NCBI RefSeq assembly: GCF_900184265.1
Contig: NZ_FXXA01000002.1
Coordinates: 3,765,983 to 3,829,982 of the forward strand
DNA from: Eggerthella timonensis
GTDB taxonomy: Bacteria > Actinomycetota > Coriobacteriia > Coriobacteriales > Eggerthellaceae
DNA length: 64,000 bases
Direction of reading: 5' to 3'
The notes under the pieces are model-generated. The model made no database searches. It worked only from the letters and a program-made list of their open reading frames with translations, and was not told the origin of the DNA. Numbering within the stretch: the first letter of the stretch is position 1; every line of letters starts with the position of its first letter. The translations under genes and the position numbers were made by a program. Below, piece by piece: positions 1 to 64,000 of the stretch.

Positions 1-954
1 TCGCAGTACTACGACGGCGTGGCCGGGTCGGTGCCTTACGCCGAGCGGACGCTGGGCGCGCTCGGGTTCCACGACGTGCGCACCGAGTCGTACGCGATGC
101 GCAGCAGCATCCTCGACGAGGTCAGCTCGTTGCTGGTGGGGTCGAGCGACGTGGCCGCGTACACGCTGGCCAGCAAGACCATCGCCTCCGAGCAGGACGG
201 ACAGCCCGTCACGCTGCTGTTCGTGGGCATCCGCGGCACGTACGGCGCGGAATGGCTCAGCAACTTCAACTTCTTCGGGCAAAGCGCAGGCGAAGCCGAC
301 CATCGCGGGTTCAAAGCCGCCGAGGAGGAGGTCGAGGAAGCCCTGCGCTCCTATGCGCATGAGCTGGGCGTCGACCCGGCCCATACGCGCATCCTCATCA
401 CGGGACACAGCCGCGGCGGGGCCATCGCGAATCTGCTGGCCGCCGATCTCGACGTGCCCGAAGACGACGTCTCGGCGCTGGCGCCCTCGTCGGGCATCTA
501 CGCCTACACGTTCGCCGCCCCGTGCGCCACACGCGCGACCGACCGGCACGACGAGGCGTTCGGCAACATCTTCAACGTGGTGAACGAGGCGGACGTCGTC
601 ACGCAGCTGCCGCTCTCTTCATGGGGCTTCGGTCGCTACGGCTCCAAGGTCACGCTGCCGAGCGCTTCGAGCGTCGGCTTCGATGACTCGTACGCCGTCG
701 TGCAGACCGCCTACGAACGCAACACCGGTTACGCGCTGGGATGCGACGAGGACGCGTTGGCCGCGCTGAGCGCGTTCGGGTCGACGGCGTCCAACCACGT
801 GCCCACCCTCGACGTACTGGCCAGCCCGCTCGGCATCATGGGCGCCGTGCAGTCGTTCATCGGCCTCGACCTGTCGGACGCGCTCACCGCCCACTACCCC
901 GATACGTACATCGCCTGGATGCAGGCCGGCTCCGCGCACGCCGTCGTCGCTTGA
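1..954 (+). CDS. Lipase family (class 3-like) protein, 5' end outside window
   Basis: The reading frame is open from base 1, so the gene starts upstream; about 317 residues are visible. An alpha/beta-hydrolase nucleophile elbow, ITGHSRGG, has its serine codon at 409-411. It is preceded by a lipase-3-like stretch with a helical region (KAAEEEVEEALRSYA) and followed by a typical Asp region (NEADVVTQLP) and a candidate His (NHVPTL). This fits the class 3 lipase family, whose members hydrolyse acyl esters with a Ser-Asp-His triad. The substrate cannot be told from sequence, and any signal peptide lies outside the window. No strong terminator follows. Confidence 0.75.
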   Translation, partial: SQYYDGVAGSVPYAERTLGALGFHDVRTESYAMRSSILDEVSSLLVGSSDVAAYTLASKTIASEQDGQPVTLLFVGIRGTYGAEWLSNFNFFGQSAGEADHRGFKAAEEEVEEALRSYAHELGVDPAHTRILITGHSRGGAIANLLAADLDVPEDDVSALAPSSGIYAYTFAAPCATRATDRHDEAFGNIFNVVNEADVVTQLPLSSWGFGRYGSKVTLPSASSVGFDDSYAVVQTAYERNTGYALGCDEDALAALSAFGSTASNHVPTLDVLASPLGIMGAVQSFIGLDLSDALTAHYPDTYIAWMQAGSAHAVVA

Positions 955-1050
955 CGCGCGGCCGCGCGGGCGTGCGAACGCCTGGCGTCGACGATCCGTA
1001 GATTGCGCCGCAGCACCGCATGCGATACCGTAGTCTGCGAGGTGATACGC

Positions 1051-1395
1051 ATGAAAACCGACCGACGCAAAGAATTGCGTGATGCATACAAGAACCGCCG
1101 CCCCGACATGGGCGTGGTGGAACTGCGCTGCCTCGCCACGGGCGAGCGCTTCCTGGGCACCACCCGCGACGCGGCCAAGGAGCTCAACAGCCTGCGAGCC
1201 AAGCTGGACGGAGGCGGGCACCCGAACCGCCAGCTGCAGCAGCTGTGGAACGGGCACGGCGAAGACGGCTTCGCGTTCGCCGTGGTGGACACGCTCGAGT
1301 ACGACGATCCGGAAGAGGTGACCGCCGACGATCTCGACGCGCTGCGCGAGCTGCTGCTGGCCGACGATCCCGCCGCCCGCAAGATCTGGAAGTGA
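1051..1395 (+). CDS. Small GIY-YIG nuclease family protein
   Basis: The protein has 114 residues. I chose the ATG at 1051 rather than the upstream in-frame ATG at 1003 because GAGGTGA sits just before it and the family similarity begins there. A GIY-YIG-like pattern is visible: a VVELRC strand, FLGTTRDAAKELNSLRAKLDGG, and HPNRQLQQLWNGHGEDGFAFAVVDTLEY. Small single-domain proteins of this kind are common near the end of operons, and many act as orphan nucleases of unknown target. The canonical GIY and YIG tripeptides are degenerate here, so catalytic competence is uncertain. It is a single gene converging on the XRE regulator downstream. Confidence 0.6.
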   Translation: MKTDRRKELRDAYKNRRPDMGVVELRCLATGERFLGTTRDAAKELNSLRAKLDGGGHPNRQLQQLWNGHGEDGFAFAVVDTLEYDDPEEVTADDLDALRELLLADDPAARKIWK

Positions 1396-1403
1396 GCGGC
1401 GGC

Positions 1404-1655
1404 TTATTCGAAGTAGAACAGGTCCTCGAACTTCTTGTCGAGCGCGATGCATAGGACGAGGGCGAGCTTCGCCGTGGGGTTGAACAGCCCCGTCTCGATG
1501 GACGAGATGGTCTGGCGCGACACGCCAACGAGCTGCGCGAGCTCGAGCTGCGAGAGCCCCGCCTCGGCGCGCGCCGCTTTCAACCGGTTGCACAGCTCGA
1601 GCTCGCCGTCGTTGTCGTGCACGTCGTCGAACCCGAGGGACGGTAGTTTGATCAT
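1404..1655 (-). CDS. Small XRE-family helix-turn-helix regulator
   Basis: The protein has 83 residues. Residues about 20-75 form a Cro/CI-type helix-turn-helix: LKAARAEAGLSQLELAQLVG, then VSRQTISSIETG and a closing helix ending in ALDKKFEDLFYFE. This compact layout (HTH plus a FEDLF tail) is typical of the YgzD/Xre-like regulators that sit directly beside a small multi-TM protein. It lies 9 nt downstream of such a gene on the same strand, so the two are probably co-transcribed. The likely role is a repressor of its own operon; the operator is not identified. Confidence 0.85.
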   Translation of the reverse strand: MIKLPSLGFDDVHDNDGELELCNRLKAARAEAGLSQLELAQLVGVSRQTISSIETGLFNPTAKLALVLCIALDKKFEDLFYFE

Positions 1656-1664
1656 CAGGCAGCC

Positions 1665-1979
1665 CTACATCGTGGCGAGGACGTGGTGGACGATCATGCC
1701 GAGAACCGCGAGCGTCACCAGGATGCCCACCCCAAGCGCTGTTTTGTAGCGAAGTTGGTAATACTGGTAGAAGTTCATGGCCGCAACGCCCGACATGACG
1801 ATGGCGAACGACACGTCCGTGCTCTGGCCGTGAAGGGAATCCCACACGAACAACGGCGCCCACACCACCAGCATCACCGTGACCATGACGTAGCTTGCTC
1901 GCCACTGCATCAGCTTGAACCGTTCGTCCACGTTCCCATTGTCGCGGCGGTTTTTCTCGAGGATCTCGTCCTTGTCCAT
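1665..1979 (-). CDS. Small three-TM membrane protein partnered with XRE regulator
   Basis: The protein has 104 residues. The start at 1979 is fixed by a strong AAGGAGG-type ribosome site just upstream; longer upstream frames run into a repeat element. A charged N-terminus (MDKDEILEKNRRDNGNVDER) precedes three hydrophobic segments, at about residues 30-50, 57-77 and 83-102. The N-terminal MDKDEILEK.R.. pattern resembles the DUF6442 family, small membrane proteins usually found next to a short XRE regulator as seen here. The function of this family is not known to me. It probably forms a two-gene operon with the regulator 9 nt downstream. Confidence 0.7.
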   Translation of the reverse strand: MDKDEILEKNRRDNGNVDERFKLMQWRASYVMVTVMLVVWAPLFVWDSLHGQSTDVSFAIVMSGVAAMNFYQYYQLRYKTALGVGILVTLAVLGMIVHHVLATM

Positions 1980-2034
1980 AAGAACCTCCTTCTTGAGGCG
2001 GGTGCCCTTCGCTTCGTGCACGCTTGAACAGCGT

Positions 2035-2196
2035 GGGCGCAAAACAGGTGCCCTGACAAAGTTGCTTTTGGCAAACTTGGATATGAGGCAGGCAGGAGGT
2101 CTTGCGACCTGGGAAAACGGAGATCGTCTTCCCAATCCATCGGGATCAGCCGCCCCAAACCCCGCCTCACTTTGTCATGGGGCGCACTTTGCGCCC
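2035..2196 (+). repeat. Palindromic element PE-1 (dispersed family, core GCGACCTGG)
   Basis: Two 28-nt arms (2035-2062 and 2169-2196) pair as a long imperfect stem: outer GGGCGCAAA, a small bulge, then inner TGACAAAGT. The 106-nt loop carries the family core GCGACCTGG at 2104-2112, followed by GAAAACGG. It lies between two divergently transcribed genes. Six more elements of the same layout occur in this window. Confidence 0.75.
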
Positions 2197-2343
2197 AACT
2201 TCGGCAAACCACGCGTCCGCGCTCTCTTGTTATGACAAGTTTTCTTATCACAGTGCCAAGTATACTTGGCATGATTGCGAAATGCAAGCTAAGCGTTGCG
2301 AATCCGGAACGGCATTCGCGCTTCTTTTGCTACCATGCTCGTC

Positions 2344-3225
2344 ATGGAAACGAACGACCCCGCATCTTCACCCGAAACCGTCGACGCCGCCGCCCGGCGC
2401 GGCAAACCGCGCACGCTCGTCGTCGTGCTGGTTGCCCTCGGCATCCTGCTGTGCGTGCTGGCGGCCGCGTTCCTCGCGTACGCGAGCGACTCGTACCACG
2501 ACCTGGACGCGAACCATCGCAACCTCGTATCCACCGAGACGCTGCCCGTCCAGCAGGGCGACGGCTACCTGGCGTTCGGCGACCCGAACGCGGAGATCGG
2601 GCTCGTGTTCTACCCGGGCGCGAAAGTGGAGTACAGCGCGTACGCGCCGCTCATGCGCGATCTGGCGGAGCGCGGCTACCTGGCCGTGGTGGTGCAGATG
2701 CCGTTCAACTTCGCCTTCTTCGACATCAACGCCGCCGACCGCGTGCGCGCGGACTTCCCCGCCGTCGAAACGTGGTGGGTGGGCGGCCATTCGCTGGGCG
2801 GCTCGATGGCGGCGCAGTACGCGGCCGACCATGCCGACGACGGCGCACTCGACGGCCTCGTGCTGCTGGGTTCCTACTCCGCGAGCGACCTATCGGACAC
2901 CGACCTGGGCGCGATCTCCCTGTACGGCTCGAACGACCAGGTGCTCAACCGCGCCAAGCTCGAGGACAACGCCCACCTGCTACCCAAGGGAGCTGAAACC
3001 GTGGAGATCGAAGGCGGCAACCATGCGAGCTTCGGCACCTACGGCCCGCAAAACGGAGACGGAGAGGCCACCATCACCCCCGCCGACCAGCAAACCCAAA
3101 CCGCCGACGCCATCGACGCTTACATACGGAGCCTCACTCCCAAGGACAGCGAGGCCGATCAGCCCATCTTCACGAACCCGAGCGAGTACGAAACGATCCA
3201 GAACACGAGCGCAACCGCCGCGTAA
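2344..3225 (+). CDS. Membrane-anchored alpha/beta hydrolase
   Basis: The protein has 293 residues. The ATG at 2344 follows a TGC-TACCAT extended -10 motif by only 7 nt, with no ribosome site between them, so a leaderless message is likely. One N-terminal membrane segment (about residues 24-44) is followed by an extracytoplasmic hydrolase domain: the oxyanion region VFYPGAKVEYSAY, the nucleophile elbow GGHSLGG near residue 145, and a late GGNHASFG histidine. This matches the dienelactone hydrolase-like Abhydrolase_5 group; the substrate is unknown. The 3' end overlaps the convergent membrane-protein gene by 67 nt. Confidence 0.8.
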   Translation: METNDPASSPETVDAAARRGKPRTLVVVLVALGILLCVLAAAFLAYASDSYHDLDANHRNLVSTETLPVQQGDGYLAFGDPNAEIGLVFYPGAKVEYSAYAPLMRDLAERGYLAVVVQMPFNFAFFDINAADRVRADFPAVETWWVGGHSLGGSMAAQYAADHADDGALDGLVLLGSYSASDLSDTDLGAISLYGSNDQVLNRAKLEDNAHLLPKGAETVEIEGGNHASFGTYGPQNGDGEATITPADQQTQTADAIDAYIRSLTPKDSEADQPIFTNPSEYETIQNTSATAA

Positions 3226-3524
3226 ACGCGCATGGGGCTCGACGCCTTCCCGTCTTTGCGATGACGCATGACGAACACGAGGTCCACCACCATGAGCGCG
3301 AGCGCGGTGTAGCCGATCCATCCATGGAAATCGGCCGGGATGATGCCCTGCGCTTGGACCATCATGCAAACCGTCGCAACCGCGTCGCACACGACCGCCA
3401 CGGTTTGCATGATGACGTTGCGCTTCTTCACCGTGCCCGTGATCACCGTCATCAAGATGCCCACCACGTACAGCACCAACGCCGTGGTCGCAAGCAGCGC
3501 CCCGATCATAACCGGAATCGGCAT
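3159..3524 (-). CDS. Four-TM membrane protein of unknown function
   Basis: The protein has 121 residues with four hydrophobic segments, at about residues 5-27, 38-60, 68-86 and 98-118. A short basic loop (MRHRKDGKASS) lies before the last helix. A GAAGGGAAGG ribosome site precedes the ATG at 3524. I recognise no family motif. Its last 67 nt overlap the end of the convergent hydrolase gene, so the two messages would be antisense at their 3' ends. It sits just beyond the end of the MFS exporter gene on the same strand, but no shared role can be inferred. Confidence 0.7.
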   Translation of the reverse strand: MPIPVMIGALLATTALVLYVVGILMTVITGTVKKRNVIMQTVAVVCDAVATVCMMVQAQGIIPADFHGWIGYTALALMVVDLVFVMRHRKDGKASSPMRVYAAVALVFWIVSYSLGFVKMG

Positions 3525-3590
3525 ACGCCTTCCCTTCTCTCGGTTTCTCCCCGCCCAGTATACGCTCGTGCCGATCGCTTCCCCATCGGG

Positions 3591-5012
3591 CTAATTCCGA
3601 TGCAGCCGCGTTTTCCGCGGCAGAAACGCCATCCCGGCGATGAAGCCCGCCACGATGAGCGCCGCTTGCACCTCGAAGCTCACGCCGAAGCCGAAAGCGT
3701 CCACACCCAGCTCGTTGGCCGACGTCCAGGCCATGACGGCGATGAGCGCCGACGACGAGAGCGCGCCGAATATCTGGCGGAACGACGTGATGATGGCCGT
3801 GCCCTGCGCGATGTCCTCGAGAGGCAGCGCCGCGCAGGCGTGGGCGGTCATCGGCATCATGAGACACGCGACCCCCACGGTGCGCACGCCGTACAGCACG
3901 GTCACCGCCCACTCGGGGGTGCTCGCGTCGCACGCCGCGAACGCCAGCGTGCCTGCCGCCATCACGATGCTCCCTACCACGATGAGGGGCCGCGCGCCAT
4001 GGCGGTCGAGCAGCCGTCCCGTCACCGGGTTCAAGAACCCCAGCAGCACCGCGCCCGGCAGGATGGTCAGCCCCGAAACCGTGGCGCTGCCGCCCTGCAC
4101 GTCCTGCACGAACAGAGGCACCATGATGGACCCGGCCATGAACGCCATCTGCGACACCATCACGAGCATCGTCGACACGGCGAACGTGCGATTGCGGAAG
4201 CACGAGAGCTTGAGCAGGGGATGCGCGATGCGCAGCTGGCGGCGAGCGAACGCGAAGAGCGCCCCGGCCCCGCCCGCGAGCGCCGCCAGCGACACAAGGT
4301 CGAAGGTGCCGTCGGACTCCATCACCGTCGTGCCCAGCATGATGGCGCAGAAGCCCACCGTGTACAGCAGGCCCGACGGCGCATCGAAGCGCTCGCGCGG
4401 CCCTTCGCGCTTCACCGCGTCGGTGAGCACGAAGAACGAGAGCGCCACGACGACGACCGTCACCGCGCCCAGCACCACGAACACCGACCGCCAGCCCCAG
4501 AAGTCGATGAGAAAGCTCGACACGGTGGGCCCGATGGCGGGCGCGAAGCCGATGATGAGGCCCACGAGGCCCATCGCGCGGCCGTACTCGCTTTTCGGAT
4601 ACACCGACAGCGCCACCACCTGGATGAGCGGCAGCGCGATGCCCGCGCCTCCCGCTTGCAGCAGGCGCGATATCAGCAACAACGGGTAGTTCGGAGCCAC
4701 GAGCGCGGCGGCGCAGCCGACGACGAAGCACATCATGGAGGCGATGAACAGGTTCTTCGAGTTGACGCGGTGGACGAGGTACGCCGTCATGGCCGAGATG
4801 AGGCCGAGCGTGAAGATGTAGGACGTGGTGAGCAGCTGGCCGAGCGAGGCGTTCACGCCGTACTCGTGCATGATGGTGGGCAGCGCGGCGATCATCATGC
4901 TCTGCGAGATGCACGCGGCGGTGGTGCCGGCCATCATGACCGCGAGCACCACGGTGCGCTGCCGTTTCGGCAGCCCATCGACCTCCTGATCTGTTGGGTT
5001 CGCTTGCTCCAT
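3591..5012 (-). CDS. MFS transporter, DHA2 (EmrB/QacA-like) drug exporter family
   Basis: The protein has 473 residues. Fourteen or so hydrophobic helices begin with LAVMMAGTTAACISQSMMIA, and a periplasm-facing motif (ALPTIMHEYGVNASLGQLLT) follows helix 1, the characteristic opening of the DHA2 drug:H+ antiporters. The GPTVSSFLIDFWGWRSVF stretch is the antiporter motif C region. The start is preceded by TATCAT and 6 nt with no clear Shine-Dalgarno, which suggests a leaderless transcript. Expected role: proton-driven export of a lipophilic compound across the cytoplasmic membrane. The substrate is unknown. A G-run of ten bases lies upstream at 5039-5048. Confidence 0.88.
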   Translation of the reverse strand: MEQANPTDQEVDGLPKRQRTVVLAVMMAGTTAACISQSMMIAALPTIMHEYGVNASLGQLLTTSYIFTLGLISAMTAYLVHRVNSKNLFIASMMCFVVGCAAALVAPNYPLLLISRLLQAGGAGIALPLIQVVALSVYPKSEYGRAMGLVGLIIGFAPAIGPTVSSFLIDFWGWRSVFVVLGAVTVVVVALSFFVLTDAVKREGPRERFDAPSGLLYTVGFCAIMLGTTVMESDGTFDLVSLAALAGGAGALFAFARRQLRIAHPLLKLSCFRNRTFAVSTMLVMVSQMAFMAGSIMVPLFVQDVQGGSATVSGLTILPGAVLLGFLNPVTGRLLDRHGARPLIVVGSIVMAAGTLAFAACDASTPEWAVTVLYGVRTVGVACLMMPMTAHACAALPLEDIAQGTAIITSFRQIFGALSSSALIAVMAWTSANELGVDAFGFGVSFEVQAALIVAGFIAGMAFLPRKTRLHRN

Positions 5013-5057
5013 ACTTCCATGATAGCAGCGTGCGCAAGGGGGGGGGGCGAGCCCTCC

Positions 5058-5651
5058 CTACCGCAGCTTCGCGCGGCGGGTGCGCCAGTCGGGCATGAAC
5101 GCGTCCATGAGGGCCTTGAAACGCGGGCCGTGGCCGCGCTCCAGCAGGTGGCACAGCTCGTGGACCACCACGTACTCGAGGCATTCGGGCGGGTAGAGCG
5201 CGAGGCGCACGTTGATGCAGATGCGACCCGTGGACGGCTGGCAGCTGCCCCAGCGGCTCGTCATGTTGCGGTACGCCAGCGTGCCCGCCTTCACGCCCAT
5301 GATGGGCTCCCACGCCTCCACGAGCGCGGGAACGCACGCCTCCACCACGGCGCGCCACGCCGCCACCTGCTCCGGCGCAGCCTCGGCCGCCACGGCGGCC
5401 GGCGATGCGGCGACCTGGGCGAGCTTCGCGTCGATCCACGGGCGCTTCTCGCGCACGAACCGCTCCACGTCCCGATCGCGCACGTACGTCGGAGCCGACA
5501 CCTCCACGAAGCCGCCGCTGCGATGAATGCGCAAGTTGAGGTTCTTGATGCGTTTGCGTGTGAGCCGCACGACCAGGCCGTCCACCACGAGCTCGATGGG
5601 CGGCTGCGACGCCTGCGCTTGCGAGCGCGCCGAACGCGCCCGCGGGCTCAT
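5058..5651 (-). CDS. YgjP-type (DUF45, SprT-like) metallopeptidase
   Basis: The protein has 197 residues. It has an N-terminal beta region (PPIELVVDGLVVRLTRKRIKNLNLRI) and a central linker rich in Ala and Val. The C-terminal zinc-protease domain carries RWGSC, INVRLALYPPECLEYVVVHELCH, then RGHGPRFKALM. The HELCH motif with a downstream HGP is the zinc site of the M48-related YgjP/WLM family. Its ATG overlaps the TGA of the upstream MATE gene in the sequence ATGA, so the pair is translationally coupled. Family members are soluble putative metalloproteases of unclear substrate. Confidence 0.85.
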   Translation of the reverse strand: MSPRARSARSQAQASQPPIELVVDGLVVRLTRKRIKNLNLRIHRSGGFVEVSAPTYVRDRDVERFVREKRPWIDAKLAQVAASPAAVAAEAAPEQVAAWRAVVEACVPALVEAWEPIMGVKAGTLAYRNMTSRWGSCQPSTGRICINVRLALYPPECLEYVVVHELCHLLERGHGPRFKALMDAFMPDWRTRRAKLR

Positions 5652-7012
5652 GGGGCCACCGCCCGCGGCTCGCGCGCGCCGCGCACGAACCGCACGAGGA
5701 ACGCGGCGGTCAGCGCGAACGTGGCCGCTTCGGCAGCCGGGAACGTGGCCCACACGCCCGCCATGCCGAACAGCGCCGCCAGCGCTGCAGCGAACGCGAG
5801 CATGGCCGGGAGCCCGCGCACGATGGAGATGGCCAGGCCGCGCGCCGGCTTCTCCACCGCGCTGAAGAACGCCGCCGCCACGATGTTCGCCCCCGCGAAG
5901 AAGTACCCGAGGAAGTACACCCGCATGCCGTCCACGGCGAGCGCGGTGAGCTGCGGGTCGTTGTCGCGATTGAACGCGAGCGCCAGCGGCTCGGCGGCAA
6001 GCGCCACCGCCGCGTACGTGACCGCGGCGATGACGAGGGCCGTCAGCAGCGCCAGGCGCAGCACCGCGCGCACGTCGCGGGCGTTGCCACGCGCGTACGC
6101 GTTGCTGGCCAGCGGCTGGATGCCCTGCGCGATGCCCACGAACAGGGCGTTCGCCACGAACGCGAAGTTCGCCACCACCCCGTAGGCCGCCACGCCGATG
6201 GTGCCCTCGAACGCGAGGATGACGAGGTTGAGCACGAGCAGCACGAGGCCGCCCGACAGCTCCACCACGAACGACGAGAACCCGAGCGCCGCGATGTGTC
6301 CCATCAGCCGCGCGCGCAAACGCAAGCGCACCGGGCGGAACGTGTTCTTCCGCCGCAGGAAGTGGACCGACAGCACGGCCAAGCTCATGAGCGGTGCGAA
6401 CCCCGTGGCGAACGCCGCCCCGAACATGCCCCATCCGAAGCCGAAGATGAACAGCGCGTCGAGCGCGATGTTCCCGAGGCTTCCCACGAGCATGGCCGCC
6501 ATGGACAGCTGCGGGCTGCCGTCGTTGCGCACGAACGGCAGCAGCACGTTGTTCAGCAGGAACAGCGGGGCGAACGCGAAGATGGTGCGCAGGTACGTCT
6601 CGGTCAGCGGCAGCGTCGCCTCGTCGGCGCCGAGCAGCGACGACAGCGGCGCAGCGAACGCCTCAACCCCTACGAGCAACACTGCCGCAGCAGCGCCCGC
6701 CATGACGAGCGCCGTGGAGAACACGCGGTTCGCCCCCGCGCGATCGCCGCGCGCGGAGCACACTTGGAACTCGGTGGCCGCGCCGATGCCCAGCATGAGG
6801 CCCGTGGCCTGCAGCACCGTGTACAGCACGATGGAGAAATTGAGCGCCGCGAGGCCGTCCGAGCCCACCCCGTTCGCGATGAAGAACGTGTCCGCCAGGA
6901 TGTACGCCGACAGGCCCACCATGCCCAGCACGTTGAGCGACACGTAGCGCGCGAACGGGCGCGTCATCGACGAGGCGCCGTCTCCGATCGCTCTGTTCGC
7001 CCCGCGCGGCAT
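5648..7012 (-). CDS. MATE family efflux transporter
   Basis: The protein has 454 residues with 12 predicted membrane helices arranged as two similar halves. Family hallmarks are LNVLGMVGLSAYILADTFFIANGVGSDGLAALN near the start and the second-half counterpart GVVANFAFVANALFVGIAQGIQP. It would export cationic organic compounds in exchange for Na+ or H+. A first-half ...NDGSPQLSMAAMLVGSLGNIALD segment matches the family's internal repeat. It is coupled to the metallopeptidase gene by an ATGA overlap and lies 9 nt downstream of rsmI on the same strand, so all three may form one operon. Confidence 0.9.
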   Translation of the reverse strand: MPRGANRAIGDGASSMTRPFARYVSLNVLGMVGLSAYILADTFFIANGVGSDGLAALNFSIVLYTVLQATGLMLGIGAATEFQVCSARGDRAGANRVFSTALVMAGAAAAVLLVGVEAFAAPLSSLLGADEATLPLTETYLRTIFAFAPLFLLNNVLLPFVRNDGSPQLSMAAMLVGSLGNIALDALFIFGFGWGMFGAAFATGFAPLMSLAVLSVHFLRRKNTFRPVRLRLRARLMGHIAALGFSSFVVELSGGLVLLVLNLVILAFEGTIGVAAYGVVANFAFVANALFVGIAQGIQPLASNAYARGNARDVRAVLRLALLTALVIAAVTYAAVALAAEPLALAFNRDNDPQLTALAVDGMRVYFLGYFFAGANIVAAAFFSAVEKPARGLAISIVRGLPAMLAFAAALAALFGMAGVWATFPAAEAATFALTAAFLVRFVRGAREPRAVAP

Positions 7013-7021
7013 GCCTGTCGC

Positions 7022-7873
7022 CTACGCTCCCAGCGCGATGTCGTACGCAACGTTGCGCGCGACGCCGAACTCCTCGGCGATGGCGCGCGCGATCTCCTTG
7101 TTGCGCGCACCTGCGGCCTTGAGCTCGACGGCCCGCTCGCGCGCGGCGGCTTCGGCGTCCTGCTCGGCAGCGGCGTCCTCGGCGGCGCTCGGGCCTTCGA
7201 TCACGAGCACGATCTCGCCCTTGATGCCCGCGCCCTCCCGCTCGCGCGCCGCGAACACGTCGCGAACCTGCGGCAACGGGCCGCGCACCACTTCCTCGTG
7301 CAGCTTCGTCAGCTCGCGGCACACGGCGATCTCGCGATGCGGCAGCACGGCTGCGAGCGCGTCGAGGGCGGCCACGAGGCGGTTCGGGCTCTCGTAGAAC
7401 AACAGCGCCGCGTCGAGCGCGCGCAAGCTCTCCACCGTAGCGCGCCGCTCGGCATCCTTGCGCGGGAAGAAGCCGCCGAAGTAAAAGCGCGGGTTCGCGC
7501 TGCCGCTGGCCACGTACGCCGTCGCCGCGGCGGTGGGGCCCGGGAGCACCTCAACCGGCACGTCGGCCTCGCGGGCCGCGCGCACGAGGCGCAGCCCCGG
7601 ATCCGACACGCCCGGCATGCCGGCGTCCGAGCAATAGGCGATCATCTCGCCCGCGCCGACGCGCTCCACGAGCGAGGCAGCGCGCTCGCCGATGAGCGCC
7701 TCGTCCAGGCGTTCGAGGCGCTTCTCGATACGATAGGCGGCCAGCAGCTTGCCCGTCACGCGCGTGTCTTCGGCACACACGACGTCGGCCGTGCGCAGCG
7801 CTTCGAGCGCACGCTCGGTCATGTCGCCCAGGTTGCCGATGGGCGTCGGGCATATGATGAGCTTGCCGGCCAT
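7022..7873 (-). CDS. rsmI: 16S rRNA (cytidine(1402)-2'-O)-methyltransferase RsmI
   Basis: The protein has 283 residues. The start MAGKLIICPTPIGNLGDMT is chosen because GGAGGG lies just upstream and this is the conserved N-terminus of the family. Further hallmarks are VCAEDTRVTGKLL, the YCSDAGMPGVSDPG substrate/SAM loop near residue 80, LPGPTAA and FYFGGFFPRK. RsmI methylates the ribose of C1402 in the decoding centre of 16S rRNA using S-adenosylmethionine. The C-terminus (residues about 230-283) is an Ala/Glu-rich helical extension typical of RsmI. It is probably the first gene of a run with the MATE and metallopeptidase genes. Confidence 0.95.
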   Translation of the reverse strand: MAGKLIICPTPIGNLGDMTERALEALRTADVVCAEDTRVTGKLLAAYRIEKRLERLDEALIGERAASLVERVGAGEMIAYCSDAGMPGVSDPGLRLVRAAREADVPVEVLPGPTAAATAYVASGSANPRFYFGGFFPRKDAERRATVESLRALDAALLFYESPNRLVAALDALAAVLPHREIAVCRELTKLHEEVVRGPLPQVRDVFAAREREGAGIKGEIVLVIEGPSAAEDAAAEQDAEAAARERAVELKAAGARNKEIARAIAEEFGVARNVAYDIALGA

Positions 7874-7996
7874 GTGAATCCCTCCGCTGCTGCGTTTGCT
7901 GTGGCCTACATTGTCGGGCATGCGGGCCGCCTTGGCAAACGTGCCGTCGACGCGCCCGACGGAATGGACACAAGCAGGCGCCGCCAGATTCGCATC

Positions 7997-8135
7997 CTCT
8001 TGGCACAGATCGCACGATATGAACGATTTTTTGCAGCCTTTCGCACTTCTTGAAGAGCATATATCAGCAAATCCCCAGGTGGCGTTTCAACGTCGTCCTC
8101 GAGAATCGTTCATACCGTGCGATCTGTGCCAAGAG
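7997..8135 (-). repeat. Palindromic element PE-2 (dispersed family)
   Basis: Two 32-nt arms (7997-8028 and 8104-8135) pair with a single mismatch. The outer part of the arm is CTCTTGGCACAGATCGCACG, followed by ATATGAACGATT. The 75-nt loop carries the family core on the minus strand as GCCACCTGG (8075-8083). The arms closely resemble those of PE-7 at 56550-56669. It lies between the divergent rsmI and hydrolase genes, with no gene between 7874 and 8257. Confidence 0.8.
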
Positions 8136-8257
8136 TGCATCGCCTCCCCGCACCGCACCGGCGAGCAAAGGAATCGCGTGGTATCCTTGGCGAGCGGAGC
8201 ACCCGCCGCTCGCGCTACAATGTTCGCAGCATATCGACCCGAGAGAAGGGATTGCGC

Positions 8258-9070
8258 ATGCAGCAGCAACTGACGAAACAGACCTCTGAAGGCTTCCTGC
8301 TGGTCGGGCGCATCGACGCGCCGGAGCGACCGAAGGCGGCAGTCGTCATCGTCCACGGCCTGTGCGAGCACTTCGGACGGTACGACTACGTGGCGGAACG
8401 GCTGCTGGAGGCAGGGTACGCCGTCGTGCGCTTCGACCATCGCGGACACGGACGATCCATGGGGAAGAAAGTGTGGTACGACGATCGCATGCAGATCGTG
8501 TCCGACACCGACTTGTTCGTCGAGGAGGCGCGCGCCCAGTTCCCCGGGCTGCCGGTGTTCATGATCGGCCACTCGATGGGCGGTTTCGGCACTGCCAGCT
8601 ACGGCACCGCGCATCCCGGCAAGCTGGCCGGCTACGTGCTGTCGGGCGCCTGGACACGCGACCATGCGGGCCTGGCCTCCGGCGCGGTCGATCAGGGGCT
8701 CGATCCCGAGACGTACCTGCCCAACGAGCTGGGCGACGGCGTATGCTCCGACCCCGCCGTGGGCGAGGCGTACCTGGCCGACCCCTTCGTGATCAAGGAG
8801 TTCTCAGTGGCGCTGCTGCGCGCCGTGCACGACGGCCATCTCTGGCTGCGCGAGCAGGCCGCCGCGTTCGCCGACCCGGTCATCCTGCTGCACGGCGCCG
8901 ACGACGGCCTGGTCGATCCGCAGGACAGCATCGACATGTTCCGCGAAGTCTCGTCGGTGGACAAGTCGCTTCGCATCTACGCGGGCCTGCGCCACGAGAT
9001 ATTCAACGAGTTCAAGAAGGATCGCGTCATCCGCGACGCCGTCGAGTGGCTCGACGATCACCTCGGGTAG
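8258..9070 (+). CDS. Alpha/beta hydrolase, monoacylglycerol lipase-like (serine aminopeptidase S33 domain)
   Basis: The protein has 270 residues. The ATG at 8258 is supported by GAGAAGGG upstream. Domain order is VVIVHGLCEHFGRYDYVAERL (HG oxyanion motif), RFDHRGHGRS, the nucleophile elbow GHSMGG near residue 103, VILLHGADDGLVDP with the catalytic Asp, and a final LRHEIFNE with the catalytic His. This is the pattern of monoglyceride lipase/lysophospholipase enzymes. It has no signal peptide, so it is cytoplasmic. It is a single gene with a terminator hairpin 19 nt beyond the stop. Confidence 0.88.
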   Translation: MQQQLTKQTSEGFLLVGRIDAPERPKAAVVIVHGLCEHFGRYDYVAERLLEAGYAVVRFDHRGHGRSMGKKVWYDDRMQIVSDTDLFVEEARAQFPGLPVFMIGHSMGGFGTASYGTAHPGKLAGYVLSGAWTRDHAGLASGAVDQGLDPETYLPNELGDGVCSDPAVGEAYLADPFVIKEFSVALLRAVHDGHLWLREQAAAFADPVILLHGADDGLVDPQDSIDMFREVSSVDKSLRIYAGLRHEIFNEFKKDRVIRDAVEWLDDHLG

Positions 9071-9088
9071 CGCGTGGCGCAAGCATCG

Positions 9089-9116
9089 GGCCCTCGCTCT
9101 TGCACGAGCGAGGGCC
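9089..9116 (+). terminator. Hairpin terminator after hydrolase gene
   Basis: GGCCCTCGCTC and GAGCGAGGGCC form a perfect 11-bp stem with a 6-nt loop, 18 nt after the stop. There is no T-run, so it may act weakly or with Rho. Confidence 0.6.
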
Positions 9117-9119
9117 GCT

Positions 9120-9349
9120 CATGCAATGACAGGCGAGCCGCAGGGAGCTGCTAACTCCCCACGGCTCTCGGACTCGCTTCGGCGGTTCGGATTTCTTAGC
9201 GCGGTCCCGGTTCGTCCTCTTGGGACGACCGGGGCTTATCTTTCGGGTGCCTGGCGGGCAACCGTTTGCTTTCGAGCGCATGCAGGTCGCGAGCGCCTCT
9301 CGCGCGCTTTCTATACTGGAAGCAAACCCGCGAGAACCGGAGGCATCCC
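9120..9349 (+). other. Structured non-coding leader upstream of aldehyde dehydrogenase gene
   Basis: About 230 bp without a convincing gene. It contains an AGCCGCAGGGAG / CTCCCCACGGCT stem (about 9132-9163) and a second stem, CCCGGTTCGTCC / GGGACGACCGGG (about 9207-9234). A TATACT -10 candidate lies near 9311 and a CGGAGG ribosome site lies before the start at 9350. The two hairpins lie upstream of the -10, so they may belong to a longer transcript. No known riboswitch consensus was recognised. Confidence 0.35.
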
Positions 9350-10834
9350 ATGACCGCATCTTCCACCCCTCCCCGTCCCTACGACAGCCTCGACAAGCTC
9401 TACATCGCCGGCACCTGGCGCGACGGCGGCAGCGGCGAGCAGGCCCAGGACGTGAATCCCTACAACCAGGACGTCCTGGCCACCCACGTGCTGGCCGATC
9501 GCGCCGACGTCGACGACGCATACGCCGCCGCCGAGCGCGCCCAACGCGAATGGGCCGCCGCCGCTCCCGCCGAGCGCGCCGGCGTGCTTCGTCGCGCCGT
9601 CGAGCTCTTCGACGCGCGCCACGACGAGTTGGTGGCGTGGTGCCAGCGTGAATCGGGAAGTATCCGCGCGAAAGCCGAGTTCGAGGTGGGCGCGGCACGC
9701 AACATCACCGAGGAGGCGGCGTCGTTCCCTTATCGCATGCACGGCGATATCTTCGCTTCCGACACGCCGCACACGGAGAACCGCGTCTATCGCCAACCGC
9801 TGGGCGTCGTGGGCGTCATCAGCCCCTGGAACTTCCCGATGAACCTGTCGAACCGCTCGGTGGCCACGGCGCTAGGCTGCGGCAACGCCGTGGTGCTCAA
9901 GCCCGCCAGCGACACGCCCGTCACGGGCGGTCTGCTGCTGGCGAAGATATTCGAGGAAGCAGGGCTGCCGGCCGGGCTGCTGTCGGTGCTCATCGGGCGC
10001 GGCGGCGAGATCGGCGACTACTTCGTGGAGCATCCCGTGCCGAAGCTCATCACGTTCACCGGCTCCACCGCGGTTGGTCGCGGGATCGGTGCGAAGACGG
10101 CCGGCGGCAAGCACATCAAGCGCGTGGCGCTCGAGCTGGGCGGGAACTGCCCGCTCGTGGTGCTCGACGACGCCGACGTGGCCCGCGCCGTGGACATCGC
10201 CATCATCGGCCGCTTCCTGCACCAAGGGCAGATCTGTATGAGCACGAACCGCATCATCGTGGACGCGTCGCTCGTCGACGAGTTCACTGAGCGCTTCGTC
10301 GACCGCGCCGCCAACCTCGTGTGCGGCGACCCGCTTGACCCGAAGACCGACATCGGCCCCATCATCAACGAAGCCCAGCTCACCGACCTCCTCCAGAAGA
10401 TCGAGCGCGCGCAGCAGCAGGGCGCCGAAACGCTGCTGGGCGCCGAGCCCGACGGCCTCGTGCTGCCGCCCGTAGTGTTCGGCAGCGTCGTTCCCGCATC
10501 CGACATCGCGATGCAGGAGAGCTTCGGCCCGCTTGCGCCCATCATCGCGGCGCACGGCGAGGAGGAGGCGCTGAAACTCGCCAATATGAGCGACTACGGC
10601 CTGTCGTCCGCCGTCGTGGGCGGCGACGTAGAGCGGGCCACCGCGTTCGCGCTCAAGATCGACGCCGGCATGACGCACGTGAACGACATGACCGTGGCCG
10701 ACGAGCAGCACGTGCCCTTCGGCGGCGAGAAGAACTCCGGCCTCGGCCGCTTCAACGGCCGCTGGATCCTCGAGGAGATGACGCGCACCCACTGGACGAG
10801 CGTGAGCCACGCCCCGCATCCCTATCCGTTCTAG
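9350..10834 (+). CDS. NAD(P)-dependent aldehyde dehydrogenase
   Basis: The protein has 494 residues. The ATG at 9350 follows CGGAGG. Aldehyde dehydrogenase superfamily features appear in order: the coenzyme-binding SPWNFPMNL, KPASDTPVTG, the Rossmann loop TFTGSTAVGRGI, the catalytic-base region LELGGNCPLVVLDDADV, and the nucleophile cysteine in FLHQGQICMS. The C-terminal substrate region includes QESFGPLAPI and PFGGEKNSGLGRFNG. It oxidises an aldehyde to the acid in the cytoplasm; closest in style to benzaldehyde/vanillin or lactaldehyde-type members, but substrate cannot be fixed. It is monocistronic. Confidence 0.92.
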   Translation: MTASSTPPRPYDSLDKLYIAGTWRDGGSGEQAQDVNPYNQDVLATHVLADRADVDDAYAAAERAQREWAAAAPAERAGVLRRAVELFDARHDELVAWCQRESGSIRAKAEFEVGAARNITEEAASFPYRMHGDIFASDTPHTENRVYRQPLGVVGVISPWNFPMNLSNRSVATALGCGNAVVLKPASDTPVTGGLLLAKIFEEAGLPAGLLSVLIGRGGEIGDYFVEHPVPKLITFTGSTAVGRGIGAKTAGGKHIKRVALELGGNCPLVVLDDADVARAVDIAIIGRFLHQGQICMSTNRIIVDASLVDEFTERFVDRAANLVCGDPLDPKTDIGPIINEAQLTDLLQKIERAQQQGAETLLGAEPDGLVLPPVVFGSVVPASDIAMQESFGPLAPIIAAHGEEEALKLANMSDYGLSSAVVGGDVERATAFALKIDAGMTHVNDMTVADEQHVPFGGEKNSGLGRFNGRWILEEMTRTHWTSVSHAPHPYPF

Positions 10835-10918
10835 GAATTGACGCCGCTCCCGCTTGTGCACTAAGCGAACAGGTTTCGATATGGCATTCGACGGACGCAG
10901 CCGTGGCGGCACCTCCCT

Positions 10919-12061
10919 TCAGCCGCGGCTCACGGATCCTTCGACTACGGCTGCGGCGGCGAGGGCGTCGACGAACACCTGCGGCTTCTCGTAGTGGATG
11001 TCGTGGCCCGATTCGACGACCATCGTCTCGCAGTTTGTCACGAGCTGTCGCACGCGCGCAGCGTCGTCGTCGGAGTTGGCGGCGAACAGGATGCCGTCAT
11101 CGCCGTAGTTCGTCTTCGCCTTGAGGTACACGGTGGGGCACGCGATGCGGCTCAGCACCTCGGCTTGGTCGACGCCCTCGAACCAGGAGCCGTCGCAGAA
11201 CGTCTCGCTGAACCGTACGTCGAAGTCATCGTAGAAGTACAGGCCGCGCACCCAATCGTGCGGCACCCACGCCAGCGTGAGATGCGCGTCGGGTCGGGTG
11301 GCGCGCTCGGCCTCCGTCCACGCGGCGATCTTTGGCTGCAAGCCGCCGAACAGGCGGAACAGGTAGCTGTGCTGCGCATAGAACACGGCGGGATCGGCCA
11401 CTTCGTCCTGGTTGAGGAAGGCGTGCGTCACTTCGAATCCGTCCTTCCACACGAAGCAGCCGGGCTCCTGCCGCATCTCGTCCGGCGTTACGCGGAAAAA
11501 CGGCGGATCCTCCAGCACGCACCCCGTCACCCGCTCGGCGTCGTTGGCGGCCAACCAGGCGGCGACGATGCCGCCTGACGAATGGCCCGACACGAGGTAC
11601 GGGCCGCCGATCTCCTGCGTGACGAAGGCCTTGAGCGCCTCGCCGATGGCCCGGCACGAGTAGAGCTCCTCGTCGTGGCTCGACTCGCCGTGACCGAAGC
11701 AGTCGACGGCGAACACGTGGTAGCGCGCGGCCAGGTCGGGCAGCACGCGCGCGTAGTCCTCCCACTGCATCGACTGGCCGTGCACGAGCACGAGCGCCGG
11801 ACCGTTGTCGGGGCCCTCGGCGTAGTTGACGGTGGCGGTGGCGTCGGCGGTGCTACCGGGCGCTTCTTCGCCACGCACCGGCACGCTCACCTGCGCTTGC
11901 TTCTCCGCGAAACCGGCCGCGTACGCCTTCGCGAGATCGCGCTCCTCGCCGTGACGGTTGGTGTCCACGTACCACGCCAGCGCGGCTGCGATGCACACCG
12001 CCAGCACTCCTATGACGACAGCTGCGATCATGCCGATCCTCCTCTTCCCGACGGTGCTCAT
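10919..12061 (-). CDS. Membrane-anchored alpha/beta hydrolase
   Basis: The protein has 380 residues. The ATG at 12061 follows GAGGAGG. An N-terminal membrane anchor (about residues 8-30) is followed by an extracytoplasmic hydrolase domain: ALVLVHGQSMQWEDYARVLPDL, VFAVDCFGHGESS, the nucleophile elbow SGHSSGG, and the late VESGHDIHYEKP containing the catalytic His. The sequence resembles haloalkane dehalogenase/epoxide hydrolase-like relatives, with a long cap (residues about 210-300) rich in aromatics. It lies 42 nt downstream of the XRE-AbrB regulator gene on the same strand, which probably controls it. Confidence 0.85.
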   Translation of the reverse strand: MSTVGKRRIGMIAAVVIGVLAVCIAAALAWYVDTNRHGEERDLAKAYAAGFAEKQAQVSVPVRGEEAPGSTADATATVNYAEGPDNGPALVLVHGQSMQWEDYARVLPDLAARYHVFAVDCFGHGESSHDEELYSCRAIGEALKAFVTQEIGGPYLVSGHSSGGIVAAWLAANDAERVTGCVLEDPPFFRVTPDEMRQEPGCFVWKDGFEVTHAFLNQDEVADPAVFYAQHSYLFRLFGGLQPKIAAWTEAERATRPDAHLTLAWVPHDWVRGLYFYDDFDVRFSETFCDGSWFEGVDQAEVLSRIACPTVYLKAKTNYGDDGILFAANSDDDAARVRQLVTNCETMVVESGHDIHYEKPQVFVDALAAAAVVEGSVSRG

Positions 12062-12103
12062 GCGTCCTCCTCGCCTCGAAGCCCGCACCGCCGAGCGGCG
12101 GGG

Positions 12104-12535
12104 CTATCGGTCGACCATGGTGCGGAGCATCGACACGCGGTCCATGAACTCGTCGGCTTTCAGGATGGCGAGACCCTGCTCCTCGTCGCCCAGCACGAGC
12201 AACGCGTCGCCGGCCTCGATGCCGAACAGCTCGCGCGCCTGCTTGGGGATGACGATCTGTCCGCGCTCGCCCACCGTGACGGTGCCGAACAGGTGCTTGC
12301 CGCGCGGCGGCATGGGCAGCACCGTGCCCTGCGGGTCGTAATCCACGAGCGCGTCGAGCGACACGTCGAGCGCGCGGGCCAACGCCCCCGCGTTCACGAG
12401 GTCGGGAGCGGATTCGCCCGTTTCCCACTTCGTCACGGTCTGCCGCGACACGCCCAAGCGCTCGGCCAGCTGCTCCTGCGTGAGCCCGATCATCTTGCGC
12501 CTGCTCTGAATGTTCGAACCGATCATGATATTCAT
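12104..12535 (-). CDS. XRE helix-turn-helix fused to AbrB/SpoVT-like domain regulator
   Basis: The protein has 143 residues. The ATG at 12535 follows AAGGAG. Residues about 6-62 form an XRE helix-turn-helix (SRRKMIGLTQEQLAERLG, then VSRQTVTKWETG). Residues about 83-128 form a swapped-hairpin AbrB-type domain (GTVTVGERGQIVIPKQARELFGI then GDALLVLGDEEQGLAI). Two DNA-binding modules in one chain suggest a dimeric repressor with two contact modes. A palindrome CGAAAC-N8-GTTTCG at 12601-12620 upstream of the start is a candidate operator. It is the first gene of a two-gene operon with a membrane hydrolase. Confidence 0.9.
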   Translation of the reverse strand: MNIMIGSNIQSRRKMIGLTQEQLAERLGVSRQTVTKWETGESAPDLVNAGALARALDVSLDALVDYDPQGTVLPMPPRGKHLFGTVTVGERGQIVIPKQARELFGIEAGDALLVLGDEEQGLAILKADEFMDRVSMLRTMVDR

Positions 12536-12600
12536 ACTCCTTGCCGTCCATGGTAAGCCTTCAACCAGCCCCGATCCACCAACCGATGATGACACGAACC

Positions 12601-12620
12601 CGAAACCTTGTCGCGTTTCG
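12601..12620. promoter_or_regulatory. Candidate operator CGAAAC-N8-GTTTCG
   Basis: A 6-bp perfect inverted repeat with an 8-nt spacer lies 66 nt upstream of the XRE-AbrB start. Autoregulation is inferred from position only. Confidence 0.3.
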
Positions 12621-12708
12621 TTAGCAAGAAGGAAGGAAGCGCACGTTCGCCCCCGCCTCTCGCCCCCATTCTCTGCTCGATGCGCCGCATCGACGAACCG
12701 AGGTGAAA

Positions 12709-12861
12709 TTGGCAGGATATTCCCCTATTGGCAACTTGGATGCGGCAAGTGTGCCTCGCAGGTCGAACGCTACCGGAGAAAGACCAGGTTGCGGAGGCGA
12801 GTTCGCAAGCGAAACGCGATCAGGTCCGGATCAGCTTACCAACAAGGGAATATTCTGCCAA
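12709..12861 (-). repeat. Palindromic element PE-3 (dispersed family)
   Basis: The 23-nt arms 12709-12731 and 12839-12861 read TTGGCAGGATATTCCC then CTATTGG versus TTGGCAGAATATTCCC then TTGTTGG, which is good pairing with a few mismatches. Weaker pairing extends about 10 nt outward on each side. The minus strand carries the core GCAACCTGG (12784-12792). It lies between the gpx and XRE-AbrB genes, 60 bp from a parS site. Confidence 0.75.
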
Positions 12862-12921
12862 AAACAGCCTCCGTGGCGGATGCTGGCACATGTCCTCCCG
12901 CATCTTAAGGAACCAAACAAA

Positions 12922-12937
12922 TGTTTCACGTGAAACA
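12922..12937. other. parS chromosome partition site
   Basis: This is an exact 16-bp palindrome TGTTTCACGTGAAACA, the ParB/Spo0J binding site conserved in many phyla. It is intergenic, between gpx and the XRE-AbrB gene. Confidence 0.92.
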
Positions 12938-12957
12938 TCCGGCCCACAGACGCGAAA

Positions 12958-12990
12958 AAGCCGCCGCATCGAGCTTCGACGCGGCGGCTT
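12958..12990 (-). terminator. Rho-independent terminator of glutathione peroxidase gene
   Basis: On the minus strand, AAGCCGCCGC and GCGGCGGCTT form a strong stem continued by an inner TCGA pair. It is followed by a T-run (CTTTTTCGCG) directly downstream of the gpx stop. Confidence 0.85.
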
Positions 12991-13017
12991 GCGCGATCTT
13001 GGGTGCCGGGCGCGAAC

Positions 13018-13569
13018 CTACAGCAGCTCTTCCACGGCCGACGCGACCACGTCGGGGATGCTGGTCGTGGGCTCGAAGCGGCGAACGACGTTACCATTAC
13101 GATCGATAAGGAACTTCGTGAAGTTCCACTTGATGTCGGGCTTGCTCGCGTAGTCGGGGTCGGCCTTCGCCAGCAGATCTTCGAGCACGGGCTTCAGCTC
13201 GTGGCCTTCGTCGAAGCCCTCGAATCCCTTCTGCTGCTGCAGGTAGGCGAACAGCGGGTCGGCGTCTTCGCCGTTGACCTCGATTTTCGCGAACTGCGGA
13301 AACGTCACGCCGAAGCGGGACGTGCAGAATTGGGCGATCTCCTCGTTCGTGCCCGGCGCTTGGTGGCCGAACTGGTCGCACGGGAAGTCGAGGATGTCGA
13401 ACCCGCGCTCGTGCAGGGCGCGGTACAAGCCTTCGAGCTGGGCGTACGTCGGCGTGAATCCGCATTCCGTCGCTGTGTTGACGATGAGCAGCACGCGCCC
13501 CCGATAATCGGAAAGCGCCACGTCGTCGCCCTGCTGGTCCTTCACGGTGAAATCGTAGATGCTAGCCAT
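13018..13569 (-). CDS. Glutathione peroxidase family thiol peroxidase
   Basis: The protein has 183 residues. It has a thioredoxin-like fold with the peroxidatic cysteine at residue 36 (VNTATECGFTPTY), which is Cys rather than selenocysteine. A second cysteine at 64 (LDFPCDQFG) is the usual resolving residue of the thioredoxin-dependent members. The late KWNFTKFLIDRNG motif supplies the catalytic Trp/Asn. It reduces peroxides in the cytoplasm, probably with thioredoxin. The start follows AAGAAGG. It has its own terminator. A palindrome with ACCGTTA (13623) and TAACGGT (13658) lies in the promoter region. Confidence 0.93.
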   Translation of the reverse strand: MASIYDFTVKDQQGDDVALSDYRGRVLLIVNTATECGFTPTYAQLEGLYRALHERGFDILDFPCDQFGHQAPGTNEEIAQFCTSRFGVTFPQFAKIEVNGEDADPLFAYLQQQKGFEGFDEGHELKPVLEDLLAKADPDYASKPDIKWNFTKFLIDRNGNVVRRFEPTTSIPDVVASAVEELL

Positions 13570-13622
13570 GGGTCCTTCTTTCGATGAGGTGGTCGTTCGT
13601 CTGAGATGTTCGAACCCATGAT

Positions 13623-13664
13623 ACCGTTAAATGATACTTTGTTACTAACATTTTACGTAACGGT
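13623..13664. promoter_or_regulatory. Inverted repeat in gpx promoter region
   Basis: ACCGTTA (13623-13629) is repeated inverted as TAACGGT (13658-13664) around an AT-rich stretch containing TATCAT-like -10 sequences on the minus strand. It is a possible operator for the peroxidase gene. The assignment rests on position and symmetry only. Confidence 0.3.
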
Positions 13665-13709
13665 CATTCATCGGTTGTCTGCGGCGCACGGCGGCGATGC
13701 GAAAACCCC

Positions 13710-14492
13710 TCACGCCCAGCGTACCGCGGCTGCTTCCTTTGGGGCGGTGCGGTGGTAGCGCACGGCGGGATGACCGACGACGAGGGTGGCGACCACCTTC
13801 TGGCCGCGGGACAGCCCCAGCTCACGGCGCAGCGCGCGCGACGCGGCGGCGGCCATCGAGAAGTAACCGCTGTACAGCACGCCCAAGCCGCACGCCTGCG
13901 CCATGAGCTCCATGTTGGAGGCCGCCAGCGCGCCGTCGATGTCGTTGCGCGCGACCACGACGATGGCCACGGGCGCGCCCTTGAAGAAGAACCGGTCGTC
14001 GATACTGGTGCGGCGCGCCATCGAGTTCACGAGCCGCACGAAAGGGAGCACCCGCCTGAACAGGCGAACCGCCCGCGCCTCGAAGCGCGCGATGCCGTCG
14101 CGCAGCACCACGTACGACACGTCTTGCGCGTTTTTCGCGGTGGGCGTCAGCCGTCCCGCCTCGATGATACGGGCGACGTCCTCCTCCGACACGGGCTCGT
14201 CGCTGAACCGGCGCATGCTTCGGCGCGCGGCGATGGCCTCGAGCAGCCGATCCGCGTCGAGGGCCGGCGGCGCGCCTGCGCCCAGCTCGCGCGGCTCGTC
14301 CTCGAAGCCGGTCATGGACACGGCCCCTTTCGGGCAGATCGCGACGCAATGCCCGCAGAGGATGCAGTCCCGGGCGATCACGCGCGCCTTGCCGGCTTCG
14401 ACCGCGATGGCGCTTGCGGGGCAATCCCCCTCGCACAGGCCGCACCCGATGCACCGCGCCGCGTCGATCACCACGTCGTGCGCTTGCCTCAT
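13710..14492 (-). CDS. Nitroreductase family protein with N-terminal 2x[4Fe-4S] ferredoxin domain
   Basis: The protein has 260 residues. The start at 14492 follows GGAGGAG. Residues about 10-65 carry two CxxCxxCxxxCP clusters (RCIGCGLCEGDCPASAI and DCILCGHCVAICPKGAV). Residues about 80-260 form a nitroreductase domain with RRSMRRFSDEPVSEEDV, RLTPTAKNAQDVSYVV and GLGVLYSGYFSMAA. It probably transfers electrons from the clusters to FMN and reduces a small substrate. Its ATG overlaps the stop of the upstream ferredoxin/flavodoxin gene (ATGA), so the two proteins are made together and may exchange electrons. Confidence 0.9.
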   Translation of the reverse strand: MRQAHDVVIDAARCIGCGLCEGDCPASAIAVEAGKARVIARDCILCGHCVAICPKGAVSMTGFEDEPRELGAGAPPALDADRLLEAIAARRSMRRFSDEPVSEEDVARIIEAGRLTPTAKNAQDVSYVVLRDGIARFEARAVRLFRRVLPFVRLVNSMARRTSIDDRFFFKGAPVAIVVVARNDIDGALAASNMELMAQACGLGVLYSGYFSMAAAASRALRRELGLSRGQKVVATLVVGHPAVRYHRTAPKEAAAVRWA

Positions 14493-15247
14493 GCGAGCTC
14501 CTCCGTCCACAGATCATGACGATGCCGATCACGCGACTTCGGCCCGTATTCGATGGCACCGGTCGGACACCCTGCGATGCAGGCCATGCAATGCGTGCAC
14601 GAGCCGCGCCACGCGGGCTTGCCACCGGACAGCGCGATGTTGCCAAGCGGGCAGCGCTCGACGCATCGACCGCACGCGACGCACGCATCCGAGGCGGCGA
14701 ACTTCGCATCGTGCACGAGCGCCGGGTAGAACGCGACGTTCACCGGCCCGCTGCGAAACCGATCGCGCAAATCCACGGGGCGATCGGGAAACGGCTCGCC
14801 TTCGCCGACGAGGGCGGCCAACTCGGCCACGCGCGGCTCGGCGCGCTCGACGATGGCGCGGCACGCTTCGGCATCGGGCGTGTTATAGAGCGCCAGGTAG
14901 TTCTCGGGCATGACGACCGGCGCGAGCCCGCGGAAGCGCAGCCCGGCGCTCATGCACAGCTTGCGCGCGTACGCTGCGGCATTCCCGCAGCTCCCCGCGC
15001 ACGTGAGCACGAAATACGCATCGAGACAGCCTTCGAAGCGCGCGCTGCGGATCCACCGATCGACCACACGGGGCATGCGCCACGCATACGTCGGCACGAC
15101 GAACACGAGCGGCCGCTCCGAGCGAAACGACGCGGGATGGACGTCCTTCATCGCCTGGTTGATGGAAACGACCTCGTCGCCGAGCGCCTCGGCCAACCGT
15201 CGCGCTGCCCATTGGCTGTTTCCGGTGCCGCTGAAGTACAAGATCAT
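14489..15247 (-). CDS. EFR1-type flavodoxin-ferredoxin fusion protein
   Basis: The protein has 252 residues. Its N-terminal flavodoxin-like domain begins MILYFSGTGNSQWAARRLAE, which contains the FMN phosphate loop. It continues with VVPTYAWRMPRVVDRWI and the glycine/cysteine loop LTCAGSCGNA. The C-terminal domain (about residues 180-235) has two 4Fe-4S motifs (CVACGRCVERCPLGNI and CTHCMACIAGCPTGAIEYG). EFR1-family proteins are cytoplasmic electron carriers. It is divergent from a TetR gene across an operator-like repeat, and coupled to the nitroreductase gene by an ATGA overlap. Confidence 0.9.
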   Translation of the reverse strand: MILYFSGTGNSQWAARRLAEALGDEVVSINQAMKDVHPASFRSERPLVFVVPTYAWRMPRVVDRWIRSARFEGCLDAYFVLTCAGSCGNAAAYARKLCMSAGLRFRGLAPVVMPENYLALYNTPDAEACRAIVERAEPRVAELAALVGEGEPFPDRPVDLRDRFRSGPVNVAFYPALVHDAKFAASDACVACGRCVERCPLGNIALSGGKPAWRGSCTHCMACIAGCPTGAIEYGPKSRDRHRHDLWTEELA

Positions 15248-15268
15248 GACGCATCTCCCATTCCGGTG

Positions 15269-15298
15269 GTATCATTCTATGTGATACATTTTGTATCA
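15269..15298. promoter_or_regulatory. TetR operator: three alternating GTATCA half-sites
   Basis: GTATCA (15269-15274), TGATAC (15282-15287) and GTATCA (15293-15298) form two overlapping inverted repeats with spacers of 7 and 5 nt. They lie between the divergent flavodoxin-ferredoxin and TetR genes. Their symmetry and position fit a TetR-family operator controlling both directions. Confidence 0.7.
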
Positions 15299-15353
15299 GA
15301 TATGGGTATGCCGTCAATCCACCTACCGGAGACAAAACGGGGTGATCTGTCTC

Positions 15354-15875
15354 ATGGACAAGAGGAAACAGGAGAACCAGCGCGTGAAAGACCAGCTGCT
15401 GGCCGCGTTGATCGAGTTCTCCGGCCGCAAGGACTGGTCGAAGGTGACCGTCACCGAGCTGGTCGAGCAGGCGGGCGTCGCCCGCGCTTCGTTCTACCGC
15501 AACTTCTCCTCGGTCGAGGAGGTGGTCGAGTACGGCATCGGGCAGGTCACGCAACGTTACCACGAGGGCATGCCGGACAGCGACGTCGACAGCCGTGCCC
15601 GCCTCGAGTTCAAATTCCGCTTCTACCAGGAGCACGCCGGCCTCGTGCTGGCGTTCCATCGCGCGAAGGCGGGCACGTCGCTGCTCGACCTCATCACCGA
15701 TTGCGAGATCGAGGCCCGAGGCGACATGCCGGCGAGCTCGCTTTCGCGCTACGAGCTGTACTTCAGCGCCGGCGCGTTCTACAACGTGCTGCTCTGCTGG
15801 CTCGAAGCCGGCATGCCCGAGCCTCCCGACGTCATGGCCGAAGCCTTCGCCCGCATGGCGGAGGGCGTTCGCTGA
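15354..15875 (+). CDS. TetR/AcrR family transcriptional regulator
   Basis: The protein has 173 residues. The ATG at 15354 (MDKRKQENQRVKDQLLAAL) is preferred over an upstream in-frame ATG inside the operator. Residues about 10-55 form the TetR DNA-binding domain (KDWSKVTVTELVEQAGVA, then RASFYRNFSSVEEVVEY). The C-terminal helical ligand domain has no recognised specificity. It faces the flavodoxin-ferredoxin/nitroreductase operon across the GTATCA repeats and most likely represses it and itself. Confidence 0.9.
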   Translation: MDKRKQENQRVKDQLLAALIEFSGRKDWSKVTVTELVEQAGVARASFYRNFSSVEEVVEYGIGQVTQRYHEGMPDSDVDSRARLEFKFRFYQEHAGLVLAFHRAKAGTSLLDLITDCEIEARGDMPASSLSRYELYFSAGAFYNVLLCWLEAGMPEPPDVMAEAFARMAEGVR

Positions 15876-15940
15876 CGCTGTGCCGCCTGATTCCGCCTCT
15901 CATGCGGAGTAGAAGTAGAAGTTGCGAAGGATGAGCGCTG

Positions 15941-16357
15941 ATGGCCGGAACCGTGTCCCTCTACCTACAAGACAGAACGTTGGCGAAGCTCGATGCGGCA
16001 GTCGAACGGTGCGCCGCCGAAGATCGTGCGAAGGGTTTGACCGGTCGCGAGGTCACGAATCGGTCTCGTTTGATCGAGCGCATCATCGAAGAGCACCTTG
16101 CCGCCGAGCCCAAGCTGAGCATGGAAGACATCCGATACCACGTGGTTTCCCTTGCAGAAGAATACGGCGCAGAGAAAGTCTCCCTCTTCGGCTCGTACGC
16201 ACACGGCGAAGCGAGCGAGTCGAGCGACGTGGATCTGCTGTTGGAAAAGGGGGCTATTCGAGGTTTTCGCGTGCTCGATTTCCAAGACGCGCCCGCCCGG
16301 CGCCTCGGCGAGAACTTCGACGAGGGCGGTGTTTCACGTGAAACATTCGTACGCTAA
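15941..16357 (+). CDS. RHH-MNT protein: ribbon-helix-helix N-terminus fused to short nucleotidyltransferase domain
   Basis: The protein has 138 residues. Residues 3-55 resemble a CopG/RHH antitoxin-like module (VSLYLQDRTLAKLDAAVERC, then VTNRSRLIERIIEEHL). Residues about 75-130 form a minimal nucleotidyltransferase domain with the signature GSYAHGEASESSDVDLLLEKG (Gly84, Ser85, Asp96, Asp98). The family normally continues with a longer VDVV-containing strand. Here it ends early in GGVSRETFVR, encoded by a parS site. MNT proteins often act as antitoxins that AMPylate a HEPN partner, but no HEPN gene is adjacent. It may be truncated. An AAGGA ribosome site precedes the start. Confidence 0.75.
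   Translation: MAGTVSLYLQDRTLAKLDAAVERCAAEDRAKGLTGREVTNRSRLIERIIEEHLAAEPKLSMEDIRYHVVSLAEEYGAEKVSLFGSYAHGEASESSDVDLLLEKGAIRGFRVLDFQDAPARRLGENFDEGGVSRETFVR
16330..16345. other. parS site inside coding sequence
   Basis: An exact TGTTTCACGTGAAACA within the last codons of the RHH-MNT gene, where it encodes part of VSRET. Confidence 0.92.
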
Positions 16358-16854
16358 ACGGGTTCTGGGTACATCACGCCGCCTTCGCCCAGCATGACGA
16401 GGATATCGTAGTCCATGCTCCAGCCGCCAGTCCAAGCGTCTTCGTAGCAATAGGGGTCGAAGGGCGGGAGCGAGTCGAACAGCGCCGCGACCTCATCCAC
16501 CTCTGCGCGATGCTCTTCGTGGTGGTACGACACCCGATTGCCCTTCTGGTGATACGTGGCGTTGTCGACCGTGACATGCTCGAACCCGAGCGCCTCTATG
16601 TCATCGGCGGCCTCGCGCGCGGCCCCCTCCTCGCCGCTTGCGTTCAGCACGAGCACGGTGATCTCGCCTTTTCCCGCGCGAAGCGGCTCAGGCTCGGTCG
16701 GAGCGGCGCCCCCGGCGGGCTGCTCGCTTTTGGCGGGCTGCTCGACAAGGGCGCCATCGCTCGGAGGATTTTGCGGTTCAACGCTTGACGCGCACCCGGT
16801 CAACGCCGCGCCGAGTGCAGCGACGACGACGATCCCGACCATCCGTTTCAGCAT
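16354..16854 (-). CDS. Lipoprotein with LytR_C-type domain
   Basis: The protein has 166 residues. A lipoprotein signal ends in a lipobox (ALTGC, cysteine at about residue 21), followed by a Pro/Glu-rich linker. Residues about 65-150 match a LytR C-terminal-like fold: EITVLVLNASGEEGAAREAA, then DIEALGFEHVTVDNATY and a closing YDILVMLGEGG. This domain occurs in cell-wall-associated proteins; its role here is unknown. The 3' end overlaps the convergent RHH-MNT gene by 4 nt. It is probably surface-anchored on the outer face of the membrane. Confidence 0.8.
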   Translation of the reverse strand: MLKRMVGIVVVAALGAALTGCASSVEPQNPPSDGALVEQPAKSEQPAGGAAPTEPEPLRAGKGEITVLVLNASGEEGAAREAADDIEALGFEHVTVDNATYHQKGNRVSYHHEEHRAEVDEVAALFDSLPPFDPYCYEDAWTGGWSMDYDILVMLGEGGVMYPEPV

Positions 16855-16896
16855 CTTGGACCTCCTCGTATCGGCGGTTCCGGGCGCAGGCGCCCC

Positions 16897-19800
16897 TTAC
16901 GCGCGCTTCGTCTCTATCTCAAGCTCGCCGGCATCCTCTTGCGTGGCTTGGGGGCGCTTGGCGTTCACGAACCGATCGCGCGTCTTCTTCGCCTCGGCCT
17001 CCTTGTCGGCCAGGTTCGCCTTCGCCACCGAGATCATCAGCTTGATGCGGTTGAGCTGGTTCACCTCGGACGCGCCGGGGTCGTAGTCCACCGCCACGAT
17101 GTTGCTGTCGGGGTAGCGGCGGCGCAGCTCCTTGATGACGGCCTTGCCCACCACGTGGTTCGGCAGGCACGCGAACGGCTGGGTGCACACCACGTTCGGC
17201 GCGCCGGTGCGGATGAGCTCCACCATCTCGGCCGTCAGCAGCCATCCCTCGCCCATCGAGTTGCACAGCGACAGGATCTCGCTGGCGTACTCGGCCAGCT
17301 CGTAGATGTCGGCAGGCGGCTCGAAGCGGCTCGAAGCCTCGAGCGCCTTCGTGACGGGAGCGCGCATCTTCGCAATGGCCCACAGGCCGATGCGCGAACC
17401 CACCGCACCCTTCGCCGAGCGCCCGAGCGGATCCTTCTGGAAGATGCCGCCCGCGATGCCGAACAGGAAGAACTCGGCCAGGCCCGGAACCACGGCCTCG
17501 CAGCCCTCGCGCTCGATGACGTCGACGATCTGGTTGTTCGCCGTCGGGTGGAACTTCACGAGGATCTCGCCCACCACGCCCACGCGCGGCTTCGTGCCCT
17601 CGCCGGTCAGCGGCAGCGTGTCGAAGTCCTCCACGATGCGACGCACCGTGTCCTTGAACTCGCGGCGCTTGAGCCCTCGGCGCAGCTGCGCCTTGCACGT
17701 GGCCATCCAGTGGTCGAACAGGCGGTTCGCGCTGCCCGCCTCCACCTCGTAGGGACGCGTGCGGTACAGCGCCATCATGAGCAGGTCGCCGTAGAAGATG
17801 GCGTAGGCTGCCTGCAGCAGCATGGCGGGCGTCACCTTGAAGCCCGGGTTCTCCTCTCCGAGGTCCTTGAACGACAGGGCGATCACGGGTATGTGCGGCA
17901 GGCCCACGGCCGCCAGCGCCTTGCGGATGAGCGAGATGTAGTTCGTGGCGCGGCAGCCGCCGCCCGTCTGCGTGATGATGACGGCCAGCTTGTCGGTGTC
18001 GTAGCGACCCGACATGACCGCCTCCATGATTTGGCCGGTGACCAGGATGGACGGGTAGCAGATGTCGTTGTTCACGTACTTGAGGCCCGCGTCCACCGCG
18101 CCGTGGTCCACCGACGGCAGCAGCTCGAAGTTGTAGCCGTTGCGCTTGAAGATGTCCACGAGCAGGTCGAAGTGGATGGGTGCCATCTGCGGGCAGAGGA
18201 TCGTGTAGCCTTCGTCCTTCATCTCCTGCGTAAACACCGCGCGCGGGAACTCGGTGGTGGCGCCTTCGCGCTGGCGGAAGCGCTCGGCAACCTCGGGCGC
18301 GGCCTTCTGGGTGAACGTCTCGGGGGTGGCGCCGGTCAGCTTCGCCGCGATGGCGGCTTCCGTCTGGCCCGTCTTCGCGTCGATGGCCGCTTCGGGCGTG
18401 GCCTCGAACGTGTCGGGGTCGAAGCTGACGGCGGGGCAGCCGCGCGGCATGCGCTCGGCGTCGGCCTTCTCGTCGGCCTGGTCCTTGAGCGCCGCCAGCA
18501 GCGAGCGCACGCGGATGCGCGCCGCGCCCAGGTTCGACACCTCGTCGATCTTGAGCACGGTGTACACCTTGCCCGCCGCCTCGAGGATCTCCTGCACCTG
18601 GTCGGTGGTCAGCGCATCGAGGCCGCAGCCGAAGCTGTTGAGCTGGATGAGGTCGAGGTCGGCTCGCTCGGTGGCCACCTTCGCCGCCGCGTACAGGCGG
18701 GTGTGGTACATCCACTGGTCCACGAGGCGGATGGGGCGCTCGAGCGTGCCGAGGTGCGCGATGGAGTCCTCGGTGAGCACGGCCAGGCCGAAGCTGGTCA
18801 AGAGCTCGGGGATGGCGTGGTTGATCTCCGGGTCGTTATGGTAGGGGCGGCCCGCCAGCACGATGCCGTGCGTGCCCGTGGCCTCCATCCAGGCGAGCGT
18901 CTCCTCGCCCTTCGCGCGGATGTCGCGCTTGAAGGCCTCGTCCTCGGCCCATGCGGCTTCCACGGCAGCGTCCACCTCGGCCTGCGTGGGAGCTGCGGCC
19001 GAGCCCATGAGCTCGGGGTGCGCCTCGACCAGCTCCACGAACAGGCGCTTCTTGAGGTGCTCCTTCTGGTCGTAGGGCAGCCACGGGGTGAGCAGCTTCA
19101 CGTCGGACGTGCGCAGCTCGTCGATGTTGAGGCGCAGCGCCTCGGGGTAGCTGGCCACGATGGGGCAGTTGAAGTGGTTGCCCGCGCCCTCGTCCTCCTG
19201 GCGCTCCCACTTGCTGCACGGGAACCAGATGAAGTCGGGGGCCTTGTCCAGCAGGTTCATGATGTGGCCGTGGCTGAGCTTCGCCGGATAGCACACCGAT
19301 TCGGACGGCATGGACTCGATGCCCGCCTCGTAGGTCTTCTTCGTGGACGGGTCGGACAGCACCACGCGCCAGCCGAGCTTCGTGAAGAACGTGAACCAGA
19401 ACGGGTAGTTCTCGTACTGGTTGAGCGCGCGCGGGATGCCCACGCTGCCGCGCGGGGCGTTCTCGGGCGCGAGGGGCTCGTAGTCGAACAGGCGGCTGCT
19501 CTTGTATTCGTAGAGGTTCGGCACGTTCTTGCTCTCGTCGAGCGTGCCCGCGCCCTTCTCGCAGCGGTTGCCCGTGATGAAGCGGCGGTGCTTGCCCGTG
19601 GTCTCGTCCACGCCGAAGTCGTTGACGGTGAGCAGGCAGTGGTTCGAGCACGCCTTGCAGCGCACGGTCTTGTGCGTGGGCGACAGCTCCGCCAGCTGCT
19701 CGAGCGTGAGCAGGGTCGAGCACACGGCGACGGGCGCGGCCAGCTCGTCGTTCTCGGAGCTCCACGCCGCTCCCGCCTCGGCCTTGCGCGCCTCGAGCGC

Positions 19801-21588
19801 CACGGCGGAGTGGTAGCGGTCGCGCGCGAGCAGCGCGGCGCCGAACGCGCCCATGTTGCCGGCGATGTCGGGGCGCACGGCCTGGACCTCGGACAGCTGC
19901 TCGAACGCGCGCAGCACGGCGTCGTTCAGGAACGTGCCGCCCTGCACGATGACCTTCGTGCCCACGTCGTGCGGGTCGCGGATCTTGATGACCTTGAACA
20001 GCGCGTTCTTGATGACGGAGATGGCAAGGCCCGCGGCGATGTCGCCCACGGTGGCGCCTTCCTTCTGCGCCTGCTTCACGCGGCTGTTCATGAACACGGT
20101 GCAGCGGCTGCCCAGGTCGACGGGGCGCTCGGCGCGCACGGCGGTATCCGCGAACTCGGCCACGTCAAGGTTGAGGCCCGTGGCGAAGCTCTCGATGAAG
20201 CTGCCGCAGCCCGAACTGCACGCCTCGTTGAGCATGATGTGGTCGATGACGCCGTCCTTGACGCGCAGGCACTTCATGTCCTGGCCGCCGATGTCGAGGA
20301 TGAACTCGACGCCCGGCAGCATCTCCTGCGCGCCGCGCAGATGCGCCACCGTCTCGATCTCGCCGGAGTCAACGCGCAGCGCCTCCAGCAGCAGGTGCTC
20401 GCCGTAGCCCGTCACCGTGGCGTGACCGATGCGCACGAGCGGCTCGCCCGTGTCGGCGTCCACCGGCATCTCGTTGTACAGGTTGGAAAGCGCCGTGCGG
20501 GCGCAACCCAGCACGTCGCCCTTGTTGCTGGCGTAGTGCGACCACAAAAGCGCGCCGTCCTCGCCGATGAGCGCGGCCTTGAACGTGGTGGAGCCGGCGT
20601 CGATGCCGAGGTAGGCCGTGCCCTCGTAGTCCATGAGGTTGCCGCGACGCACGCATTCGCCGTCATGACGGTTCTTGAACTGGGCGTACTCGTCCTCGCT
20701 GGCGAACAGCGGGGGCAGGCGCACCACTTCGGAGCCCTGGATGTCGCCGAGGTTCTTCAGGCGATCGAGCACGTCGTCCAAAAGCTCGGCCTTCACCGTC
20801 TCGCTGGCCGCGCCCGCGATGGCGCAGCCGCCGGCCACGAACAGGTGGGCGTTGTCGGGCACGATGATGTGCTCGTCGTCCAGCTCGAGCGTCTCGTAGA
20901 AGCGCTTGCGCAGCTCGGGGAGGTACTGCAGCGGGCCGCCGAGGAAGGCCACGTGGCCGCGGATGGGCCGGCCGCACGCCAGGCCGCTGATGGTCTGCGT
21001 CACCACCGATTGGAAGATGGACGCGGCGATGTCCTCCTTGCGCGCGCCCTCGTTGATGAGCGGTTGCACGTCGGTCTTCGCGAACACGCCGCAACGGCTG
21101 GCGATGGGATACAACGTGGTCGCGCCCTGCGCCAGCACGTTCAAGCCGCCCGCGTCGGTGTTCAAGAGCGCGGCCATCTGGTCGATGAAGGCGCCCGTGC
21201 CGCCGGCGCACGTGCCGTTCATGCGCTGCTCGATGCCCTGGTCGAAGTAGATGATCTTCGCGTCCTCGCCGCCCAGCTCGATGGCTACGTCGGTGGCGGG
21301 GATGAAGGTTTCCACCGCCATCTTCGAGGCGATGACCTCCTGCACGAACTCGATGCCCAGCCACTGCGCAAGCAGCAGGCCGCCCGAGCCCGTGATGGCG
21401 ATGGTCATGCGCTCGGTGCCGAAATCGGCCGCCGCTTCGGACAGCACCTCCACGATGGTGGCGCGCACGTCGGCGTGGTGGCGACGGTACACCGAGAATT
21501 TCACCTCGTTGGCCTCGTCGAGGATAGCCAGCTTGACCGTGGTGGAACCCACGTCGATGCCGATATGCAGGTTGTTGTTCTCTTCCAT
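16897..21588 (-). CDS. Giant acyl-CoA dehydratase activase (double BcrAD/BadFG ATPase with HgdB-like region)
   Basis: The protein has 1563 residues. The first ASKHA ATPase domain (about residues 5-260) has [28 protein letters not shown] and [10 protein letters not shown]. The second (about 325-600) has [25 protein letters not shown] and [10 protein letters not shown]. In each, the two cysteines match the ligands of the bridging [4Fe-4S] cluster of 2-hydroxyacyl-CoA dehydratase activators. A Cys-rich segment ([13 protein letters not shown]) and DUF2229/HgdB-like regions follow. Family members drive ATP-dependent one-electron activation of dehydratases; proteins of this long type have no settled substrate. 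It lies 12 nt after a TetR gene. Confidence 0.9.
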
Positions 21589-21600
21589 AGCTCCCTTGCC

Positions 21601-22260
21601 TTACAGCTTGATCGATTCGCCCGGTTTGATGAAGAACAGCCTCATGGCGATCAGCGCCATCTCCTCCGAGCTTTCCTGCATGCCCGTTTCGATCCAGCGC
21701 GTGATGACGCCGAGGTACGCGGATGCGAAGAACGCGACGTAGTAGCCGACGAACGGCGACGGGTCGTTGCGGTAACGCTCGTGCAGGATGGATTGGACGA
21801 GGTTGGTGCACACGGAGTCGCGCAGGCGCGGGCCGAAGCCCACGTCGCCGCCCGGGCCGAGCGCCGCATGGAGGAACGCGCCCTGCTCGCGCAAATAGTC
21901 GAACAGCTCCACGAGCAGCGGCAACGGCTGCTTGCGCGCCCGGTAGCCCAGAAGCGAGCGCACGGTGAGGCTCTGCATCTGCGCCTGAAAGCGATCGAGG
22001 TCGTCCATGACCTCGGCTTCCAGCTGGGCCAGCAGATCGTCTTTGTCGCGGAAATGGTTGTAGAACGTGCCGCGGTTGAGGTCGGCGCGCTCGCACAGAT
22101 CGTTCACCGAGAAGCCGTCGAAGCTGCGCTCCTCCATGAGCTCGATGAGCGCGTCGCGCAGCGCGCGCTTCGATCGCGTGATGCGGCGATCCTGCGGGGC
22201 AGCCGTGCTTCGCGCCGCCGCGACAGCGACGGGAGCGGGCGAAACGGTTGTCGTGGTCAT
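21601..22260 (-). CDS. TetR/AcrR family regulator of the activase gene
   Basis: The protein has 219 residues. The ATG at 22260 is supported by GAGGTGA upstream; a longer frame would start within the operator. After a low-complexity N-terminus, residues about 30-80 form the TetR DNA-binding domain (RDALIELMEERSFDGFSVND, then LCERADLNRGTFYNHFRDKD). The C-terminal part matches the TetR_C_8-like all-helical domain. It is the first gene of a two-gene operon with the 1563-residue activase. A perfect 21-bp palindrome 30 nt upstream is the likely autorepressor site. Confidence 0.92.
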   Translation of the reverse strand: MTTTTVSPAPVAVAAARSTAAPQDRRITRSKRALRDALIELMEERSFDGFSVNDLCERADLNRGTFYNHFRDKDDLLAQLEAEVMDDLDRFQAQMQSLTVRSLLGYRARKQPLPLLVELFDYLREQGAFLHAALGPGGDVGFGPRLRDSVCTNLVQSILHERYRNDPSPFVGYYVAFFASAYLGVITRWIETGMQESSEEMALIAMRLFFIKPGESIKL

Positions 22261-22289
22261 GATCACCTCTAATTGAACAGTTGGATCAA

Positions 22290-22310
22290 TAATGAACAAC
22301 TTGTTCATTA
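22290..22310. promoter_or_regulatory. TetR operator palindrome
   Basis: TAATGAACAA, a central C, then TTGTTCATTA form a perfect 10+1+10 palindrome, 29 nt upstream of the TetR start. This is the size and symmetry expected of a TetR-family operator. Confidence 0.75.
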
Positions 22311-22488
22311 TCGCTCATTATAGCCGTTCGCGACGGGAGAAGCAACGCGGGAGAACCCCGCGTTTGGACGAGGAGCGCCGCACGACGTGCGGCACGTCGT
22401 GCGGCACGGCGCCCCTTCCGCGCCCTTTCCGCGACGTGCTGCGCCTCCCGCCTTTCGACCGTACGTTCCTTCGGCCGCGCGGCTCGTC

Positions 22489-22590
22489 CGCCTCCCGCGG
22501 ACGCACCTTGCCTGCGCCTCCAGCGGGACGCGCCCCGCCTGCGTGCCCCGCGGTACGCGTCTCGTACGCCTCCCGCGGGCGCGCCTCGTC
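22489..22590 (+). repeat. Four-copy imperfect tandem repeat (24-27 bp)
   Basis: Four units begin at 22489, 22515, 22542 and 22567. They share the pattern CG(C/T)(C/G)(T/C)CCNGCGGNACGC followed by a C/T-rich tail ending near CGTC or GCCTG. Unit length drifts from 27 to 24. Confidence 0.55.
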
Positions 22591-22633
22591 CACGGCGCGC
22601 TGCGTGCGCATCGCCGCGCGGCGGCGTTCCGGA

Positions 22634-22649
22634 TGTTTCACGTGAAACA
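22634..22649. other. parS chromosome partition site
   Basis: Exact TGTTTCACGTGAAACA in the region upstream of birA. Confidence 0.92.
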
Positions 22650-22741
22650 TTCGTTCGCTTTCTCGCGCCTCCGCACGCCGATCGCCGCCGCGTGCCCTTC
22701 GCGCTCCCACCGTCCATTGTCACCCTCATTCTCCAATCGCG

Positions 22742-22770
22742 TTGACACGATCCGATCCCTCTCCTACCAT
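22742..22770 (+). promoter_or_regulatory. birA promoter, probably leaderless
   Basis: A consensus TTGACA (22742-22747), a 17-nt spacer and TACCAT (22765-22770) lie only 6 nt before the ATG, leaving no room for a ribosome site. Confidence 0.75.
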
Positions 22771-22776
22771 GCACCC

Positions 22777-23748
22777 ATGGGAACCAAGGAACAACTGCTG
22801 CGCCTGCTGGAGGACAACCGCGAGCGCTACGTGTCGGGCGCCGCGATGGCGCAGGCCATCGGCGTGAGCCGCAACGCGGTGTGGAAGGCGGTCGAAGCGC
22901 TGCGCGCCGAGGGGTACGCCATCGACGCCGTGACGAACAGGGGCTACGCACTGTCGCAGGAGAACGACCTGCTGTCGCCGCAGGGCATCGAGCGATTCCT
23001 GCCGCCCGACCACCCCTTCGCCATCGTCGTACGCAAGCGCGTGGACTCCACCAACTCCGAAGCGCGCCGTCGCGCTGCCGAGGGCGCGCCCGAGGGGACC
23101 GTCATCGTCGCCGAGGAGCAGACCGCCGGCAAGGGGCGTCCCGGCAAGACGTTCTTCTCCCCCGCATCCTCGGGCCTGTACCTCAGCATCGTGCTGCGGC
23201 CTGCGCTGGCCGCCGACCGCGGCCAGTTCCTCACCTGCGCCGCCGCCGTGGCGGGCGCGCAGGCCATCGAGCGGGTGACCGGCAAGAAAGCCCTCATCAA
23301 GTGGGTGAACGACATCTACTGCGACGATCGGAAGGTGGCGGGCATCCTCACCGAGGGCATAGTCGACATGGAGTCAGGGCGTTTCGAGCATGCGGTGCTC
23401 GGCATCGGCGTGAACGTGAAGCCGCCCACCGACGGCTTCCCCCGCGACATCGCCGACGTGGCGGGCGCCGTGCTCGACGACCGCACGGGTGCCGTTCGCT
23501 GCGAGCTGGCCGCCGCCATCCTCACGCGCTTCTGGAGCCTGTATCAGCACGTGGGTGACGCCTCGTTCTACGACGAGTACCGACGCCGCTGCTTCCTGCT
23601 GGGCCAGCCGCTGGTCGTAACCAGGGGATCCTCGCGCGTGCGCGCTCGAGCCGTCGACCTCACGTCCGACTTCAAGCTGGTCATCGAGCTGCCCGACAAA
23701 ACCCGCTGCGAACTCCCCTACGGCGAGGTCAGCACTCGGCTCACCTAG
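22777..23748 (+). CDS. birA: Biotin operon repressor / biotin-[acetyl-CoA-carboxylase] ligase
   Basis: The protein has 323 residues. It has an N-terminal winged helix (about 1-65: QLLRLLEDNRERYVSGAAMA, VSRNAVWKAVEALR, GYAIDAVTNRGYAL). The ligase domain has KRVDSTNSEARRRA, the biotinyl-AMP loop AEEQTAGKGRPGKTFFSP, the lysine motif ALIKWVNDIYCDDRKVAGIL and GIGVNVK. A small C-terminal SH3-like domain follows. It attaches biotin to carboxylase carrier proteins and, having the winged helix, can repress biotin genes. The start is close to the promoter -10, so translation is probably leaderless. Confidence 0.95.
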   Translation: MGTKEQLLRLLEDNRERYVSGAAMAQAIGVSRNAVWKAVEALRAEGYAIDAVTNRGYALSQENDLLSPQGIERFLPPDHPFAIVVRKRVDSTNSEARRRAAEGAPEGTVIVAEEQTAGKGRPGKTFFSPASSGLYLSIVLRPALAADRGQFLTCAAAVAGAQAIERVTGKKALIKWVNDIYCDDRKVAGILTEGIVDMESGRFEHAVLGIGVNVKPPTDGFPRDIADVAGAVLDDRTGAVRCELAAAILTRFWSLYQHVGDASFYDEYRRRCFLLGQPLVVTRGSSRVRARAVDLTSDFKLVIELPDKTRCELPYGEVSTRLT

Positions 23749-23810
23749 CCCACCGCTCACTCGGGCGGCCGCGTGCCGCGCGCAATCCACGCACCCCTCG
23801 GTCACGCCGA

Positions 23811-23826
23811 TGTTTCACGTGAAACA
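23811..23826. other. parS chromosome partition site
   Basis: Exact TGTTTCACGTGAAACA between birA and the UPF0210 gene, 55 bp before palindromic element PE-4. Confidence 0.92.
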
Positions 23827-23881
23827 TCTGTACGGAATTCCCGTTCGGCGCATGATCCTTGCCGGGCTTCGCCCGGATGCA

Positions 23882-24024
23882 CGGTTTCCGCCTTTATGTT
23901 GCGAATTCGCGGCACCCGGAGGCATGCAGGGCTATGCGGCAGAGGCCGAACTGGGGAAACGCGTGCGTTCGGCACGGAACGTGGAGCGCAGGAGGCCTCA
24001 ACCGCAACATAATGGGGAAAACCG
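23882..24024 (+). repeat. Palindromic element PE-4 (dispersed family)
   Basis: The 22-nt arms 23882-23903 and 24003-24024 pair at 19 positions. The outer part is CGGTTT(C/T)C and the inner part is TTATGTTGCG. The loop holds the core variant CCGAACTGG (23946-23954) followed by GGAAACGCGTGCG, which matches the post-core sequence of PE-5. It is intergenic, between birA and the UPF0210 gene. Confidence 0.7.
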
Positions 24025-24216
24025 CGCGCCGAAGGGCATGCCGGAGCCGCGTCGCGCTCGGTCATGCGTCGAACGGGGGGCAGAATATCTGCTCCCTTCT
24101 TCCGGCTGCCCTTGAGAAGAAACGTCGAAATCGAGCGAACCGCGACGCCGCCGACCACGGGGTTTGCTATGCTGTTCCGCACGATCACACAACGCTTGAG
24201 AGAAAGACGGGGCATC

Positions 24217-25581
24217 ATGCAGATCACGCCTGCTGAAATCGCCGAGACGCTTGCCATGGTGAGCAAGCAGCACCTCGACATCCGCACGATCACGCTGGGG
24301 CTGAACCTGCGAGGTTGCACGGACGCCGACATCGACGTCATGGCGCGCAAGGTGTACGACCGCATGACCACCGCCGCCGAGCGCCTCGTGCCCACGGCCG
24401 AGCAGCTCGAGCGCGAGTACGGCATCCCCATCGTGAACAAGCGCATCTCCGTCACGCCCATCGCCGAGATCTGCGCCGCCACGAACGCGACCGACCTCAC
24501 CCCCATCGCCGTAGCCATGGACAAGGCCGGAAAAGAAGTGGGCGTCGACTTCGTGGGCGGCTTCAGCGCGCTCGTGCACAAAGGCGCTTCGAAGGCCGAC
24601 AACAAGCTGATGGAGTCCATCCCCCACGCGCTGTCCGTCACCGACAACGTGTGCTCGTCGGTGAACGTGGGCTCTACGCGCGCGGGCATCAACATGGACG
24701 CCGTGCTCAAGATGGCCGGCATCATCAAGGCCACCGCCGAGGCCACGGCTGACCGTCAGTGCATCGGCGCGGGCAAGCTCGTCGTGTTCTGCAACGCCGT
24801 GGAGGACAACCCCTTCATGGCCGGCGCGTTCCACGGCTCGGGCGAGGCCGACGAAGTGGTGAACGTGGGCGTGTCGGGTCCCGGCGTCGTGCGCGCCGTG
24901 CTGGCCGACTTGGCCGACGACGCCGATATCACGTCGGTGGCCGAGGCCATCAAGGCCACCGCGTTCAAGATCACGCGCGCCGGCGAACTCATGGCGCGCG
25001 AGGCGTCCAAGCGCCTCGGCGTGCAGCAGGGCATCCTCGACCTATCGCTGGCGCCCACCCCGGCCGAGGGCGACTCGGTAGCCGAGATCCTCGAGGCCAT
25101 CGGCGTGGGCCAGTGCGGCGGCCCCGGCACCACGGCCGCGCTCGCCATGCTCAACGACGCGGTGAAGAAGGGCGGCGTCATGGCGTCCTCGTCCGTCGGC
25201 GGCCTGTCCGGCGCGTTCATCCCCGTGTCCGAGGACGCCGGCATGATTCGCGCGGCCGAGGACGGCGCGCTGTCGCTCGAGAAGCTTGAGGCCATGACCT
25301 GCGTGTGCTCCGTGGGCCTCGACATGATCGCCGTCCCCGGTGACACGTCCGTCGAGACCATCTTCGGCATCATCGCCGACGAATGCGCCATCGGCATGAT
25401 CAACTCGAAGACCACCGCGGTCCGCCTCATCCCCGCCATCGGCAAGACGGTGGGCGACCAGCTCGACTTCGGCGGCCTGCTGGGTTACGCCCCGGTCATG
25501 CCCGTGAACAGCCACGCTGGCACCACGTTCGCCCACCGCGGCGGCCGCATGCCCGCCCCCCTGAACTCCCTGAAGAACTAG
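24217..25581 (+). CDS. UPF0210 / PFL family protein (DUF711)
   Basis: The protein has 454 residues, usual for the family. Conserved stretches include [48 protein letters not shown] and [20 protein letters not shown]. Later stretches are [31 protein letters not shown] and [20 protein letters not shown]. The fold is related to glycyl radical (pyruvate formate-lyase-like) enzymes, but the reaction is not known. In many genomes an ACT-domain gene precedes it; none is visible here. A TGC-TATGCT extended -10 lies near 24166. Confidence 0.92.
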
Positions 25582-25603
25582 CAGAACAACAAAAACGCGC
25601 TCG

Positions 25604-25627
25604 AAGGCGGCCCTGCGGGGCCGCCTT
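25604..25627. terminator. Terminator hairpin after UPF0210 gene
   Basis: AAGGCGGCCC, loop TGCG, GGGCCGCCTT form a perfect 10-bp stem between two convergent genes. It is probably bidirectional. Confidence 0.75.
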
Positions 25628-25631
25628 CTCG

Positions 25632-26087
25632 TTACCACGGTATTTCCTCGTAGGTGAGGCCCTTCTCCTCGGCCAGGTAGGCGAACAGCTCGTCGCAATC
25701 GAACACCTTGATGGACGACTTCTCGAAATCTTTCTGGTTGCGCGTGATAATGGCGTCGGCCTTCAACCTGAGCGCGCACTGGTACACGCAGGCATCCTCG
25801 AAGTCGACCCACGTGGAATCGAGCGCTGCGTCGACATCTGCCTCGCTGAAAGAACAAACGCGTACAGCAGCGCGCACTCCTTTGAGACTGCTCTTCACTT
25901 TGCTTGCAAGCGAAGGCTTTCCTCCATCAGACAGAAGATAAAATGCGTCAGCAATCTGGGAAGAACTCATCCAAAGCTCTAACTCATGAAGAAATCCCAA
26001 CATCATGAGCTTCCGCGCAGAGCTTCCGAAAGGACCGCGATCCTTCACATGATCGATGATGATGTTCGTATCAACGATAAGCTTCAT
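25632..26087 (-). CDS. PIN domain toxin (VapC-like)
   Basis: The protein has 151 residues. It starts MKLIVDTNIIIDHVKDRG with the first acidic residue of a PIN ribonuclease. A further acidic cluster lies in WVDFEDACVYQCALRLKADAIITRN, the conserved central-to-C-terminal PIN motif (Asp-x-x-Asp and TRN). It closes with FEKSSIKVFDCDELFAYL. PIN toxins cleave RNA and are held by a partner antitoxin. Its ATG overlaps the TGA of the upstream antitoxin gene (ATGA). The expected activity is inferred from the motifs. Confidence 0.88.
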   Translation of the reverse strand: MKLIVDTNIIIDHVKDRGPFGSSARKLMMLGFLHELELWMSSSQIADAFYLLSDGGKPSLASKVKSSLKGVRAAVRVCSFSEADVDAALDSTWVDFEDACVYQCALRLKADAIITRNQKDFEKSSIKVFDCDELFAYLAEEKGLTYEEIPW

Positions 26088-26404
26088 TGACCATCACCGG
26101 GATCCATAAGACCCCGAGCGATAAGGCGCTCCCGTTTCACTTCTTTCAGCGTCATATTGTCGAAACGACCGGAAACATCGGGCATCTTAATACTGTCCAC
26201 CCAGGCGATCGCCTGCGCGATTTCTTCCTGCGTGTACTTCCGTCGCCCCTGCTGCTCGGGAAACGGCAGCTGCTTCTTCTCCAGCACGTAGTCGTACAGG
26301 CGATTCACCGCTTGCGAGGCGTTCGTGCCCAACTGCTCGAGCATGCGGTTGCCCGCCTCTTTCTTCTCCGCCGACATGCGCGCCGTCACCATCGCATCAG
26401 CCAT
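26084..26404 (-). CDS. Antitoxin (RelB/DinJ-like ribbon-helix-helix) of the PIN pair
   Basis: The protein has 106 residues. The ATG at 26404 follows AGGAGG. The N-terminus (MADAMVTARMSAEKKEAGNR, then MLEQLGTNASQAVNRLYDYV) matches the RelB/DinJ RHH antitoxin pattern. The C-terminal half (TQEEIAQAIAWVDSIKMPDV and later basic residues) probably binds the toxin. It overlaps the PIN gene by 4 nt. A perfect 18-bp palindrome 13 nt upstream is the obvious autoregulatory operator. RelB/DinJ-type antitoxins more often partner RelE-type toxins, so the pairing with PIN is worth noting. Confidence 0.82.
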   Translation of the reverse strand: MADAMVTARMSAEKKEAGNRMLEQLGTNASQAVNRLYDYVLEKKQLPFPEQQGRRKYTQEEIAQAIAWVDSIKMPDVSGRFDNMTLKEVKRERLIARGLMDPGDGQ

Positions 26405-26416
26405 GCTGCACCTCCT

Positions 26417-26434
26417 ATGTTGTACGTACAACAT
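26417..26434. promoter_or_regulatory. Toxin-antitoxin operator palindrome
   Basis: ATGTTGTACGTACAACAT is a perfect 18-bp palindrome (20 bp with flanking T/A) just upstream of the antitoxin ribosome site. It fits RHH autorepression. Confidence 0.8.
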
Positions 26435-26690
26435 ATGATAGCATGGAGAGCAGCGGATCTCAAGGCATGCCGAAACCGCGTTCGCCAGCGACCCACCCGA
26501 TCGGGGTGGACTTTGCGAGCGCGATAAAACAATGTACAGTATTCCCAGTTCATAGACATAATTCTAAAAAACTTACGTCATCGCATCATCCTTGTTCGGA
26601 TCGAGTACACCTGATAAGCTCGAAACGAGGGCGCGGCGCGGGGGAGAAATGCGAAGCGCGCGGCGCCCCTTCAAGCAGGAGGGAATATCG

Positions 26691-28103
26691 ATGATCGACC
26701 AGCTGACGAGCGTCTACCGACCGAAACGCAATGCGCTGTTCTTGGGCCTCTGCTTCCCGCAAGCCTGGATGTTCGTGGTGAGCCAACGCGTGGTGTTCGA
26801 CAAGCTGGCCTTTCAACTCGCCTTCCATCTGGGCATGCTGGCGGCCCTGCTCGCCATAGCCCTGCTGTTTCGACCCGGTGCCGAACGCGACCCGCACGTT
26901 CTCTTCCATCCGCTCAGCGCCATCGCCCTCTGCGTCACGCCGCTGCTCGGCATCGCTTCGGTGACGCTGCCCGTTTTCGCCCAAGTCGCTGCGGGAGCAA
27001 TAAGCGGGCTCGGCATCGCCTTCTGCTTCTCGTCGTGGTTCCTCATCTACAGCAGCATGAAAACCAAAGACGCCTGCGGATTCATTTTGCTGGGGTTCTC
27101 GTTCGGAGCCCTCATCTGCCTCGTCATGAGCATCTTCTCCCTGACCGGCACCGCTCCCGTCCTCGCCGTCGCCTGCGTCCTGCCGTTCGGCTCCATCATC
27201 TGCGCGCGCCGCGCTTGGGATGGGACGTCGAACCTCCTGGTCAATCGACCGGGTGTTACCACGCTTCGCAAGCAGCCGCGCCGATCGTCCTCCCTTTTCC
27301 TCGTCGTCCAGGTCATCGTGTACGCCGTGATTTTCGGCAACGGCATCATATTCAGCATTCTGCAGGGAGCCATTCCCAGCTCGTCGCACGAGCACGCGAT
27401 CGCCTTCGCCAATTATGCGCTGCGCGCCCTGCTGCCTTTCCTCCTCTTCATGTGGCTTGTCGCCCGAGAGGACAACGCACGGGCGAAGGCGCTGGCCAAC
27501 TCGATGCTGCTGGCGCTGACGTTCCTGCTGCTCATGCTCTGGTTCGTAGCCGGCGCCTCGTCCGCCATCGCCTACATCTCGCTTTCCCTGGCGCGCAACC
27601 TCGTGCTCGTGCTGTTGTACCTCGTGCTGATCAAGCTCGCCCAGCGAAGCGCGCAGCACCCCTGCTTCGTGTTCGGCATCGGTCGCGGACTGTACGAAGC
27701 ATCCGTCGCCGGCGGCATCGCAGCGTACAGCGCCCTCGCGAGCGCCTACGGGACGCTCCCCATCGAGGAGCACATCGTGCAAGCAACGGCCATCTGCGTA
27801 TTCGTGTTCCTGGCCAGCTGTTTTTTCATGACCGCCCAGAACCTGCACGACGAGCAGCCTGCACCCTCGTATCCCGTGGACGACCCCGACAAGGGATGGG
27901 GCCAGGTGAAGCATGAATTCTCTCTGTCCGATCGCGAAAGCGAGATCATGCAGCTGCTCTACCGCGGACACACGAAGAAGGGAATCGCCGACATTCTCGT
28001 CCTGTCGGAGAACACCGTACGTTGGTACACGAAGCAGCTGTACGCAAAGCTCGACGTGCACAGCAAGGAGGAGCTCATCCGCCTGGTGAACGAGCGCCGA
28101 TAG
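26691..28103 (+). CDS. Membrane-embedded LuxR-type regulator (12 TM + HTH)
   Basis: The protein has 470 residues. CAGGAGGG supports the start at 26691. About 12 hydrophobic helices fill residues 10-395. The C-terminal 65 residues form a LuxR helix-turn-helix (FSLSDRESEIMQLLYRG, KKGIADILVLSENTVRWYTK, LYAKLDVHSKEELIRLV). This MFS-like sensor plus cytoplasmic HTH type is abundant in Eggerthellaceae and sits beside secreted flavoprotein reductases. It is convergent with the cytochrome/flavoprotein operon, which it may regulate. Confidence 0.88.
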   Translation: MIDQLTSVYRPKRNALFLGLCFPQAWMFVVSQRVVFDKLAFQLAFHLGMLAALLAIALLFRPGAERDPHVLFHPLSAIALCVTPLLGIASVTLPVFAQVAAGAISGLGIAFCFSSWFLIYSSMKTKDACGFILLGFSFGALICLVMSIFSLTGTAPVLAVACVLPFGSIICARRAWDGTSNLLVNRPGVTTLRKQPRRSSSLFLVVQVIVYAVIFGNGIIFSILQGAIPSSSHEHAIAFANYALRALLPFLLFMWLVAREDNARAKALANSMLLALTFLLLMLWFVAGASSAIAYISLSLARNLVLVLLYLVLIKLAQRSAQHPCFVFGIGRGLYEASVAGGIAAYSALASAYGTLPIEEHIVQATAICVFVFLASCFFMTAQNLHDEQPAPSYPVDDPDKGWGQVKHEFSLSDRESEIMQLLYRGHTKKGIADILVLSENTVRWYTKQLYAKLDVHSKEELIRLVNERR

Positions 28104-28112
28104 CGCATGCGG

Positions 28113-28151
28113 ACGGCCAAGATCGCCGAGGGAGAGGCGATCTTGGCCGTC
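28113..28151. terminator. Strong terminator hairpin after LuxR gene
   Basis: GACGGCCAAGATCGCC and GGCGATCTTGGCCGTC form a perfect 16-bp stem with an 8-nt loop, 10 nt after the stop and between convergent genes. Confidence 0.75.
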
Positions 28152-28214
28152 AGGCCGTACCGCGCCGCCGGGAGGGAGAGCGGCGGGCACGCGGGATCGT
28201 TCAGCGAGGCTCGC

Positions 28215-28838
28215 TTACTCGTGGCAGGTGTAGCACTCGTACACGTTCTGATGGTGGCACTGCGTGCACGCTGCGGCCGCCGTCTCTTCAAGCGGTTTCT
28301 CATCGTGCATCGTATGGCAGCTTCCACAGGTCAACGTGTCGTGACTTGCGCTCTGCGGCAGATCGTGCGGGTTCACTGTCGTGCCTTGGTCGTCGGTGAG
28401 CGCCGTCGAGGACGCGGCGGCCCCCGGTGCACCCGCGTCGGCGTGGCAGCTCACGCACGCATCCTGCTCGACCGAGGTCTTCGACAGCTTCTTCGCCCCC
28501 TTCGTATCGGCCAGCGTGACGCCGTCATGGGCCGCGGCAAGGCCGTTTTCATCGGTGTGGCATTGCACGCATTGCAGGTTGGCATGGCTGGTCGAAACCT
28601 GGCACGACGAGTCCGTCAGCGACGACGACTGCGTCGCATGGCACAGACCGCAATCGGCATCGGCCGACCAGGAGAACGGGGCGTCGCTCGCCGCCGCCTT
28701 GGCCGTATCGCCCGCCTTGCCCGCCTCGCCGCCCGCTTGCTGCGGCGTGCCGCCGCACCCGGCAAGCGACGCGCACAGCGCGAGCAAGATCGCCGCCGGC
28801 ACCAACGCGCGCATGCCTTTCTTCGCGGATACGTTCAT
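28215..28838 (-). CDS. Hexahaem c-type cytochrome lipoprotein (cytochrome c3-like)
   Basis: The protein has 207 residues. The start at 28838 follows GTAGGAG. A lipoprotein signal ends in LAGC near residue 28. Six CxxCH haem sites occur: CGLCH, CVQCH, CVSCH, CGSCH, CTQCH and CYTCH, with extra histidines for distal ligation. This matches the multihaem NrfH/c3-like electron donors that feed Tat-exported flavoproteins. It starts 8 nt after the flavoprotein gene, so the two probably form an extracytoplasmic electron-transfer pair, the cytochrome passing electrons to the flavin reductase. Confidence 0.9.
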   Translation of the reverse strand: MNVSAKKGMRALVPAAILLALCASLAGCGGTPQQAGGEAGKAGDTAKAAASDAPFSWSADADCGLCHATQSSSLTDSSCQVSTSHANLQCVQCHTDENGLAAAHDGVTLADTKGAKKLSKTSVEQDACVSCHADAGAPGAAASSTALTDDQGTTVNPHDLPQSASHDTLTCGSCHTMHDEKPLEETAAAACTQCHHQNVYECYTCHE

Positions 28839-28846
28839 GAGCGCTC

Positions 28847-30517
28847 CTACTTTCCGTCGCTCGCATCCCACGGCTCGAGATCGCCTGCATGCAGCATGGC
28901 GAAATGGCCTGTGGTCAGCGCTTCAGCAATGTTTCCCAGGTTGTAGTTGCCGCCGTTCAGCGATCCGAACTCGCCCACGTTGTACAGGCGGGGAATCACC
29001 TCGTCATTCGTGTCGAGCGTCTGGTTGTGCTCGTTATGCTTGGGACCGCCCTGGGTGTTGATCATGCCCATGCCCATCTCGATGGCGTAGAACGGCCCGT
29101 CGTCGAACGCCGCCATCGTCTCGGGATCGCGTTTGAAATCGGAATCGGCGCCTGTCTCGCATAGGGCGTTCCAACGCTCCACCGTCGCCGCCAGCGCCGC
29201 GGCGTCGACGCCTTCGCACTTCGTGCCCGAAGGAGACGTACCCACCATCGCCGCAGCGAGCTCTTCGATGGTGTCGGCTTTCACGATCCACCCCTGCTCG
29301 AGCGCCCAGGCGTTCGTCCATTCCTGGCCGAGCAGCTGGTGAACGCCCGCGTACGACACGAGCGACTTCGGCTTCGTCGACTGGATGTACAGCGGTGCGG
29401 CGTCAAACGTCGCCTGGTCGAACACCATCCAGTACGGCAGGTTGGAGAATTCGTACGTGTCGGTGTCCATGTCGTACCACACCGTGCGCTTGCGCGTGTG
29501 CTGCGGCGAGTGCGATAGATTCTTCGTCTCGTTCACGAAACGCTCGCCCTTGTAGTTGACGAAGAACCACGACGAGGCGTCGGGGAAATGTCCCGCCGAC
29601 TGCATGCTCACCGAGCACCCTACCTGCTCGGATGGCAGACGGTAGCACGGCGATCCTATTTCGGAGCAGTCCATGTGCCACAGTTGCGCCCCCGCTTCCA
29701 CACACATGCGGTGGCCGTCCCCCGTGTTGTGCGGCGTGCCCCACGGGAACATATGGATACCCCAGCCGGTGTACCACTGTTGCATCATGGGATTGCCCTC
29801 GAAGCCGCCGCACGCCATGATGACGCCTTTTTTAGCCTTGATGGCGATGTCACCGCCGGAGCCTTCGGCAACGACGCCGAGGATTTCCTTCGTCTCGGGA
29901 TTCTGCACGAGGCGTTTCGCCGGCGTGGCGAGCCGGATATCGGCCCCTTTGTCGACCGCGATTTCGTGGAAGTTCCCGAACAGCTCAGAACCGCCCGCGT
30001 CGCCGCGTTCGGACCAGGCCACTTCGCCGGTCATGCGCGAGGGATCGCCGTAATCGCGCCAAACCCAGTAGATCTCGAGATCCTCGAGGGAGTCCAACCA
30101 CACGCCCGTCTCGATCTCCTGCTCGACGATGGCGGGATACAGCACGTCGCCGTCCTCCTTGCTCACCGACCCCTGGTTGAAATGCCGTAGCATCTCCACC
30201 ATGCCGTCGGCATCGTCGGGCTTCATGCAGGTTTGGATGCAGCCCGTCGCGCATCCCAGGTTGCCGCCGTCGGGCTCGCTCGACTTCTCCAGCGTGATCA
30301 CGCCCAGGCCGGCGTCCAGGCCGGTGATGGTGGCGGCCACGCCGGCCGCGCCGTACCCCACCACGACGACGTCGGTTTCCTCGTCCCACGCCTCGGGCAT
30401 CCACCACGCTTTCTGATCTTGCGATGCCGACCCGCATCCGACCAGCCCGACCGCAGCGGTTCCCACTGCCGCCAGCCCTGCGCCTTTCAAAAAACTCCGC
30501 CTGCTGAACTGTTCCAT
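28847..30517 (-). CDS. Tat-exported FAD-dependent reductase (fumarate reductase flavoprotein family)
   Basis: The protein has 556 residues. The start at 30517 follows GGAGG. The Tat signal is SRRSFLKGAG, with a following lipobox-like GLVGC. The FAD-binding Rossmann motif is DVVVVGYGAAGVAATITGLD near residue 48. The family's late active-site region (DGPFYAIEMGMGMINTQGG) and final GNYNLGNIAEALTTG are present. Such enzymes reduce an unsaturated or similar acceptor outside the membrane. The acceptor is unknown. It is co-transcribed with the hexahaem cytochrome, which would supply electrons. Confidence 0.9.
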   Translation of the reverse strand: MEQFSRRSFLKGAGLAAVGTAAVGLVGCGSASQDQKAWWMPEAWDEETDVVVVGYGAAGVAATITGLDAGLGVITLEKSSEPDGGNLGCATGCIQTCMKPDDADGMVEMLRHFNQGSVSKEDGDVLYPAIVEQEIETGVWLDSLEDLEIYWVWRDYGDPSRMTGEVAWSERGDAGGSELFGNFHEIAVDKGADIRLATPAKRLVQNPETKEILGVVAEGSGGDIAIKAKKGVIMACGGFEGNPMMQQWYTGWGIHMFPWGTPHNTGDGHRMCVEAGAQLWHMDCSEIGSPCYRLPSEQVGCSVSMQSAGHFPDASSWFFVNYKGERFVNETKNLSHSPQHTRKRTVWYDMDTDTYEFSNLPYWMVFDQATFDAAPLYIQSTKPKSLVSYAGVHQLLGQEWTNAWALEQGWIVKADTIEELAAAMVGTSPSGTKCEGVDAAALAATVERWNALCETGADSDFKRDPETMAAFDDGPFYAIEMGMGMINTQGGPKHNEHNQTLDTNDEVIPRLYNVGEFGSLNGGNYNLGNIAEALTTGHFAMLHAGDLEPWDASDGK

Positions 30518-30674
30518 CGTTCCTCCTTCGATCTGCACGGCTCATGCCGCCCTTGCGCTTTCGATAGTAGGCTCGACGCATTCGCGGCAGTCCCCCCGTT
30601 GCGGGTGGAACCGCCACCCGTTCAGCAGTGACTTTCGCGCGCCCGCCCTGACGAAGCGGGTGGAAACATGGCGC

Positions 30675-30704
30675 GAGAAAGCCCGGACAAGCCCGGGCTT
30701 TCTC
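30675..30704. terminator. Hairpin between flavoprotein gene and relic region
   Basis: GAGAAAGCCCGG and CCGGGCTTTCTC form a perfect 12-bp stem with a 6-nt loop. It may have ended the transcript of the decayed flavoprotein gene to its right. Confidence 0.5.
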
Positions 30705-30762
30705 AATGAACGTGCGCCCGCGTCCGGAGAGGGAAGGATCGCAGGCACCGAAGTGTTCTCGA

Positions 30763-30943
30763 TTATTGCAGCGTCGCCGTCTCTTTATCGCGAGTCTTGA
30801 TCTCGACCCCCGCCTCGGCCAGGCGTTGCTCTACTGCGATGCCGATGCCAGCGCTCGGCATTGCGTTCAGGACCCCCGCCAGCATTGAAGACGGAAGCCG
30901 TCAACTGGAACGCATAGTAAGGACCGTCGCCGATGGAAACTAG
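30763..30943 (-). pseudogene. Flavoprotein reductase relic (C-terminal fragment)
   Basis: On the minus strand the frame reads DGPYYAFQLTASVFNAGGGP then ERNAE. It aligns with DGPFYAIEMGMGMINTQGGP then KHNEHN of the intact flavoprotein at 28847-30517. Downstream the similarity breaks into another frame that ends at a TAA at 30763. No start or FAD-binding region remains. It abuts a LuxR relic on its upstream side. Confidence 0.6.
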
Positions 30944-31129
30944 GTCCTCAGCACCCGCGAAGAGAGCATTGCGTTTCTCGGGGCGGAAGGCAAATCGAAT
31001 GCTGATATCGCAAGCGAGCTATTCATTGCACCGGGAACCGTACGCACCCATGTGAGCCGCATCTACGCAAAACTCGATATGCACAGCCGCGAAGAATTCT
31101 TCGACTCGGTGGAGAAGCCTCGCCGGTAA
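30944..31129 (+). pseudogene. LuxR-type regulator relic (HTH domain only)
   Basis: The frame reads VLSTREESIAFLGAEGKSNA, then DIASELFIAPGTVRTHVSRI and YAKLDMHSREEFFDSV, a nearly intact LuxR helix-turn-helix, ending at TAA (31127-31129). An in-frame TAG directly precedes it (30941-30943) and no usable start codon is visible, so it is a fragment. It lies next to the flavoprotein relic. Confidence 0.7.
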
Positions 31130-31133
31130 TTCC

Positions 31134-31499
31134 CTACTTCCCGCGCACCACCGCGCCGAAGGGCAGCAGCGCCAGCTTCGCCTGCTTGAAGCACTGCAGA
31201 CCGAAGGGGATGCCGACGACGGTGATGCACAGCAGCACGCCGTTGATCAGCGCCTCAAGCGCCAAGAACACGCCGCCGAAGATGAACCACAGCACGTTGA
31301 GGACGGCCGATCCCGCGCCGCCACCGTATTCGACTTCCTTGCCGAACGGGAAGAACGCGAGCCCCGCCATCTTGAAGCACTGGGTGCCCACCGGGATGCC
31401 CACGATGGTGATGCACCACAGCAGCCCGACGAGGCACCAGCTCACGCCCTGCCAAAACCCAGCGAAGATGAACCACAGTATATTACCGATCACGCTCAT
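31134..31499 (-). CDS. YccF domain membrane protein
   Basis: The protein has 121 residues. Two repeats of the YccF motif appear: NILWFIFAGFWQGVSWCLVG, WCITIVGIPVGTQCFKMAGLAFFPFG, then NVLWFIFGGVFLALEALING, LCITVVGIPFGLQCFKQAKLALLPFG. This is the characteristic inner-membrane protein of unknown function. AAAGGA lies 8 nt before the ATG at 31499. Its start overlaps the end of the upstream gene by 17 nt, giving translational coupling. Confidence 0.9.
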   Translation of the reverse strand: MSVIGNILWFIFAGFWQGVSWCLVGLLWCITIVGIPVGTQCFKMAGLAFFPFGKEVEYGGGAGSAVLNVLWFIFGGVFLALEALINGVLLCITVVGIPFGLQCFKQAKLALLPFGAVVRGK

Positions 31500-31896
31500 G
31501 ATCATCATCCTTTCGAATGGCGTGCGCTTCTTCGGCCTCGCGTCGCGACGCGGCGCGCACGAACTCGAAGAACGCGAAGATGATAGATACGATTGTGAGA
31601 ACCGACACGATAAGCTGCGACATCGCCGTCGCATACTCAGCCTGGCTCGAATCGACCGCACCTAGAATGAGATAATACACACACCAGATCAATCCGAGCG
31701 CCAACATCAGCATGGTTATGAATTCGAGAACTGTGGACACGCGTTTCCTGAACGCCGTCGCCTTTCGCACCCGCTCTTCGCTATAGCGAAGCCCTCCCGC
31801 TTGGCGCGCCTGCGTGCGCATCTTGAAAGCACCGCCGAAAAATCCCACCACCACGCCGAGCGAAAGCGCGCAACACAGCGAATACAGCATGTCCAT
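31483..31896 (-). CDS. Three-TM membrane protein coupled to YccF gene
   Basis: The protein has 137 residues with hydrophobic segments at about residues 4-24, 57-80 and 93-113. A basic loop lies after the first, and a charged C-terminal tail (RREAEEAHAIRKDDDHERDR) at the end. No family is recognised. It overlaps the downstream YccF gene by 17 nt, suggesting the two membrane proteins are made together. It lies 6 nt downstream of the TlyA-like methyltransferase gene on the same strand, so a three-gene operon is possible. Confidence 0.7.
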   Translation of the reverse strand: MDMLYSLCCALSLGVVVGFFGGAFKMRTQARQAGGLRYSEERVRKATAFRKRVSTVLEFITMLMLALGLIWCVYYLILGAVDSSQAEYATAMSQLIVSVLTIVSIIFAFFEFVRAASRREAEEAHAIRKDDDHERDR

Positions 31897-31902
31897 AGCG
31901 TC

Positions 31903-32634
31903 CTACTCTCCGTACACCGCGCGCACGAGGTATTCCACGTTGCCCTCGGGTCCCGTGATGGGCGATTCCACCACGCCCGTCACCGCGAACCCCTCATCGA
32001 CCAGCGCCGCGCGCACCTCGTCCACCGTGCGTCGCCGCACGGCCTCGTCGCGCACCACGCCGTGCTCCGTCTCGTCGGGCCGCGACTCGAACTGCGGCTT
32101 CACCAAACCGATGAACACGGTGCCCGGCTGCGAGAAGCGCGCGAACGTGGGCGCGAGCGCCGCGAGGCCGATGAAGCTGAGGTCGGCCACGAGCACGTCG
32201 AAGGGCGCGCCCAGCTCAGCCGGGTCGGCCAGCTTGATGTTCACGCGCTCGAACACCGCCACGCGCGGATCCTGCCGCAGCTTCCACGCGAGCTGCCCGT
32301 AGTTCACGTCGACGCACGCCACGCTGGCCGCGCCGGCCTGCAGCAGGCAATCGCTGAAACCGCCGGTAGACGAGCCGATGTCCAGGCAGCGCAGGCCCTC
32401 GACACGCTGCCCGAACGCGTCGAGCGCGCCCTGCAGCTTGTGGCCGCCGCGCGACACGAAGCGCTTGCGGTTCTTCACCACGACCTCCGCGTCGGGCGCC
32501 ACCTTGAGCGCCGCGCTCGCGGCGTACACGTCGTCCACCTTCACCTCGTGAGCCAGCACGGCACGCAGCGCCGCGTCGGCATCCGCGAAGTACCCCTGCT
32601 CAACCAGCAGCGTATCAAGTCTGATCTTCTTCAT
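31903..32634 (-). CDS. TlyA-type rRNA (2'-O) methyltransferase
   Basis: The protein has 243 residues. The start is at MKKIRLDTLLVEQGYF. Residues 3-60 form an S4 RNA-binding domain. The RrmJ/FtsJ-type methyltransferase follows: KRFVSRGGHKLQGAL, the SAM motif CLDIGSSTGGFSDCLLQAGA, VACVDVNYGQLAWKLRQDPR, VADLSFIGLA and VKPQFE. TlyA methylates ribose positions of 16S and/or 23S rRNA and in mycobacteria determines capreomycin sensitivity. The longer upstream frame is excluded because it would enter the LuxR gene's 3' region. Confidence 0.92.
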   Translation of the reverse strand: MKKIRLDTLLVEQGYFADADAALRAVLAHEVKVDDVYAASAALKVAPDAEVVVKNRKRFVSRGGHKLQGALDAFGQRVEGLRCLDIGSSTGGFSDCLLQAGAASVACVDVNYGQLAWKLRQDPRVAVFERVNIKLADPAELGAPFDVLVADLSFIGLAALAPTFARFSQPGTVFIGLVKPQFESRPDETEHGVVRDEAVRRRTVDEVRAALVDEGFAVTGVVESPITGPEGNVEYLVRAVYGE

Positions 32635-32704
32635 GGGGAACAGTATAGCAATGATGGCCCCGAATTCCGGAAGCGCCGCAAGAACGAGGACGGGAGACGA
32701 GCGA

Positions 32705-34087
32705 TCATCTGAGGTCGGCATCCGCCCGATAGGACTCGATAAGATCGATCAACTCCTGCTTTGAATGCACGTCGGTCTTTGCATAGATATGCTTGATATG
32801 GGTTTCGATCGTGCTCTTGGAGATGGTCATGGTTTCGCGCATATAGGGCACCGATCGGCCTTTTCCCAAGTAGCCCAGCACTTCCGTTTCGCGCGCCGAC
32901 AGCTTGAAGTCGTCCGAAACGCGAGCGATAGCATCGACGCCCTGCTCCAGCGGCTCGTCGTGCAACGCCGGGACCTCGGCGACAGGCTCGTCAAACCGCT
33001 TCTGCAAATGCACGAACAGCGGAAGCATGACGACGCATACGCAAATGAGAAAGAGACACGTGGCCTGCACATCGAACGAGGGGGCGAACGATCCCAACAA
33101 GCCCCCCAGCAAGAACCCCAACTGCGTCACTGATCGAAAAATGCCGAACGTCTCGCTGGGCAAGCAGAGACCCTTGGCGGTTATGCGAGCGAATATGGCG
33201 AAGAACAGCACTTCCACGTACAGCGTTGCCGTGCACGCCAGCACGAAGGCAATCGTATTGCAGAGCGCAGCGTCCAACGAGCGAAGAGAAAGCGAGAACA
33301 CGATGAGCGGGATGACCAATTCGTAGAGAAACGAGAAGTTCAACCGGCTTGCGTGCGCTATGGCGAACGCGGCGACGCATCCCGCAATCACGCCGCCGAA
33401 CGCGTACGCCACGATCATGTCGTCGCCGAAAAAAAACAAATCGCGCGGAGCAAAGCTGGTCACCACGAACCCGGTTGCGATGCTGCACGTCATGGAGCAG
33501 AGGGCAAGTTTCGCAAGGGACGGCAGCACCTGTTTGAAAGGCTCTTCGGCTGAAGGGAACACGAAGTCGGGCGCTTGTACGTTCTTTCCGAGAAGCAGCA
33601 TAACGCACGAAACCAGCGGGTACAGGGCGGCCAGAATGCCGGATGAAGGCCATGGAAGCACGTACGTCAACAAAGCCGCTGCCACGAACACCGCCAAAGA
33701 AGCCGGTATGCACGATTCGGCGTCCTCTTGGCCTATTTCGCAGAACAGCTCCCCCCACGCCACCCACAGCGTCGACGACGCCAAACCGCCCAGCGCGCTC
33801 ACCGCGAGCAAGGGAGGCCAACCGGGCATGATGTAGAACAGCAGCGTTGTTGCTGAAACGACCGCCGACGAACCCAAAATGACGATCGGCCCCAAAGGAA
33901 CGCGCTTGCGAGGACGGAACGCCAAGGCCAAAAGGCCCACTGCGGAAAACGCCAGCGAAACGCACAGCGTGGCACGGTTCTGAAGGCTGTCGGACGGGAA
34001 GATGCCGCCCGAGAACCACGACCCGTACACCCAGGCGAGCATGAGCCCCAACCCAAGGAACCGGGTCCGAGCCCGCCCGAAAAACAT
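32705..34087 (-). CDS. Membrane-embedded LuxR-type regulator (12 TM + HTH)
   Basis: About 460 residues if it starts at the ATG at 34087 (MFFGRARTRFLGLGLMLAWV). In-frame GTG codons at 34102 and 34114, the latter behind a G-run, are alternatives. Some 12 membrane helices precede a C-terminal LuxR helix-turn-helix: FKLSARETEVLGYLGKGRSV, YMRETMTISKSTIETHIKHI and YAKTDVHSKQELIDLIESY. It is divergent from a Tat flavoprotein gene 232 nt away, the arrangement of a local activator and its reductase. Confidence 0.87.
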   Translation of the reverse strand: MFFGRARTRFLGLGLMLAWVYGSWFSGGIFPSDSLQNRATLCVSLAFSAVGLLALAFRPRKRVPLGPIVILGSSAVVSATTLLFYIMPGWPPLLAVSALGGLASSTLWVAWGELFCEIGQEDAESCIPASLAVFVAAALLTYVLPWPSSGILAALYPLVSCVMLLLGKNVQAPDFVFPSAEEPFKQVLPSLAKLALCSMTCSIATGFVVTSFAPRDLFFFGDDMIVAYAFGGVIAGCVAAFAIAHASRLNFSFLYELVIPLIVFSLSLRSLDAALCNTIAFVLACTATLYVEVLFFAIFARITAKGLCLPSETFGIFRSVTQLGFLLGGLLGSFAPSFDVQATCLFLICVCVVMLPLFVHLQKRFDEPVAEVPALHDEPLEQGVDAIARVSDDFKLSARETEVLGYLGKGRSVPYMRETMTISKSTIETHIKHIYAKTDVHSKQELIDLIESYRADADLR

Positions 34088-34319
34088 GTCAAGAGATTGC
34101 ACCCAAACGAACACGACCGTCCCCCCCCCGCTTTCGATAGAGCCCCATTGTAGAGGGACGCGAAGAACGATGGCAATCCCGTGAAAGAGGGGATGCGCCT
34201 CACCTGCGAAAACAAGAAATCCCGTGTTAACACGATGCAAAACGCGAGCCGAAAGAAGCACAATGCGCCCAGATCCAAAACGGGTCGCAAGGACGATCGA
34301 AAGAAATGGGGAATTGCGT
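34088..34319. promoter_or_regulatory. Divergent promoter region, LuxR gene / flavoprotein gene
   Basis: About 230 bp without a supported gene. It carries a run of nine cytosines (34121-34129), and a GTGTTAACAC palindrome near 34223. A GGGGA ribosome site precedes the flavoprotein start. It presumably holds both promoters and the LuxR operator, but I cannot assign boxes. Confidence 0.45.
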
Positions 34320-36074
34320 ATGGCATCGAAAACCGTTCTGAGCCGCCGGCACTTCATTGCAGGGGCATTGGCGGCAAGCACCGCCGCCGCCTTGGGCGCC
34401 ACGGGGTGCGCCCCGGCATCATCCGGATCGCCGAAGGACGAAGGCGCGCCGTCTTCCGACGGCGCTTCCCCTTCGGGCGCCGTTCCCGCCGGCGATGCGC
34501 CGGCTTGGCTCGGCGAGGCTCCCAGCATCACCGACGCCGACTGCAAGGAAACGATCGACACGGAGGTTCTGGTAGTGGGAGCCGGCTGCTCCGGCTTAGT
34601 GGCGGCGAACTTCGCCGCCATGGAAGGCGCCGAAACCCTGCTGATCGAGAAATTCGACAAGGGCACCGGCCTGCGCGGCTCCGCCATAGGCGCCGTGGGA
34701 TCCCGGAAGCAGCAAGAAGCCGGCGTCGTGATCGATCCCATGGAAATCTGCAACGACCTCGCCCACTATTCGCTCAACAACTCCTCCATCGACCTCCACC
34801 GCCTCTGGACGGATCACTCCGCAGAGGCCGTCGATTGGTATTGCGATCTGGTCGACGGCGTGGATCAGTGCAAAATCGATCTTGAGTGGAGCATGCCCAG
34901 CCAGGAAACCCGCTACGCATGCTGGCCCACCGGACACGGCGCCATGCTCGACAACGGCAAGAGCGGCAAAGACGAAGCCAGCGGAGAAGGCGTCACCTAC
35001 GCATGCGTGGAGGGGAATTTCACGGCTCAGTCCAACGCCACGCTCAGGTACCAGACGAGCCTGGAATGCCTCATCAAAGAAGGCGACAAGGTAGTGGGAG
35101 CCTATGCGAGCACTGCCGACGGCAACTACCTGCGCATCAACGCTTCCAAAGGCGTCATCGTAGCCACCGGCGGGTACGCGAACAATGCGGAGATGTACAC
35201 CGCGCTGCAAGCCGATAACGCAAAGGGCCTGTGCGGCATCGTCCCCTTCGGCAACTTCAACGCCCAAGGCCAAGGCATCAAGGCCTGCTTGTGGGCCGGA
35301 GCCGCAAAGGACGAGATTCCGACGAGCATGGTGTTCGACCGCGGCATCATGCGCCCCGACCAGGCGCCGGGCGATCCTTTCGCGATGGACTTCGGCTACT
35401 TCCATATGGCAACCCAGCCGTTCCTCAAGGTGGACATCGAGGGCGAGCGCATCACCAACGAGTCCTCCCCCTACGACTTCCTCATCCATGCGCTGGCAAA
35501 GAAGAGTCGTCAGCGCGCCTGGTACAACATCTGGGACTCCCAGTGGCCCGCCGACATCGAGCGCTTCCACACCATCGGCTGTTCCGGCCTGATAAAGGGA
35601 GAAGGCACCAACCAGATGGATCCGGAAGGCGTGGAGGGAACGGCCGCAATCATCGAAAGCCTGGTCGAGGAAGGCAAGATCGTCAAGGCCGACACGCTTG
35701 ACGAGATAGCCGACGCGTTCGGCATCGACAAAGAGACGTTCTTGGCCACCGTCGAGGAGTACAACGGTCTTTTCGATGCGCAGAACGACACGCAGTACGG
35801 AAAAGAAGCTTTCAGGCTGTCGGAAATCCGCACCGCGCCCTTCTATGCATGCAAGCTCTCGGGCATAGCGCTCTGCACCCTCGACGGCATCAAGATCAAC
35901 ACGAAGTTCCAGGCGCTTGACGCCGACAACGCTCCCATCGAGGGCCTTTACGTCATCGGCAACGACTCCGGCAACTATTACAACGGCAGCTATCCGAACC
36001 TGGCCGCCGGCCTCAACGCCGGCCGGTGCGTCACCTTCGGCATGCTGTGCGGAAGGCACGTGGCGAACCTGTAG
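34320..36074 (+). CDS. Tat-exported FAD-dependent reductase (fumarate reductase flavoprotein family)
   Basis: The protein has 584 residues. The Tat signal is SRRHFIAG, followed by a lipobox (GATGC) and a Ser/Ala/Gly/Pro linker to residue about 75, so it is probably a membrane-tethered lipoprotein. The Rossmann motif is TEVLVVGAGCSGLVAANFAA. The C-terminal region has SEIRTAPFYACKLSG and NGSYPNLAAGLNAGR, the FAD-closing motif of urocanate/fumarate reductase-like proteins. The substrate is unknown. It is divergent from its likely LuxR regulator and followed by a strong terminator. Confidence 0.9.
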   Translation: MASKTVLSRRHFIAGALAASTAAALGATGCAPASSGSPKDEGAPSSDGASPSGAVPAGDAPAWLGEAPSITDADCKETIDTEVLVVGAGCSGLVAANFAAMEGAETLLIEKFDKGTGLRGSAIGAVGSRKQQEAGVVIDPMEICNDLAHYSLNNSSIDLHRLWTDHSAEAVDWYCDLVDGVDQCKIDLEWSMPSQETRYACWPTGHGAMLDNGKSGKDEASGEGVTYACVEGNFTAQSNATLRYQTSLECLIKEGDKVVGAYASTADGNYLRINASKGVIVATGGYANNAEMYTALQADNAKGLCGIVPFGNFNAQGQGIKACLWAGAAKDEIPTSMVFDRGIMRPDQAPGDPFAMDFGYFHMATQPFLKVDIEGERITNESSPYDFLIHALAKKSRQRAWYNIWDSQWPADIERFHTIGCSGLIKGEGTNQMDPEGVEGTAAIIESLVEEGKIVKADTLDEIADAFGIDKETFLATVEEYNGLFDAQNDTQYGKEAFRLSEIRTAPFYACKLSGIALCTLDGIKINTKFQALDADNAPIEGLYVIGNDSGNYYNGSYPNLAAGLNAGRCVTFGMLCGRHVANL

Positions 36075-36088
36075 CTTGACGCAAGCCA

Positions 36089-36123
36089 GCGGCCCCGGTC
36101 GGCTCCCCTGCGACCGGGGCCGC
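36089..36123 (+). terminator. Terminator after flavoprotein gene
   Basis: GCGGCCCCGGTCG and CGACCGGGGCCGC form a perfect 13-bp stem with a 9-nt loop, 15 nt past the stop. Confidence 0.75.
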
Positions 36124-36221
36124 GCTCGCACATCGCTTTGCGCAGGAATGGTCAGGATTCCCCGCGCGTCGTTCTCTACCATGGAGGGTGCACCGCATCC
36201 GAAGACGAGAGGAACGACATC

Positions 36222-37337
36222 GTGAAAACCGCCACCATGACCTTCAAGAACCTGACCGGAACCCACTACGAGGCGGGGCAAACGCTGGCGCATTGGGTAC
36301 GCACGCGCCCCGACCTGCTGCAGCGCGCCATCCTTCCTCCGGATGCCTATCCTCAAGACAAGCTGCGCGCCATCGAGGATTTGCTCGACCGGCACTGCGC
36401 CGGCGTCAACGAGGAGATCCAGGGCTTCGCGGACGGCCTCGGAATATCGCCCGACCAGGCGATGTACTATGCAGCCACCTACGTGGAGCGCGGCTGCAGC
36501 GCGATGGCGGCCTTGCCCTCCCGCACCGCGAACGGCCACGCGCTCGTGGCGCGCAACTACGATTTCACCGACGAGATCGAGGAGCTGTGCTTCGCCTACA
36601 CCGACATCGACGGGGCGTTTCGACACGTTGGCTCCCTGCTCAACCTGTTCGGTCGCTGCGACGGCATGAACGAGCACGGACTTGCCGTGTGCATCACCAG
36701 CAACGGCATCCCCGTGGGCAACTTCGAAGGCGGGCGCAAGGCGGGGGTCACCGGCTTCATGTTCTGGGCCGTCGTGCGCAGCATCCTCGAGCAGTGCGCC
36801 ACCGTCGACGAGGCGGTGGCATGGGCGTTGGAGGCGCCCATCAGCTTCAACATCAACCTCATGCTGGCCGACGGCGAGGGCCGCATCGGTTTGCTACAAT
36901 GCATGGACGGCCACAAGGGCTACGAGGTGCTCGAAGAGAGCGGCCCGGTGGGCACGGCGGATCATCTGGCGGTGACGAACCACGTGGTGCTGCCCGACGT
37001 GAAGCCGTTCGAGACCGAGCTGCTCGACAACTCGATCAAGCGCCTCGCGGCCATCGAGCGCTTCTTCGACACGCACCCCAGCGTGTCGGCCGACGACCTG
37101 AAAACGCTGCTGTCCACCCCCTACCCCGACGGGCTCTGCTGCCACTTCTACCCGATCTTCTTCGGGACGCTGCGCTCCATGGTGTTCGACACCGCCGCGC
37201 GCAGCATCGAGATGACCTGCGGATCCCCTCGCGCGAACGCTTGGCGCCGCTTCGCCGTGGAACCGCTCGACGAGCAGGATTTCAGCATCGACCTGCCCTG
37301 CGAGGATGCGAACGAGGAATTCTTCCGCATCCTGTAA
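36222..37337 (+). CDS. C45 family peptidase / acyl-CoA:6-APA acyltransferase-like Ntn hydrolase
   Basis: The protein has 371 residues. A GTG start at 36222 is preceded by GAGAGGA; the upstream in-frame ATG lies outside the conserved region. Cys92 in VERGCSAMAAL follows a glycine, the autoprocessing Gly-Cys of this Ntn-hydrolase family. It is followed by VARNYDFTDEIEELC and MNEHGLAVCITSNG, typical of the linear amide C-N hydrolase group (acyl transferase, choloylglycine relatives). It would cleave or transfer an acyl group on an amide. Substrate unknown. It is co-transcribed with the AraC gene. Confidence 0.82.
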   Translation: MKTATMTFKNLTGTHYEAGQTLAHWVRTRPDLLQRAILPPDAYPQDKLRAIEDLLDRHCAGVNEEIQGFADGLGISPDQAMYYAATYVERGCSAMAALPSRTANGHALVARNYDFTDEIEELCFAYTDIDGAFRHVGSLLNLFGRCDGMNEHGLAVCITSNGIPVGNFEGGRKAGVTGFMFWAVVRSILEQCATVDEAVAWALEAPISFNINLMLADGEGRIGLLQCMDGHKGYEVLEESGPVGTADHLAVTNHVVLPDVKPFETELLDNSIKRLAAIERFFDTHPSVSADDLKTLLSTPYPDGLCCHFYPIFFGTLRSMVFDTAARSIEMTCGSPRANAWRRFAVEPLDEQDFSIDLPCEDANEEFFRIL

Positions 37338-37364
37338 GCCCGCACCCGTGAAAGGAGCACCGCT

Positions 37365-38228
37365 TTGGACTACCGCGAGGTCATCGGCGAGGCCATCGTG
37401 TTCATCGAGAACAACCTGCGCGAGCCCCTGAACGCCGTCATGGTGTCCAAGGCGGTGGGCTACTCCTACTACCACTTCCATCGGCATTTCCTGTTCGCGA
37501 TGGGCGAAACCGTGGGCAGCTACATCCGCGGCCGGCGGCTGACGCAGGCGGCCTCCGAGCTCGTGCACAGCGACCGGAACATCCTCGACATCGCCGTCGG
37601 CCTGCGGTTCGAATCGGCCGAGAGCTTCTCCCGCGCATTCAAGAAGAAATACCGCCTGACGCCGAGCGCTTACCGCAAACAGGGAGTGGACGCGCTCATC
37701 TCCAGCCATCCGCCTCTCGACCCTGCGGACGTCGGCGGTTTGATCAGCCTGAGCCCGGACATCGTCGAGGTACCCGGCATGCGCGTCCTGGGGCTCACGT
37801 ACGAAATGAGCGTCGCCGAGAACGAAAGCCCTGCGATGTGGGCACGGTTGAACGACCTGCTGGCGCGCGCGGAGGGAGCGCCCGTCGTCGGCGATCGGTA
37901 CGGCTTTTACGAAAGCGGCGCCGATTGCAGCCAGACCACATTCGAAGAGGGAACCGCCGTGCGGGCGTTCATAGGCACGGCGAGCCCCGAGGGCTGCACC
38001 ATCGAGGGCTTTGCGGAGAAGCGCTTCTCTGGCGGGCGCTACGCGAGGTTCGTCCACCGCGGCAGGGTCGAGGATCTGCCGTCCACCTACCGTTACCTCT
38101 GGGGCGTCTGGTTTCCCCAAAGCGGCTACGATCTGGCCGATCGCGACGATTTCGAGCGCTACGGCCCCCGCTTCCTCGGCCCCGACGAGACCACCTCCGA
38201 GATCGAGGTGTTCTTCCCTATCGCGTGA
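37365..38228 (+). CDS. AraC family regulator with GyrI-like effector domain
   Basis: The protein has 287 residues. The start is TTG at 37365, supported by AAAGGAG seven nt upstream. Residues about 8-105 form an AraC double helix-turn-helix (SKAVGYSYYHFHRHFLFAMG, AVGLRFESAESFSRAFKKKY, LTPSAYRK). Residues about 120-287 form a GyrI/SOUL-like small-molecule-binding domain (VEVPGMRVLGLTYEMSV and FIGTASPEGCTIEGF). This is the Rob/MarA-plus-GyrI architecture used to sense amphipathic compounds. It lies 27 nt after the Ntn-hydrolase gene and may control it. Confidence 0.9.
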   Translation: MDYREVIGEAIVFIENNLREPLNAVMVSKAVGYSYYHFHRHFLFAMGETVGSYIRGRRLTQAASELVHSDRNILDIAVGLRFESAESFSRAFKKKYRLTPSAYRKQGVDALISSHPPLDPADVGGLISLSPDIVEVPGMRVLGLTYEMSVAENESPAMWARLNDLLARAEGAPVVGDRYGFYESGADCSQTTFEEGTAVRAFIGTASPEGCTIEGFAEKRFSGGRYARFVHRGRVEDLPSTYRYLWGVWFPQSGYDLADRDDFERYGPRFLGPDETTSEIEVFFPIA

Positions 38229-38249
38229 GCGGGGCAACCTGAATAGACG

Positions 38250-40262
38250 TTATCCCTCGATCTCGTACAGCCGCATGTCGCCTTCGCTCAGCAGAAGCTC
38301 GAACCCGGGCGTTTGCTCGTCGATCGATTCGATGCCGCGCCAATTCTCCTCCTTGTAGCGCAGCTTGAGCGTGGTGCGATCTTCGCCTTCCGGAACGTCG
38401 AGCATCAGCACGTAGCGCGCGCCGATCTCGTCAACCACGCGCCGCACCTCGCGCGACGAGGCGATGTCGCACAGCTGCGTTCGCAGGATCTCGCTCTCTT
38501 CGGCACTTCCCCGCCCGGTATCGGACGAGCGCCTGAAATAGGTGTTGATCCCTTCCACGCCGTAACTCCAACAGCTGCCGTCGCTGGGAACGTTGATGAC
38601 GAGCGAGCCTGCGGGAATCAGCTCCATCGCCTGCTTCACGAACGCGTCCTCCTCGCTCGTCAGCGCTTTGTTCCACGAATAGCGCGTCGAAACCTCTCGA
38701 TGGATCTTCGCCAGCCCCGCTCCAACATCGGCGTTCCCTATCAGCTTCGCATGGAACGGGAAGAACTGGCACGCCAACATGAGCGCAACGAGGATGCCCA
38801 CGGGCAGGCGCCAGCATGTCGGATGATCTTTTTGCACCTTCATCGCCTTCGCGCACCAGCCTCGCGCAAGATCGACCAGCTGCACGAATCCGAGCGCAGC
38901 CAGAGGAATGGCGAACAGGGCGGCCATCGCTCCCGTACGGTTCAAGTCGGTGTACCAGAACCCGGTGAGCAGCTGCTTCACCGCGCCGTCGGTCGACGCA
39001 TCGACAACGTATGCCAAAAGCGCGAACGCGTACGCTACCGTCATCCACAGGAAGCGTCTGTTGCGGCACGTGTAGATCACGCCGGCAAGCACGGCGACGC
39101 TGAGAAACGGCTGCACGCCTTGGCGCACCGTGAACATGAACAGCAACCCGCTAACGATGGCCTCGACGGGCGACAGCGTTGCCTCCCACGTGTATTGGAC
39201 GACGTTCTGCAAGAACGGCGCAAGGTACAGCGCCGCCCACCCCGCACAGGCAACGACCATCAGCACGATCGCCCCTGCAACGCGCTTCCGAGTGAGACAC
39301 GGCGCATCGTCACCGGGTAGATAGAAGATGCGACTGACGCAGTAGAGCACAGCCCAAATACCAAGCGTGAACGCACCGTTCGGTTGCGCAAGCGCTATGG
39401 CGGCCAGTCCCACGGCCACCGCACACGCAAGCCGCACCTTGCCCGAAAGCCCTGCAACTTCGATGGCCCCCATGAGCGCTACGAACGCGAGCGGGATCAG
39501 GATAAACGCGAGCATATTCGACAGCAGCTGTCCGAACACGACGAACCCCCAGGGGAACCCGCAAAACGCCACGACGAACAGGGAGCCAGCCCATACGATG
39601 CGCTTGTCTTTCTCGAACAGCTTGTGAAGCAGCAGGCACATCCCAAGCGGGAATACGATCGCCACCAATGCGACGATCATGGCATTCGCAGCAAGGGTCA
39701 CGCCGTTGCCGACGAGCGATGCCGCAACGGCCGTCGCAACATGCCAGGCGGAAGGATAGAAATTGCTGATCGTCACCTGATCGAGATACGAATGGGCATG
39801 CAATGTGGAGAACGTGCCGGTATCCAGGAACCCTCGCACGATCGCAAGGTGCACGGTCGTGTCGTCGTTGCGCGAAAACGACTCGGGGCCGTCGATGGCC
39901 AGCAAGAAGACGACGAACGTGACGACAAGCGCCACTGCGACGTACAAGGCAGCTATCTTGCACGCTTCTCTTGCATTTCCGACTGCGATAAGCTGACGGC
40001 CCGAACCCCTCGCAACTGCTTTGCCAACCAGCAACGAAACAGCGCCGAGCGCAATAGCACTGGCAAGCAGCACCGGCCCTGAGCAGGAAATGCCCGCTTC
40101 GAACAGAACGATGCCGACCGCCGTCAAAGCGAACACCGAGAACATCGGCGCAATGGCAACAGAGGAAAAGCGGGCGATCGAAAGCGCACGCGCGAAGAGG
40201 TATCCCGGGGCGTACAGCACCGCAACGCATGCCAAAACAGCGAGCAAGAATGTGAACCACAT
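38250..40262 (-). CDS. Large multi-TM protein, DUF6541/GT-C-like
   Basis: The protein has 670 residues; an in-frame ATG eight codons upstream is an alternative start. About 14 hydrophobic helices fill residues 1-500. A luminal-type motif follows the early helices (SFSRNDDTTVHLAIVRGFLD) with an acidic pair like the catalytic loop of GT-C glycosyltransferases. A soluble C-terminal domain lies at about residues 520-670. The layout resembles the actinobacterial DUF6541 cell-envelope proteins. A role in transferring a lipid-linked sugar is a guess. It is monocistronic with a terminator-like hairpin just upstream of its start. Confidence 0.72.
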   Translation of the reverse strand: MWFTFLLAVLACVAVLYAPGYLFARALSIARFSSVAIAPMFSVFALTAVGIVLFEAGISCSGPVLLASAIALGAVSLLVGKAVARGSGRQLIAVGNAREACKIAALYVAVALVVTFVVFLLAIDGPESFSRNDDTTVHLAIVRGFLDTGTFSTLHAHSYLDQVTISNFYPSAWHVATAVAASLVGNGVTLAANAMIVALVAIVFPLGMCLLLHKLFEKDKRIVWAGSLFVVAFCGFPWGFVVFGQLLSNMLAFILIPLAFVALMGAIEVAGLSGKVRLACAVAVGLAAIALAQPNGAFTLGIWAVLYCVSRIFYLPGDDAPCLTRKRVAGAIVLMVVACAGWAALYLAPFLQNVVQYTWEATLSPVEAIVSGLLFMFTVRQGVQPFLSVAVLAGVIYTCRNRRFLWMTVAYAFALLAYVVDASTDGAVKQLLTGFWYTDLNRTGAMAALFAIPLAALGFVQLVDLARGWCAKAMKVQKDHPTCWRLPVGILVALMLACQFFPFHAKLIGNADVGAGLAKIHREVSTRYSWNKALTSEEDAFVKQAMELIPAGSLVINVPSDGSCWSYGVEGINTYFRRSSDTGRGSAEESEILRTQLCDIASSREVRRVVDEIGARYVLMLDVPEGEDRTTLKLRYKEENWRGIESIDEQTPGFELLLSEGDMRLYEIEG

Positions 40263-40355
40263 AGATGTCCCCCATAGTAAGATCATTCGGAAACGCAGCG
40301 TCTTTCGCGAACATCGCAGTGCAGATTATACCCGCAGATACTCCGAATGCGCACC

Positions 40356-40381
40356 GCGGCCGCCCCGGATGGGGCGGCCGC
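40356..40381. terminator. Terminator between flavoprotein and DUF6541-like genes
   Basis: GCGGCCGCCCC, loop GGAT, GGGGCGGCCGC form an 11-bp perfect stem, downstream of the flavoprotein gene on the minus strand. Confidence 0.7.
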
Positions 40382-40425
40382 TGGAGGGAGGGGAACGCGC
40401 GTCTTGCGCGGCGTGCGCGCTGCCG

Positions 40426-42210
40426 TTACAGCTCTGCCAAGTCGCGACCCAACAGGTACGACAGCGTGCCGCACACGGCACCGAGGTTCTGGCCGGGCAT
40501 GACGAAGTTGTAGGTGTTGGCGTAGAAGTCGCCGGTCATGATGCCCGTGTTGTACAGGCCCTCGATGGGCGTGTCGTTCTCGTCGCACACCTGCATGTTC
40601 TCATCGGTGCGCAAGCCGCCGCACACGGTGAGGAACGTGGCGCCCGTGATCTTCGTGGCGTAGAACGGCGGCGTGGAGACGGGGAACAGGATTTCGGGAT
40701 TCACGTGGAACTGCTCGTCGAGCCCCTGTTCAGCGTATTCGTTGTACTGTTTGATGGTGGCCAGCGCCTGCTCCTGGTCGATGCCGTCCATCTGCTTCAC
40801 CAGCTCTTCGATGGTGTCGGCCTTGTAGTACGTAGCGCCTGTGCCGATGGATTGCTTGCCGTTCTCGGCGTTCTTGTCCCACGACGCGATCACCTCGTCG
40901 GGCGTGAGCGGCATGATGCCGTTCTCGTGGTCGATGCAGCATCCGAACTGCTCCCACTCGTCCTGCGTGTAGGCGTACGCCTTGTCCCACACGGCGTAGG
41001 CGGTCTTCTGAGGAAGCTGCAGCACCGAGATGGCGCCGTACGCGAAGTTCGTGCACTCGTTCTGGTAGCGCTCGCCGTGGATGTCCATGTTCAAGCCCCA
41101 GAAGTTGGAGATCACGCCGTGCGCCGGACCCGATGCGCCGCCGTTGATCATAGGCGGCACCGGGTACGTCTTCTGCCAGGCGGCGCCCACCCACAGGCCC
41201 ATCTTCTGGCCGTCGCCGGGCATGAGGCCCGAGTACACCAGTTCGGCATCGTAGTCCACGTCGCCGAACGAGAGCGCATCCTTGAAGTGCTCCCACGCCC
41301 ACGGGCTGTACTTCGCCATCATGTCGGGGTTCTTCGAGAAGTCGCCCGTGGCCAGCACCACGGCCTTGTTCGCCATGTACTTGACGTACGAGCCATCCTC
41401 GCGCTGCGCCACAACGCCCGACACGCGCCCGGTGTTGTCGTCCTCGCGGATGAGGTACTGCGCGACGGTCTTGTAATGCACCTCGCCGCCAAAATCGCCC
41501 GTGAAGATGTCGGCGTACGCCTGCGCTTCGAGCGGCGCGCCGTACAGAGCACCGAAGGGCTGCTCGTCGGTATAGAAGTTGTGCGACGCGGGCGGCACGG
41601 TGATGGTGCCGTCGGGATCGTAGTAGCCCGGCTCGAGGCAGCACTTGAGGCCTTGCTTCTCCATGTGATCGATGGTCCAGTCGATGGACTCGCCCGAATG
41701 GTTGATCCAGCGCTCCCACTTCTTCTTGTCCATAAGGTACGTGCCGGCGGTCTGCTCGGCCTTCACGATCTCGCGCGCGGTTTCGGGCGAGTAGTCGATG
41801 CCCTTAGCCTTCTGGTACTTCGACCCGATGGCGTGGTTCGAGCCGCCGCGGCTGATGGGCTTGCTGCTGGCGGAGAACACGATGACGTCGGCGCCCTGCT
41901 CGGCGGCCGACACCGCCGTGCACAGCCCGGCCATGCCCGCGCCCACCACCACGATGTCGTGCGTGATGGTCTCGGCGATGTCGGCGTCGGCCACCGGCTC
42001 GGGCGGAATCTCGAAGCTCCACTTCATGTGCTGGTAGCTGTCGGCCGTCAGCACGTCGGACGCGGCTGAGGATGCCGAGCCGGCGCTGGCAGTGCTTCCC
42101 TCGGACGCGGCGCCGCCCGAAGGCGAGCACGCGGCAAGCGCGCTTCCCGTAGCCGCCAACGCACCGGTAGCCAATGCCCCTTTGAGAAAATCTCGACGAT
42201 TCAGTTCCAT
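40426..42210 (-). CDS. Tat-exported FAD-dependent reductase (fumarate reductase flavoprotein family)
   Basis: The protein has 594 residues. AAGGAGG supports the start. The Tat signal (NRRDFLKGALATGALAATG) is followed by a lipobox-like ALAAC and a Ser/Gly/Ala linker. The Rossmann motif is HDIVVVGAGMAGLCTAVSAA near residue 85. The C-terminal region has PPFYATKITGATFLTVCGGL and NFVMPGQNLGAVCG. It reduces an unknown acceptor outside the membrane. The divergent LuxR gene 213 nt away is its likely regulator. No cytochrome gene is adjacent, unlike the 28.8 kb flavoprotein. Confidence 0.9.
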   Translation of the reverse strand: MELNRRDFLKGALATGALAATGSALAACSPSGGAASEGSTASAGSASSAASDVLTADSYQHMKWSFEIPPEPVADADIAETITHDIVVVGAGMAGLCTAVSAAEQGADVIVFSASSKPISRGGSNHAIGSKYQKAKGIDYSPETAREIVKAEQTAGTYLMDKKKWERWINHSGESIDWTIDHMEKQGLKCCLEPGYYDPDGTITVPPASHNFYTDEQPFGALYGAPLEAQAYADIFTGDFGGEVHYKTVAQYLIREDDNTGRVSGVVAQREDGSYVKYMANKAVVLATGDFSKNPDMMAKYSPWAWEHFKDALSFGDVDYDAELVYSGLMPGDGQKMGLWVGAAWQKTYPVPPMINGGASGPAHGVISNFWGLNMDIHGERYQNECTNFAYGAISVLQLPQKTAYAVWDKAYAYTQDEWEQFGCCIDHENGIMPLTPDEVIASWDKNAENGKQSIGTGATYYKADTIEELVKQMDGIDQEQALATIKQYNEYAEQGLDEQFHVNPEILFPVSTPPFYATKITGATFLTVCGGLRTDENMQVCDENDTPIEGLYNTGIMTGDFYANTYNFVMPGQNLGAVCGTLSYLLGRDLAEL

Positions 42211-42261
42211 GCGATTTCCCTCCTTGTGATCGGTTGCGGAACACGGGTCCAGTCTTGCACG

Positions 42262-42282
42262 AACGCGAGCGGCTCGCGTTCA
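42262..42282. promoter_or_regulatory. Palindrome in flavoprotein/LuxR divergent region
   Basis: GAACGCGAG, CGG, CTCGCGTTC form a perfect 9-bp inverted repeat 52 nt upstream of the flavoprotein start. It is a possible LuxR operator. The LuxR gene itself has TACAAT near 42400. Confidence 0.4.
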
Positions 42283-42423
42283 CCCGCGCCTGGTGTTTCA
42301 TGAGAAAAGGGGTCACATAGATCAGGTGAATTGCCGCTTCCGCTGATCATCGGCACGTCTTTTTGGGCATCGGCCATCGAAGCGCCGATCGATTTCGCCT
42401 ACAATAGCGTTTGGGGAGGGGTT

Positions 42424-43860
42424 ATGGCGCATACGGAGAAAACTCAGCTGTTCTTGGTGGCCACGGGGTTCGCCTGCTTTTTGGCGATGAACTCGTTTTC
42501 GCTGTGGGGCTTTTCGTTTTTGCCGCAGTTCGCGTTCGGCGCGAGCGCGCAGGACAGCTGGAGCACGCCGGTGCAGCTCAGCAACATCACCGCGTTCTTC
42601 GTGTACTTCGTAGGTTCGACGCGCTTTCCACGACTGTTCGACCGCGCACCGTTCTTCGAGGCCGTGCTGCTCATCGCGGCAGGCATGATCTTCCTGCTGG
42701 GATTCTTCGTCACGTCGTCATCCGTCATGCTGACCGTGTCGGCGATTCTCGTGGGCGTGGGAAGCACGTGCTGCTTCATCTGTTGGGAGACGGTGCTGTC
42801 GCTCAGCGAGCCGCGCGAGACGAAGAAGCAGATCATCCTGGGGTCGGTCCTGTCGCTGCTTCCCTTCGGCCTGTTCTTCGCGTTCGGCCAGGCCGGCTTG
42901 CTGTTCACCGAGTCGCTGCTGGCATTCTGCAACCTCGTCCTGCTGTTCTTCACGCTGCGGTTCGCGGGCGGTGCGCCCGTTGCGGCACCTCCCGCGACGC
43001 CGACCGAGCAAAGGTCGCCGCGCGCGCCGTCGCTCATCCGCCGTCACTTCTGGAAGCCGCTGCTGTGCATCGTCATGATCGGCGTGATCTCGCCCGTCAT
43101 CGGCTCGGTGGCGTTCTCGAACGACCTCGCGTTCTTCGAAAGCTGCGCTATCGTGTTCGCGGCGAACCTCCTATCCGCGGCCATCCTCGCTATCGTCTGG
43201 CTGGCCCTCGACAAGGAGACCACCATCTCAAGCGCGTACGTCGTGCTGTTTCCCGTGCTCATCACCGCGTTTCTGGCGTTCCCCTTCGTAGCCGAGCAGT
43301 ACCGCATCGTCGTGGTGTTCGTGGGCAGCTTCGGATTCACGCTGTTCTCCATCGTCATGATGGTGTCGTGCATCGCCATCGCGCGCGAACGCGGCCTCGG
43401 CCTCGTGTTCGTGTACGCGCTGTTCGCCGGCGTCACGTACGTGTCGCGCCTGATCGGTCAGGGTTTGGCTGCCGTGATCGGCCGCAGCTCGCTGTCGCAG
43501 GAGACGCAGATCGTGACGAGCGTGTTCGTGCTGCTGTACGGGTGCTCGTTGGTCATGTTCATCCTCGTGCGGAAAAGCGCCGCGCGACCGAAGGAGCCCG
43601 CCCCCAGCGGCATCGACGTGCTGCAGCAGGCGTGCGCGCAGTTGGCCGCCGAGCATGGGCTGTCGGCGCGCCAAGCCGAGGTGCTCGACCTGCTGGCGCA
43701 CGGCTACGACGTGCCGTCCATCGCGAAAAAGCTGTTCATCTCGGAAAACACCGTGCGCACCCACACGAAGAAGATCTACGCCCTGCTCGACGTGCATGCG
43801 AAGCAGGAGATCGTCGACCTCGTGAACGCCCGCTGCGACAGAGGCGCCGAGGACGAGTAG
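42424..43860 (+). CDS. Membrane-embedded LuxR-type regulator (12 TM + HTH)
   Basis: The protein has 478 residues. GGAGGGG precedes the ATG at 42424. About 12 membrane helices (residues 8-405) are followed by a LuxR helix-turn-helix: HGLSARQAEVLDLLAHGYDV, PSIAKKLFISENTVRTHTKK and IYALLDVHAKQEIVDLV. It is the third such regulator in the window and again stands divergent from a Tat flavoprotein gene. The membrane part may sense the reductase substrate. Confidence 0.88.
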   Translation: MAHTEKTQLFLVATGFACFLAMNSFSLWGFSFLPQFAFGASAQDSWSTPVQLSNITAFFVYFVGSTRFPRLFDRAPFFEAVLLIAAGMIFLLGFFVTSSSVMLTVSAILVGVGSTCCFICWETVLSLSEPRETKKQIILGSVLSLLPFGLFFAFGQAGLLFTESLLAFCNLVLLFFTLRFAGGAPVAAPPATPTEQRSPRAPSLIRRHFWKPLLCIVMIGVISPVIGSVAFSNDLAFFESCAIVFAANLLSAAILAIVWLALDKETTISSAYVVLFPVLITAFLAFPFVAEQYRIVVVFVGSFGFTLFSIVMMVSCIAIARERGLGLVFVYALFAGVTYVSRLIGQGLAAVIGRSSLSQETQIVTSVFVLLYGCSLVMFILVRKSAARPKEPAPSGIDVLQQACAQLAAEHGLSARQAEVLDLLAHGYDVPSIAKKLFISENTVRTHTKKIYALLDVHAKQEIVDLVNARCDRGAEDE

Positions 43861-43866
43861 GGCATT

Positions 43867-44017
43867 CGGAATGTGCGGTTTTCACCGGAATGTTGCGCTG
43901 GACTTGCGTCTTCGAGCCGTTCTGCAAACGCGACCTGGTAAAACGCATGCGAATCCCCGGCTCGCGGTGCATCTGCGACGCATAAACGCAACATTCGGGT
44001 GAAAACAGCACATTCCG
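43867..44017 (+). repeat. Palindromic element PE-5 (dispersed family)
   Basis: The 31-nt arms 43867-43897 and 43987-44017 pair at 29 positions (CGGAATGTGC, TTTTCACC, GAATGTTGCG blocks). The loop carries the core GCGACCTGG at 43930-43938, followed by TAAAACGCATGCG. The inner arm end ATGTTGCG is shared with PE-4. It lies between the LuxR gene and a 43-residue gene. Confidence 0.8.
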
Positions 44018-44125
44018 GACGTCAACGTGCGGCATCTTTGCGCAACGTTAACGTGCAAGGCGCGTCTTTCGCATCCTCTTAACGCGCGCGTCCGTATGCT
44101 GCTTCTCGAACGGAAAGGAGCATGC

Positions 44126-44257
44126 ATGGACGCAATCGGGATAGCATCCCTCGTCATCGCCGGGTGCGGGTACACGGCCGCGGCGCTGTTCTTGCTGGGG
44201 CTGCTGTTCGTCGACGTGACGGAAACCGGTTGGCGCATCAGGGCGCCGTGGCGTTGA
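44126..44257 (+). CDS. Small membrane protein (43 aa)
   Basis: A GGAAAGGAG ribosome site lies 7 nt before the ATG at 44126. The product has one hydrophobic helix (IASLVIAGCGYTAAALFLLG, then LLFVD) and a short charged tail ending WRIRAPWR. A strong terminator follows the stop. Ribosome site, start and terminator together support a real small gene. Its function is unknown. Confidence 0.55.
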   Translation: MDAIGIASLVIAGCGYTAAALFLLGLLFVDVTETGWRIRAPWR

Positions 44258-44274
44258 AACCCTCCCGCAACGCA

Positions 44275-44300
44275 CGGCGGCCGCCCGAGGGCGGCCGCCG
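44275..44300. terminator. Bidirectional terminator between small gene and asd
   Basis: CGGCGGCCGCCC, loop GA, GGGCGGCCGCCG form a 12-bp perfect stem between convergent genes. Confidence 0.75.
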
Positions 44301-44326
44301 GAGCAAGCTCGATGCGCGCTCTCGCG

Positions 44327-45376
44327 CTACGGCAGCAGCAGCTGCGCGATCTGCACGGCGTTGAGGGCCGCACCCTTGCGGATCTGGTCGGCGACCACCC
44401 ACATGGCCAGGCCGTGGTCCACCGTGTCGTCGCGGCGCAGGCGGCCGACGTACGTCTCGTTCGTGCCGGCCAGCAGGCCCGGCATGGGGTACGTGTTCGT
44501 GGCGCAGTCGTCCATGACCACGATGCCGGGGAACGCCTCGAGAGCCGCGCGCGCGGCCTCCACGCTCACCTCGTCGGCGAACTCCACGTACACGGCCTCG
44601 GCGTGGCAGCGCAGCACGGGCACGCGCACGCACGTGGCGGCCACGCGGATGCCCTGGTCGCCCATGATCTTCTTCGTCTCGACGACCATCTTCCACTCTT
44701 CTTTGGTGGAATCGTCCTCGAGGAATTTATCGATGTGCGGGATGCAGTTGAACGCGATGCGATGCTGGAACACCTCGACGGTCAGCTCGTCGTCGGGCGT
44801 GCCGCCGAGGAACGCGCGCGTCTGGTCGTACAGCTCGGCCATGGCCGGTGCGCCGCCGCCGCTGGCCGCCTGGTACGTGGACACCACCACGCGCTTGATG
44901 GGCGACAGGTCGTAGAGCGGCTTCAAAGCCACCACCATCTGGATGGTGGAGCAGTTCGGGTTCGCGATCACGCCGTTGTGCCACGCCACGTCGCCCGGGT
45001 TCACCTCGGGCACCACGAGCGGCACGTCCTCGTCCATGCGGAACGCGCTGGAGTTGTCGATCATCACGGCGCCGGCCGCGGCTACGGCCTCGCGCATCTC
45101 CTTCGACACGCCCGCGCCGCACGAGAACAGCGCGATGTCCACGCCCTCGAACGACTCCGGCGTCATTTCCTGCACCGTGAGGTCGCCCGCCGGCACCTGG
45201 CCGCAGCCCAAGAACGGCAGCGCCTTGCCCGCCGAGCGGGCGGACGCGAGCGCGCGCACCTCGGCCGCCGGGAAGTCGACGTCGTGCAGCACCTGCAAGA
45301 ACTCGGCGCCCACCGCGCCCGTGGCGCCCGCCACGGCCACCACCGGGTTCGCCGACATCTTCTTTGTCCAAGTCAT
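44327..45376 (-). CDS. asd: Aspartate-semialdehyde dehydrogenase
   Basis: The protein has 349 residues. N-terminal NADP-binding loop VAVAGATGAVGAEFLQVL, phosphate-binding SARSAGKALPF, the nucleophile Cys142 in IANPNCSTIQ, and a dimerisation region with STYQAASGGG. The catalytic-base histidine region is RVPVLRCHAEAVYVEF. It reduces aspartyl phosphate to the semialdehyde for lysine, threonine, methionine and diaminopimelate synthesis. It starts 10 nt after lysC ends, so the two consecutive pathway steps share a transcript. Confidence 0.96.
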   Translation of the reverse strand: MTWTKKMSANPVVAVAGATGAVGAEFLQVLHDVDFPAAEVRALASARSAGKALPFLGCGQVPAGDLTVQEMTPESFEGVDIALFSCGAGVSKEMREAVAAAGAVMIDNSSAFRMDEDVPLVVPEVNPGDVAWHNGVIANPNCSTIQMVVALKPLYDLSPIKRVVVSTYQAASGGGAPAMAELYDQTRAFLGGTPDDELTVEVFQHRIAFNCIPHIDKFLEDDSTKEEWKMVVETKKIMGDQGIRVAATCVRVPVLRCHAEAVYVEFADEVSVEAARAALEAFPGIVVMDDCATNTYPMPGLLAGTNETYVGRLRRDDTVDHGLAMWVVADQIRKGAALNAVQIAQLLLP

Positions 45377-45386
45377 CGTCAGTCCC

Positions 45387-46667
45387 CTATCTACCCTTGT
45401 TCATCTTCGCGGCGATTTCCTCGGCGCTCAGCTGCGTCTCCTCGAACACGCTGTCGGAATCGAGGTCGAACGCCTTGTGCAGGCAGCGCACGGCCGCCGC
45501 GGCCTGCGCGCCGTCCACCACGACGGACAGCCGGATGGGCGACGTCGAGATGGCCAGGATGTTGATCTGGTTCTCGCCGAGCGTCGAGAACGCGCGTGCC
45601 GCCACGCCGGGCGACGACTTCATGCCCGTGCCCACGAGGCTCACCTTCGCGATGTCCTCGTCCACGTCGTAGTCGCGGGCGTTGATGTCGGGCAGGATGC
45701 GCTCCACCGTCTCCTTCGCGCGCGGCAGATCGGCACCGGGGCACGTGAAGCTGATGTCGGTGATGCCGTCCTCCGAGATGTTCTGGATGATCATGTCCAC
45801 GCTCACCGTGTTGCCCGCCAGCGCCGAGAACACCTTCGCGGCCACGCCGGTCATGTCAGGCACGCCGCGGATGGTGAACTTCACCTCGGACGTGTCGTGG
45901 GCGATGCCGGTGATGACGGCTTCCTCCATCATGTCGGTCTCCTCCTTGATATAGGTGCCTTCGGCGTCGGAGAACGCCGAGCGGGAATGAATGACGACCT
46001 GGTACTTGCGCGCGAACTCCACGGCGCGCATCTGCAGCACGCCGGCGCCGGAGCTGGACAGCTCCAGCATGTCGTCGTACGAGATGACGTCGAGCTTCTT
46101 GGCGCGCGGGCACACGCGCGGGTCGGCCGTGTACACGCCGTCCACGTCAGAGTAGATCTCGCACACGTCGGCGCCCAGACCGTGCGCCACCGCCACCGCC
46201 GTGGTGTCGGAGCCGCCGCGGCCGAGCGTGGTGATGTCGCCGTTGGCGTCGATGCCCTGGAACCCGGCCACCACCGCGATCACGCCCTTGTTCAGGGCTT
46301 CCATGATGCGCTCGTTGTGCACCTTGACGATTTTGGCCTTGGCGTGCGTGCCGTCCGTCTCGATGCCGGCCTGGCGGCCCGTGAAGCTCATGGCCTTGTA
46401 GCCGCGCGCCTCGATGGCCATCGCCAGCAGCGTCATGGACACCTGCTCGCCCGTGGACAGCAGACGGTCCATCTCGCGCGCCGGCGGATTGTCGTTGAGC
46501 GAGGCGGCGAGGCCGACGAGCTCGTCGGTGGTCTTGCCCATGGCGGACACGACGGCAACCACCTGATGCCCTGCCTGCTTCTTCGCGATGAGCTTCTTCG
46601 CGACCATCTGGATGCGCTCAGGCGAAGCGACGGACGTGCCCCCGAATTTTGCTACGATTAGCGACAT
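45387..46667 (-). CDS. lysC: Aspartate kinase
   Basis: The protein has 426 residues. The N-terminal kinase motif is KFGGTS (residues 7-12), with FQGIDANGDITTLGRGGSDTTAVA and IYSDVDGVYTADPRVCPRAK. Two C-terminal ACT domains (about residues 265-415) give feedback control by lysine and/or threonine (VSVDMIIQNISEDGITDISF and INILAISTSPIRLSVVV). It phosphorylates aspartate, the first step of the aspartate family pathway. It is the first gene of the lysC-asd operon. Confidence 0.96.
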   Translation of the reverse strand: MSLIVAKFGGTSVASPERIQMVAKKLIAKKQAGHQVVAVVSAMGKTTDELVGLAASLNDNPPAREMDRLLSTGEQVSMTLLAMAIEARGYKAMSFTGRQAGIETDGTHAKAKIVKVHNERIMEALNKGVIAVVAGFQGIDANGDITTLGRGGSDTTAVAVAHGLGADVCEIYSDVDGVYTADPRVCPRAKKLDVISYDDMLELSSSGAGVLQMRAVEFARKYQVVIHSRSAFSDAEGTYIKEETDMMEEAVITGIAHDTSEVKFTIRGVPDMTGVAAKVFSALAGNTVSVDMIIQNISEDGITDISFTCPGADLPRAKETVERILPDINARDYDVDEDIAKVSLVGTGMKSSPGVAARAFSTLGENQINILAISTSPIRLSVVVDGAQAAAAVRCLHKAFDLDSDSVFEETQLSAEEIAAKMNKGR

Positions 46668-46799
46668 GGTGCTCTTTCTCGTCAGGTTGAACCCAATCGG
46701 CTGTCCACTATACCAAACAACCTGCTTGGCGAGCCAGAGCGACCGCCGCCACCTGCCGTTTTTTCACGGGGAAACAACAAGCGAGCGCCTCAGCGACGC

Positions 46800-47576
46800 C
46801 TACACCTGCAAAACGAACGGCCGCCCGCGCACCGTGGCCACCTCGAGCGCCACGTCGTATACCTGCTCGAGCAGCGCCGGCGTCACCACGTCGCACGGGT
46901 CGCCCTGCGCAATGACCCGTCCGCCGGCGAGCGCCACCAGGTGGTCGCTGTAGTGCAGCGCCTGGTTCACGTCGTGCAGCACCATGACCACCGTCATGCC
47001 GTACTCCCGGTTCAGCTGTCGGACGAGATGCAGGATGTCCAGCTGGTAGCGCACGTCGAGGAAGGTGGTGGGCTCGTCGAGCAGCAGCACCTGCGAGCCC
47101 TGCGCCAGCGCCATGGCGATCCACGCGCGCTGCGCCTGGCCGCCGGACAGCGACGAGACGGGAAGCTTGGCGAACGGGGTGAGGCCCGTGGTTTCCAGCG
47201 CCCATGTCACCATGCGCTCGTCCTCTTCGGCGTCCGTCGCGTGCCCGATGCCGCGATGCGGGAAGCGCCCGTACGCCACGAGCTTCTCCACGGACAGATC
47301 GACCGGCACCGTGTTGCGCTGGTGGACGATGGCGACGAGCTTCGCGAAATCCTTGAGGCGCAGCTGGCTCACGTCGCCGCCCCGCAGGAAGATGCTGCCC
47401 GCCTGGGCTTTGAGGTTCTTCGTCATGAGGTTGAACAGCGTCGACTTCCCCGAGCCGTTCGCGCCGATGAGCGTGGTGACCACGCCTTCGCGCAGCTCGA
47501 GGTCGAGGTCCTCGAAGACGCGTTGGTCGTCGTACGCGAACGACAGCCCCCGTATCGTGAACACGTTATTCGCCAT
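46800..47576 (-). CDS. Haem/iron-chelate ABC transporter ATP-binding protein
   Basis: The protein has 258 residues. Walker A GANGSGKST, Q-loop VAIVHQRN, signature LSGGQAQRAWIAMAL, Walker B VLLLDEPTTFLD and switch His in VLHDVNQAL are all present, matching the FecE/HmuV-type importer ATPases. It energises uptake from the cytoplasmic face. It overlaps the permease gene by 11 nt. The operon also encodes a binding lipoprotein and two NEAT proteins, so haem is the likely cargo. Confidence 0.92.
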   Translation of the reverse strand: MANNVFTIRGLSFAYDDQRVFEDLDLELREGVVTTLIGANGSGKSTLFNLMTKNLKAQAGSIFLRGGDVSQLRLKDFAKLVAIVHQRNTVPVDLSVEKLVAYGRFPHRGIGHATDAEEDERMVTWALETTGLTPFAKLPVSSLSGGQAQRAWIAMALAQGSQVLLLDEPTTFLDVRYQLDILHLVRQLNREYGMTVVMVLHDVNQALHYSDHLVALAGGRVIAQGDPCDVVTPALLEQVYDVALEVATVRGRPFVLQV

Positions 47577-48558
47577 AGTTGTTCCGCGCCTTCCTCAACA
47601 GCAGGATGAACACCGGTCCGCCGACGATCGACATGATGACGGCGGCGCTGATCTCGTACGGAGCCGCCACCGTGCGGCCGATGGTGTCGGCCAGCAGCAG
47701 GCAGAACGCCCCCAGCACGATGGAGTACGGGATGAGCACCCGATGTGCCGTGCCCACGAGCAGCCGCGCGATATGCGGCACGACGAGGCCGAGGAAGCTG
47801 ATCGGCCCGATGATGGCCGTGCTGATGGATGCCAGCAGCACGGCCACGGCGGAGATGGCCAGGCGATTCTTGTTCACGTCGATGCCCAGCGAGCGCGCCG
47901 TCTTGTCCTCGAGCGCCAGCAGGTCGCACCGCTTCGCCGCGAACAGCGCCAGCAGCAGCCCCACGAGCGCATAGCTTGCGAGCGTCCACAGATCGTCCCA
48001 GGTCTTCATCGTGATGTTCGCGTCCACCAGGCTGGCCACGCCGCTCATGGAGGAACCCGTCCCGGAATCGAACGCCGACATGATGCCCGCGAACACGGCG
48101 CTCACGGCCACGCCGACGAGGATGATGCGCAGCGGCGCCAGGCCGCCGCGCCACGACAGACTGTACACGATGAGGAACGCGGCCATGCCGCCCGCGAACG
48201 CGAACAGCGGCGTGAGTAGGAACAACGCCGGGAAGAACGCCGTCATGAGCACGGCCACGAGCGACGCGCCGGAGCTGATGCCGATGATGCCCGGGTCGGC
48301 CAGCGGGTTGCGGATGGCCGCCTGCAGCAGCACGCCCGAGACCGCCGTGGCCGCGCCGCCCGCCATGGCGATGAATATCCGCGGGAAGCGCAGGTCGTAG
48401 ATCGTGGACACCGTGTCGTCGTAGGCCACGAACAGGCCGTTGAACAGCTGCTCCGGGCTCACCCGCAAGCTGCCCGTGTTCACGGCAACCAGAAACAGCC
48501 CCACGAGCGCCACCGCCGTCACGACGAACGCCGCCCCTTTGCGCAAGGTGCTTACCAT
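47566..48558 (-). CDS. FecCD family ABC transporter permease (haem/iron-chelate)
   Basis: The protein has 330 residues with about ten membrane helices and the FecCD hallmarks LRFPRIFIAMAGGAATAVSG, LLQAAIRNPLADPGIIGISSGA, and ISFLGLVVPHIARLLVG near the C-terminus. The last is the coupling-helix segment that contacts the ATPase. It forms the importer channel as a homodimer. Its start lies 12 nt after the binding-protein gene, and its end overlaps the ATPase gene. Confidence 0.94.
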   Translation of the reverse strand: MVSTLRKGAAFVVTAVALVGLFLVAVNTGSLRVSPEQLFNGLFVAYDDTVSTIYDLRFPRIFIAMAGGAATAVSGVLLQAAIRNPLADPGIIGISSGASLVAVLMTAFFPALFLLTPLFAFAGGMAAFLIVYSLSWRGGLAPLRIILVGVAVSAVFAGIMSAFDSGTGSSMSGVASLVDANITMKTWDDLWTLASYALVGLLLALFAAKRCDLLALEDKTARSLGIDVNKNRLAISAVAVLLASISTAIIGPISFLGLVVPHIARLLVGTAHRVLIPYSIVLGAFCLLLADTIGRTVAAPYEISAAVIMSIVGGPVFILLLRKARNNYGE

Positions 48559-48570
48559 GCGATACCTTCC

Positions 48571-49677
48571 TTATCCCTGTTTGTCCACGATGCTGGAGAC
48601 GCCGCTCGAGCCCGCGCCGCCCGCGATGCTGGCAGCGGCGTCGGCCACGGCGTCGGCATCCTCCGTTGACGAGGTCGCCTCGGCTGCGGCGGAGGCCGCT
48701 TCGCCCACGACGGTCCCGTCGCTCCCCTCTTCCTCCCCGTACAGAACGGTGCGCAGCTCCTCCAACGCGTCGGGGTAGTCGAAATCCGCGCTCATGCCGA
48801 ACTTGTCGGAGGGGAGGTCGTACACCCGGCCTTCCTGCACGGCGCGGAAGTGCTTCCAGATGTCGTTCGTGGCGAACTCGTTGGCGAACATGGCCATCAC
48901 CTGGGCGGGCAGGGCGTGGGACGTGCGCAGGATGATATCGGGGTCGCGCGCCTGCATGTCCTCGGTGTTCACGTTGATGAACTCCTCGTCGGCGTCGGCG
49001 TAGACGTTCTCGCCGCCGGCCAGCTCGACGAGGCTGCCCACGTAGCTGTTCGGCGTGGCCACCACGTACGAGCCGGGGACGCCCATCAATATGAGCACCT
49101 TCGGGGATTCCTTGCTGCCGTTACGGGCGCGATAGTCTTCGATGAACGCCTCGTACTCGTCCACGAGCGCCTGCGCCTGCTCCCGGCGGTCGAACGTATC
49201 GCCCAGGTAGGCTATGGAATCGTACAGGCCTTGGACGCTGCGCAGGTTCAGGAACACGGACGCCTCCATGATGGACGCGTACTTGGGCTGCAGGTCGCTT
49301 TGCAGCGAGTTGGGGGACAGGACGTAATCGGGCCGCAGCGACTTCAACAGCTCCAGGTCAGGGGACATGGACGTGCCCACCCGCTCCACGTCGGCGTAGC
49401 GCTCGGGCAACCCGCGCGAAGTGGTTGACACCCCCACCAGGTCGAGGTCGAGCTTGTCGCACACCTCGGCGATGGCAGGCGAGGTGGCGACGATCCGCGG
49501 CTCGTAGGAGCCGTCCTCGCTCTCCGAGCGCTCGGGATGCTGGTCGACGCACCCCGCCAACTGCAGCGAGCAGGCGAGGCACGCCGCGAGGACGAGCGCG
49601 CCCGCACGGCGCGCCGCACGCCCGACCCCGCAGGTCGTCGACGCGCGCTCAGGCACGGCTCGCACGCTCATCGGCAT
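48571..49677 (-). CDS. ABC transporter substrate-binding lipoprotein (haem/iron-chelate)
   Basis: The protein has 368 residues from the ATG at 49677; one at 49671 is also possible. The start overlaps the upstream NEAT gene by 29 nt. A lipoprotein signal ends in QLAGC. The BtuF/FecB-type helical-backbone fold is visible (RIVATSPAIAEVCDKLDLDL, LLKSLRPDYVLSP, VAYLGDTFDRREQAQ-like helix, VLILMGVPGSYVVATPNSYV). The last 55 or so residues form an unusual Ala/Ser/Gly-rich acidic tail. It hands the cargo to the permease. Confidence 0.9.
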   Translation of the reverse strand: MPMSVRAVPERASTTCGVGRAARRAGALVLAACLACSLQLAGCVDQHPERSESEDGSYEPRIVATSPAIAEVCDKLDLDLVGVSTTSRGLPERYADVERVGTSMSPDLELLKSLRPDYVLSPNSLQSDLQPKYASIMEASVFLNLRSVQGLYDSIAYLGDTFDRREQAQALVDEYEAFIEDYRARNGSKESPKVLILMGVPGSYVVATPNSYVGSLVELAGGENVYADADEEFINVNTEDMQARDPDIILRTSHALPAQVMAMFANEFATNDIWKHFRAVQEGRVYDLPSDKFGMSADFDYPDALEELRTVLYGEEEGSDGTVVGEAASAAAEATSSTEDADAVADAAASIAGGAGSSGVSSIVDKQG

Positions 49678-50635
49678 CGAGCGCCTCGCCGGCGTCGGAA
49701 GCCTTGTCGCGGCCGGAGCCTGCGGGCGCGCTCGCGGCGGCGGCTGCCGCTGCGGCGGCGCTCGCCTGCTTCGCGCGCTTCGGGCGCAGGTAGACCGCGT
49801 ACACCGCCACGCCGGCAACCACGATCACGCCCGCGGCGATCCCCGCGATCAACGCGAGGGTGCCGCCGTCGAGCGACGCTTCCGCCTGCTTGCCGCCGGT
49901 GACCTCGCGGCCCTCCCCGTCGAACTCCTGCACGCCCTCGTTCGGCGACGTGCCGGTCAAATCGTCGGCGTCCTGCACGGGCTCGTCCTCGGCGGCTTCC
50001 GCGTCGCCGGACGTTCCGGAGGCGTCGGCGTCGGCGGCCGAGGCCGCCGCGAGAGCCGCATCCTCGGTGCCCTCGCCCGGCGTCACGGTCTGCACGAACG
50101 TGCCGTCCGCATCGCCTTCCTGAAGCGCCCCGAGCGAGATGAAGTAGACGACCGCGCGACCCATGGGGATCACGTCCATGGAGCAGCGGACGGTCGCCGC
50201 CTCGCTGGGAATCGCGAAGCGGTAGTCGGCCGTCGCCGTGGAGGTGGCGCTGTCGGTGCCCGTCTGCATCTGCACGGCCTCGACCGGCTCGTACGACGAT
50301 CCGTCCGCAGACACCTCGAGGGCGATGCTGCTGATCTGGTCAGCCAGCTTGAAGCGCAGGCTTGCGTACAGCGTGCCGTCCGTGTCCCGCTCGATCAGGG
50401 CGTTCTCATAGACGATGCTCGTCACCATCGACTCGGCCAGCGCGACGTTGCTGCTGCCGGCGGCGTCTTCGATGGCGCCCGTCGCAGGGTTCTCGTAGGT
50501 GGGGTTCGTCGCGGCCGTGTACACAGCCGAGACAGCGGCGAACGCCGGCCCCGGGGAAACGGCGCTCGCCACGAGGACGAGTACCGTTGCCAGGGCGCAG
50601 GCCGCCGCGCATGCGGATCGAATACGCGTGGTCAT
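49649..50635 (-). CDS. NEAT-domain haem-binding membrane-anchored protein
   Basis: The protein has 328 residues. A signal peptide ends near AFAA (about residue 33). Residues about 38-170 resemble a NEAT/Shp-type haem-binding domain (ENALIERDTDGTLYASLRFK and MDVIPMGRAVVYFISLGALQ). The PMGR methionine lies where Shp-like domains ligate haem. An acidic Ala/Asp-rich linker is followed by a membrane anchor (LALIAGIAAGVIVVAGVAVY) and a basic tail. It would relay haem from the sortase-anchored protein to the binding lipoprotein. It starts 21 nt after that gene's end. Confidence 0.75.
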   Translation of the reverse strand: MTTRIRSACAAACALATVLVLVASAVSPGPAFAAVSAVYTAATNPTYENPATGAIEDAAGSSNVALAESMVTSIVYENALIERDTDGTLYASLRFKLADQISSIALEVSADGSSYEPVEAVQMQTGTDSATSTATADYRFAIPSEAATVRCSMDVIPMGRAVVYFISLGALQEGDADGTFVQTVTPGEGTEDAALAAASAADADASGTSGDAEAAEDEPVQDADDLTGTSPNEGVQEFDGEGREVTGGKQAEASLDGGTLALIAGIAAGVIVVAGVAVYAVYLRPKRAKQASAAAAAAAAASAPAGSGRDKASDAGEALDADERASRA

Positions 50636-50656
50636 ACCGTGCCTTTCAGTAGATGC

Positions 50657-53392
50657 TTACTTCCGCTGGGTCATGCGGCGACGGGCCGTCATCGCAACCG
50701 CGGCGCCCGCGACGAGCGCGCCACCCGCCAGGGTCATCAGACCCGTGGTGGCGTCGCCCGTTTGGGCCAGGTTGGACGACGAGGCGGCCAAGCCGGTCTG
50801 GCCCGTGCCCAGGTCCTTCGCCTGCGAGAGGTACAGGTGCATGTCGGCCACCTGCGACTGGCCGATGCCCAGCTGCTCCATCATGGTGATGGACATGCTG
50901 ATGGGGATCACCGTGTCGTTCTCGGCAGCCGGGATGGACAGCGTGAACTGGTTGCCGCTCTGCGCGATCGCATTGCCCTGGTACGACAGCGATTTGATGT
51001 ACTCCAAGCCCTGCCCCGACGCGGCGAAGCTCACCGTGAAGGTGCCGTTCTCCTGAGGACGCACGAGTGCCGTGTCGCCGAAGTACTGCGCCGCCATGGA
51101 CTTCTCGGTCACGCTGCCCTGCTTGAAGAACGCGATGGGCACCTCGTAGGTGTGGCCCACCTGGAACGAGACGTTCTCGCTGGCGTTGAAGCGATCGATA
51201 GCCTCCTTCAGCGACGTGGCGGCCTGGTTGACCGCGTCCTGCGAGGCGTTGGCGTCGTTCAGAACCGCACGGGCCGCGGAAAGCGTGCTCTGCAGGCTCT
51301 CCCACGCCGCATCGCTCTTCTTGCCCTGCGTCAGAGCGGAGGCCTGGTCCACCAGGCTCTGGAGCGCTGTTTTGTCGACGCTCGTCACCGGCGTGTCGCC
51401 GTTCTTGAGCGCGATGGTGGACGTGTCCACCGTCATGGCGTACGTGATGTCCATGTTCATGGAGCCGCCCACGTGCAGGGCCAGATCGATCGCGCTCTCG
51501 AGCGAGGGCACGTTGACAGTGTACGTCTTGTTGGCGGATTGCTTGACGGCCTGGCCGTTGTAGGTGAGGTCGCCGATGGCGTCGTCGTAGCCCGTGGAGC
51601 CGCCGAAGTACACCACCACGTCAAACGTGCCGTCCTCCAGCAGGCTCAGCTCCACCGCGGTGCCGAAGTACTTGGTCACCATCTGCTGGAGCATGTCCTG
51701 CATGCCGGCGAACGAGCCGGCGCCCGCATAGCTTACGGAAGCCGTGTACGTTTTGCCGACCACCATGCCGTACTGACCCGACGGGGCCTCCTTGTCCGCG
51801 CTGGTCTTGAACGTCTCGATAGCGGCGTTGAGCTGGGCGGTCACGCCGTCGACGCCCTGCTGCGGGATATTCTCGTTCGCGGCGGCTTTCTCAGCCGAAG
51901 CGATGGCCGCCTGCAGCGCGTCCCATGCCTCGTCGGTCTTGTTGCCCTGCGTGAGCTTCTTCGCCGCAGCAAGCGCCTCGTTCAGCTTGGCCTTGTCGAC
52001 CGTTTCAACGTCGCCGCTGCCGTCGTCAGCGTCGGGCACGTTGCTCAGGTCGAACGTGATGGTGTCGGTGATCACCATGGGCATGTTGTCCGAGCTCAGC
52101 GACACCTCGATGCTGGAGGGCAGCTCCTTGAAGGCCAGGACGAACGCGCCGTCCGTCACCGCGTACTTCGCGCCATCGTACGTGAGGGCGAACCCGGCAG
52201 CGGCCGCGCCCGTCGCGGTGACCGGCAGCTTCACCGTGTAGGTGCCGTCCCGGTAGACGATGGTCGCCTCCGACTCCATGAAACGGGATGCCATGCTGCC
52301 GTACTGCGCCCACGTGATGCCGGCCGTGTACTCCTTGCCCTCCACGATGGTATCGTCGGAACCCCCGTCGCCACCAGGCTGTTCAGGATCGGGCGTCGCA
52401 GCCCCTTCAGTGGCGCCGGCCGTGTCGAAGGAGGCGAAGGCGCTGTGCGTCATCTCGCGGTTCATGGCGGGCACATAGTACGTGAAGCCCACCTCGACGG
52501 CGCCGTCGATGCTGTCGACCGTGCCCGTGAACACGTAGTTGCCATCAGCATCGCGGGTCAACGCGGTGGGAGCCTTGTCGGCGCCCAGCGTGAGCGCGCG
52601 GAACTCGTAGGCGTCGCCGGCCTTCACGACGAGGGTCACGGTGTAGGAACCTTCGCCCACCTGCACGGTGGCGTTGGGGTCGATCATGTTTCCGGCCATG
52701 GAGGGCTTGCCGCTTGCGTCTGCGAACGAGACGGGCACAGTGTAGGTCTTGCCGACCTCTAGCTGGTCGCCCGCGTCGGGTTCGGTGCTGGGGTTCGGAT
52801 CGGGAGTGGGCTCGGGCGTCGGTTCGGGATCGGGAGCCGGTTCAGGGTCGGGCGTTGGCTCAGGGTCGGGGTCGACCGCCGGCGGCTCCGTCGGCAGGCT
52901 GGACGCGTCCAGCGACAGGTTCACGCCCACCGCGCCCATGCCCATGTCCTGCATGGTTTTGATGGTCAGCGACACCCCGATGGAGCCGGTGAGCGTGCTG
53001 GAGAGTATCTGGAACTCGCCCGCCCCCGTGGAGACGGCCGCCGTGCCGCCGTACGTCATGCCCAAAAGCTCGCTCATGCCCTTGTCGTTCGCCGAAACGC
53101 GGATGTCGTAACCGCCATCATGGTAACTCACCGTAGCCGTCTTGCTCAAATAGCTCGCAGCCATGGACTCGGCGCCCGTCGAAGCGTTCAGCCACGACAC
53201 CGGCACCGTATACGTTCGGCCTTCCTCCAGGTAGAACCCGTCGTTCGTGGCTGCGGCAGACGCCGTCGCCCCACCCGATCCGTCTGCCTGCGCAAGCGCC
53301 ATCGTCGGCACCATGCCCGCGGTCAACGTCGCCGCAAGCATCACCGCCGCACCGCGCTTCGCAAACGCGAACCTCTGCCTCGATCTGATCAT
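50657..53392 (-). CDS. Sortase-anchored surface protein with multiple NEAT-like domains
   Basis: The protein has 911 residues. The start at 53392 is preferred over the ATG seven codons upstream because AAAGGA sits 7 nt before it. A signal peptide is followed by a first NEAT-like module (GRTYTVPVSWLNASTG), a Pro/Glu/Asp repeat linker near residues 160-205, and two more modules (GKTYTVPVSFADASGK, GKEYTAGITWAQYGS). Then come a FIVAR-like helical repeat, a fourth module (GKTYTASVSYAGAGS), a second FIVAR repeat and a fifth module (GHTYEVPIAFFKQGS). It ends with LAQTG, a membrane helix and RRRMTQRK, an LPxTG variant sorting signal. It probably captures haem at the wall. Confidence 0.85.
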   Translation of the reverse strand: MIRSRQRFAFAKRGAAVMLAATLTAGMVPTMALAQADGSGGATASAAATNDGFYLEEGRTYTVPVSWLNASTGAESMAASYLSKTATVSYHDGGYDIRVSANDKGMSELLGMTYGGTAAVSTGAGEFQILSSTLTGSIGVSLTIKTMQDMGMGAVGVNLSLDASSLPTEPPAVDPDPEPTPDPEPAPDPEPTPEPTPDPNPSTEPDAGDQLEVGKTYTVPVSFADASGKPSMAGNMIDPNATVQVGEGSYTVTLVVKAGDAYEFRALTLGADKAPTALTRDADGNYVFTGTVDSIDGAVEVGFTYYVPAMNREMTHSAFASFDTAGATEGAATPDPEQPGGDGGSDDTIVEGKEYTAGITWAQYGSMASRFMESEATIVYRDGTYTVKLPVTATGAAAAGFALTYDGAKYAVTDGAFVLAFKELPSSIEVSLSSDNMPMVITDTITFDLSNVPDADDGSGDVETVDKAKLNEALAAAKKLTQGNKTDEAWDALQAAIASAEKAAANENIPQQGVDGVTAQLNAAIETFKTSADKEAPSGQYGMVVGKTYTASVSYAGAGSFAGMQDMLQQMVTKYFGTAVELSLLEDGTFDVVVYFGGSTGYDDAIGDLTYNGQAVKQSANKTYTVNVPSLESAIDLALHVGGSMNMDITYAMTVDTSTIALKNGDTPVTSVDKTALQSLVDQASALTQGKKSDAAWESLQSTLSAARAVLNDANASQDAVNQAATSLKEAIDRFNASENVSFQVGHTYEVPIAFFKQGSVTEKSMAAQYFGDTALVRPQENGTFTVSFAASGQGLEYIKSLSYQGNAIAQSGNQFTLSIPAAENDTVIPISMSITMMEQLGIGQSQVADMHLYLSQAKDLGTGQTGLAASSSNLAQTGDATTGLMTLAGGALVAGAAVAMTARRRMTQRK

Positions 53393-53463
53393 TCGCACAT
53401 CCTTTCGTCTCATGGCCGCGCCCCTTGCCTTTCGTCGCGCGCCATCGGCACGCGCCTCGTTTT

Positions 53464-53479
53464 GTTAGACAAAGCTAAC
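53464..53479. promoter_or_regulatory. LysR-type operator palindrome (haem operon side)
   Basis: GTTAGACAAAGCTAAC has GTTAG and CTAAC separated by 6 nt, and lies 72 nt upstream of the NEAT surface-protein start. The same GTTAG-N6-CTAAC recurs at 53634. Confidence 0.65.
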
Positions 53480-53633
53480 TCAACGTGAAAACAAGGGCCC
53501 GCATCGGGGCCGCAACCAACCGTCTCTCCTACATGATCGTCCATCACTATGCGGTGAGGGGCGCGCGGCGACAAGCGTGAAAACGCGAATCCCGTTCATG
53601 AATTTAACGGGCTGTTTACAAATTTCGAACATA

Positions 53634-53649
53634 GTTAGCTACAACTAAC
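53634..53649. promoter_or_regulatory. LysR-type operator palindrome (regulator side)
   Basis: GTTAGCTACAACTAAC, with the same half-sites and spacing as 53464-53479, lies upstream of the LysR gene next to a TATGAT-like -10 (about 53652). Confidence 0.65.
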
Positions 53650-53660
53650 ATTATGATGGG

Positions 53661-53693
53661 CACGGGGCGTTCGAGAACTCCGAACGCCCCGTG
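53661..53693 (+). promoter_or_regulatory. Strong leader hairpin upstream of LysR gene
   Basis: CACGGGGCGTTCG and CGAACGCCCCGTG form a perfect 13-bp stem with a 7-nt loop, between the presumed -10 and the start at 53776. It could attenuate transcription or stabilise the message. Confidence 0.5.
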
Positions 53694-53775
53694 CGGCACC
53701 GCTTGCCGCAGGAAAGCCCGTTCGGGTTTCCAGAACGACCGTCGACGCATCGGAAGAAAGGAACCGCGCCCGCCG

Positions 53776-54729
53776 ATGAGGACCGAATACCTTGAGGAGT
53801 TCATCGCCTTCTCCCGCCATCTCAGCTTCAGCGAGACGGCGGAAGAGCTGTTCATCGCGAAATCGACCCTGAGCACCCATATCGCGAACCTCGAGCGCGA
53901 GCTTGGCCTGAAGCTGATCGACCGCGACAACGACAACGCGCTCACGCAGGAAGGCGCCCTGTTCCTCGACGGCGCGAAGTCGGCCCTCGAAACGCTCGAA
54001 GGCACCGTGACGCGCTGCACGCGGTTTCGGGAGGAGGCGGCCGGGCGCGTGCGCATCGCCTGCCTCACGCCCACGGCGTCCCTCGCCTCGCTTTTGAGCG
54101 AGCGCCTCGAGGTGCCGTTCCAGTTCGTCGACCGGGAGTTCCGCGAGCAGCCGTTCGCGCCCCTCGACACCAACCGCGCCGACATCGCGCTGCTGTGCGA
54201 TTTCTCGTACTTCCCCCGCCTCGTCGACGAGGCGCTGGCGCGCGGCCTCGCCTACCGCCCGGCGCGCCCGTTCCCGGCCGTCATCGCCATGATGGCCTCG
54301 CACCCGCTAGCGGCGAAGCGCCAGCTTTCGCGCGACGACCTGGTGGGAGCCTCCATCATGACGGAAAGCATGCTGGCCTACGAGCACGATCGCATCCTGA
54401 TCGACCGGATGCTAGGCGCCGACCTGCACCTGTCGTACGCGCCCGGCAGCATGCAGAGCTTCTCCGATTTGCTCATCGCCGACTTCGGCACGGCGCTGTA
54501 CATCACGCCCAAGGCGACGGCCAGCCTGTACTGCGCACGGCGCGACGACGTCGTCCTGGTGGACCGGCTCGACGGCGCGCCGTTCGGATTCCCGCTCGTC
54601 GTGGCGTGGCGGGCCGATGCGGACCCCCGGGTGATAAGCGCGGCCGAGACGATCCACGCCTGCCTGAAGGAGCTCGAACAGCTCGAGAACCTGGCACCGC
54701 GCGACCGCGCCATCAAGGCGGCCAGCTGA
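53776..54729 (+). CDS. LysR family transcriptional regulator
   Basis: The protein has 317 residues. The ATG at 53776 matches the conserved N-terminus MRTEYLEEFIAFSRHLSFSE. The winged helix is TAEELFIAKSTLSTHIANLE, followed by RELGLKLIDRDNDNALTQEG. The C-terminal effector domain is about residues 90-300. The ribosome site is weak (AAAGGA 14 nt away). It is divergent from the haem-uptake operon, and matching palindromes at both ends of the shared upstream region suggest it controls that operon and itself, probably in response to haem or iron status. Confidence 0.92.
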   Translation: MRTEYLEEFIAFSRHLSFSETAEELFIAKSTLSTHIANLERELGLKLIDRDNDNALTQEGALFLDGAKSALETLEGTVTRCTRFREEAAGRVRIACLTPTASLASLLSERLEVPFQFVDREFREQPFAPLDTNRADIALLCDFSYFPRLVDEALARGLAYRPARPFPAVIAMMASHPLAAKRQLSRDDLVGASIMTESMLAYEHDRILIDRMLGADLHLSYAPGSMQSFSDLLIADFGTALYITPKATASLYCARRDDVVLVDRLDGAPFGFPLVVAWRADADPRVISAAETIHACLKELEQLENLAPRDRAIKAAS

Positions 54730-54736
54730 GGGAACG

Positions 54737-54922
54737 CTATCCAGCCTGGTAGATAGCCTCGAGTTCGCCGCCCTCGACGAGCGCGCACAGGGCGTTGCTC
54801 GCCTGCTCGCTCTCGATGCCCATATGCTCGAACCGCTTCGCCAGCTTGAGGCAGTACGACAGATCGCCGGATTCCAGGGACAGCAGGGCGGACGTGGCTT
54901 GTTCGTTCAGTTTTCCAAACAT
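54737..54922 (-). CDS. Small hypothetical protein (61 aa)
   Basis: GGAAAGGAG lies 6 nt before the ATG at 54922. The product (MFGKLNEQATSALLSLESGD, LSYCLKLAKRFEHMGIESEQ, ASNALCALVEGGELEAIYQAG) is soluble and mostly helical with two cysteines, and no family is recognised. It is convergent with the LysR gene (7 nt between the stops). The good ribosome site supports it as real. Confidence 0.55.
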   Translation of the reverse strand: MFGKLNEQATSALLSLESGDLSYCLKLAKRFEHMGIESEQASNALCALVEGGELEAIYQAG

Positions 54923-55048
54923 GAGGTGCTCCTTTCCTTTTCGTTGCATCCAGCGTACTGCGCTGAGAAAAAGAAGCGTTTGGACGAATGGAGAACGTGG
55001 GCCGTCGGTTTTGGCCGATCGTACAAAGGGATTTGCCATAGAGCCAAC

Positions 55049-55213
55049 GCGCTGTGCGGGAAAATCGGGTTTTTGGCAATCCGAGCCTCGCATTGTGCAC
55101 CGGGGCGAACACGCGACCTGGTGTTTTGCCGTCGAGGGCTCCGCCGAAAGACGTTTCGTCGCGGCAAAGCCCGGAAAGGACTGCCAAAAACCCGATTTTT
55201 CCGCACACAGCGC
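55049..55213 (+). repeat. Palindromic element PE-6 (dispersed family)
   Basis: Arms 55049-55078 and 55182-55213 pair nearly perfectly with one 2-nt indel (GCGCTGTG, AAAATCGGGTTTTTGGCA). Pairing extends 4 nt inward. The loop carries the core GCGACCTGG at 55113-55121 followed by TGTTTTGCCGTCG. It is intergenic, between the small hypothetical gene and the PucR gene. Confidence 0.8.
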
Positions 55214-55252
55214 TATGAAACCGTGCACGGGCGCAACGCGTCGGAACGCGCC

Positions 55253-56428
55253 TCAGGGTTGCAGCAGGGGGTTCGTGTGATCCAGATAGACGAGCCCCAG
55301 CAGGAACGTGAATTCGCGGTCGGGGGATTCGGACATCCCGAGCACGTCCTTCGCCTTGCGCAGACGGTAGCGCAGCGTATTCGGGTGCTGGTGCAGCGCT
55401 TCGGCCGCGAGGCGCAGGTCGCCGTAGGCGCGCGCGACCGCTTCGGCCGTCGCGGCGAGCTCGGTGCCGTGGGCGTCGTCGTACTCCTCCAGCAGCGCGC
55501 GGTGCAGCGCCGCGGTGCGCCAGAACAAGCGGCCCTCGCACGCAGCCGCTCGGAACGCATCGTGGTGCAGGTCGGCCCAGGTCACCACGTCCTCGTTCTC
55601 GATCTCCGCGGTCTTCAGCGCGGCAAGCGCCTCGCGCACGCTCATGTCGCCGTCCGAGAGCGGCGTCTCCTCGCCCACCCCCAGCGATACCGAGCCTGCG
55701 GTTCGCATGCGCTCGACCAGGTCGCTCTCCGAGCGCGTGCGCACCCCTGCAGGCGGCTGCGCGTACGAGACGAACGCGAGCAGCGCGGCGTGGTAGCGGA
55801 AGACGAACGTCGCCTCCACCACGTCCCAATCGCGTTCGAAGCCGCGCAACACCGCAGACAGCGCGTCGAGCGTCGCGTAGAGCGAACATTCGTCGAGCGA
55901 TCGCGGAGCCGCGGCGATGCACTGCACGGTGGAACCCGTGGTGCCCGCGAGCTCGTACAGCGCCGCGCGCGCGGCCTGCGGATCGTGTCCCGACAGCAGC
56001 TTGTCGAGGATGCGGCCCTTGTCGGATTCCTCGGCATCGCGATGGATGAGATCAAGCGCCTGGTACGCCACCACCTCGTGATAGCCCCCGTCGTAGAGGT
56101 ACAGCGGCACGCCAGCATCCTCGGCAGCCACCACCACGCTCTCGCTCACGATGGGACGATACACCTTCTTCAAGGCAATGCCCGACACGCCGCGCGCGAT
56201 CAGAACGAGCAGCGACCGTTCGGACAGCTCGGGATCGTCGCGCGCGAAGCCCAGGTTCGTCACGATGAACTCGCCGGGGACGTACGACAGGTATCCGTTG
56301 TCCTTGTCGGGGGCGCAGTCGAGGATGCCCACGTTGCGCACCTCGCGCGCACCGGCGCCGGCGCACTGCGTGATGGGCTGCACCTGCTCGAACGCCGGCA
56401 ACGCCAGTATGTCCGCAACCGTGATCAT
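55253..56428 (-). CDS. PucR family transcriptional regulator
   Basis: The protein has 391 residues. GGAGGAGG supports the start MITVADILALPAFEQVQPIT, the conserved opening of the PucR N-terminal domain. The middle is a GGDEF-like/effector region. The C-terminal PucR helix-turn-helix is LHQHPNTLRYRLRKAKDVLG (residues about 350-370). PucR proteins activate purine and amino-acid catabolic operons. It lies downstream of the guanidine-catabolism operon, with two parS sites in its upstream region. A close relative is at the right window edge. Confidence 0.92.
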   Translation of the reverse strand: MITVADILALPAFEQVQPITQCAGAGAREVRNVGILDCAPDKDNGYLSYVPGEFIVTNLGFARDDPELSERSLLVLIARGVSGIALKKVYRPIVSESVVVAAEDAGVPLYLYDGGYHEVVAYQALDLIHRDAEESDKGRILDKLLSGHDPQAARAALYELAGTTGSTVQCIAAAPRSLDECSLYATLDALSAVLRGFERDWDVVEATFVFRYHAALLAFVSYAQPPAGVRTRSESDLVERMRTAGSVSLGVGEETPLSDGDMSVREALAALKTAEIENEDVVTWADLHHDAFRAAACEGRLFWRTAALHRALLEEYDDAHGTELAATAEAVARAYGDLRLAAEALHQHPNTLRYRLRKAKDVLGMSESPDREFTFLLGLVYLDHTNPLLQP

Positions 56429-56494
56429 GGAGCCTCCTCCCGAAACCTTTCGAGCCCATGATACCGCAGAAGCCGCACCGCGCGGCATACAAGA

Positions 56495-56510
56495 TGCTTC
56501 ACGTGAAACA
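56495..56510. other. Near-parS site (one mismatch)
   Basis: TGCTTCACGTGAAACA differs from parS by T to C at position 3. It is 36 bp from the perfect site at 56531, upstream of the PucR gene. Confidence 0.75.
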
Positions 56511-56530
56511 ACCGGGCGTTTGAGAACGGA

Positions 56531-56546
56531 TGTTTCACGTGAAACA
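56531..56546. other. parS chromosome partition site
   Basis: Exact TGTTTCACGTGAAACA, ending only 3 bp before the left arm of palindromic element PE-7. Confidence 0.92.
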
Positions 56547-56549
56547 TCT

Positions 56550-56669
56550 TGGCACAAAATCGACGATATGAACGATTTTTGGACCTCGTTTTCGACGCTT
56601 TGCAGCATTATCCCAGGTCGACAAGTACCGCAAGGAGTGAAAATCGTTCATATCGTCGATTTTGTGCCA
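56550..56669 (-). repeat. Palindromic element PE-7, perfect 30-bp arms (dispersed family)
   Basis: The 30-nt arms 56550-56579 and 56640-56669 are exact inverted copies (TGGCACAAAATCGACGATAT, then GAACGATTTT). They are nearly the same arms as PE-2. The minus strand carries the core TCGACCTGG (56613-56621). It is intergenic, between the PucR and dehydrogenase genes, and abuts a parS site. Confidence 0.85.
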
Positions 56670-56832
56670 GCCGTACGAGCAGGGCGCGGATCGGGGGCTC
56701 GTTGAGGGCCAGGCCGGATGCTGAGCGCAACGCAGGGGCGGGGCCCGTCAAGCGACTCAGCGCCGAGACGGCACGCCGGGGCCGCTCGACATTCGGCAGC
56801 GCGCGCACCCACCCCGCGCGCCGCCGCGCGCT

Positions 56833-57822
56833 CTACACCTCGTTGACCAGCTTGAACACCCGCTCTTTCTCCCCCTTCAGGAAGTGGACGATGTTCTCGC
56901 AGCTCAGACGCTCCAAGTCCTCGATGGCCGTGGTCGAGTAGAACGCGGAGTGCGGCGTGATGATCACGTTGTCGCGTCCCACCAGCTTGTTCGTGGCCAA
57001 ATCGGGCGTCTCGTCGTACAGCACGTCGGTGCCGAACGCGCGCAGCTTGCCCGCGTCGAGCGCCGCCACGAGCGCCTCCTCGTCCACGCACAGGCCGCGA
57101 CCCAGGTTGATGAAGATGGGACGGCGCGCCATGGCGTCGAACGCCGCCTCGTCGAAGTAGTGCACGTTGTCGTCGGTCAGGCACATGTGGTTCACGATGA
57201 TGTCGGCCTGCTCCAACAGCTCGCCCTTGCTCACGCGCGTCACGCCGCGCTCGGCGAACGCCACGTCGTCCACGTTCGGATCGCACGCGATCACGCGCTT
57301 CACCAGGCCCGAAGCTTTCTCGGCCGTACACTTCCCGATCTTGCCGAACCCGACGATACCCAACACCTGGTCCTCCAGGCGCGGCCACTGCGGAGCGGCG
57401 GCATAATCCCACTTGTGGCGCTCGTCGATCTCCTTCTGGTAGAACTTGAAGTGCTTGTTGAGCGCGTTCATGTACGCGATGGCGCTTTCCGACACGTCCC
57501 ACGTGCAGTACTCGCCGATAGGGCACACGCCGATGCCGCGCTTCGTAGCCTCCTCCAAGTCCACCTGGTCGTATCCCGTGGAGTTCAGCGACACCACCTT
57601 GAGCTTCGGCGCGTGGGCGAAAGCCTCGGCGTCCACCGTGACGAACGCCGTGAGCAGCGCGTCGGCATCGGCCATATGCTCGTAGAACTCGTCGCGCTTG
57701 CCGTCCTCGTACTCGTACACCTCAACCTCCACGTCGGCACCGAGACCCGCTCGCAGGGTCTCGGTTTCCAGCGTGTGGTCGGGCATCATGGAGTCGGGAT
57801 GGTCGCAAATCAAAACCTTCAT
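56833..57822 (-). CDS. D-isomer-specific 2-hydroxyacid dehydrogenase
   Basis: The protein has 329 residues. The NAD-binding Rossmann motif is LGIVGFGKIGKCTAEKA (near residue 155). The catalytic Arg is in INLGRGLCVDEEALVAAL, the Glu in VLYDETPDL and the His in NVIITPHSAFYS, the standard triad of D-lactate/D-glycerate-type dehydrogenases. The first domain begins MKVLICDHPDSMMPDH. It interconverts a 2-oxoacid and D-2-hydroxyacid. It is the last gene of the guanidine-compound operon, so its substrate may derive from that pathway. Confidence 0.92.
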   Translation of the reverse strand: MKVLICDHPDSMMPDHTLETETLRAGLGADVEVEVYEYEDGKRDEFYEHMADADALLTAFVTVDAEAFAHAPKLKVVSLNSTGYDQVDLEEATKRGIGVCPIGEYCTWDVSESAIAYMNALNKHFKFYQKEIDERHKWDYAAAPQWPRLEDQVLGIVGFGKIGKCTAEKASGLVKRVIACDPNVDDVAFAERGVTRVSKGELLEQADIIVNHMCLTDDNVHYFDEAAFDAMARRPIFINLGRGLCVDEEALVAALDAGKLRAFGTDVLYDETPDLATNKLVGRDNVIITPHSAFYSTTAIEDLERLSCENIVHFLKGEKERVFKLVNEV

Positions 57823-57852
57823 GACAGCCCTTCCTTTCAGTCGCGTCGCGCG

Positions 57853-58710
57853 TTACGGACGCTCGATGGGCTGCGTGAGGCAGTGGGGGCCGCCGCCCGC
57901 ATGCAGGATCTGGTCGAGCGGCACGTCGATCACGTCCAGGCCCAACGCGCGCATCTTGTCGTTGATATGCTTGTTCTTCTCGATGGCGATGACCTTGCCG
58001 TCGCCGATGCACTGCACGTTGCAGCCGTGCTTGTACATGTCCTCGCTAGCCACGGGGATCAGCTCGAAGTTGCGACGCTTGAGCATCTGCAGGAAGTTGT
58101 AGGGAAGCTGGTCGATGCAAGCCAGCGCCACCTGCGGGGCCACGATGTTGAAGATCATGTCGAGGTGCAGGTTGTCCGGCGGGCACGGCACGCCCACCAC
58201 GGTGTAGCCGAACTTCTGCAGCTGGTCGCGCAGGTTGTCGACGCCAGCCTGGTCGGTGCGGTCCACCTGGCCCCATGCCAGCGTGTGCTCGTCGATCATC
58301 CAGAAGTCGCCGCCCTCCATGCAGCCCGCGTTCACGCGCGCCACGATGGGAACGCCCATCTCCTTGAGCTTGTTCTCGTACGCCACGGCCTCGACCTGGC
58401 GAACCGGATGGCGGAAGTGGCCGATCACGGCGCCTTCCTTGATCATGCAGCCGTAGTCGCGGGCGAACGTCATCACCTCGAACTCGGGGCGCGCCTCCAC
58501 TTCCACGACCTCGATGCCGTTGGCCTTGTAGGCGTCCACGAGCATCTGCCACTCGGCCACCATGACGTCGTTCTTCTCCTGGTCGCCCTTCTTCATCCAC
58601 TCGGCGGTGATCACGTTGATGCCGTTGAACTGGTAGTAGCGCGGCGAGCACATCATCACTTTCTTCAGGGTGTTCGTCGCGTTGGACACGTACACTTTCT
58701 CTTCAGCCAT
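57853..58710 (-). CDS. Guanidino-group hydrolase (amidinotransferase/DDAH-like)
   Basis: The protein has 285 residues, shorter than arginine deiminase (about 400). Cys277 in HAGGGPHCLTQPIER is the nucleophile and contains the family's terminal GG..HC motif. Other active-site regions are VNAGCMEGGDFWMIDEHTL, DNLHLDMIFNIV and the Asp/Glu-bearing FARDYGCMI. This size fits dimethylarginine dimethylaminohydrolase or related hydrolases releasing citrulline. Its neighbours (carbamoyltransferase, YfcC transporter) suggest an arginine-derived substrate; the exact one is unknown. A GGAGG site precedes it. Confidence 0.85.
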   Translation of the reverse strand: MAEEKVYVSNATNTLKKVMMCSPRYYQFNGINVITAEWMKKGDQEKNDVMVAEWQMLVDAYKANGIEVVEVEARPEFEVMTFARDYGCMIKEGAVIGHFRHPVRQVEAVAYENKLKEMGVPIVARVNAGCMEGGDFWMIDEHTLAWGQVDRTDQAGVDNLRDQLQKFGYTVVGVPCPPDNLHLDMIFNIVAPQVALACIDQLPYNFLQMLKRRNFELIPVASEDMYKHGCNVQCIGDGKVIAIEKNKHINDKMRALGLDVIDVPLDQILHAGGGPHCLTQPIERP

Positions 58711-58789
58711 GGGAGGCTCCTTTCATTGGTATGTTCGCGAAACTCGTTTGAGAACCGGAGCGCGCGGGGCGCTCCGGGAAAGCGGAGGG

Positions 58790-60304
58790 TTACAGCATCA
58801 CGGCCACGGTGAGGAACACGCAGCACACGAGGAACAGGAAGCCCACGATGGGCGCGGCTTTCTTCACCCAGTCGCCGTAGCTCATGTGGGCTGCCGAAGT
58901 GCAGGTCATCACCACGATCGAGGTAGGCGAGATCATCTTTGCCAGGCCGAGCGCCATGCAGTAGATGGTCACCATGATGGCCACGTCCACGCCGGCGAAC
59001 TGCGAGAGCGCCGCCATGATGCCCATGGTCGCAGCCGCCAGGCCGGTCGACGACGGGATGAGGCACGCAATGAGGAAGTAGCAGATCAGCGCCACGATGA
59101 CGAACGCGACGGGAGGCAGGGCCGACAGCGTGCTCTCGCACATGTGCAGGATGGTGGGCGTGATCTGGCCGCCGTCCATCACCACCTGGATGCCTCGCGC
59201 CAGCGGCACGACGAATGCGGTGGAAACCAGCCCGGCGGCGCCCTTGATCAGCGTGTCGATGATCTTGTCGGCCTTGTAGCGCATGACGATGCCCGCGAGC
59301 AGCGTCATCACCATCACGAGCATGGCGATCTCGGGGAAGTACCACGAGCCGAACGGCGTGATGTCGCTGCCCAGCACCTCGCGCAGCACCGGCGTGACGC
59401 CGATCCACGCGACGAACTGCTCGAAGAACGTCCAGTCCGGGTTGATGGACGTCCACGGCACGCACCCCACCACCATGATGGCGAACGTGAGCACGAAGAT
59501 GGCCAGCACGCCCTTCTGACGGCCCGACAGCTCCAGGTTCTCGTTGGTGGAAACCGGGAACTCGATGAGATCTTGCTTGCGACGGAAGAACTGGACCGAC
59601 TTCTCGGGATGCGCCTTCACCTTGTCGGCGTAGCGATTGATGATGAAGATGACGAGCCCCGTGAACACCACGAGCATCAGCACGCGCATGCCCATGCCGT
59701 CGCCGGCCGAGATGCCCGCGATGCCTGACGCGATTCCCGTGGCGAACGGGTTCACGGTCGAGGCCAGGCAGCCGGCCTGCGTGCCCAGCACCACGATCAT
59801 GATGGCCACCACGGTGTCGAGCCCCAGCGCCAGGATCACCGGCACGAACATGAGGAAGTACACGATGCCCTCCTCGTAGGCGCCTTCCAAGGTGCCGAGG
59901 AACGACATGAGGCACACGAGGATGCCGATGAGCAGATGCATGTTGTTCTGGTTCTTCATGGTGATGCGCTTGAGCGCCGTCTTCACCGCACCGGTTTCCT
60001 CCATCATCTCGAGGAAGCTGCCGAACAGCAGAATGGTGAGCGAGATGGCGATGGCGCCGCTGATGGCGCCCGAGCCCAGCATGCCCGTGATAGGCGCCAT
60101 GAACACGTCCCACAATCCCTGGGGATTGGATTCGACGATGTGGTACGTCCCCGAAATAGCGTCGCCGTTGGCGTTCAGCTCGTATGCGCCGCCCGGCACG
60201 AACCAGCTGAGCACGGCGATGAAGCAGATGACCCCGAACAGAATGACGTACGTGTTCGGCATCTTGAATTTCTTCTTGCCCTTCACGGGCTCGTTGTCTG
60301 ACAT
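58790..60304 (-). CDS. YfcC family transporter (basic amino acid / dicarboxylate antiporter type)
   Basis: The protein has 504 residues. The start at 60304 follows GAGGAGAGGAG. About 12 membrane helices carry YfcC/DcuC hallmarks: MPNTYVILFGVICFIAVLSW, SFLGTLEGAYEEGIVYFLMF, TQAGCLASTVNPFATGIASG and a second-half counterpart, CLIPSSTGLAAATMGIMAAL. Relatives include ArcD-like arginine/ornithine exchangers. Set between a carbamoyltransferase and a guanidino hydrolase, it probably exchanges substrate for ornithine or citrulline. Confidence 0.9.
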   Translation of the reverse strand: MSDNEPVKGKKKFKMPNTYVILFGVICFIAVLSWFVPGGAYELNANGDAISGTYHIVESNPQGLWDVFMAPITGMLGSGAISGAIAISLTILLFGSFLEMMEETGAVKTALKRITMKNQNNMHLLIGILVCLMSFLGTLEGAYEEGIVYFLMFVPVILALGLDTVVAIMIVVLGTQAGCLASTVNPFATGIASGIAGISAGDGMGMRVLMLVVFTGLVIFIINRYADKVKAHPEKSVQFFRRKQDLIEFPVSTNENLELSGRQKGVLAIFVLTFAIMVVGCVPWTSINPDWTFFEQFVAWIGVTPVLREVLGSDITPFGSWYFPEIAMLVMVMTLLAGIVMRYKADKIIDTLIKGAAGLVSTAFVVPLARGIQVVMDGGQITPTILHMCESTLSALPPVAFVIVALICYFLIACLIPSSTGLAAATMGIMAALSQFAGVDVAIMVTIYCMALGLAKMISPTSIVVMTCTSAAHMSYGDWVKKAAPIVGFLFLVCCVFLTVAVML

Positions 60305-60358
60305 GGAAGCTCCTCTCCTCGACGCTTCCGGCGTATCGAGGCAGCAGCCGCCCAAGGG

Positions 60359-60423
60359 TGCCGCCGAAGCGGCATCCTTGCGGGGCCCAAACCTCCCGCG
60401 CGGTTCTGCGCAGAACCGCGCGG
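60359..60423 (-). promoter_or_regulatory. Two hairpins in the carbamoyltransferase-transporter intercistron
   Basis: A 28-nt perfect palindrome (60396-60423, CCGCGCGGTTCTGC and its complement) and a TGCCGC/GCGGCA tetraloop hairpin (60359-60374) lie between the two genes of the operon. They may end part of the transcription or protect segments of the mRNA. Confidence 0.55.
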
Positions 60424-60440
60424 CGTACCGGGAATTGGTG

Positions 60441-61457
60441 TTAGACGCGGGGGATGTACAGATCGCCCAGAGTGGCCGCCATGATCGCCTTGATGGTGTG
60501 CATGCGGTTCTCGGCCTGCTGGAACTGGCGGCCGTGGTCGGAGTAGAACACCTCGTCGGTGACCTCCATCTCCTTCACGCCAAAGCGCTCGGCCATGTCG
60601 GCGGCGTACTCGGTCTCGGCGTTGTGGAAGGCCGGCAGGCAGTGCAGGAAGATGTAGTTCGGGTTCTTCACGTGCGACAGCAGCTCGGCGTTCACCTGGT
60701 AGGGCGACATGAGCTTCACGCGCTCGGCGAACTGGGACTCCTCGCCCATGGCCGCCCACACGTTCGTGTAGATGGCGTCGGCGTTCTCCACGGCCTCCAC
60801 CGGGTCGTTCGTCACCGTGATGATGGCGCCGCTCTCGGCGGCGAAGGCCTGCGCCAGCTCGATGATGGCCGGATCGGGCTCGAGCTCGGCCGGCGTGGCG
60901 TTGTAGTAGTTCACACCCAGGATGGCGCTCGTGATCATGAGGGAGTTCTGCACGTTGTTGCGTCCCTGGCCGCAGTAGGCCAGCGTGAGGCCCTCCAGCT
61001 TGCCGAAGTTCTCTTTCATCGTCATGAAGTCGGCCAGCATCTGCGTGGGATGCTCCTTGTCGGTGAGGCCGTTCCACACCGGCACGCCGGAGTACTTCGC
61101 GAGGTCCTCGACGTGCTCCTGCTTGAAGCCGCGGAACTCGATGCCATCGAACATGCTGCCCAGCACGAGCGCGGTGTCGCGCACCGTCTCCTTCTTGCCC
61201 AGCTGGATGTCGTTCTTGCCCAGGTACTCGGGGTGCGCGCCCAGATCGATGCAGGCCGTGGTGAACGCGGCGCGGGTGCGGGTGGACGTCTTCTCGAACA
61301 GCAACGCGATGTTCTTGCCCGCGAGGTAGCGGTGCTCGACGTTGCGCTGCTTCAGATCCTTGAGGTGCTCGGCGAACCCGATGAGGTACGTCAGCTCGTC
61401 TTTCGTGTAGTCCCTCGTGGAGAGGAGGCTGCGTCCCTGGAATACGGAATCGGTCAT
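60441..61457 (-). CDS. arcB: Ornithine carbamoyltransferase (catabolic type)
   Basis: The protein has 338 residues. Carbamoyl phosphate loop [50 protein letters not shown] and [14 protein letters not shown] are the OTC signatures. The STRT loop and the HCLP cysteine motif bind carbamoyl phosphate and ornithine. Length and the TDKEHPTQ form resemble catabolic ArcB. It is the first gene of the operon with a YfcC transporter and guanidino hydrolase. Carbamate kinase is not present nearby. The start follows GGAG. Confidence 0.95.
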
Positions 61458-61703
61458 GTGAAGCTCCTTTCGATGGATGTCCTAGCGCCCTCGTTCCCGA
61501 CGGACGTCACGCCTGATCGGTGCGACCCCTCCTGGCAGGCCAGGTTACGAGAAGCATCATACGCAGCGGCGGGAGGGCACCCCTCTGGACAGGTGGACAA
61601 AACCCGAGCCGTGGGCTTTGTCCGACTGAACAAGGGGTGCCGAGCAACGGAAATCTAGGATGAAACGCGAGAGCGGGTTCTTCCAACGGAGTGGGGGTCG
61701 CAG
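61458..61703. promoter_or_regulatory. Divergent promoter region with long hairpin
   Basis: About 245 bp between the divergent arcB and symporter genes. A long imperfect inverted repeat at 61577-61640 has 28-29-nt arms (outer GCACCCCT, inner GGACAAA) and a 7-nt loop. It is probably the operator region for the nearby PucR regulators. No gene is seen. Confidence 0.6.
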
Positions 61704-63110
61704 ATGGTTCTATCGCCTATCGACTACATCATCATCGCGTTGTACTTCATCGTCATCGTCGCCATCGGCTTCATCGCGGCACGGTTCGCGAAAACGAAGG
61801 AAGACTACCTCGTGGCCGGCAGACGGTTGTCGTTTCCCCTGTTCTTCGGGTGCATGGCTGCGCTCACCTTGGGCGGCGGCTCCACCATCGGCAGCGCCCA
61901 GCTGGGCTACGAGTTCGGGTTCGGCGGCATCTGGCTCAACCTGAGCATCGGCCTGGGGCTCGTCGCGGCCGGCTTCCTCGTGACGAGCAAGCTGTCGAAG
62001 CTGCGCGCCCTCAGCGTGAACGAAGTGGTGGAGAGCAGCTACGGCCCGGTCGCGCGCGTGTTCAGCTCGGCGCTCACGCTCATCTACACGCTCACGCTGA
62101 GCGTGGTGCAGGTCATCTCCATCGGAACCATCATCAACGGCGTGACAGGCATCGATGCCACGCTGTCCATGCTGGTGGGAGGCGGCATCGTCATCCTGTA
62201 CACGTTCGTGGGCGGCATGTGGTCGGTCACCATGACCGACATCGTGCAGTTCGTCGTGAAAACGGTGGGCATCCTCATCCTGGCCCCCATCTTCTGCATT
62301 TCGGCCGCCGGCGGCTGGGACGCCCTCGTCAGCAAGGTGCCCGAGACGTACCTGTCGGTGGGCAGCATGGGCTTCGACAAGAGCTTCGCCTACCTCGTGC
62401 TGTACGTTCCCGGGCTCATCATCGGCCAGGACATCTGGCAGCGCATCTTCACCGCGAAGAACGAGAAGGTGTCGAAGGCGGGCACCGTGTGCGCAGGCGT
62501 CTACAGTGTCTTCTACGCGCTGGCCACCGTCGTCATCGGCATGAGCGTGTTCGTGCTGCTGCCGCACCTGGACAACCCGCAGAACGCGTTCGTGGTGGGC
62601 GTGTCCACGTTTTTGCCCGTCGGGGTGCGCGGGCTCATCCTGGCGGCGGCGATGGCGGCCACGATGTCGGTATCGAGCGGCACGATTTTGGCGTCGTCCA
62701 CCATCCTGTACAACGACCTGTACGTGCGCTTCGTTCGCCCGCGGATGGCCGAGCGTGCGACGCACCTCAAGGAAGTGACTATCACGCGCCTGTTCGCCCT
62801 GCTCATCGGCGTGGTGGTGATGGTATGCTCGCTGTGGATCAACGACGTGCTGGTGGGCATCGACCTCTGCTACGGCTATCTGTCGGGCTGCGTGTTCGTA
62901 CCGCTCGTGGCCAGCTTCGTGCTCAAGAGGTTCAGCCCGAAGGCGGGGCTCTACGCGCTCGGCGTGAGCACCGTGGTGGTGACGGCGTGCTTCGTCGTCG
63001 TAGGAACGGCGAGCTCCGTCCCCATCGTGGCGGGCATGGCTTCCGGCTTCGCGGCGTACGCGGCGGCGAACCTCCTCAGCAAGCAGAAGGTGCCCTCGCC
63101 GTTCGAGTGA
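61704..63110 (+). CDS. Sodium:solute symporter (SSS family)
   Basis: The protein has 468 residues. About 12-13 membrane helices with SSS hallmarks: IDYIIIALYFIVIVAIGFIA, the conserved EDYLVAGRRLSFPLFFG, SAQLGYEFGFGGIWLNL, and FGGMWSVTMTDIVQ-like helix 5. The late motif LPVGVRGLILAAAMAATMSV is the family's conserved loop. It imports a solute with Na+; the substrate is unknown. It is divergent from the arcB operon. Its last codons (TTCGAGTGA) lie within a repeat arm. Confidence 0.9.
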   Translation: MVLSPIDYIIIALYFIVIVAIGFIAARFAKTKEDYLVAGRRLSFPLFFGCMAALTLGGGSTIGSAQLGYEFGFGGIWLNLSIGLGLVAAGFLVTSKLSKLRALSVNEVVESSYGPVARVFSSALTLIYTLTLSVVQVISIGTIINGVTGIDATLSMLVGGGIVILYTFVGGMWSVTMTDIVQFVVKTVGILILAPIFCISAAGGWDALVSKVPETYLSVGSMGFDKSFAYLVLYVPGLIIGQDIWQRIFTAKNEKVSKAGTVCAGVYSVFYALATVVIGMSVFVLLPHLDNPQNAFVVGVSTFLPVGVRGLILAAAMAATMSVSSGTILASSTILYNDLYVRFVRPRMAERATHLKEVTITRLFALLIGVVVMVCSLWINDVLVGIDLCYGYLSGCVFVPLVASFVLKRFSPKAGLYALGVSTVVVTACFVVVGTASSVPIVAGMASGFAAYAAANLLSKQKVPSPFE

Positions 63111-63126
63111 GACAGGGGGACGGGGA

Positions 63127-63200
63127 GTGAGACAGAGGGACGGGGTAATTGTCTCATTTTGCGGGCAAAATGAGACAATTACCCCGTCCCTCTGTCTCAC
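63127..63200. repeat. Perfect 35-bp inverted repeat (REP-like) between convergent genes
   Basis: Arms 63127-63161 and 63166-63200 are exact inverted copies (GTGAGACAGAGGGACGGGGT, then AATTGTCTCATTTTG) around CGGG. A direct partial copy (GTGAGACAGGGGGACGGGG) lies just before, at 63106-63124, covering the symporter stop. The right arm contains the stop of the second PucR gene. It resembles REP/RAYT-associated hairpins. Confidence 0.85.
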
Positions 63201-64000
63201 TCGAACTCGGGCAGGAACACGAGGCTGAGCAGGCTGATGAACACCTTGTCGTCCTCGTGGGGGATGCCCAGCACGGCCTTCATCTTGCGCATGCGGTAGC
63301 GAACGGTGTTGGGATGCTGGTGCAGCTCCTCGGCGATGACCTTCACGTCGCCGTGCCAGTTCACCAGCGCCTCGGCCGTGCGCACGAGCTCGGTGCCGTG
63401 CTCCTCGTCGTAGGTGGCCAGCATCGAGCGGTACAGCTCGCTCGCGCTCATGAACAGGCGGTCGTAGCGAGCGGCGTTCGCGAACGCGGACAGGTGCAGC
63501 CCCGACCAGCGCGCAAGCTGGTCGCCATGGCGCTGCGCGCTCGCCGCGGCGGCAAGCGCCTGACGGATGGCCAGATCGCCGTCGCTCAGGTGCACCGCCT
63601 CGCTCACGCCGCAATGCAGGTTGCCTTCCATGGAGGCCACGGCGATGCATCGGCGCTCGGCGGCCGCCTGCTCCTCGTCGCTGGCCGAGCCGTAGGACAC
63701 GAACGCCAGGATATGCTCGCGATAGCGGCACACGCTGGACGACTCCACGGCCGCGCATCCGTCCCTCACCGCCGCCAGCTCCGAAGACACGGAGTCGAGC
63801 ATGGCGTAGAACGAGCACGGGTCGCCCGCGCGCAGCGCGAACGCGAAGCACTGCAGCTTCGAGCCTGTCGCGCCCACGAGCGCGCTCAGCCGCGTGCGCA
63901 CCTGGTCGCCATCGTGGGCGGTCAGCAGCTCGTCGAGGGCCTTGCCCTTGTCCAGCTCGTCGCGGTCGCGCTGCAGCAGGTCGAGCGATTGGTACGCCAC
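63197..64000 (-). CDS. PucR family transcriptional regulator, 5' end beyond window
   Basis: At least 267 residues are visible. The first visible codons (gtg-gcg-tac, VAYQSLDLLQRDRDELDKGK) align with the internal VAYQALDLIHRDAEESDKGR of the PucR protein at 55253-56428, so the true start lies beyond 64000. The C-terminal PucR helix-turn-helix is LHQHPNTVRYRMRKMKAVLG. The two PucR genes flank the arginine/guanidine operon and symporter, and probably co-regulate them. Its stop lies in the REP-like repeat. Confidence 0.88.
   Translation of the reverse strand: MAYQSLDLLQRDRDELDKGKALDELLTAHDGDQVRTRLSALVGATGSKLQCFAFALRAGDPCSFYAMLDSVSSELAAVRDGCAAVESSSVCRYREHILAFVSYGSASDEEQAAAERRCIAVASMEGNLHCGVSEAVHLSDGDLAIRQALAAAASAQRHGDQLARWSGLHLSAFANAARYDRLFMSASELYRSMLATYDEEHGTELVRTAEALVNWHGDVKVIAEELHQHPNTVRYRMRKMKAVLGIPHEDDKVFISLLSLVFLPEFE

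Follow-up and report, generated by a model that had tools for sequence, protein, structure and literature searches.

The window analysed here is the whole 64,000-nucleotide stretch of Eggerthella timonensis DNA (contig NZ_FXXA01000002.1, 3765983-3829982). Its positions 30763-31129 are most probably what erosion has left of a single divergent pair, a flavin reductase with a membrane LuxR, whose former place was between the YccF gene and the flavoprotein gene 28847-30538. A flavoprotein block on the minus strand (30854-30952; E 1e-8) abuts a LuxR-type (GerE) helix-turn-helix (HTH) remnant on the plus strand (30944-31129; E 1.8e-16), at the place where an earlier reading of the letters (the sequence-only reading) had put them. 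The two matches meet at 30944-30952, within about 9 bp, and the order flavoprotein (minus)/LuxR (plus) fits a divergent pair, as that reading had also claimed. Both pieces are remnants, and neither is able to yield a working protein. They are enclosed by two intact minus-strand genes: on the left the FAD_binding_2 flavoprotein at 28847-30538 (Pfam FAD_binding_2, E 8.5e-38), and on the right YccF at 31134-31499 (Pfam YccF, E 4.3e-40), whose stop codon lies 4 bp past that of the LuxR remnant.

The LuxR remnant consists of 61 codons followed by a TAA at 31127-31129, and its match to Pfam GerE covers positions 30944-31126 of the plus strand. A TAG at 30941-30943, directly before the remnant, closes the frame. 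The sequence-only reading had named transcription of the fragment with a start codon as evidence that would speak against it; a scan of the frame for ATG, GTG and TTG finds the first of them in the GTG at 31052, which already lies within the HTH. Of the features of LuxR regulators with 10-12 transmembrane helices, the C-terminal GerE HTH is present, and the N-terminal membrane domain with its 10-12 helices is absent; the DNA upstream of the remnant is flavoprotein sequence on the opposite strand.

The flavoprotein block comprises 33 codons around GPYYA...GGP, and the residues matched on the minus strand of 30854-30952 are AEDLVSIGDGPYYAFQLTASVFNAGGGPERNAE. The profile that detects it, A2, was built on 12 intact flavoproteins, with the window gene 28847-30538 included and the relic excluded, and was run against the 1207 stop-to-stop fragments that the whole window yields at a length of 20 or more amino acids. 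Intact flavoproteins take the first three places, with 636, 209 and 189 bits; the relic block is fourth with 30.7 bits, and the next fragment, at 6.8 bits, marks the noise level, leaving the block as the sole fragment above noise besides the three intact proteins. Its identity to intact homologues reaches 17/32 residues. All 12 aligned flavoproteins have T in NTQGG, where the relic has A, a change that fits decay. The description of this fragment as C-terminal in the sequence-only reading has to be corrected: for all but one of the 12 aligned proteins the best match lies inside residues 447-538, and these 11 proteins are 550-694 residues long and carry 52 to 174 residues beyond the matched block, while the twelfth profile member (L163:7075-9156) gives a weak match only, at 617-640. 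The residues expected C-terminal of the block are missing in the relic. The piece is therefore near the C-terminus of its parent, internal, and without a true C-terminal end. In addition, the N-terminal FAD-binding region and a complete domain are absent in all six frames of 30664-31132. The relic is recognisable as sequence of this family, but it is no functional member of FAD_binding_2.

Next to this block lie 29 further minus-strand codons (30766-30853), followed by a TAA stop at 30763-30765, in a minus frame that differs from that of the block. They give no match to the flavoprotein profiles and none to any Pfam family, and in a search of 138 family genomes (one genome per species) their best non-self match has E 0.225. 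By eye, a mid-domain flavoprotein piece is plausible, and it was rejected for want of flavoprotein profile support. The codons might instead close a C-terminal FMN_bind domain, which is likewise plausible by eye; the profile of FMN_bind C-termini gives them 1.9 bits, a score reached by 225 of 2000 shuffles and hence no better than shuffled sequence. Further to the left, a strong hairpin of 13 pairs (30674-30705) lies inside the segment that is absent from the congeners. The minus-strand fold of 30660-30770 (111 nt) has an energy of -47.4 kcal/mol (z -3.8), equalled by 0 of 200 shuffles. The hairpin was not called in a scan for consensus terminators; it may once have served the lost flavoprotein gene as its terminator.

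The same interval was compared in three congeners (G001, G002 and G003), the letters of the flanks being compared by eye. Synteny stops at 30663 and resumes at 31133, at the end of YccF, leaving a 469-bp segment (30664-31132) that is unique to the window genome; the left flank, 28847-30663, is 96% identical in G001 and G003, as is the DNA of the left neighbour. In these two genomes the interval measures approximately 3.6 kb and contains a flavoprotein and a LuxR gene in co-directional (+,+) arrangement (L023 3926-7435 and L024 4186-7693, respectively). G002 carries the same (+,+) pair and, between that pair and YccF, an additional LuxR(-)/flavoprotein(+) pair. The congeners thus resemble the relic in having a flavoprotein and a LuxR between its two neighbours, but their pair is co-directional. 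The sequence-only reading had predicted an intact pair between the flavoprotein and YccF in related genomes; a pair does stand there in the congeners, whereas the predicted orthologous, divergent one was not found. The LuxR of the (+,+) pair is whole in G003 (L024 6254-7693, 479 aa) and in G002 (L025 2049-3422, 457 aa); in G001 (L023 5994-7196) its frame is broken before the HTH, which is either a second, younger decay in the same interval or a sequencing error.

The locus records the loss of reductase-regulator pairs in the window lineage, and on this point the sequence-only reading is borne out: both the (+,+) pair and a pair situated between YccF and an FtsJ-like gene are present in all three congeners and missing from the window genome. 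The (+,+) flavoprotein, with the G002 protein as query, is 90% identical in G001 and G003, and its best homologue in the window genome reaches 36%. The flavoprotein of the YccF/FtsJ-like interval is 91-100% identical among G001, G002 and G003, and its best homologue in the window genome, at 61%, lies elsewhere in the genome. Because related genes are found beside YccF in G006 and G026 (as read from their translations), the absence of the latter from the window is most simply explained by loss. Judged by identity in the FtsJ-like region, G002 stands furthest from the window genome among the congeners (90% versus 95-96%), and on that ground loss in the window lineage appears to be the simpler reading for the (+,+) pair too. 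In the window, 6 bp (31896-31903) separate a small gene (31483-31896) from the FtsJ-like gene, whose stop is at 31903, and the loss of the YccF/FtsJ-like pair has left no visible remnant here, in contrast to the relic. In G026 (L027 3620-7461), a relative of that pair sits on the other side of YccF, which suggests that modules change sides around a fixed set of conserved genes. Two small genes of the minus strand overlap at 25632-26434 of the window, close to the edge of the variable region; by eye they resemble a PIN-domain toxin with its antitoxin.

Searches of 138 family genomes with each piece, and of 119 with the DNA, gave no intact orthologue of the pair; each species is represented by one genome, and other strains may have kept it. 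The HTH peptide matches 123 of the 138 genomes at E 1e-8 (own genome included; best listed non-self identity 60%), as the commonness of the GerE domain leads one to expect; a scan of genome contigs with the HTH likewise gave 51 loci, at most 60% identical and with no orthologue, most of them in other phyla, GerE domains being widespread. The flavoprotein block matches 30 of the 138 genomes at E 0.01 (own included), the best listed non-self match being 56% identical over 25 residues. With the DNA of 30720-31135, matches were obtained in 36 of the 119 family genomes, own included, and among the matches listed all non-self ones fall within the HTH part.

Intact divergent pairs with the order flavoprotein(-) LuxR(+) do occur: in the window itself at 40426-43860, elsewhere in the genome (L171) and in relatives (L172 and L169). 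The sequence-only reading had compared the relic with the window pair at 40.4-43.9 kb, and that comparison is correct as to kind and order; as a source of the relic the pair fails, with 25/55 identical residues in the LuxR HTH and a best local flavoprotein match of 7/21, and it is a relative of kind only. The L169 pair (G099:C1, about 2090594-2094006) has the order and orientation of the relic, with 31/51 identical residues in the HTH and 14/30 in the flavoprotein block; it belongs to a different genus and is a relative of kind, not an orthologue. The (+,+) pair of the congeners was rejected as the parent on its wrong orientation, its unrelated DNA and a best local flavoprotein match to the relic block of 4/9. 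Two further candidates were rejected: the LuxR(-)/flavoprotein(+) pair next to YccF in G002, which has the opposite orientation, an HTH identity of 22/53 and a flavoprotein identity of 5/22, and a LuxR gene of G023, on the other side and in a different neighbourhood, at approximately 7.3 kb from the FtsJ-like gene. Since the orientation of pairs in the family varies (divergent, convergent and co-directional ones are all found), the relic is the only guide to the parental layout. What remains of order and strands in the relic fits a divergent pair, but neither gene has kept its 5' end, and the genomes searched gave no intact pair orthologous to it.

Based on this layout, a deletion of approximately 2.8-3.0 kb, a size estimated from the intact divergent pairs, would have joined the late reductase frame to the DNA-binding domain of the LuxR regulator. 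Most of the reductase, the intergenic promoter region and the N-terminal domain of the regulator would have been lost in this step; with the layout of L171, L172 or L169, the deletion would span from reductase residue ~450-510 to regulator residue ~400-440. The sequence-only reading proposed that a single deletion gives exactly this relic, which is too simple, because the flavoprotein has lost its 3' part as well or has had it replaced. The absence of the reductase tail, together with the 29 codons in another frame, implies at least one further deletion or rearrangement beyond the gene-joining one, and this second event would have removed or scrambled the tail. The identities of the two pieces, their order and abutment, the missing start and the missing parts are observed directly; that the parents were one pair, how much was deleted and in which order the events came are inferred from these remains. 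Against this reading count the failure to find an intact orthologue in the genomes searched, the variable orientation of pairs in the family, the shortness of the flavoprotein piece (33 codons) and codons 30766-30853, which are left without explanation.

The position of the segment would also agree with another origin, in which fragments from different genes were united by recombination at a cassette-exchange hotspot, the 469 bp replacing the 3.6-kb pair in already broken form: segment 30664-31132 sits exactly where G001 and G003 carry the other pair, with sharp edges in conserved flanks, and the pairs found beside YccF are not the same in the window genome, G001/G003, G002, G006 and G026. We consider this origin unlikely, since the order and close abutment are those expected of a divergent pair, such pairs occur in the window and in related genomes, no donor sequence was matched in plasmids or phages, and the genus yielded no second copy. 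An origin from a mobile element was rejected, as there is neither a plasmid or phage match nor a tRNA in the window. A broader proposal, which we regard as possible though doubtful, is that recombination in conserved flanking genes exchanges or removes whole reductase-regulator modules in the YccF/FtsJ-like region, making it a hotspot, and that the relic is the scar of a failed or decayed exchange.

The remaining alternatives are far less probable than a decayed pair. The HTH frame runs for 61 codons without a stop and scores strongly for GerE, and a strong hairpin is nearby. The LuxR fragment might still yield a small DNA-binding protein, or the region might act as a regulatory RNA; this is very improbable, given that no start codon precedes the GTG within the HTH, that a TAG stands just upstream, that a scan of 30400-31900 detected no promoter-like site, and that nothing in the window matches Rfam. 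It is equally hard to credit an assembly or sequencing artefact joining two distant genes. The genome (3,916,897 bases) is in two contigs, and the Eggerthella timonensis genome was published as a draft (PMC6182555); however, the flanks are collinear with G001 and G003 on both sides at 95-96% identity, and searches of the rest of the window genome gave neither fragment in intact form.

The relic can be compared with systems described in Eggerthella lenta. E. lenta DSM 2243 is reported to have 83 transmembrane LuxRs, of which 50 are near flavin-dependent enzymes (PMC9734109). In that system a flavin-dependent enzyme lies near a LuxR whose GerE domain is C-terminal to a 10-12-transmembrane domain, and the relic belongs to the same two families; it differs in that only the GerE end and 33 enzyme codons are left, without the membrane domain, the start and the N-terminal FAD-binding part. 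A limited literature search found no papers on such relics, which is weak evidence. The relic is a dead member of this published kind of gene pair, an ordinary trace of gene loss in a quickly turning-over family of paired genes, and it opens no new mechanism. Its value is that of a sequence-level record of pair loss, in which enzyme and regulator vanish together via their facing side. For the respiratory reductases of E. lenta, a preprint (PMC13060105) reports that most of the enzymes, taken singly, show enrichment or depletion between two lineages, and that the mobile elements it identified carry none of them. These enzymes are of the same superfamily as that of the relic (COG1053). The preprint deals with presence and absence within E. 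lenta, whereas the relic is the physical remnant of one loss in another species, and this suggests that a further species of Eggerthella shares in the variation reported for the lineages of E. lenta.

Follow-up and report, generated by a model that had tools for sequence, protein, structure and literature searches.

Dispersed intergenic palindromes in Eggerthella timonensis and their association with genes for predicted AbiEi-like/Vsr-like fusion nucleases

The palindromic element PE-7 was found in a stretch of 64,000 nucleotides from the gut bacterium Eggerthella timonensis (the window). We consider it to be a non-coding member of a group of dispersed palindromes that are served in trans by genes coding for a fusion of an AbiEi-like domain with a Vsr-like nuclease, and assign a probability of about 0.6 to this reading. 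The finding which carries it lies outside the window: palindromes of this type are associated with a nuclease-like gene of about 310 aa, which has 11-14 matches in each of the genome under study (G000) and its relatives G001, G003 and G006.

PE-7 has perfect 30 bp arms that are 100% complementary and separated by a 60 bp spacer, and a gap of 3 bp separates it from a perfect parS-type 16-mer, both as described in the earlier note on this DNA. The features of the locus are:

56550-56669: PE-7, whole element, 120 bp
56550-56579, plus strand: left arm of PE-7, TGGCACAAAATCGACGATATGAACGATTTT
56613-56618, plus strand: core of the CCWGGT class (CCAGGT), located close to the centre of PE-7
56640-56669, plus strand: right arm of PE-7, the exact reverse complement of the left arm
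56531-56546, no strand assigned: parS-type 16-mer TGTTTCACGTGAAACA, a neighbour outside the element
56495-56510, no strand assigned: one-mismatch parS-type 16-mer, paired with the site at 56531-56546; a counterpart is present in the sister genome G003

The element is flanked by two predicted genes, both in minus orientation. One, of 391 aa, presumably codes for a PucR/CdaR-type regulator and begins about 121 bp away; the other, of 329 aa, which we take to resemble D-2-hydroxyacid dehydrogenases, ends at a distance of about 163 bp. A BLAST comparison of PE-7 with phages gave no match, nor did one of another copy of the same family with plasmids.

The palindrome is far beyond chance, as about 25 more copies with the same 120 bp layout occur in the genome. 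This family (F1) comprises some 25 copies according to a genome search and at least 27 according to a covariance model built on those. Nearly all copies are 119-122 bp long, and each of the 25 examined copies is located outside predicted genes. Conservation is strong in the inner part of the arm (TATGAACGATT), which is near-invariant across the family, and in the core (GAAACCCCAGGTCG); the outer part of the arm is variable, and its partner in the opposite arm varies along with it. Among the 25 copies, two-sided compensatory changes are seen in 13 of the 26 arm pairs. Pairing is retained in 95.7% of the cells of the arm alignment, with 84 two-sided changes compared to 33.9 in shuffles, a value reached in none of 500 shuffles. 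No direct repeat indicating target duplication was seen by eye in the flanks of the 25 copies.

F1 is only one of several arm families. A de novo scan for palindromes, which covered 464 kb of G000 as well as parts of G001 and G006 (400 kb for each of these two), retrieved many palindromes with unrelated arms and a common core. When loop hexamers were counted without presupposing a core, the top hexamer was ACCTGG, which is present in 117 of 236 distinct palindromes while 10.5 are expected. In the oriented set, the core is positioned at 0.52 +/- 0.05 of the element length. The CCWGGT-class core is thus the feature that is common to the different arm families. Besides PE-7 and a second F1 copy, at least three palindromes in the window belong to this superfamily, and a fourth is possibly a decayed member:

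8001-8131, plus strand: PE-2, the other F1 copy of the window, core CCCCAGGT, 131 bp, middle about 11 bp longer
12709-12861, plus strand: element of another arm family (TTGGCAGGATATTCCC), core AGACCAGGT
23882-24024, no strand assigned: weaker palindrome, possible decayed member, 19 of 22 arm positions paired, no exact core
43867-44017, minus strand: member of a different arm family, with ACCAGGTCGC as its minus-strand core
55053-55207, minus strand: F4-family element (TGTGCGGGAAAATCGGGTTTTTGGCA), with CACCAGGTCGC as its minus-strand core

The F4 arm family also flanks nuclease-like genes, at G000:2763404 and G003:2446786. At three loci (L164 11898-12099, L143 16333-16544, and L196) an extra arm copy is found about 50 bp beyond the palindrome, suggesting that these are tandem or partly duplicated elements. 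Helical phasing of the element lengths (120, 130, about 150) is not clear in the length spread.

The partner gene was encountered in a search of 1.26 Mb for distant inverted pairs. In G000, G001 and G006, homologous genes of about 310 aa lie inside palindrome pairs with a spacing of 1.1-1.3 kb; for F1, the partner genes in G000 are at G000:C2:728951-729880 and 794079-795005. A palindrome is found within 350 bp of the gene for 37 of 43 gene copies, compared to 42 of 224 controls with a comparable gene length (p 3e-17), and the control set was partly chosen around palindromes, so that the comparison is conservative. The association persists when the three copies that had been found through their palindromes are left out (p 7e-16), and also when CCWGG is required in the loop (27 of 43 gene copies, 25 of 224 controls, p 3e-12). 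For six of the 43 copies there is no palindrome within 350 bp. Three named loci from Gordonibacter were found independently via one protein query. Two of these (L257 and L258) carry F1-clade genes with F1-type palindromes on both sides, which have an outer-arm sequence of their own, and the third gene has one adjoining palindrome. We consider the association between palindromes and genes to be well supported. Further families of the same order likewise provided examples of palindromes beside copies of the gene.

Most members of the protein family match Pfam families DUF559 or MTES_1575, often weakly. An AF2 model of the partner protein (pLDDT 89.8) was used for fold assignment with VIA-align 2. 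Residues 170-287 of the model match the homing endonuclease I-Bth0305I (3r3p, Z 10.0) and Vsr (1cw0, Z 8.2). Residues 1-167 match an AbiEi antitoxin with a borderline Z of 8.0, or 7.8 when the domain is modelled alone, and the Z for Rv2827c is 5.8. Foldseek alone returned no match under E 0.001, and the sequence match between I-Bth0305I and the partner protein is weak (E 0.32). The active-site residues D220, E231, H237 and D246 show no variation among 33 proteins. The partner is therefore predicted to consist of an AbiEi-like domain fused to a Vsr/I-Bth0305I-like PD-(D/E)XK (EDxHD) nuclease domain, an architecture that differs from Vsr and I-Bth0305I by the fusion; neither an intron nor a mismatch-repair context was seen. 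Vsr acts in a CCWGG context, which matches the core of the palindromes described here. An arm-binding domain joined to a CCWGG-type nuclease would fit a palindrome with a central CCWGGT; binding and cleavage are inferred here.

Arm similarity and protein similarity are correlated (Mantel r 0.61, while the largest value in 5000 permutations is 0.17). The test is weakened by the fact that orthologous loci make up many of the close, concordant gene pairs, and part of the correlation thus reflects common descent. Concordant pairs also exist at unrelated, non-syntenic loci (L125/L158/L128, L245/L256, and L225/L246). Exact F1 inner arms occur 15 times in G000 and eight times in G001 while none were found in G002, G003, G006, G007 and G010; they are thus confined to two of seven genomes, which are those with an F1-clade gene. 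F2 arms are found 12 times in G006, twice in G000, where both copies flank the F2 gene, and nowhere else. F3 is an exception: G000 has five of its palindromes, and a gene of the F3 clade was not found in that genome. From these sequence comparisons, each gene clade appears to have its own version of the palindrome.

The gap which holds PE-7 differs between the relatives. In G001 it is occupied by an F3-type palindrome (L065, G001:C1 about 3132870-3133060), and in G002 there is a short sequence between the two genes that contains neither parS nor PE-7. In G003, which is about 93-96% identical in this region, both parS sites are kept and PE-7 is missing. At two other loci, G003 carries remnants (a piece of the middle or one arm end), which point to loss rather than gain at these positions. 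For one copy, G000 and G001 have orthologous counterparts. The earlier note had proposed a search for empty sites in sister strains. The absences in G003 are messy; no movement was seen, and neither a clean insertion nor a clean empty site was found at the sister loci, where, in the search of G002 and G003 with chimeric flank queries, the divergence of the intergenic DNA prevented junctions from being placed exactly. Two G003 elements (L100 and L101, near 1370-1500) share the left flank and the left arm while their middles and right flanks differ and their cores are in opposite orientation, as if a rearrangement had occurred through the element. A near-identical pair in G001 was considered as a recent transposition and was rejected since it is part of a larger duplicated segment. 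Gain, loss and rearrangement of palindromes are all plausible. On the reading preferred here, the gene is mostly inherited vertically while the palindromes turn over, and F1 palindromes are retained wherever the gene of the F1 clade is retained.

A mechanism can be proposed in which the AbiEi-like domain would bind the two inverted arms and the Vsr-like domain would nick or cut the core, probably on an extruded hairpin. The break or the hairpin may then be used for copying the palindrome to new intergenic sites or for correcting the arms. The chances seem evenly balanced that this amounts to a new class of mobile DNA, with palindromes being replicated or spread in trans by arm-binding, CCWGGT-cutting AbiEi-Vsr fusions in at least ten lineages per genome. 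We rate the combination of palindrome and nuclease as new in kind. In the open literature, to which the search was confined with subscription journals outside of it, no paper was found that relevantly joins DUF559 with palindromes or inverted repeats.

The palindromes might instead be operators, with each AbiEi-like protein repressing its own gene via the palindrome and the dispersed copies representing a regulon, so that nothing moves. AbiEi-type antitoxins do autoregulate by binding to 23 bp inverted repeats (PMC7319586), the palindromes are often located 16-300 bp upstream of the gene, and the dispersed copies that were examined are all intergenic. However, many genes also have a palindrome downstream, and a pure repressor has no need of the invariant nuclease active site. 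The turnover between species is high, the length is kept near-constant at 120 bp despite diverged middles, and a private dispersed regulon would be required for each of at least ten paralogues. While the predicted N-terminal fold and the binding of inverted repeats by known members relate the system to AbiEi antitoxins and Rv2827c, the known 23 bp repeats are 3-13 bp apart in a toxin-antitoxin promoter, whereas here arms of 28 bp are about 60 bp apart and dispersed in the genome, and the domain is joined to a nuclease. We consider it unlikely that the palindromes are merely operators.

It is more doubtful still that they are ordinary MITEs of DDE transposons, with the link to the gene reflecting insertion into a favoured region. 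Such elements would likewise have terminal inverted repeats of about 28 bp and a short non-coding body, and would be dispersed and lineage-specific. However, target duplications are not visible, with sister loci being too diverged for exact junctions, and the palindrome pairs inspected in the 1.26 Mb enclose an AbiEi/Vsr-like gene and no transposase. Also, a single central core that is common to unrelated arm families is not expected if these derive from different transposons.

Hairpins that act at the RNA level (terminators, 3′-UTR elements or antisense RNAs) and are selected for RNA folding would account for the 26 bp consensus stem, for its strong covariation and for the fact that most F1 copies (20) are located between co-directional genes. 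However, the orientation of the core is random with respect to transcription (nine with and 11 against), and no Rfam family was matched at the gathering score; at E 1, only long-hairpin miRNA models appeared, which are below the threshold. Among the mismatches in 100 oriented elements, G·T is not significantly more frequent than A·C (52 and 42, p 0.35), so that the pairing of the arms is probably maintained by something other than RNA folding. We regard RNA hairpins as a very improbable explanation and conclude that arm pairing is probably maintained at the DNA level. Either DNA-level selection on palindromy or copying of the arms from each other would have this effect, so that the earlier suggestion of arms under selection stands with respect to the preserved pairing and is not separated from arm-to-arm copying with respect to its cause.

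REPINs (Bertels and Rainey 2011, PMC3116915) resemble the palindromes described here: they too are extragenic inverted pairs that form a long hairpin, occur in many dispersed copies, have a middle for which it is mainly the length that is conserved, and show compensatory changes in the arms. Their trans-acting gene is also flanked by its own repeat, with the repeat class following the gene clade. The two systems differ in that the partner here is an AbiEi-like/PD-(D/E)XK fusion rather than a Y1 tyrosine transposase (PF01797), that the paired arms are about 28 bp long, that the CCWGGT core extends across families, and that there are 10-14 paralogous partners per genome. That the palindromes are nevertheless an ordinary REP system, mobilised by the RAYT of the genome, can hardly be maintained. 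G000 does have a RAYT-like gene, but only a single one (256 aa, L186 1099-1869), which is flanked by different palindromes (CCAAAGGGGACAGGCACCTTTGGG type; CCAAAGGGG(T/A)CAGGCACCTTTGGG-type), and G001, G002 and G003 have PE-type elements without any match to a Y1 transposase. The RAYT was thus rejected as a partner of the PE elements. The window contains a near-perfect palindrome of a separate repeat family (GAGTGAGACAGAGGGACGGGGTAATTGTCTCATTTTGC, 63101-63206). This family has many copies in G000 and one was seen in G006, both being genomes with a RAYT-like gene, while none was found in the sample from G001, which has no Y1 match; it is possibly the REP family of the genome. Integron attC sites are also palindromes with possibly co-varying arms in which the structure is recognised. 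In contrast to these, no gene-cassette array was seen here, and the conserved core is in the middle of the element rather than at its ends.

There is next to nothing left in favour of the earlier reading, by which PE-7 is a recent duplicate of PE-2 and might influence the spreading of ParB from its position next to parS: the two elements do belong to F1, with 48 kb between them, and parS is adjacent to PE-7, but the arms, which had been called almost the same, are only 83% identical, which makes a recent duplication unlikely, several genomic copies are closer to PE-7, the middles are unlike, and the lengths differ (131 and 120 bp). On sequence grounds, PE-2 is best taken as a family member and not as a recent copy of PE-7.

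The proximity to parS means little because the 16-mer is so abundant. There are 125 copies of TGTTTCACGTGAAACA across the chromosome of G000, five of them in the window (16 bp each, starting at 12922, 16330, 22634, 23811 and 56531), and 108-148 copies in each of five relatives (G001-G003, G006 and G007), compared to 0-14 copies in 25 other relatives. Only two of 25 F1 copies have the 16-mer within 60 bp, and G003 has kept the sites without PE-7. The parS site beside PE-7 hence looks like an incidental neighbour that is not part of the element. The 16-mer is locally clustered, for example with 10 sites in C2:529133-536794. Its number and spread are far above what is usual for ParB, and the sites may belong to a different regulator or to a ParB system that has expanded.

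Genes coding for DUF559/Vsr-like proteins with AbiEi-like domains are mostly unexplained, and a concrete function could be assigned to them if the palindromes are their substrates. With at least ten paralogous pairs of nuclease and repeat in one genome, this would also be a natural experiment on the co-evolution of nucleases and their targets. If the proposed role of the AbiEi-like/Vsr-like fusions is true, bacteria would have a second way of arriving at dispersed palindromes of the REPIN kind, with an unrelated enzyme, and a large part of the repetitive DNA between the genes of Gordonibacter and related bacteria would be accounted for.
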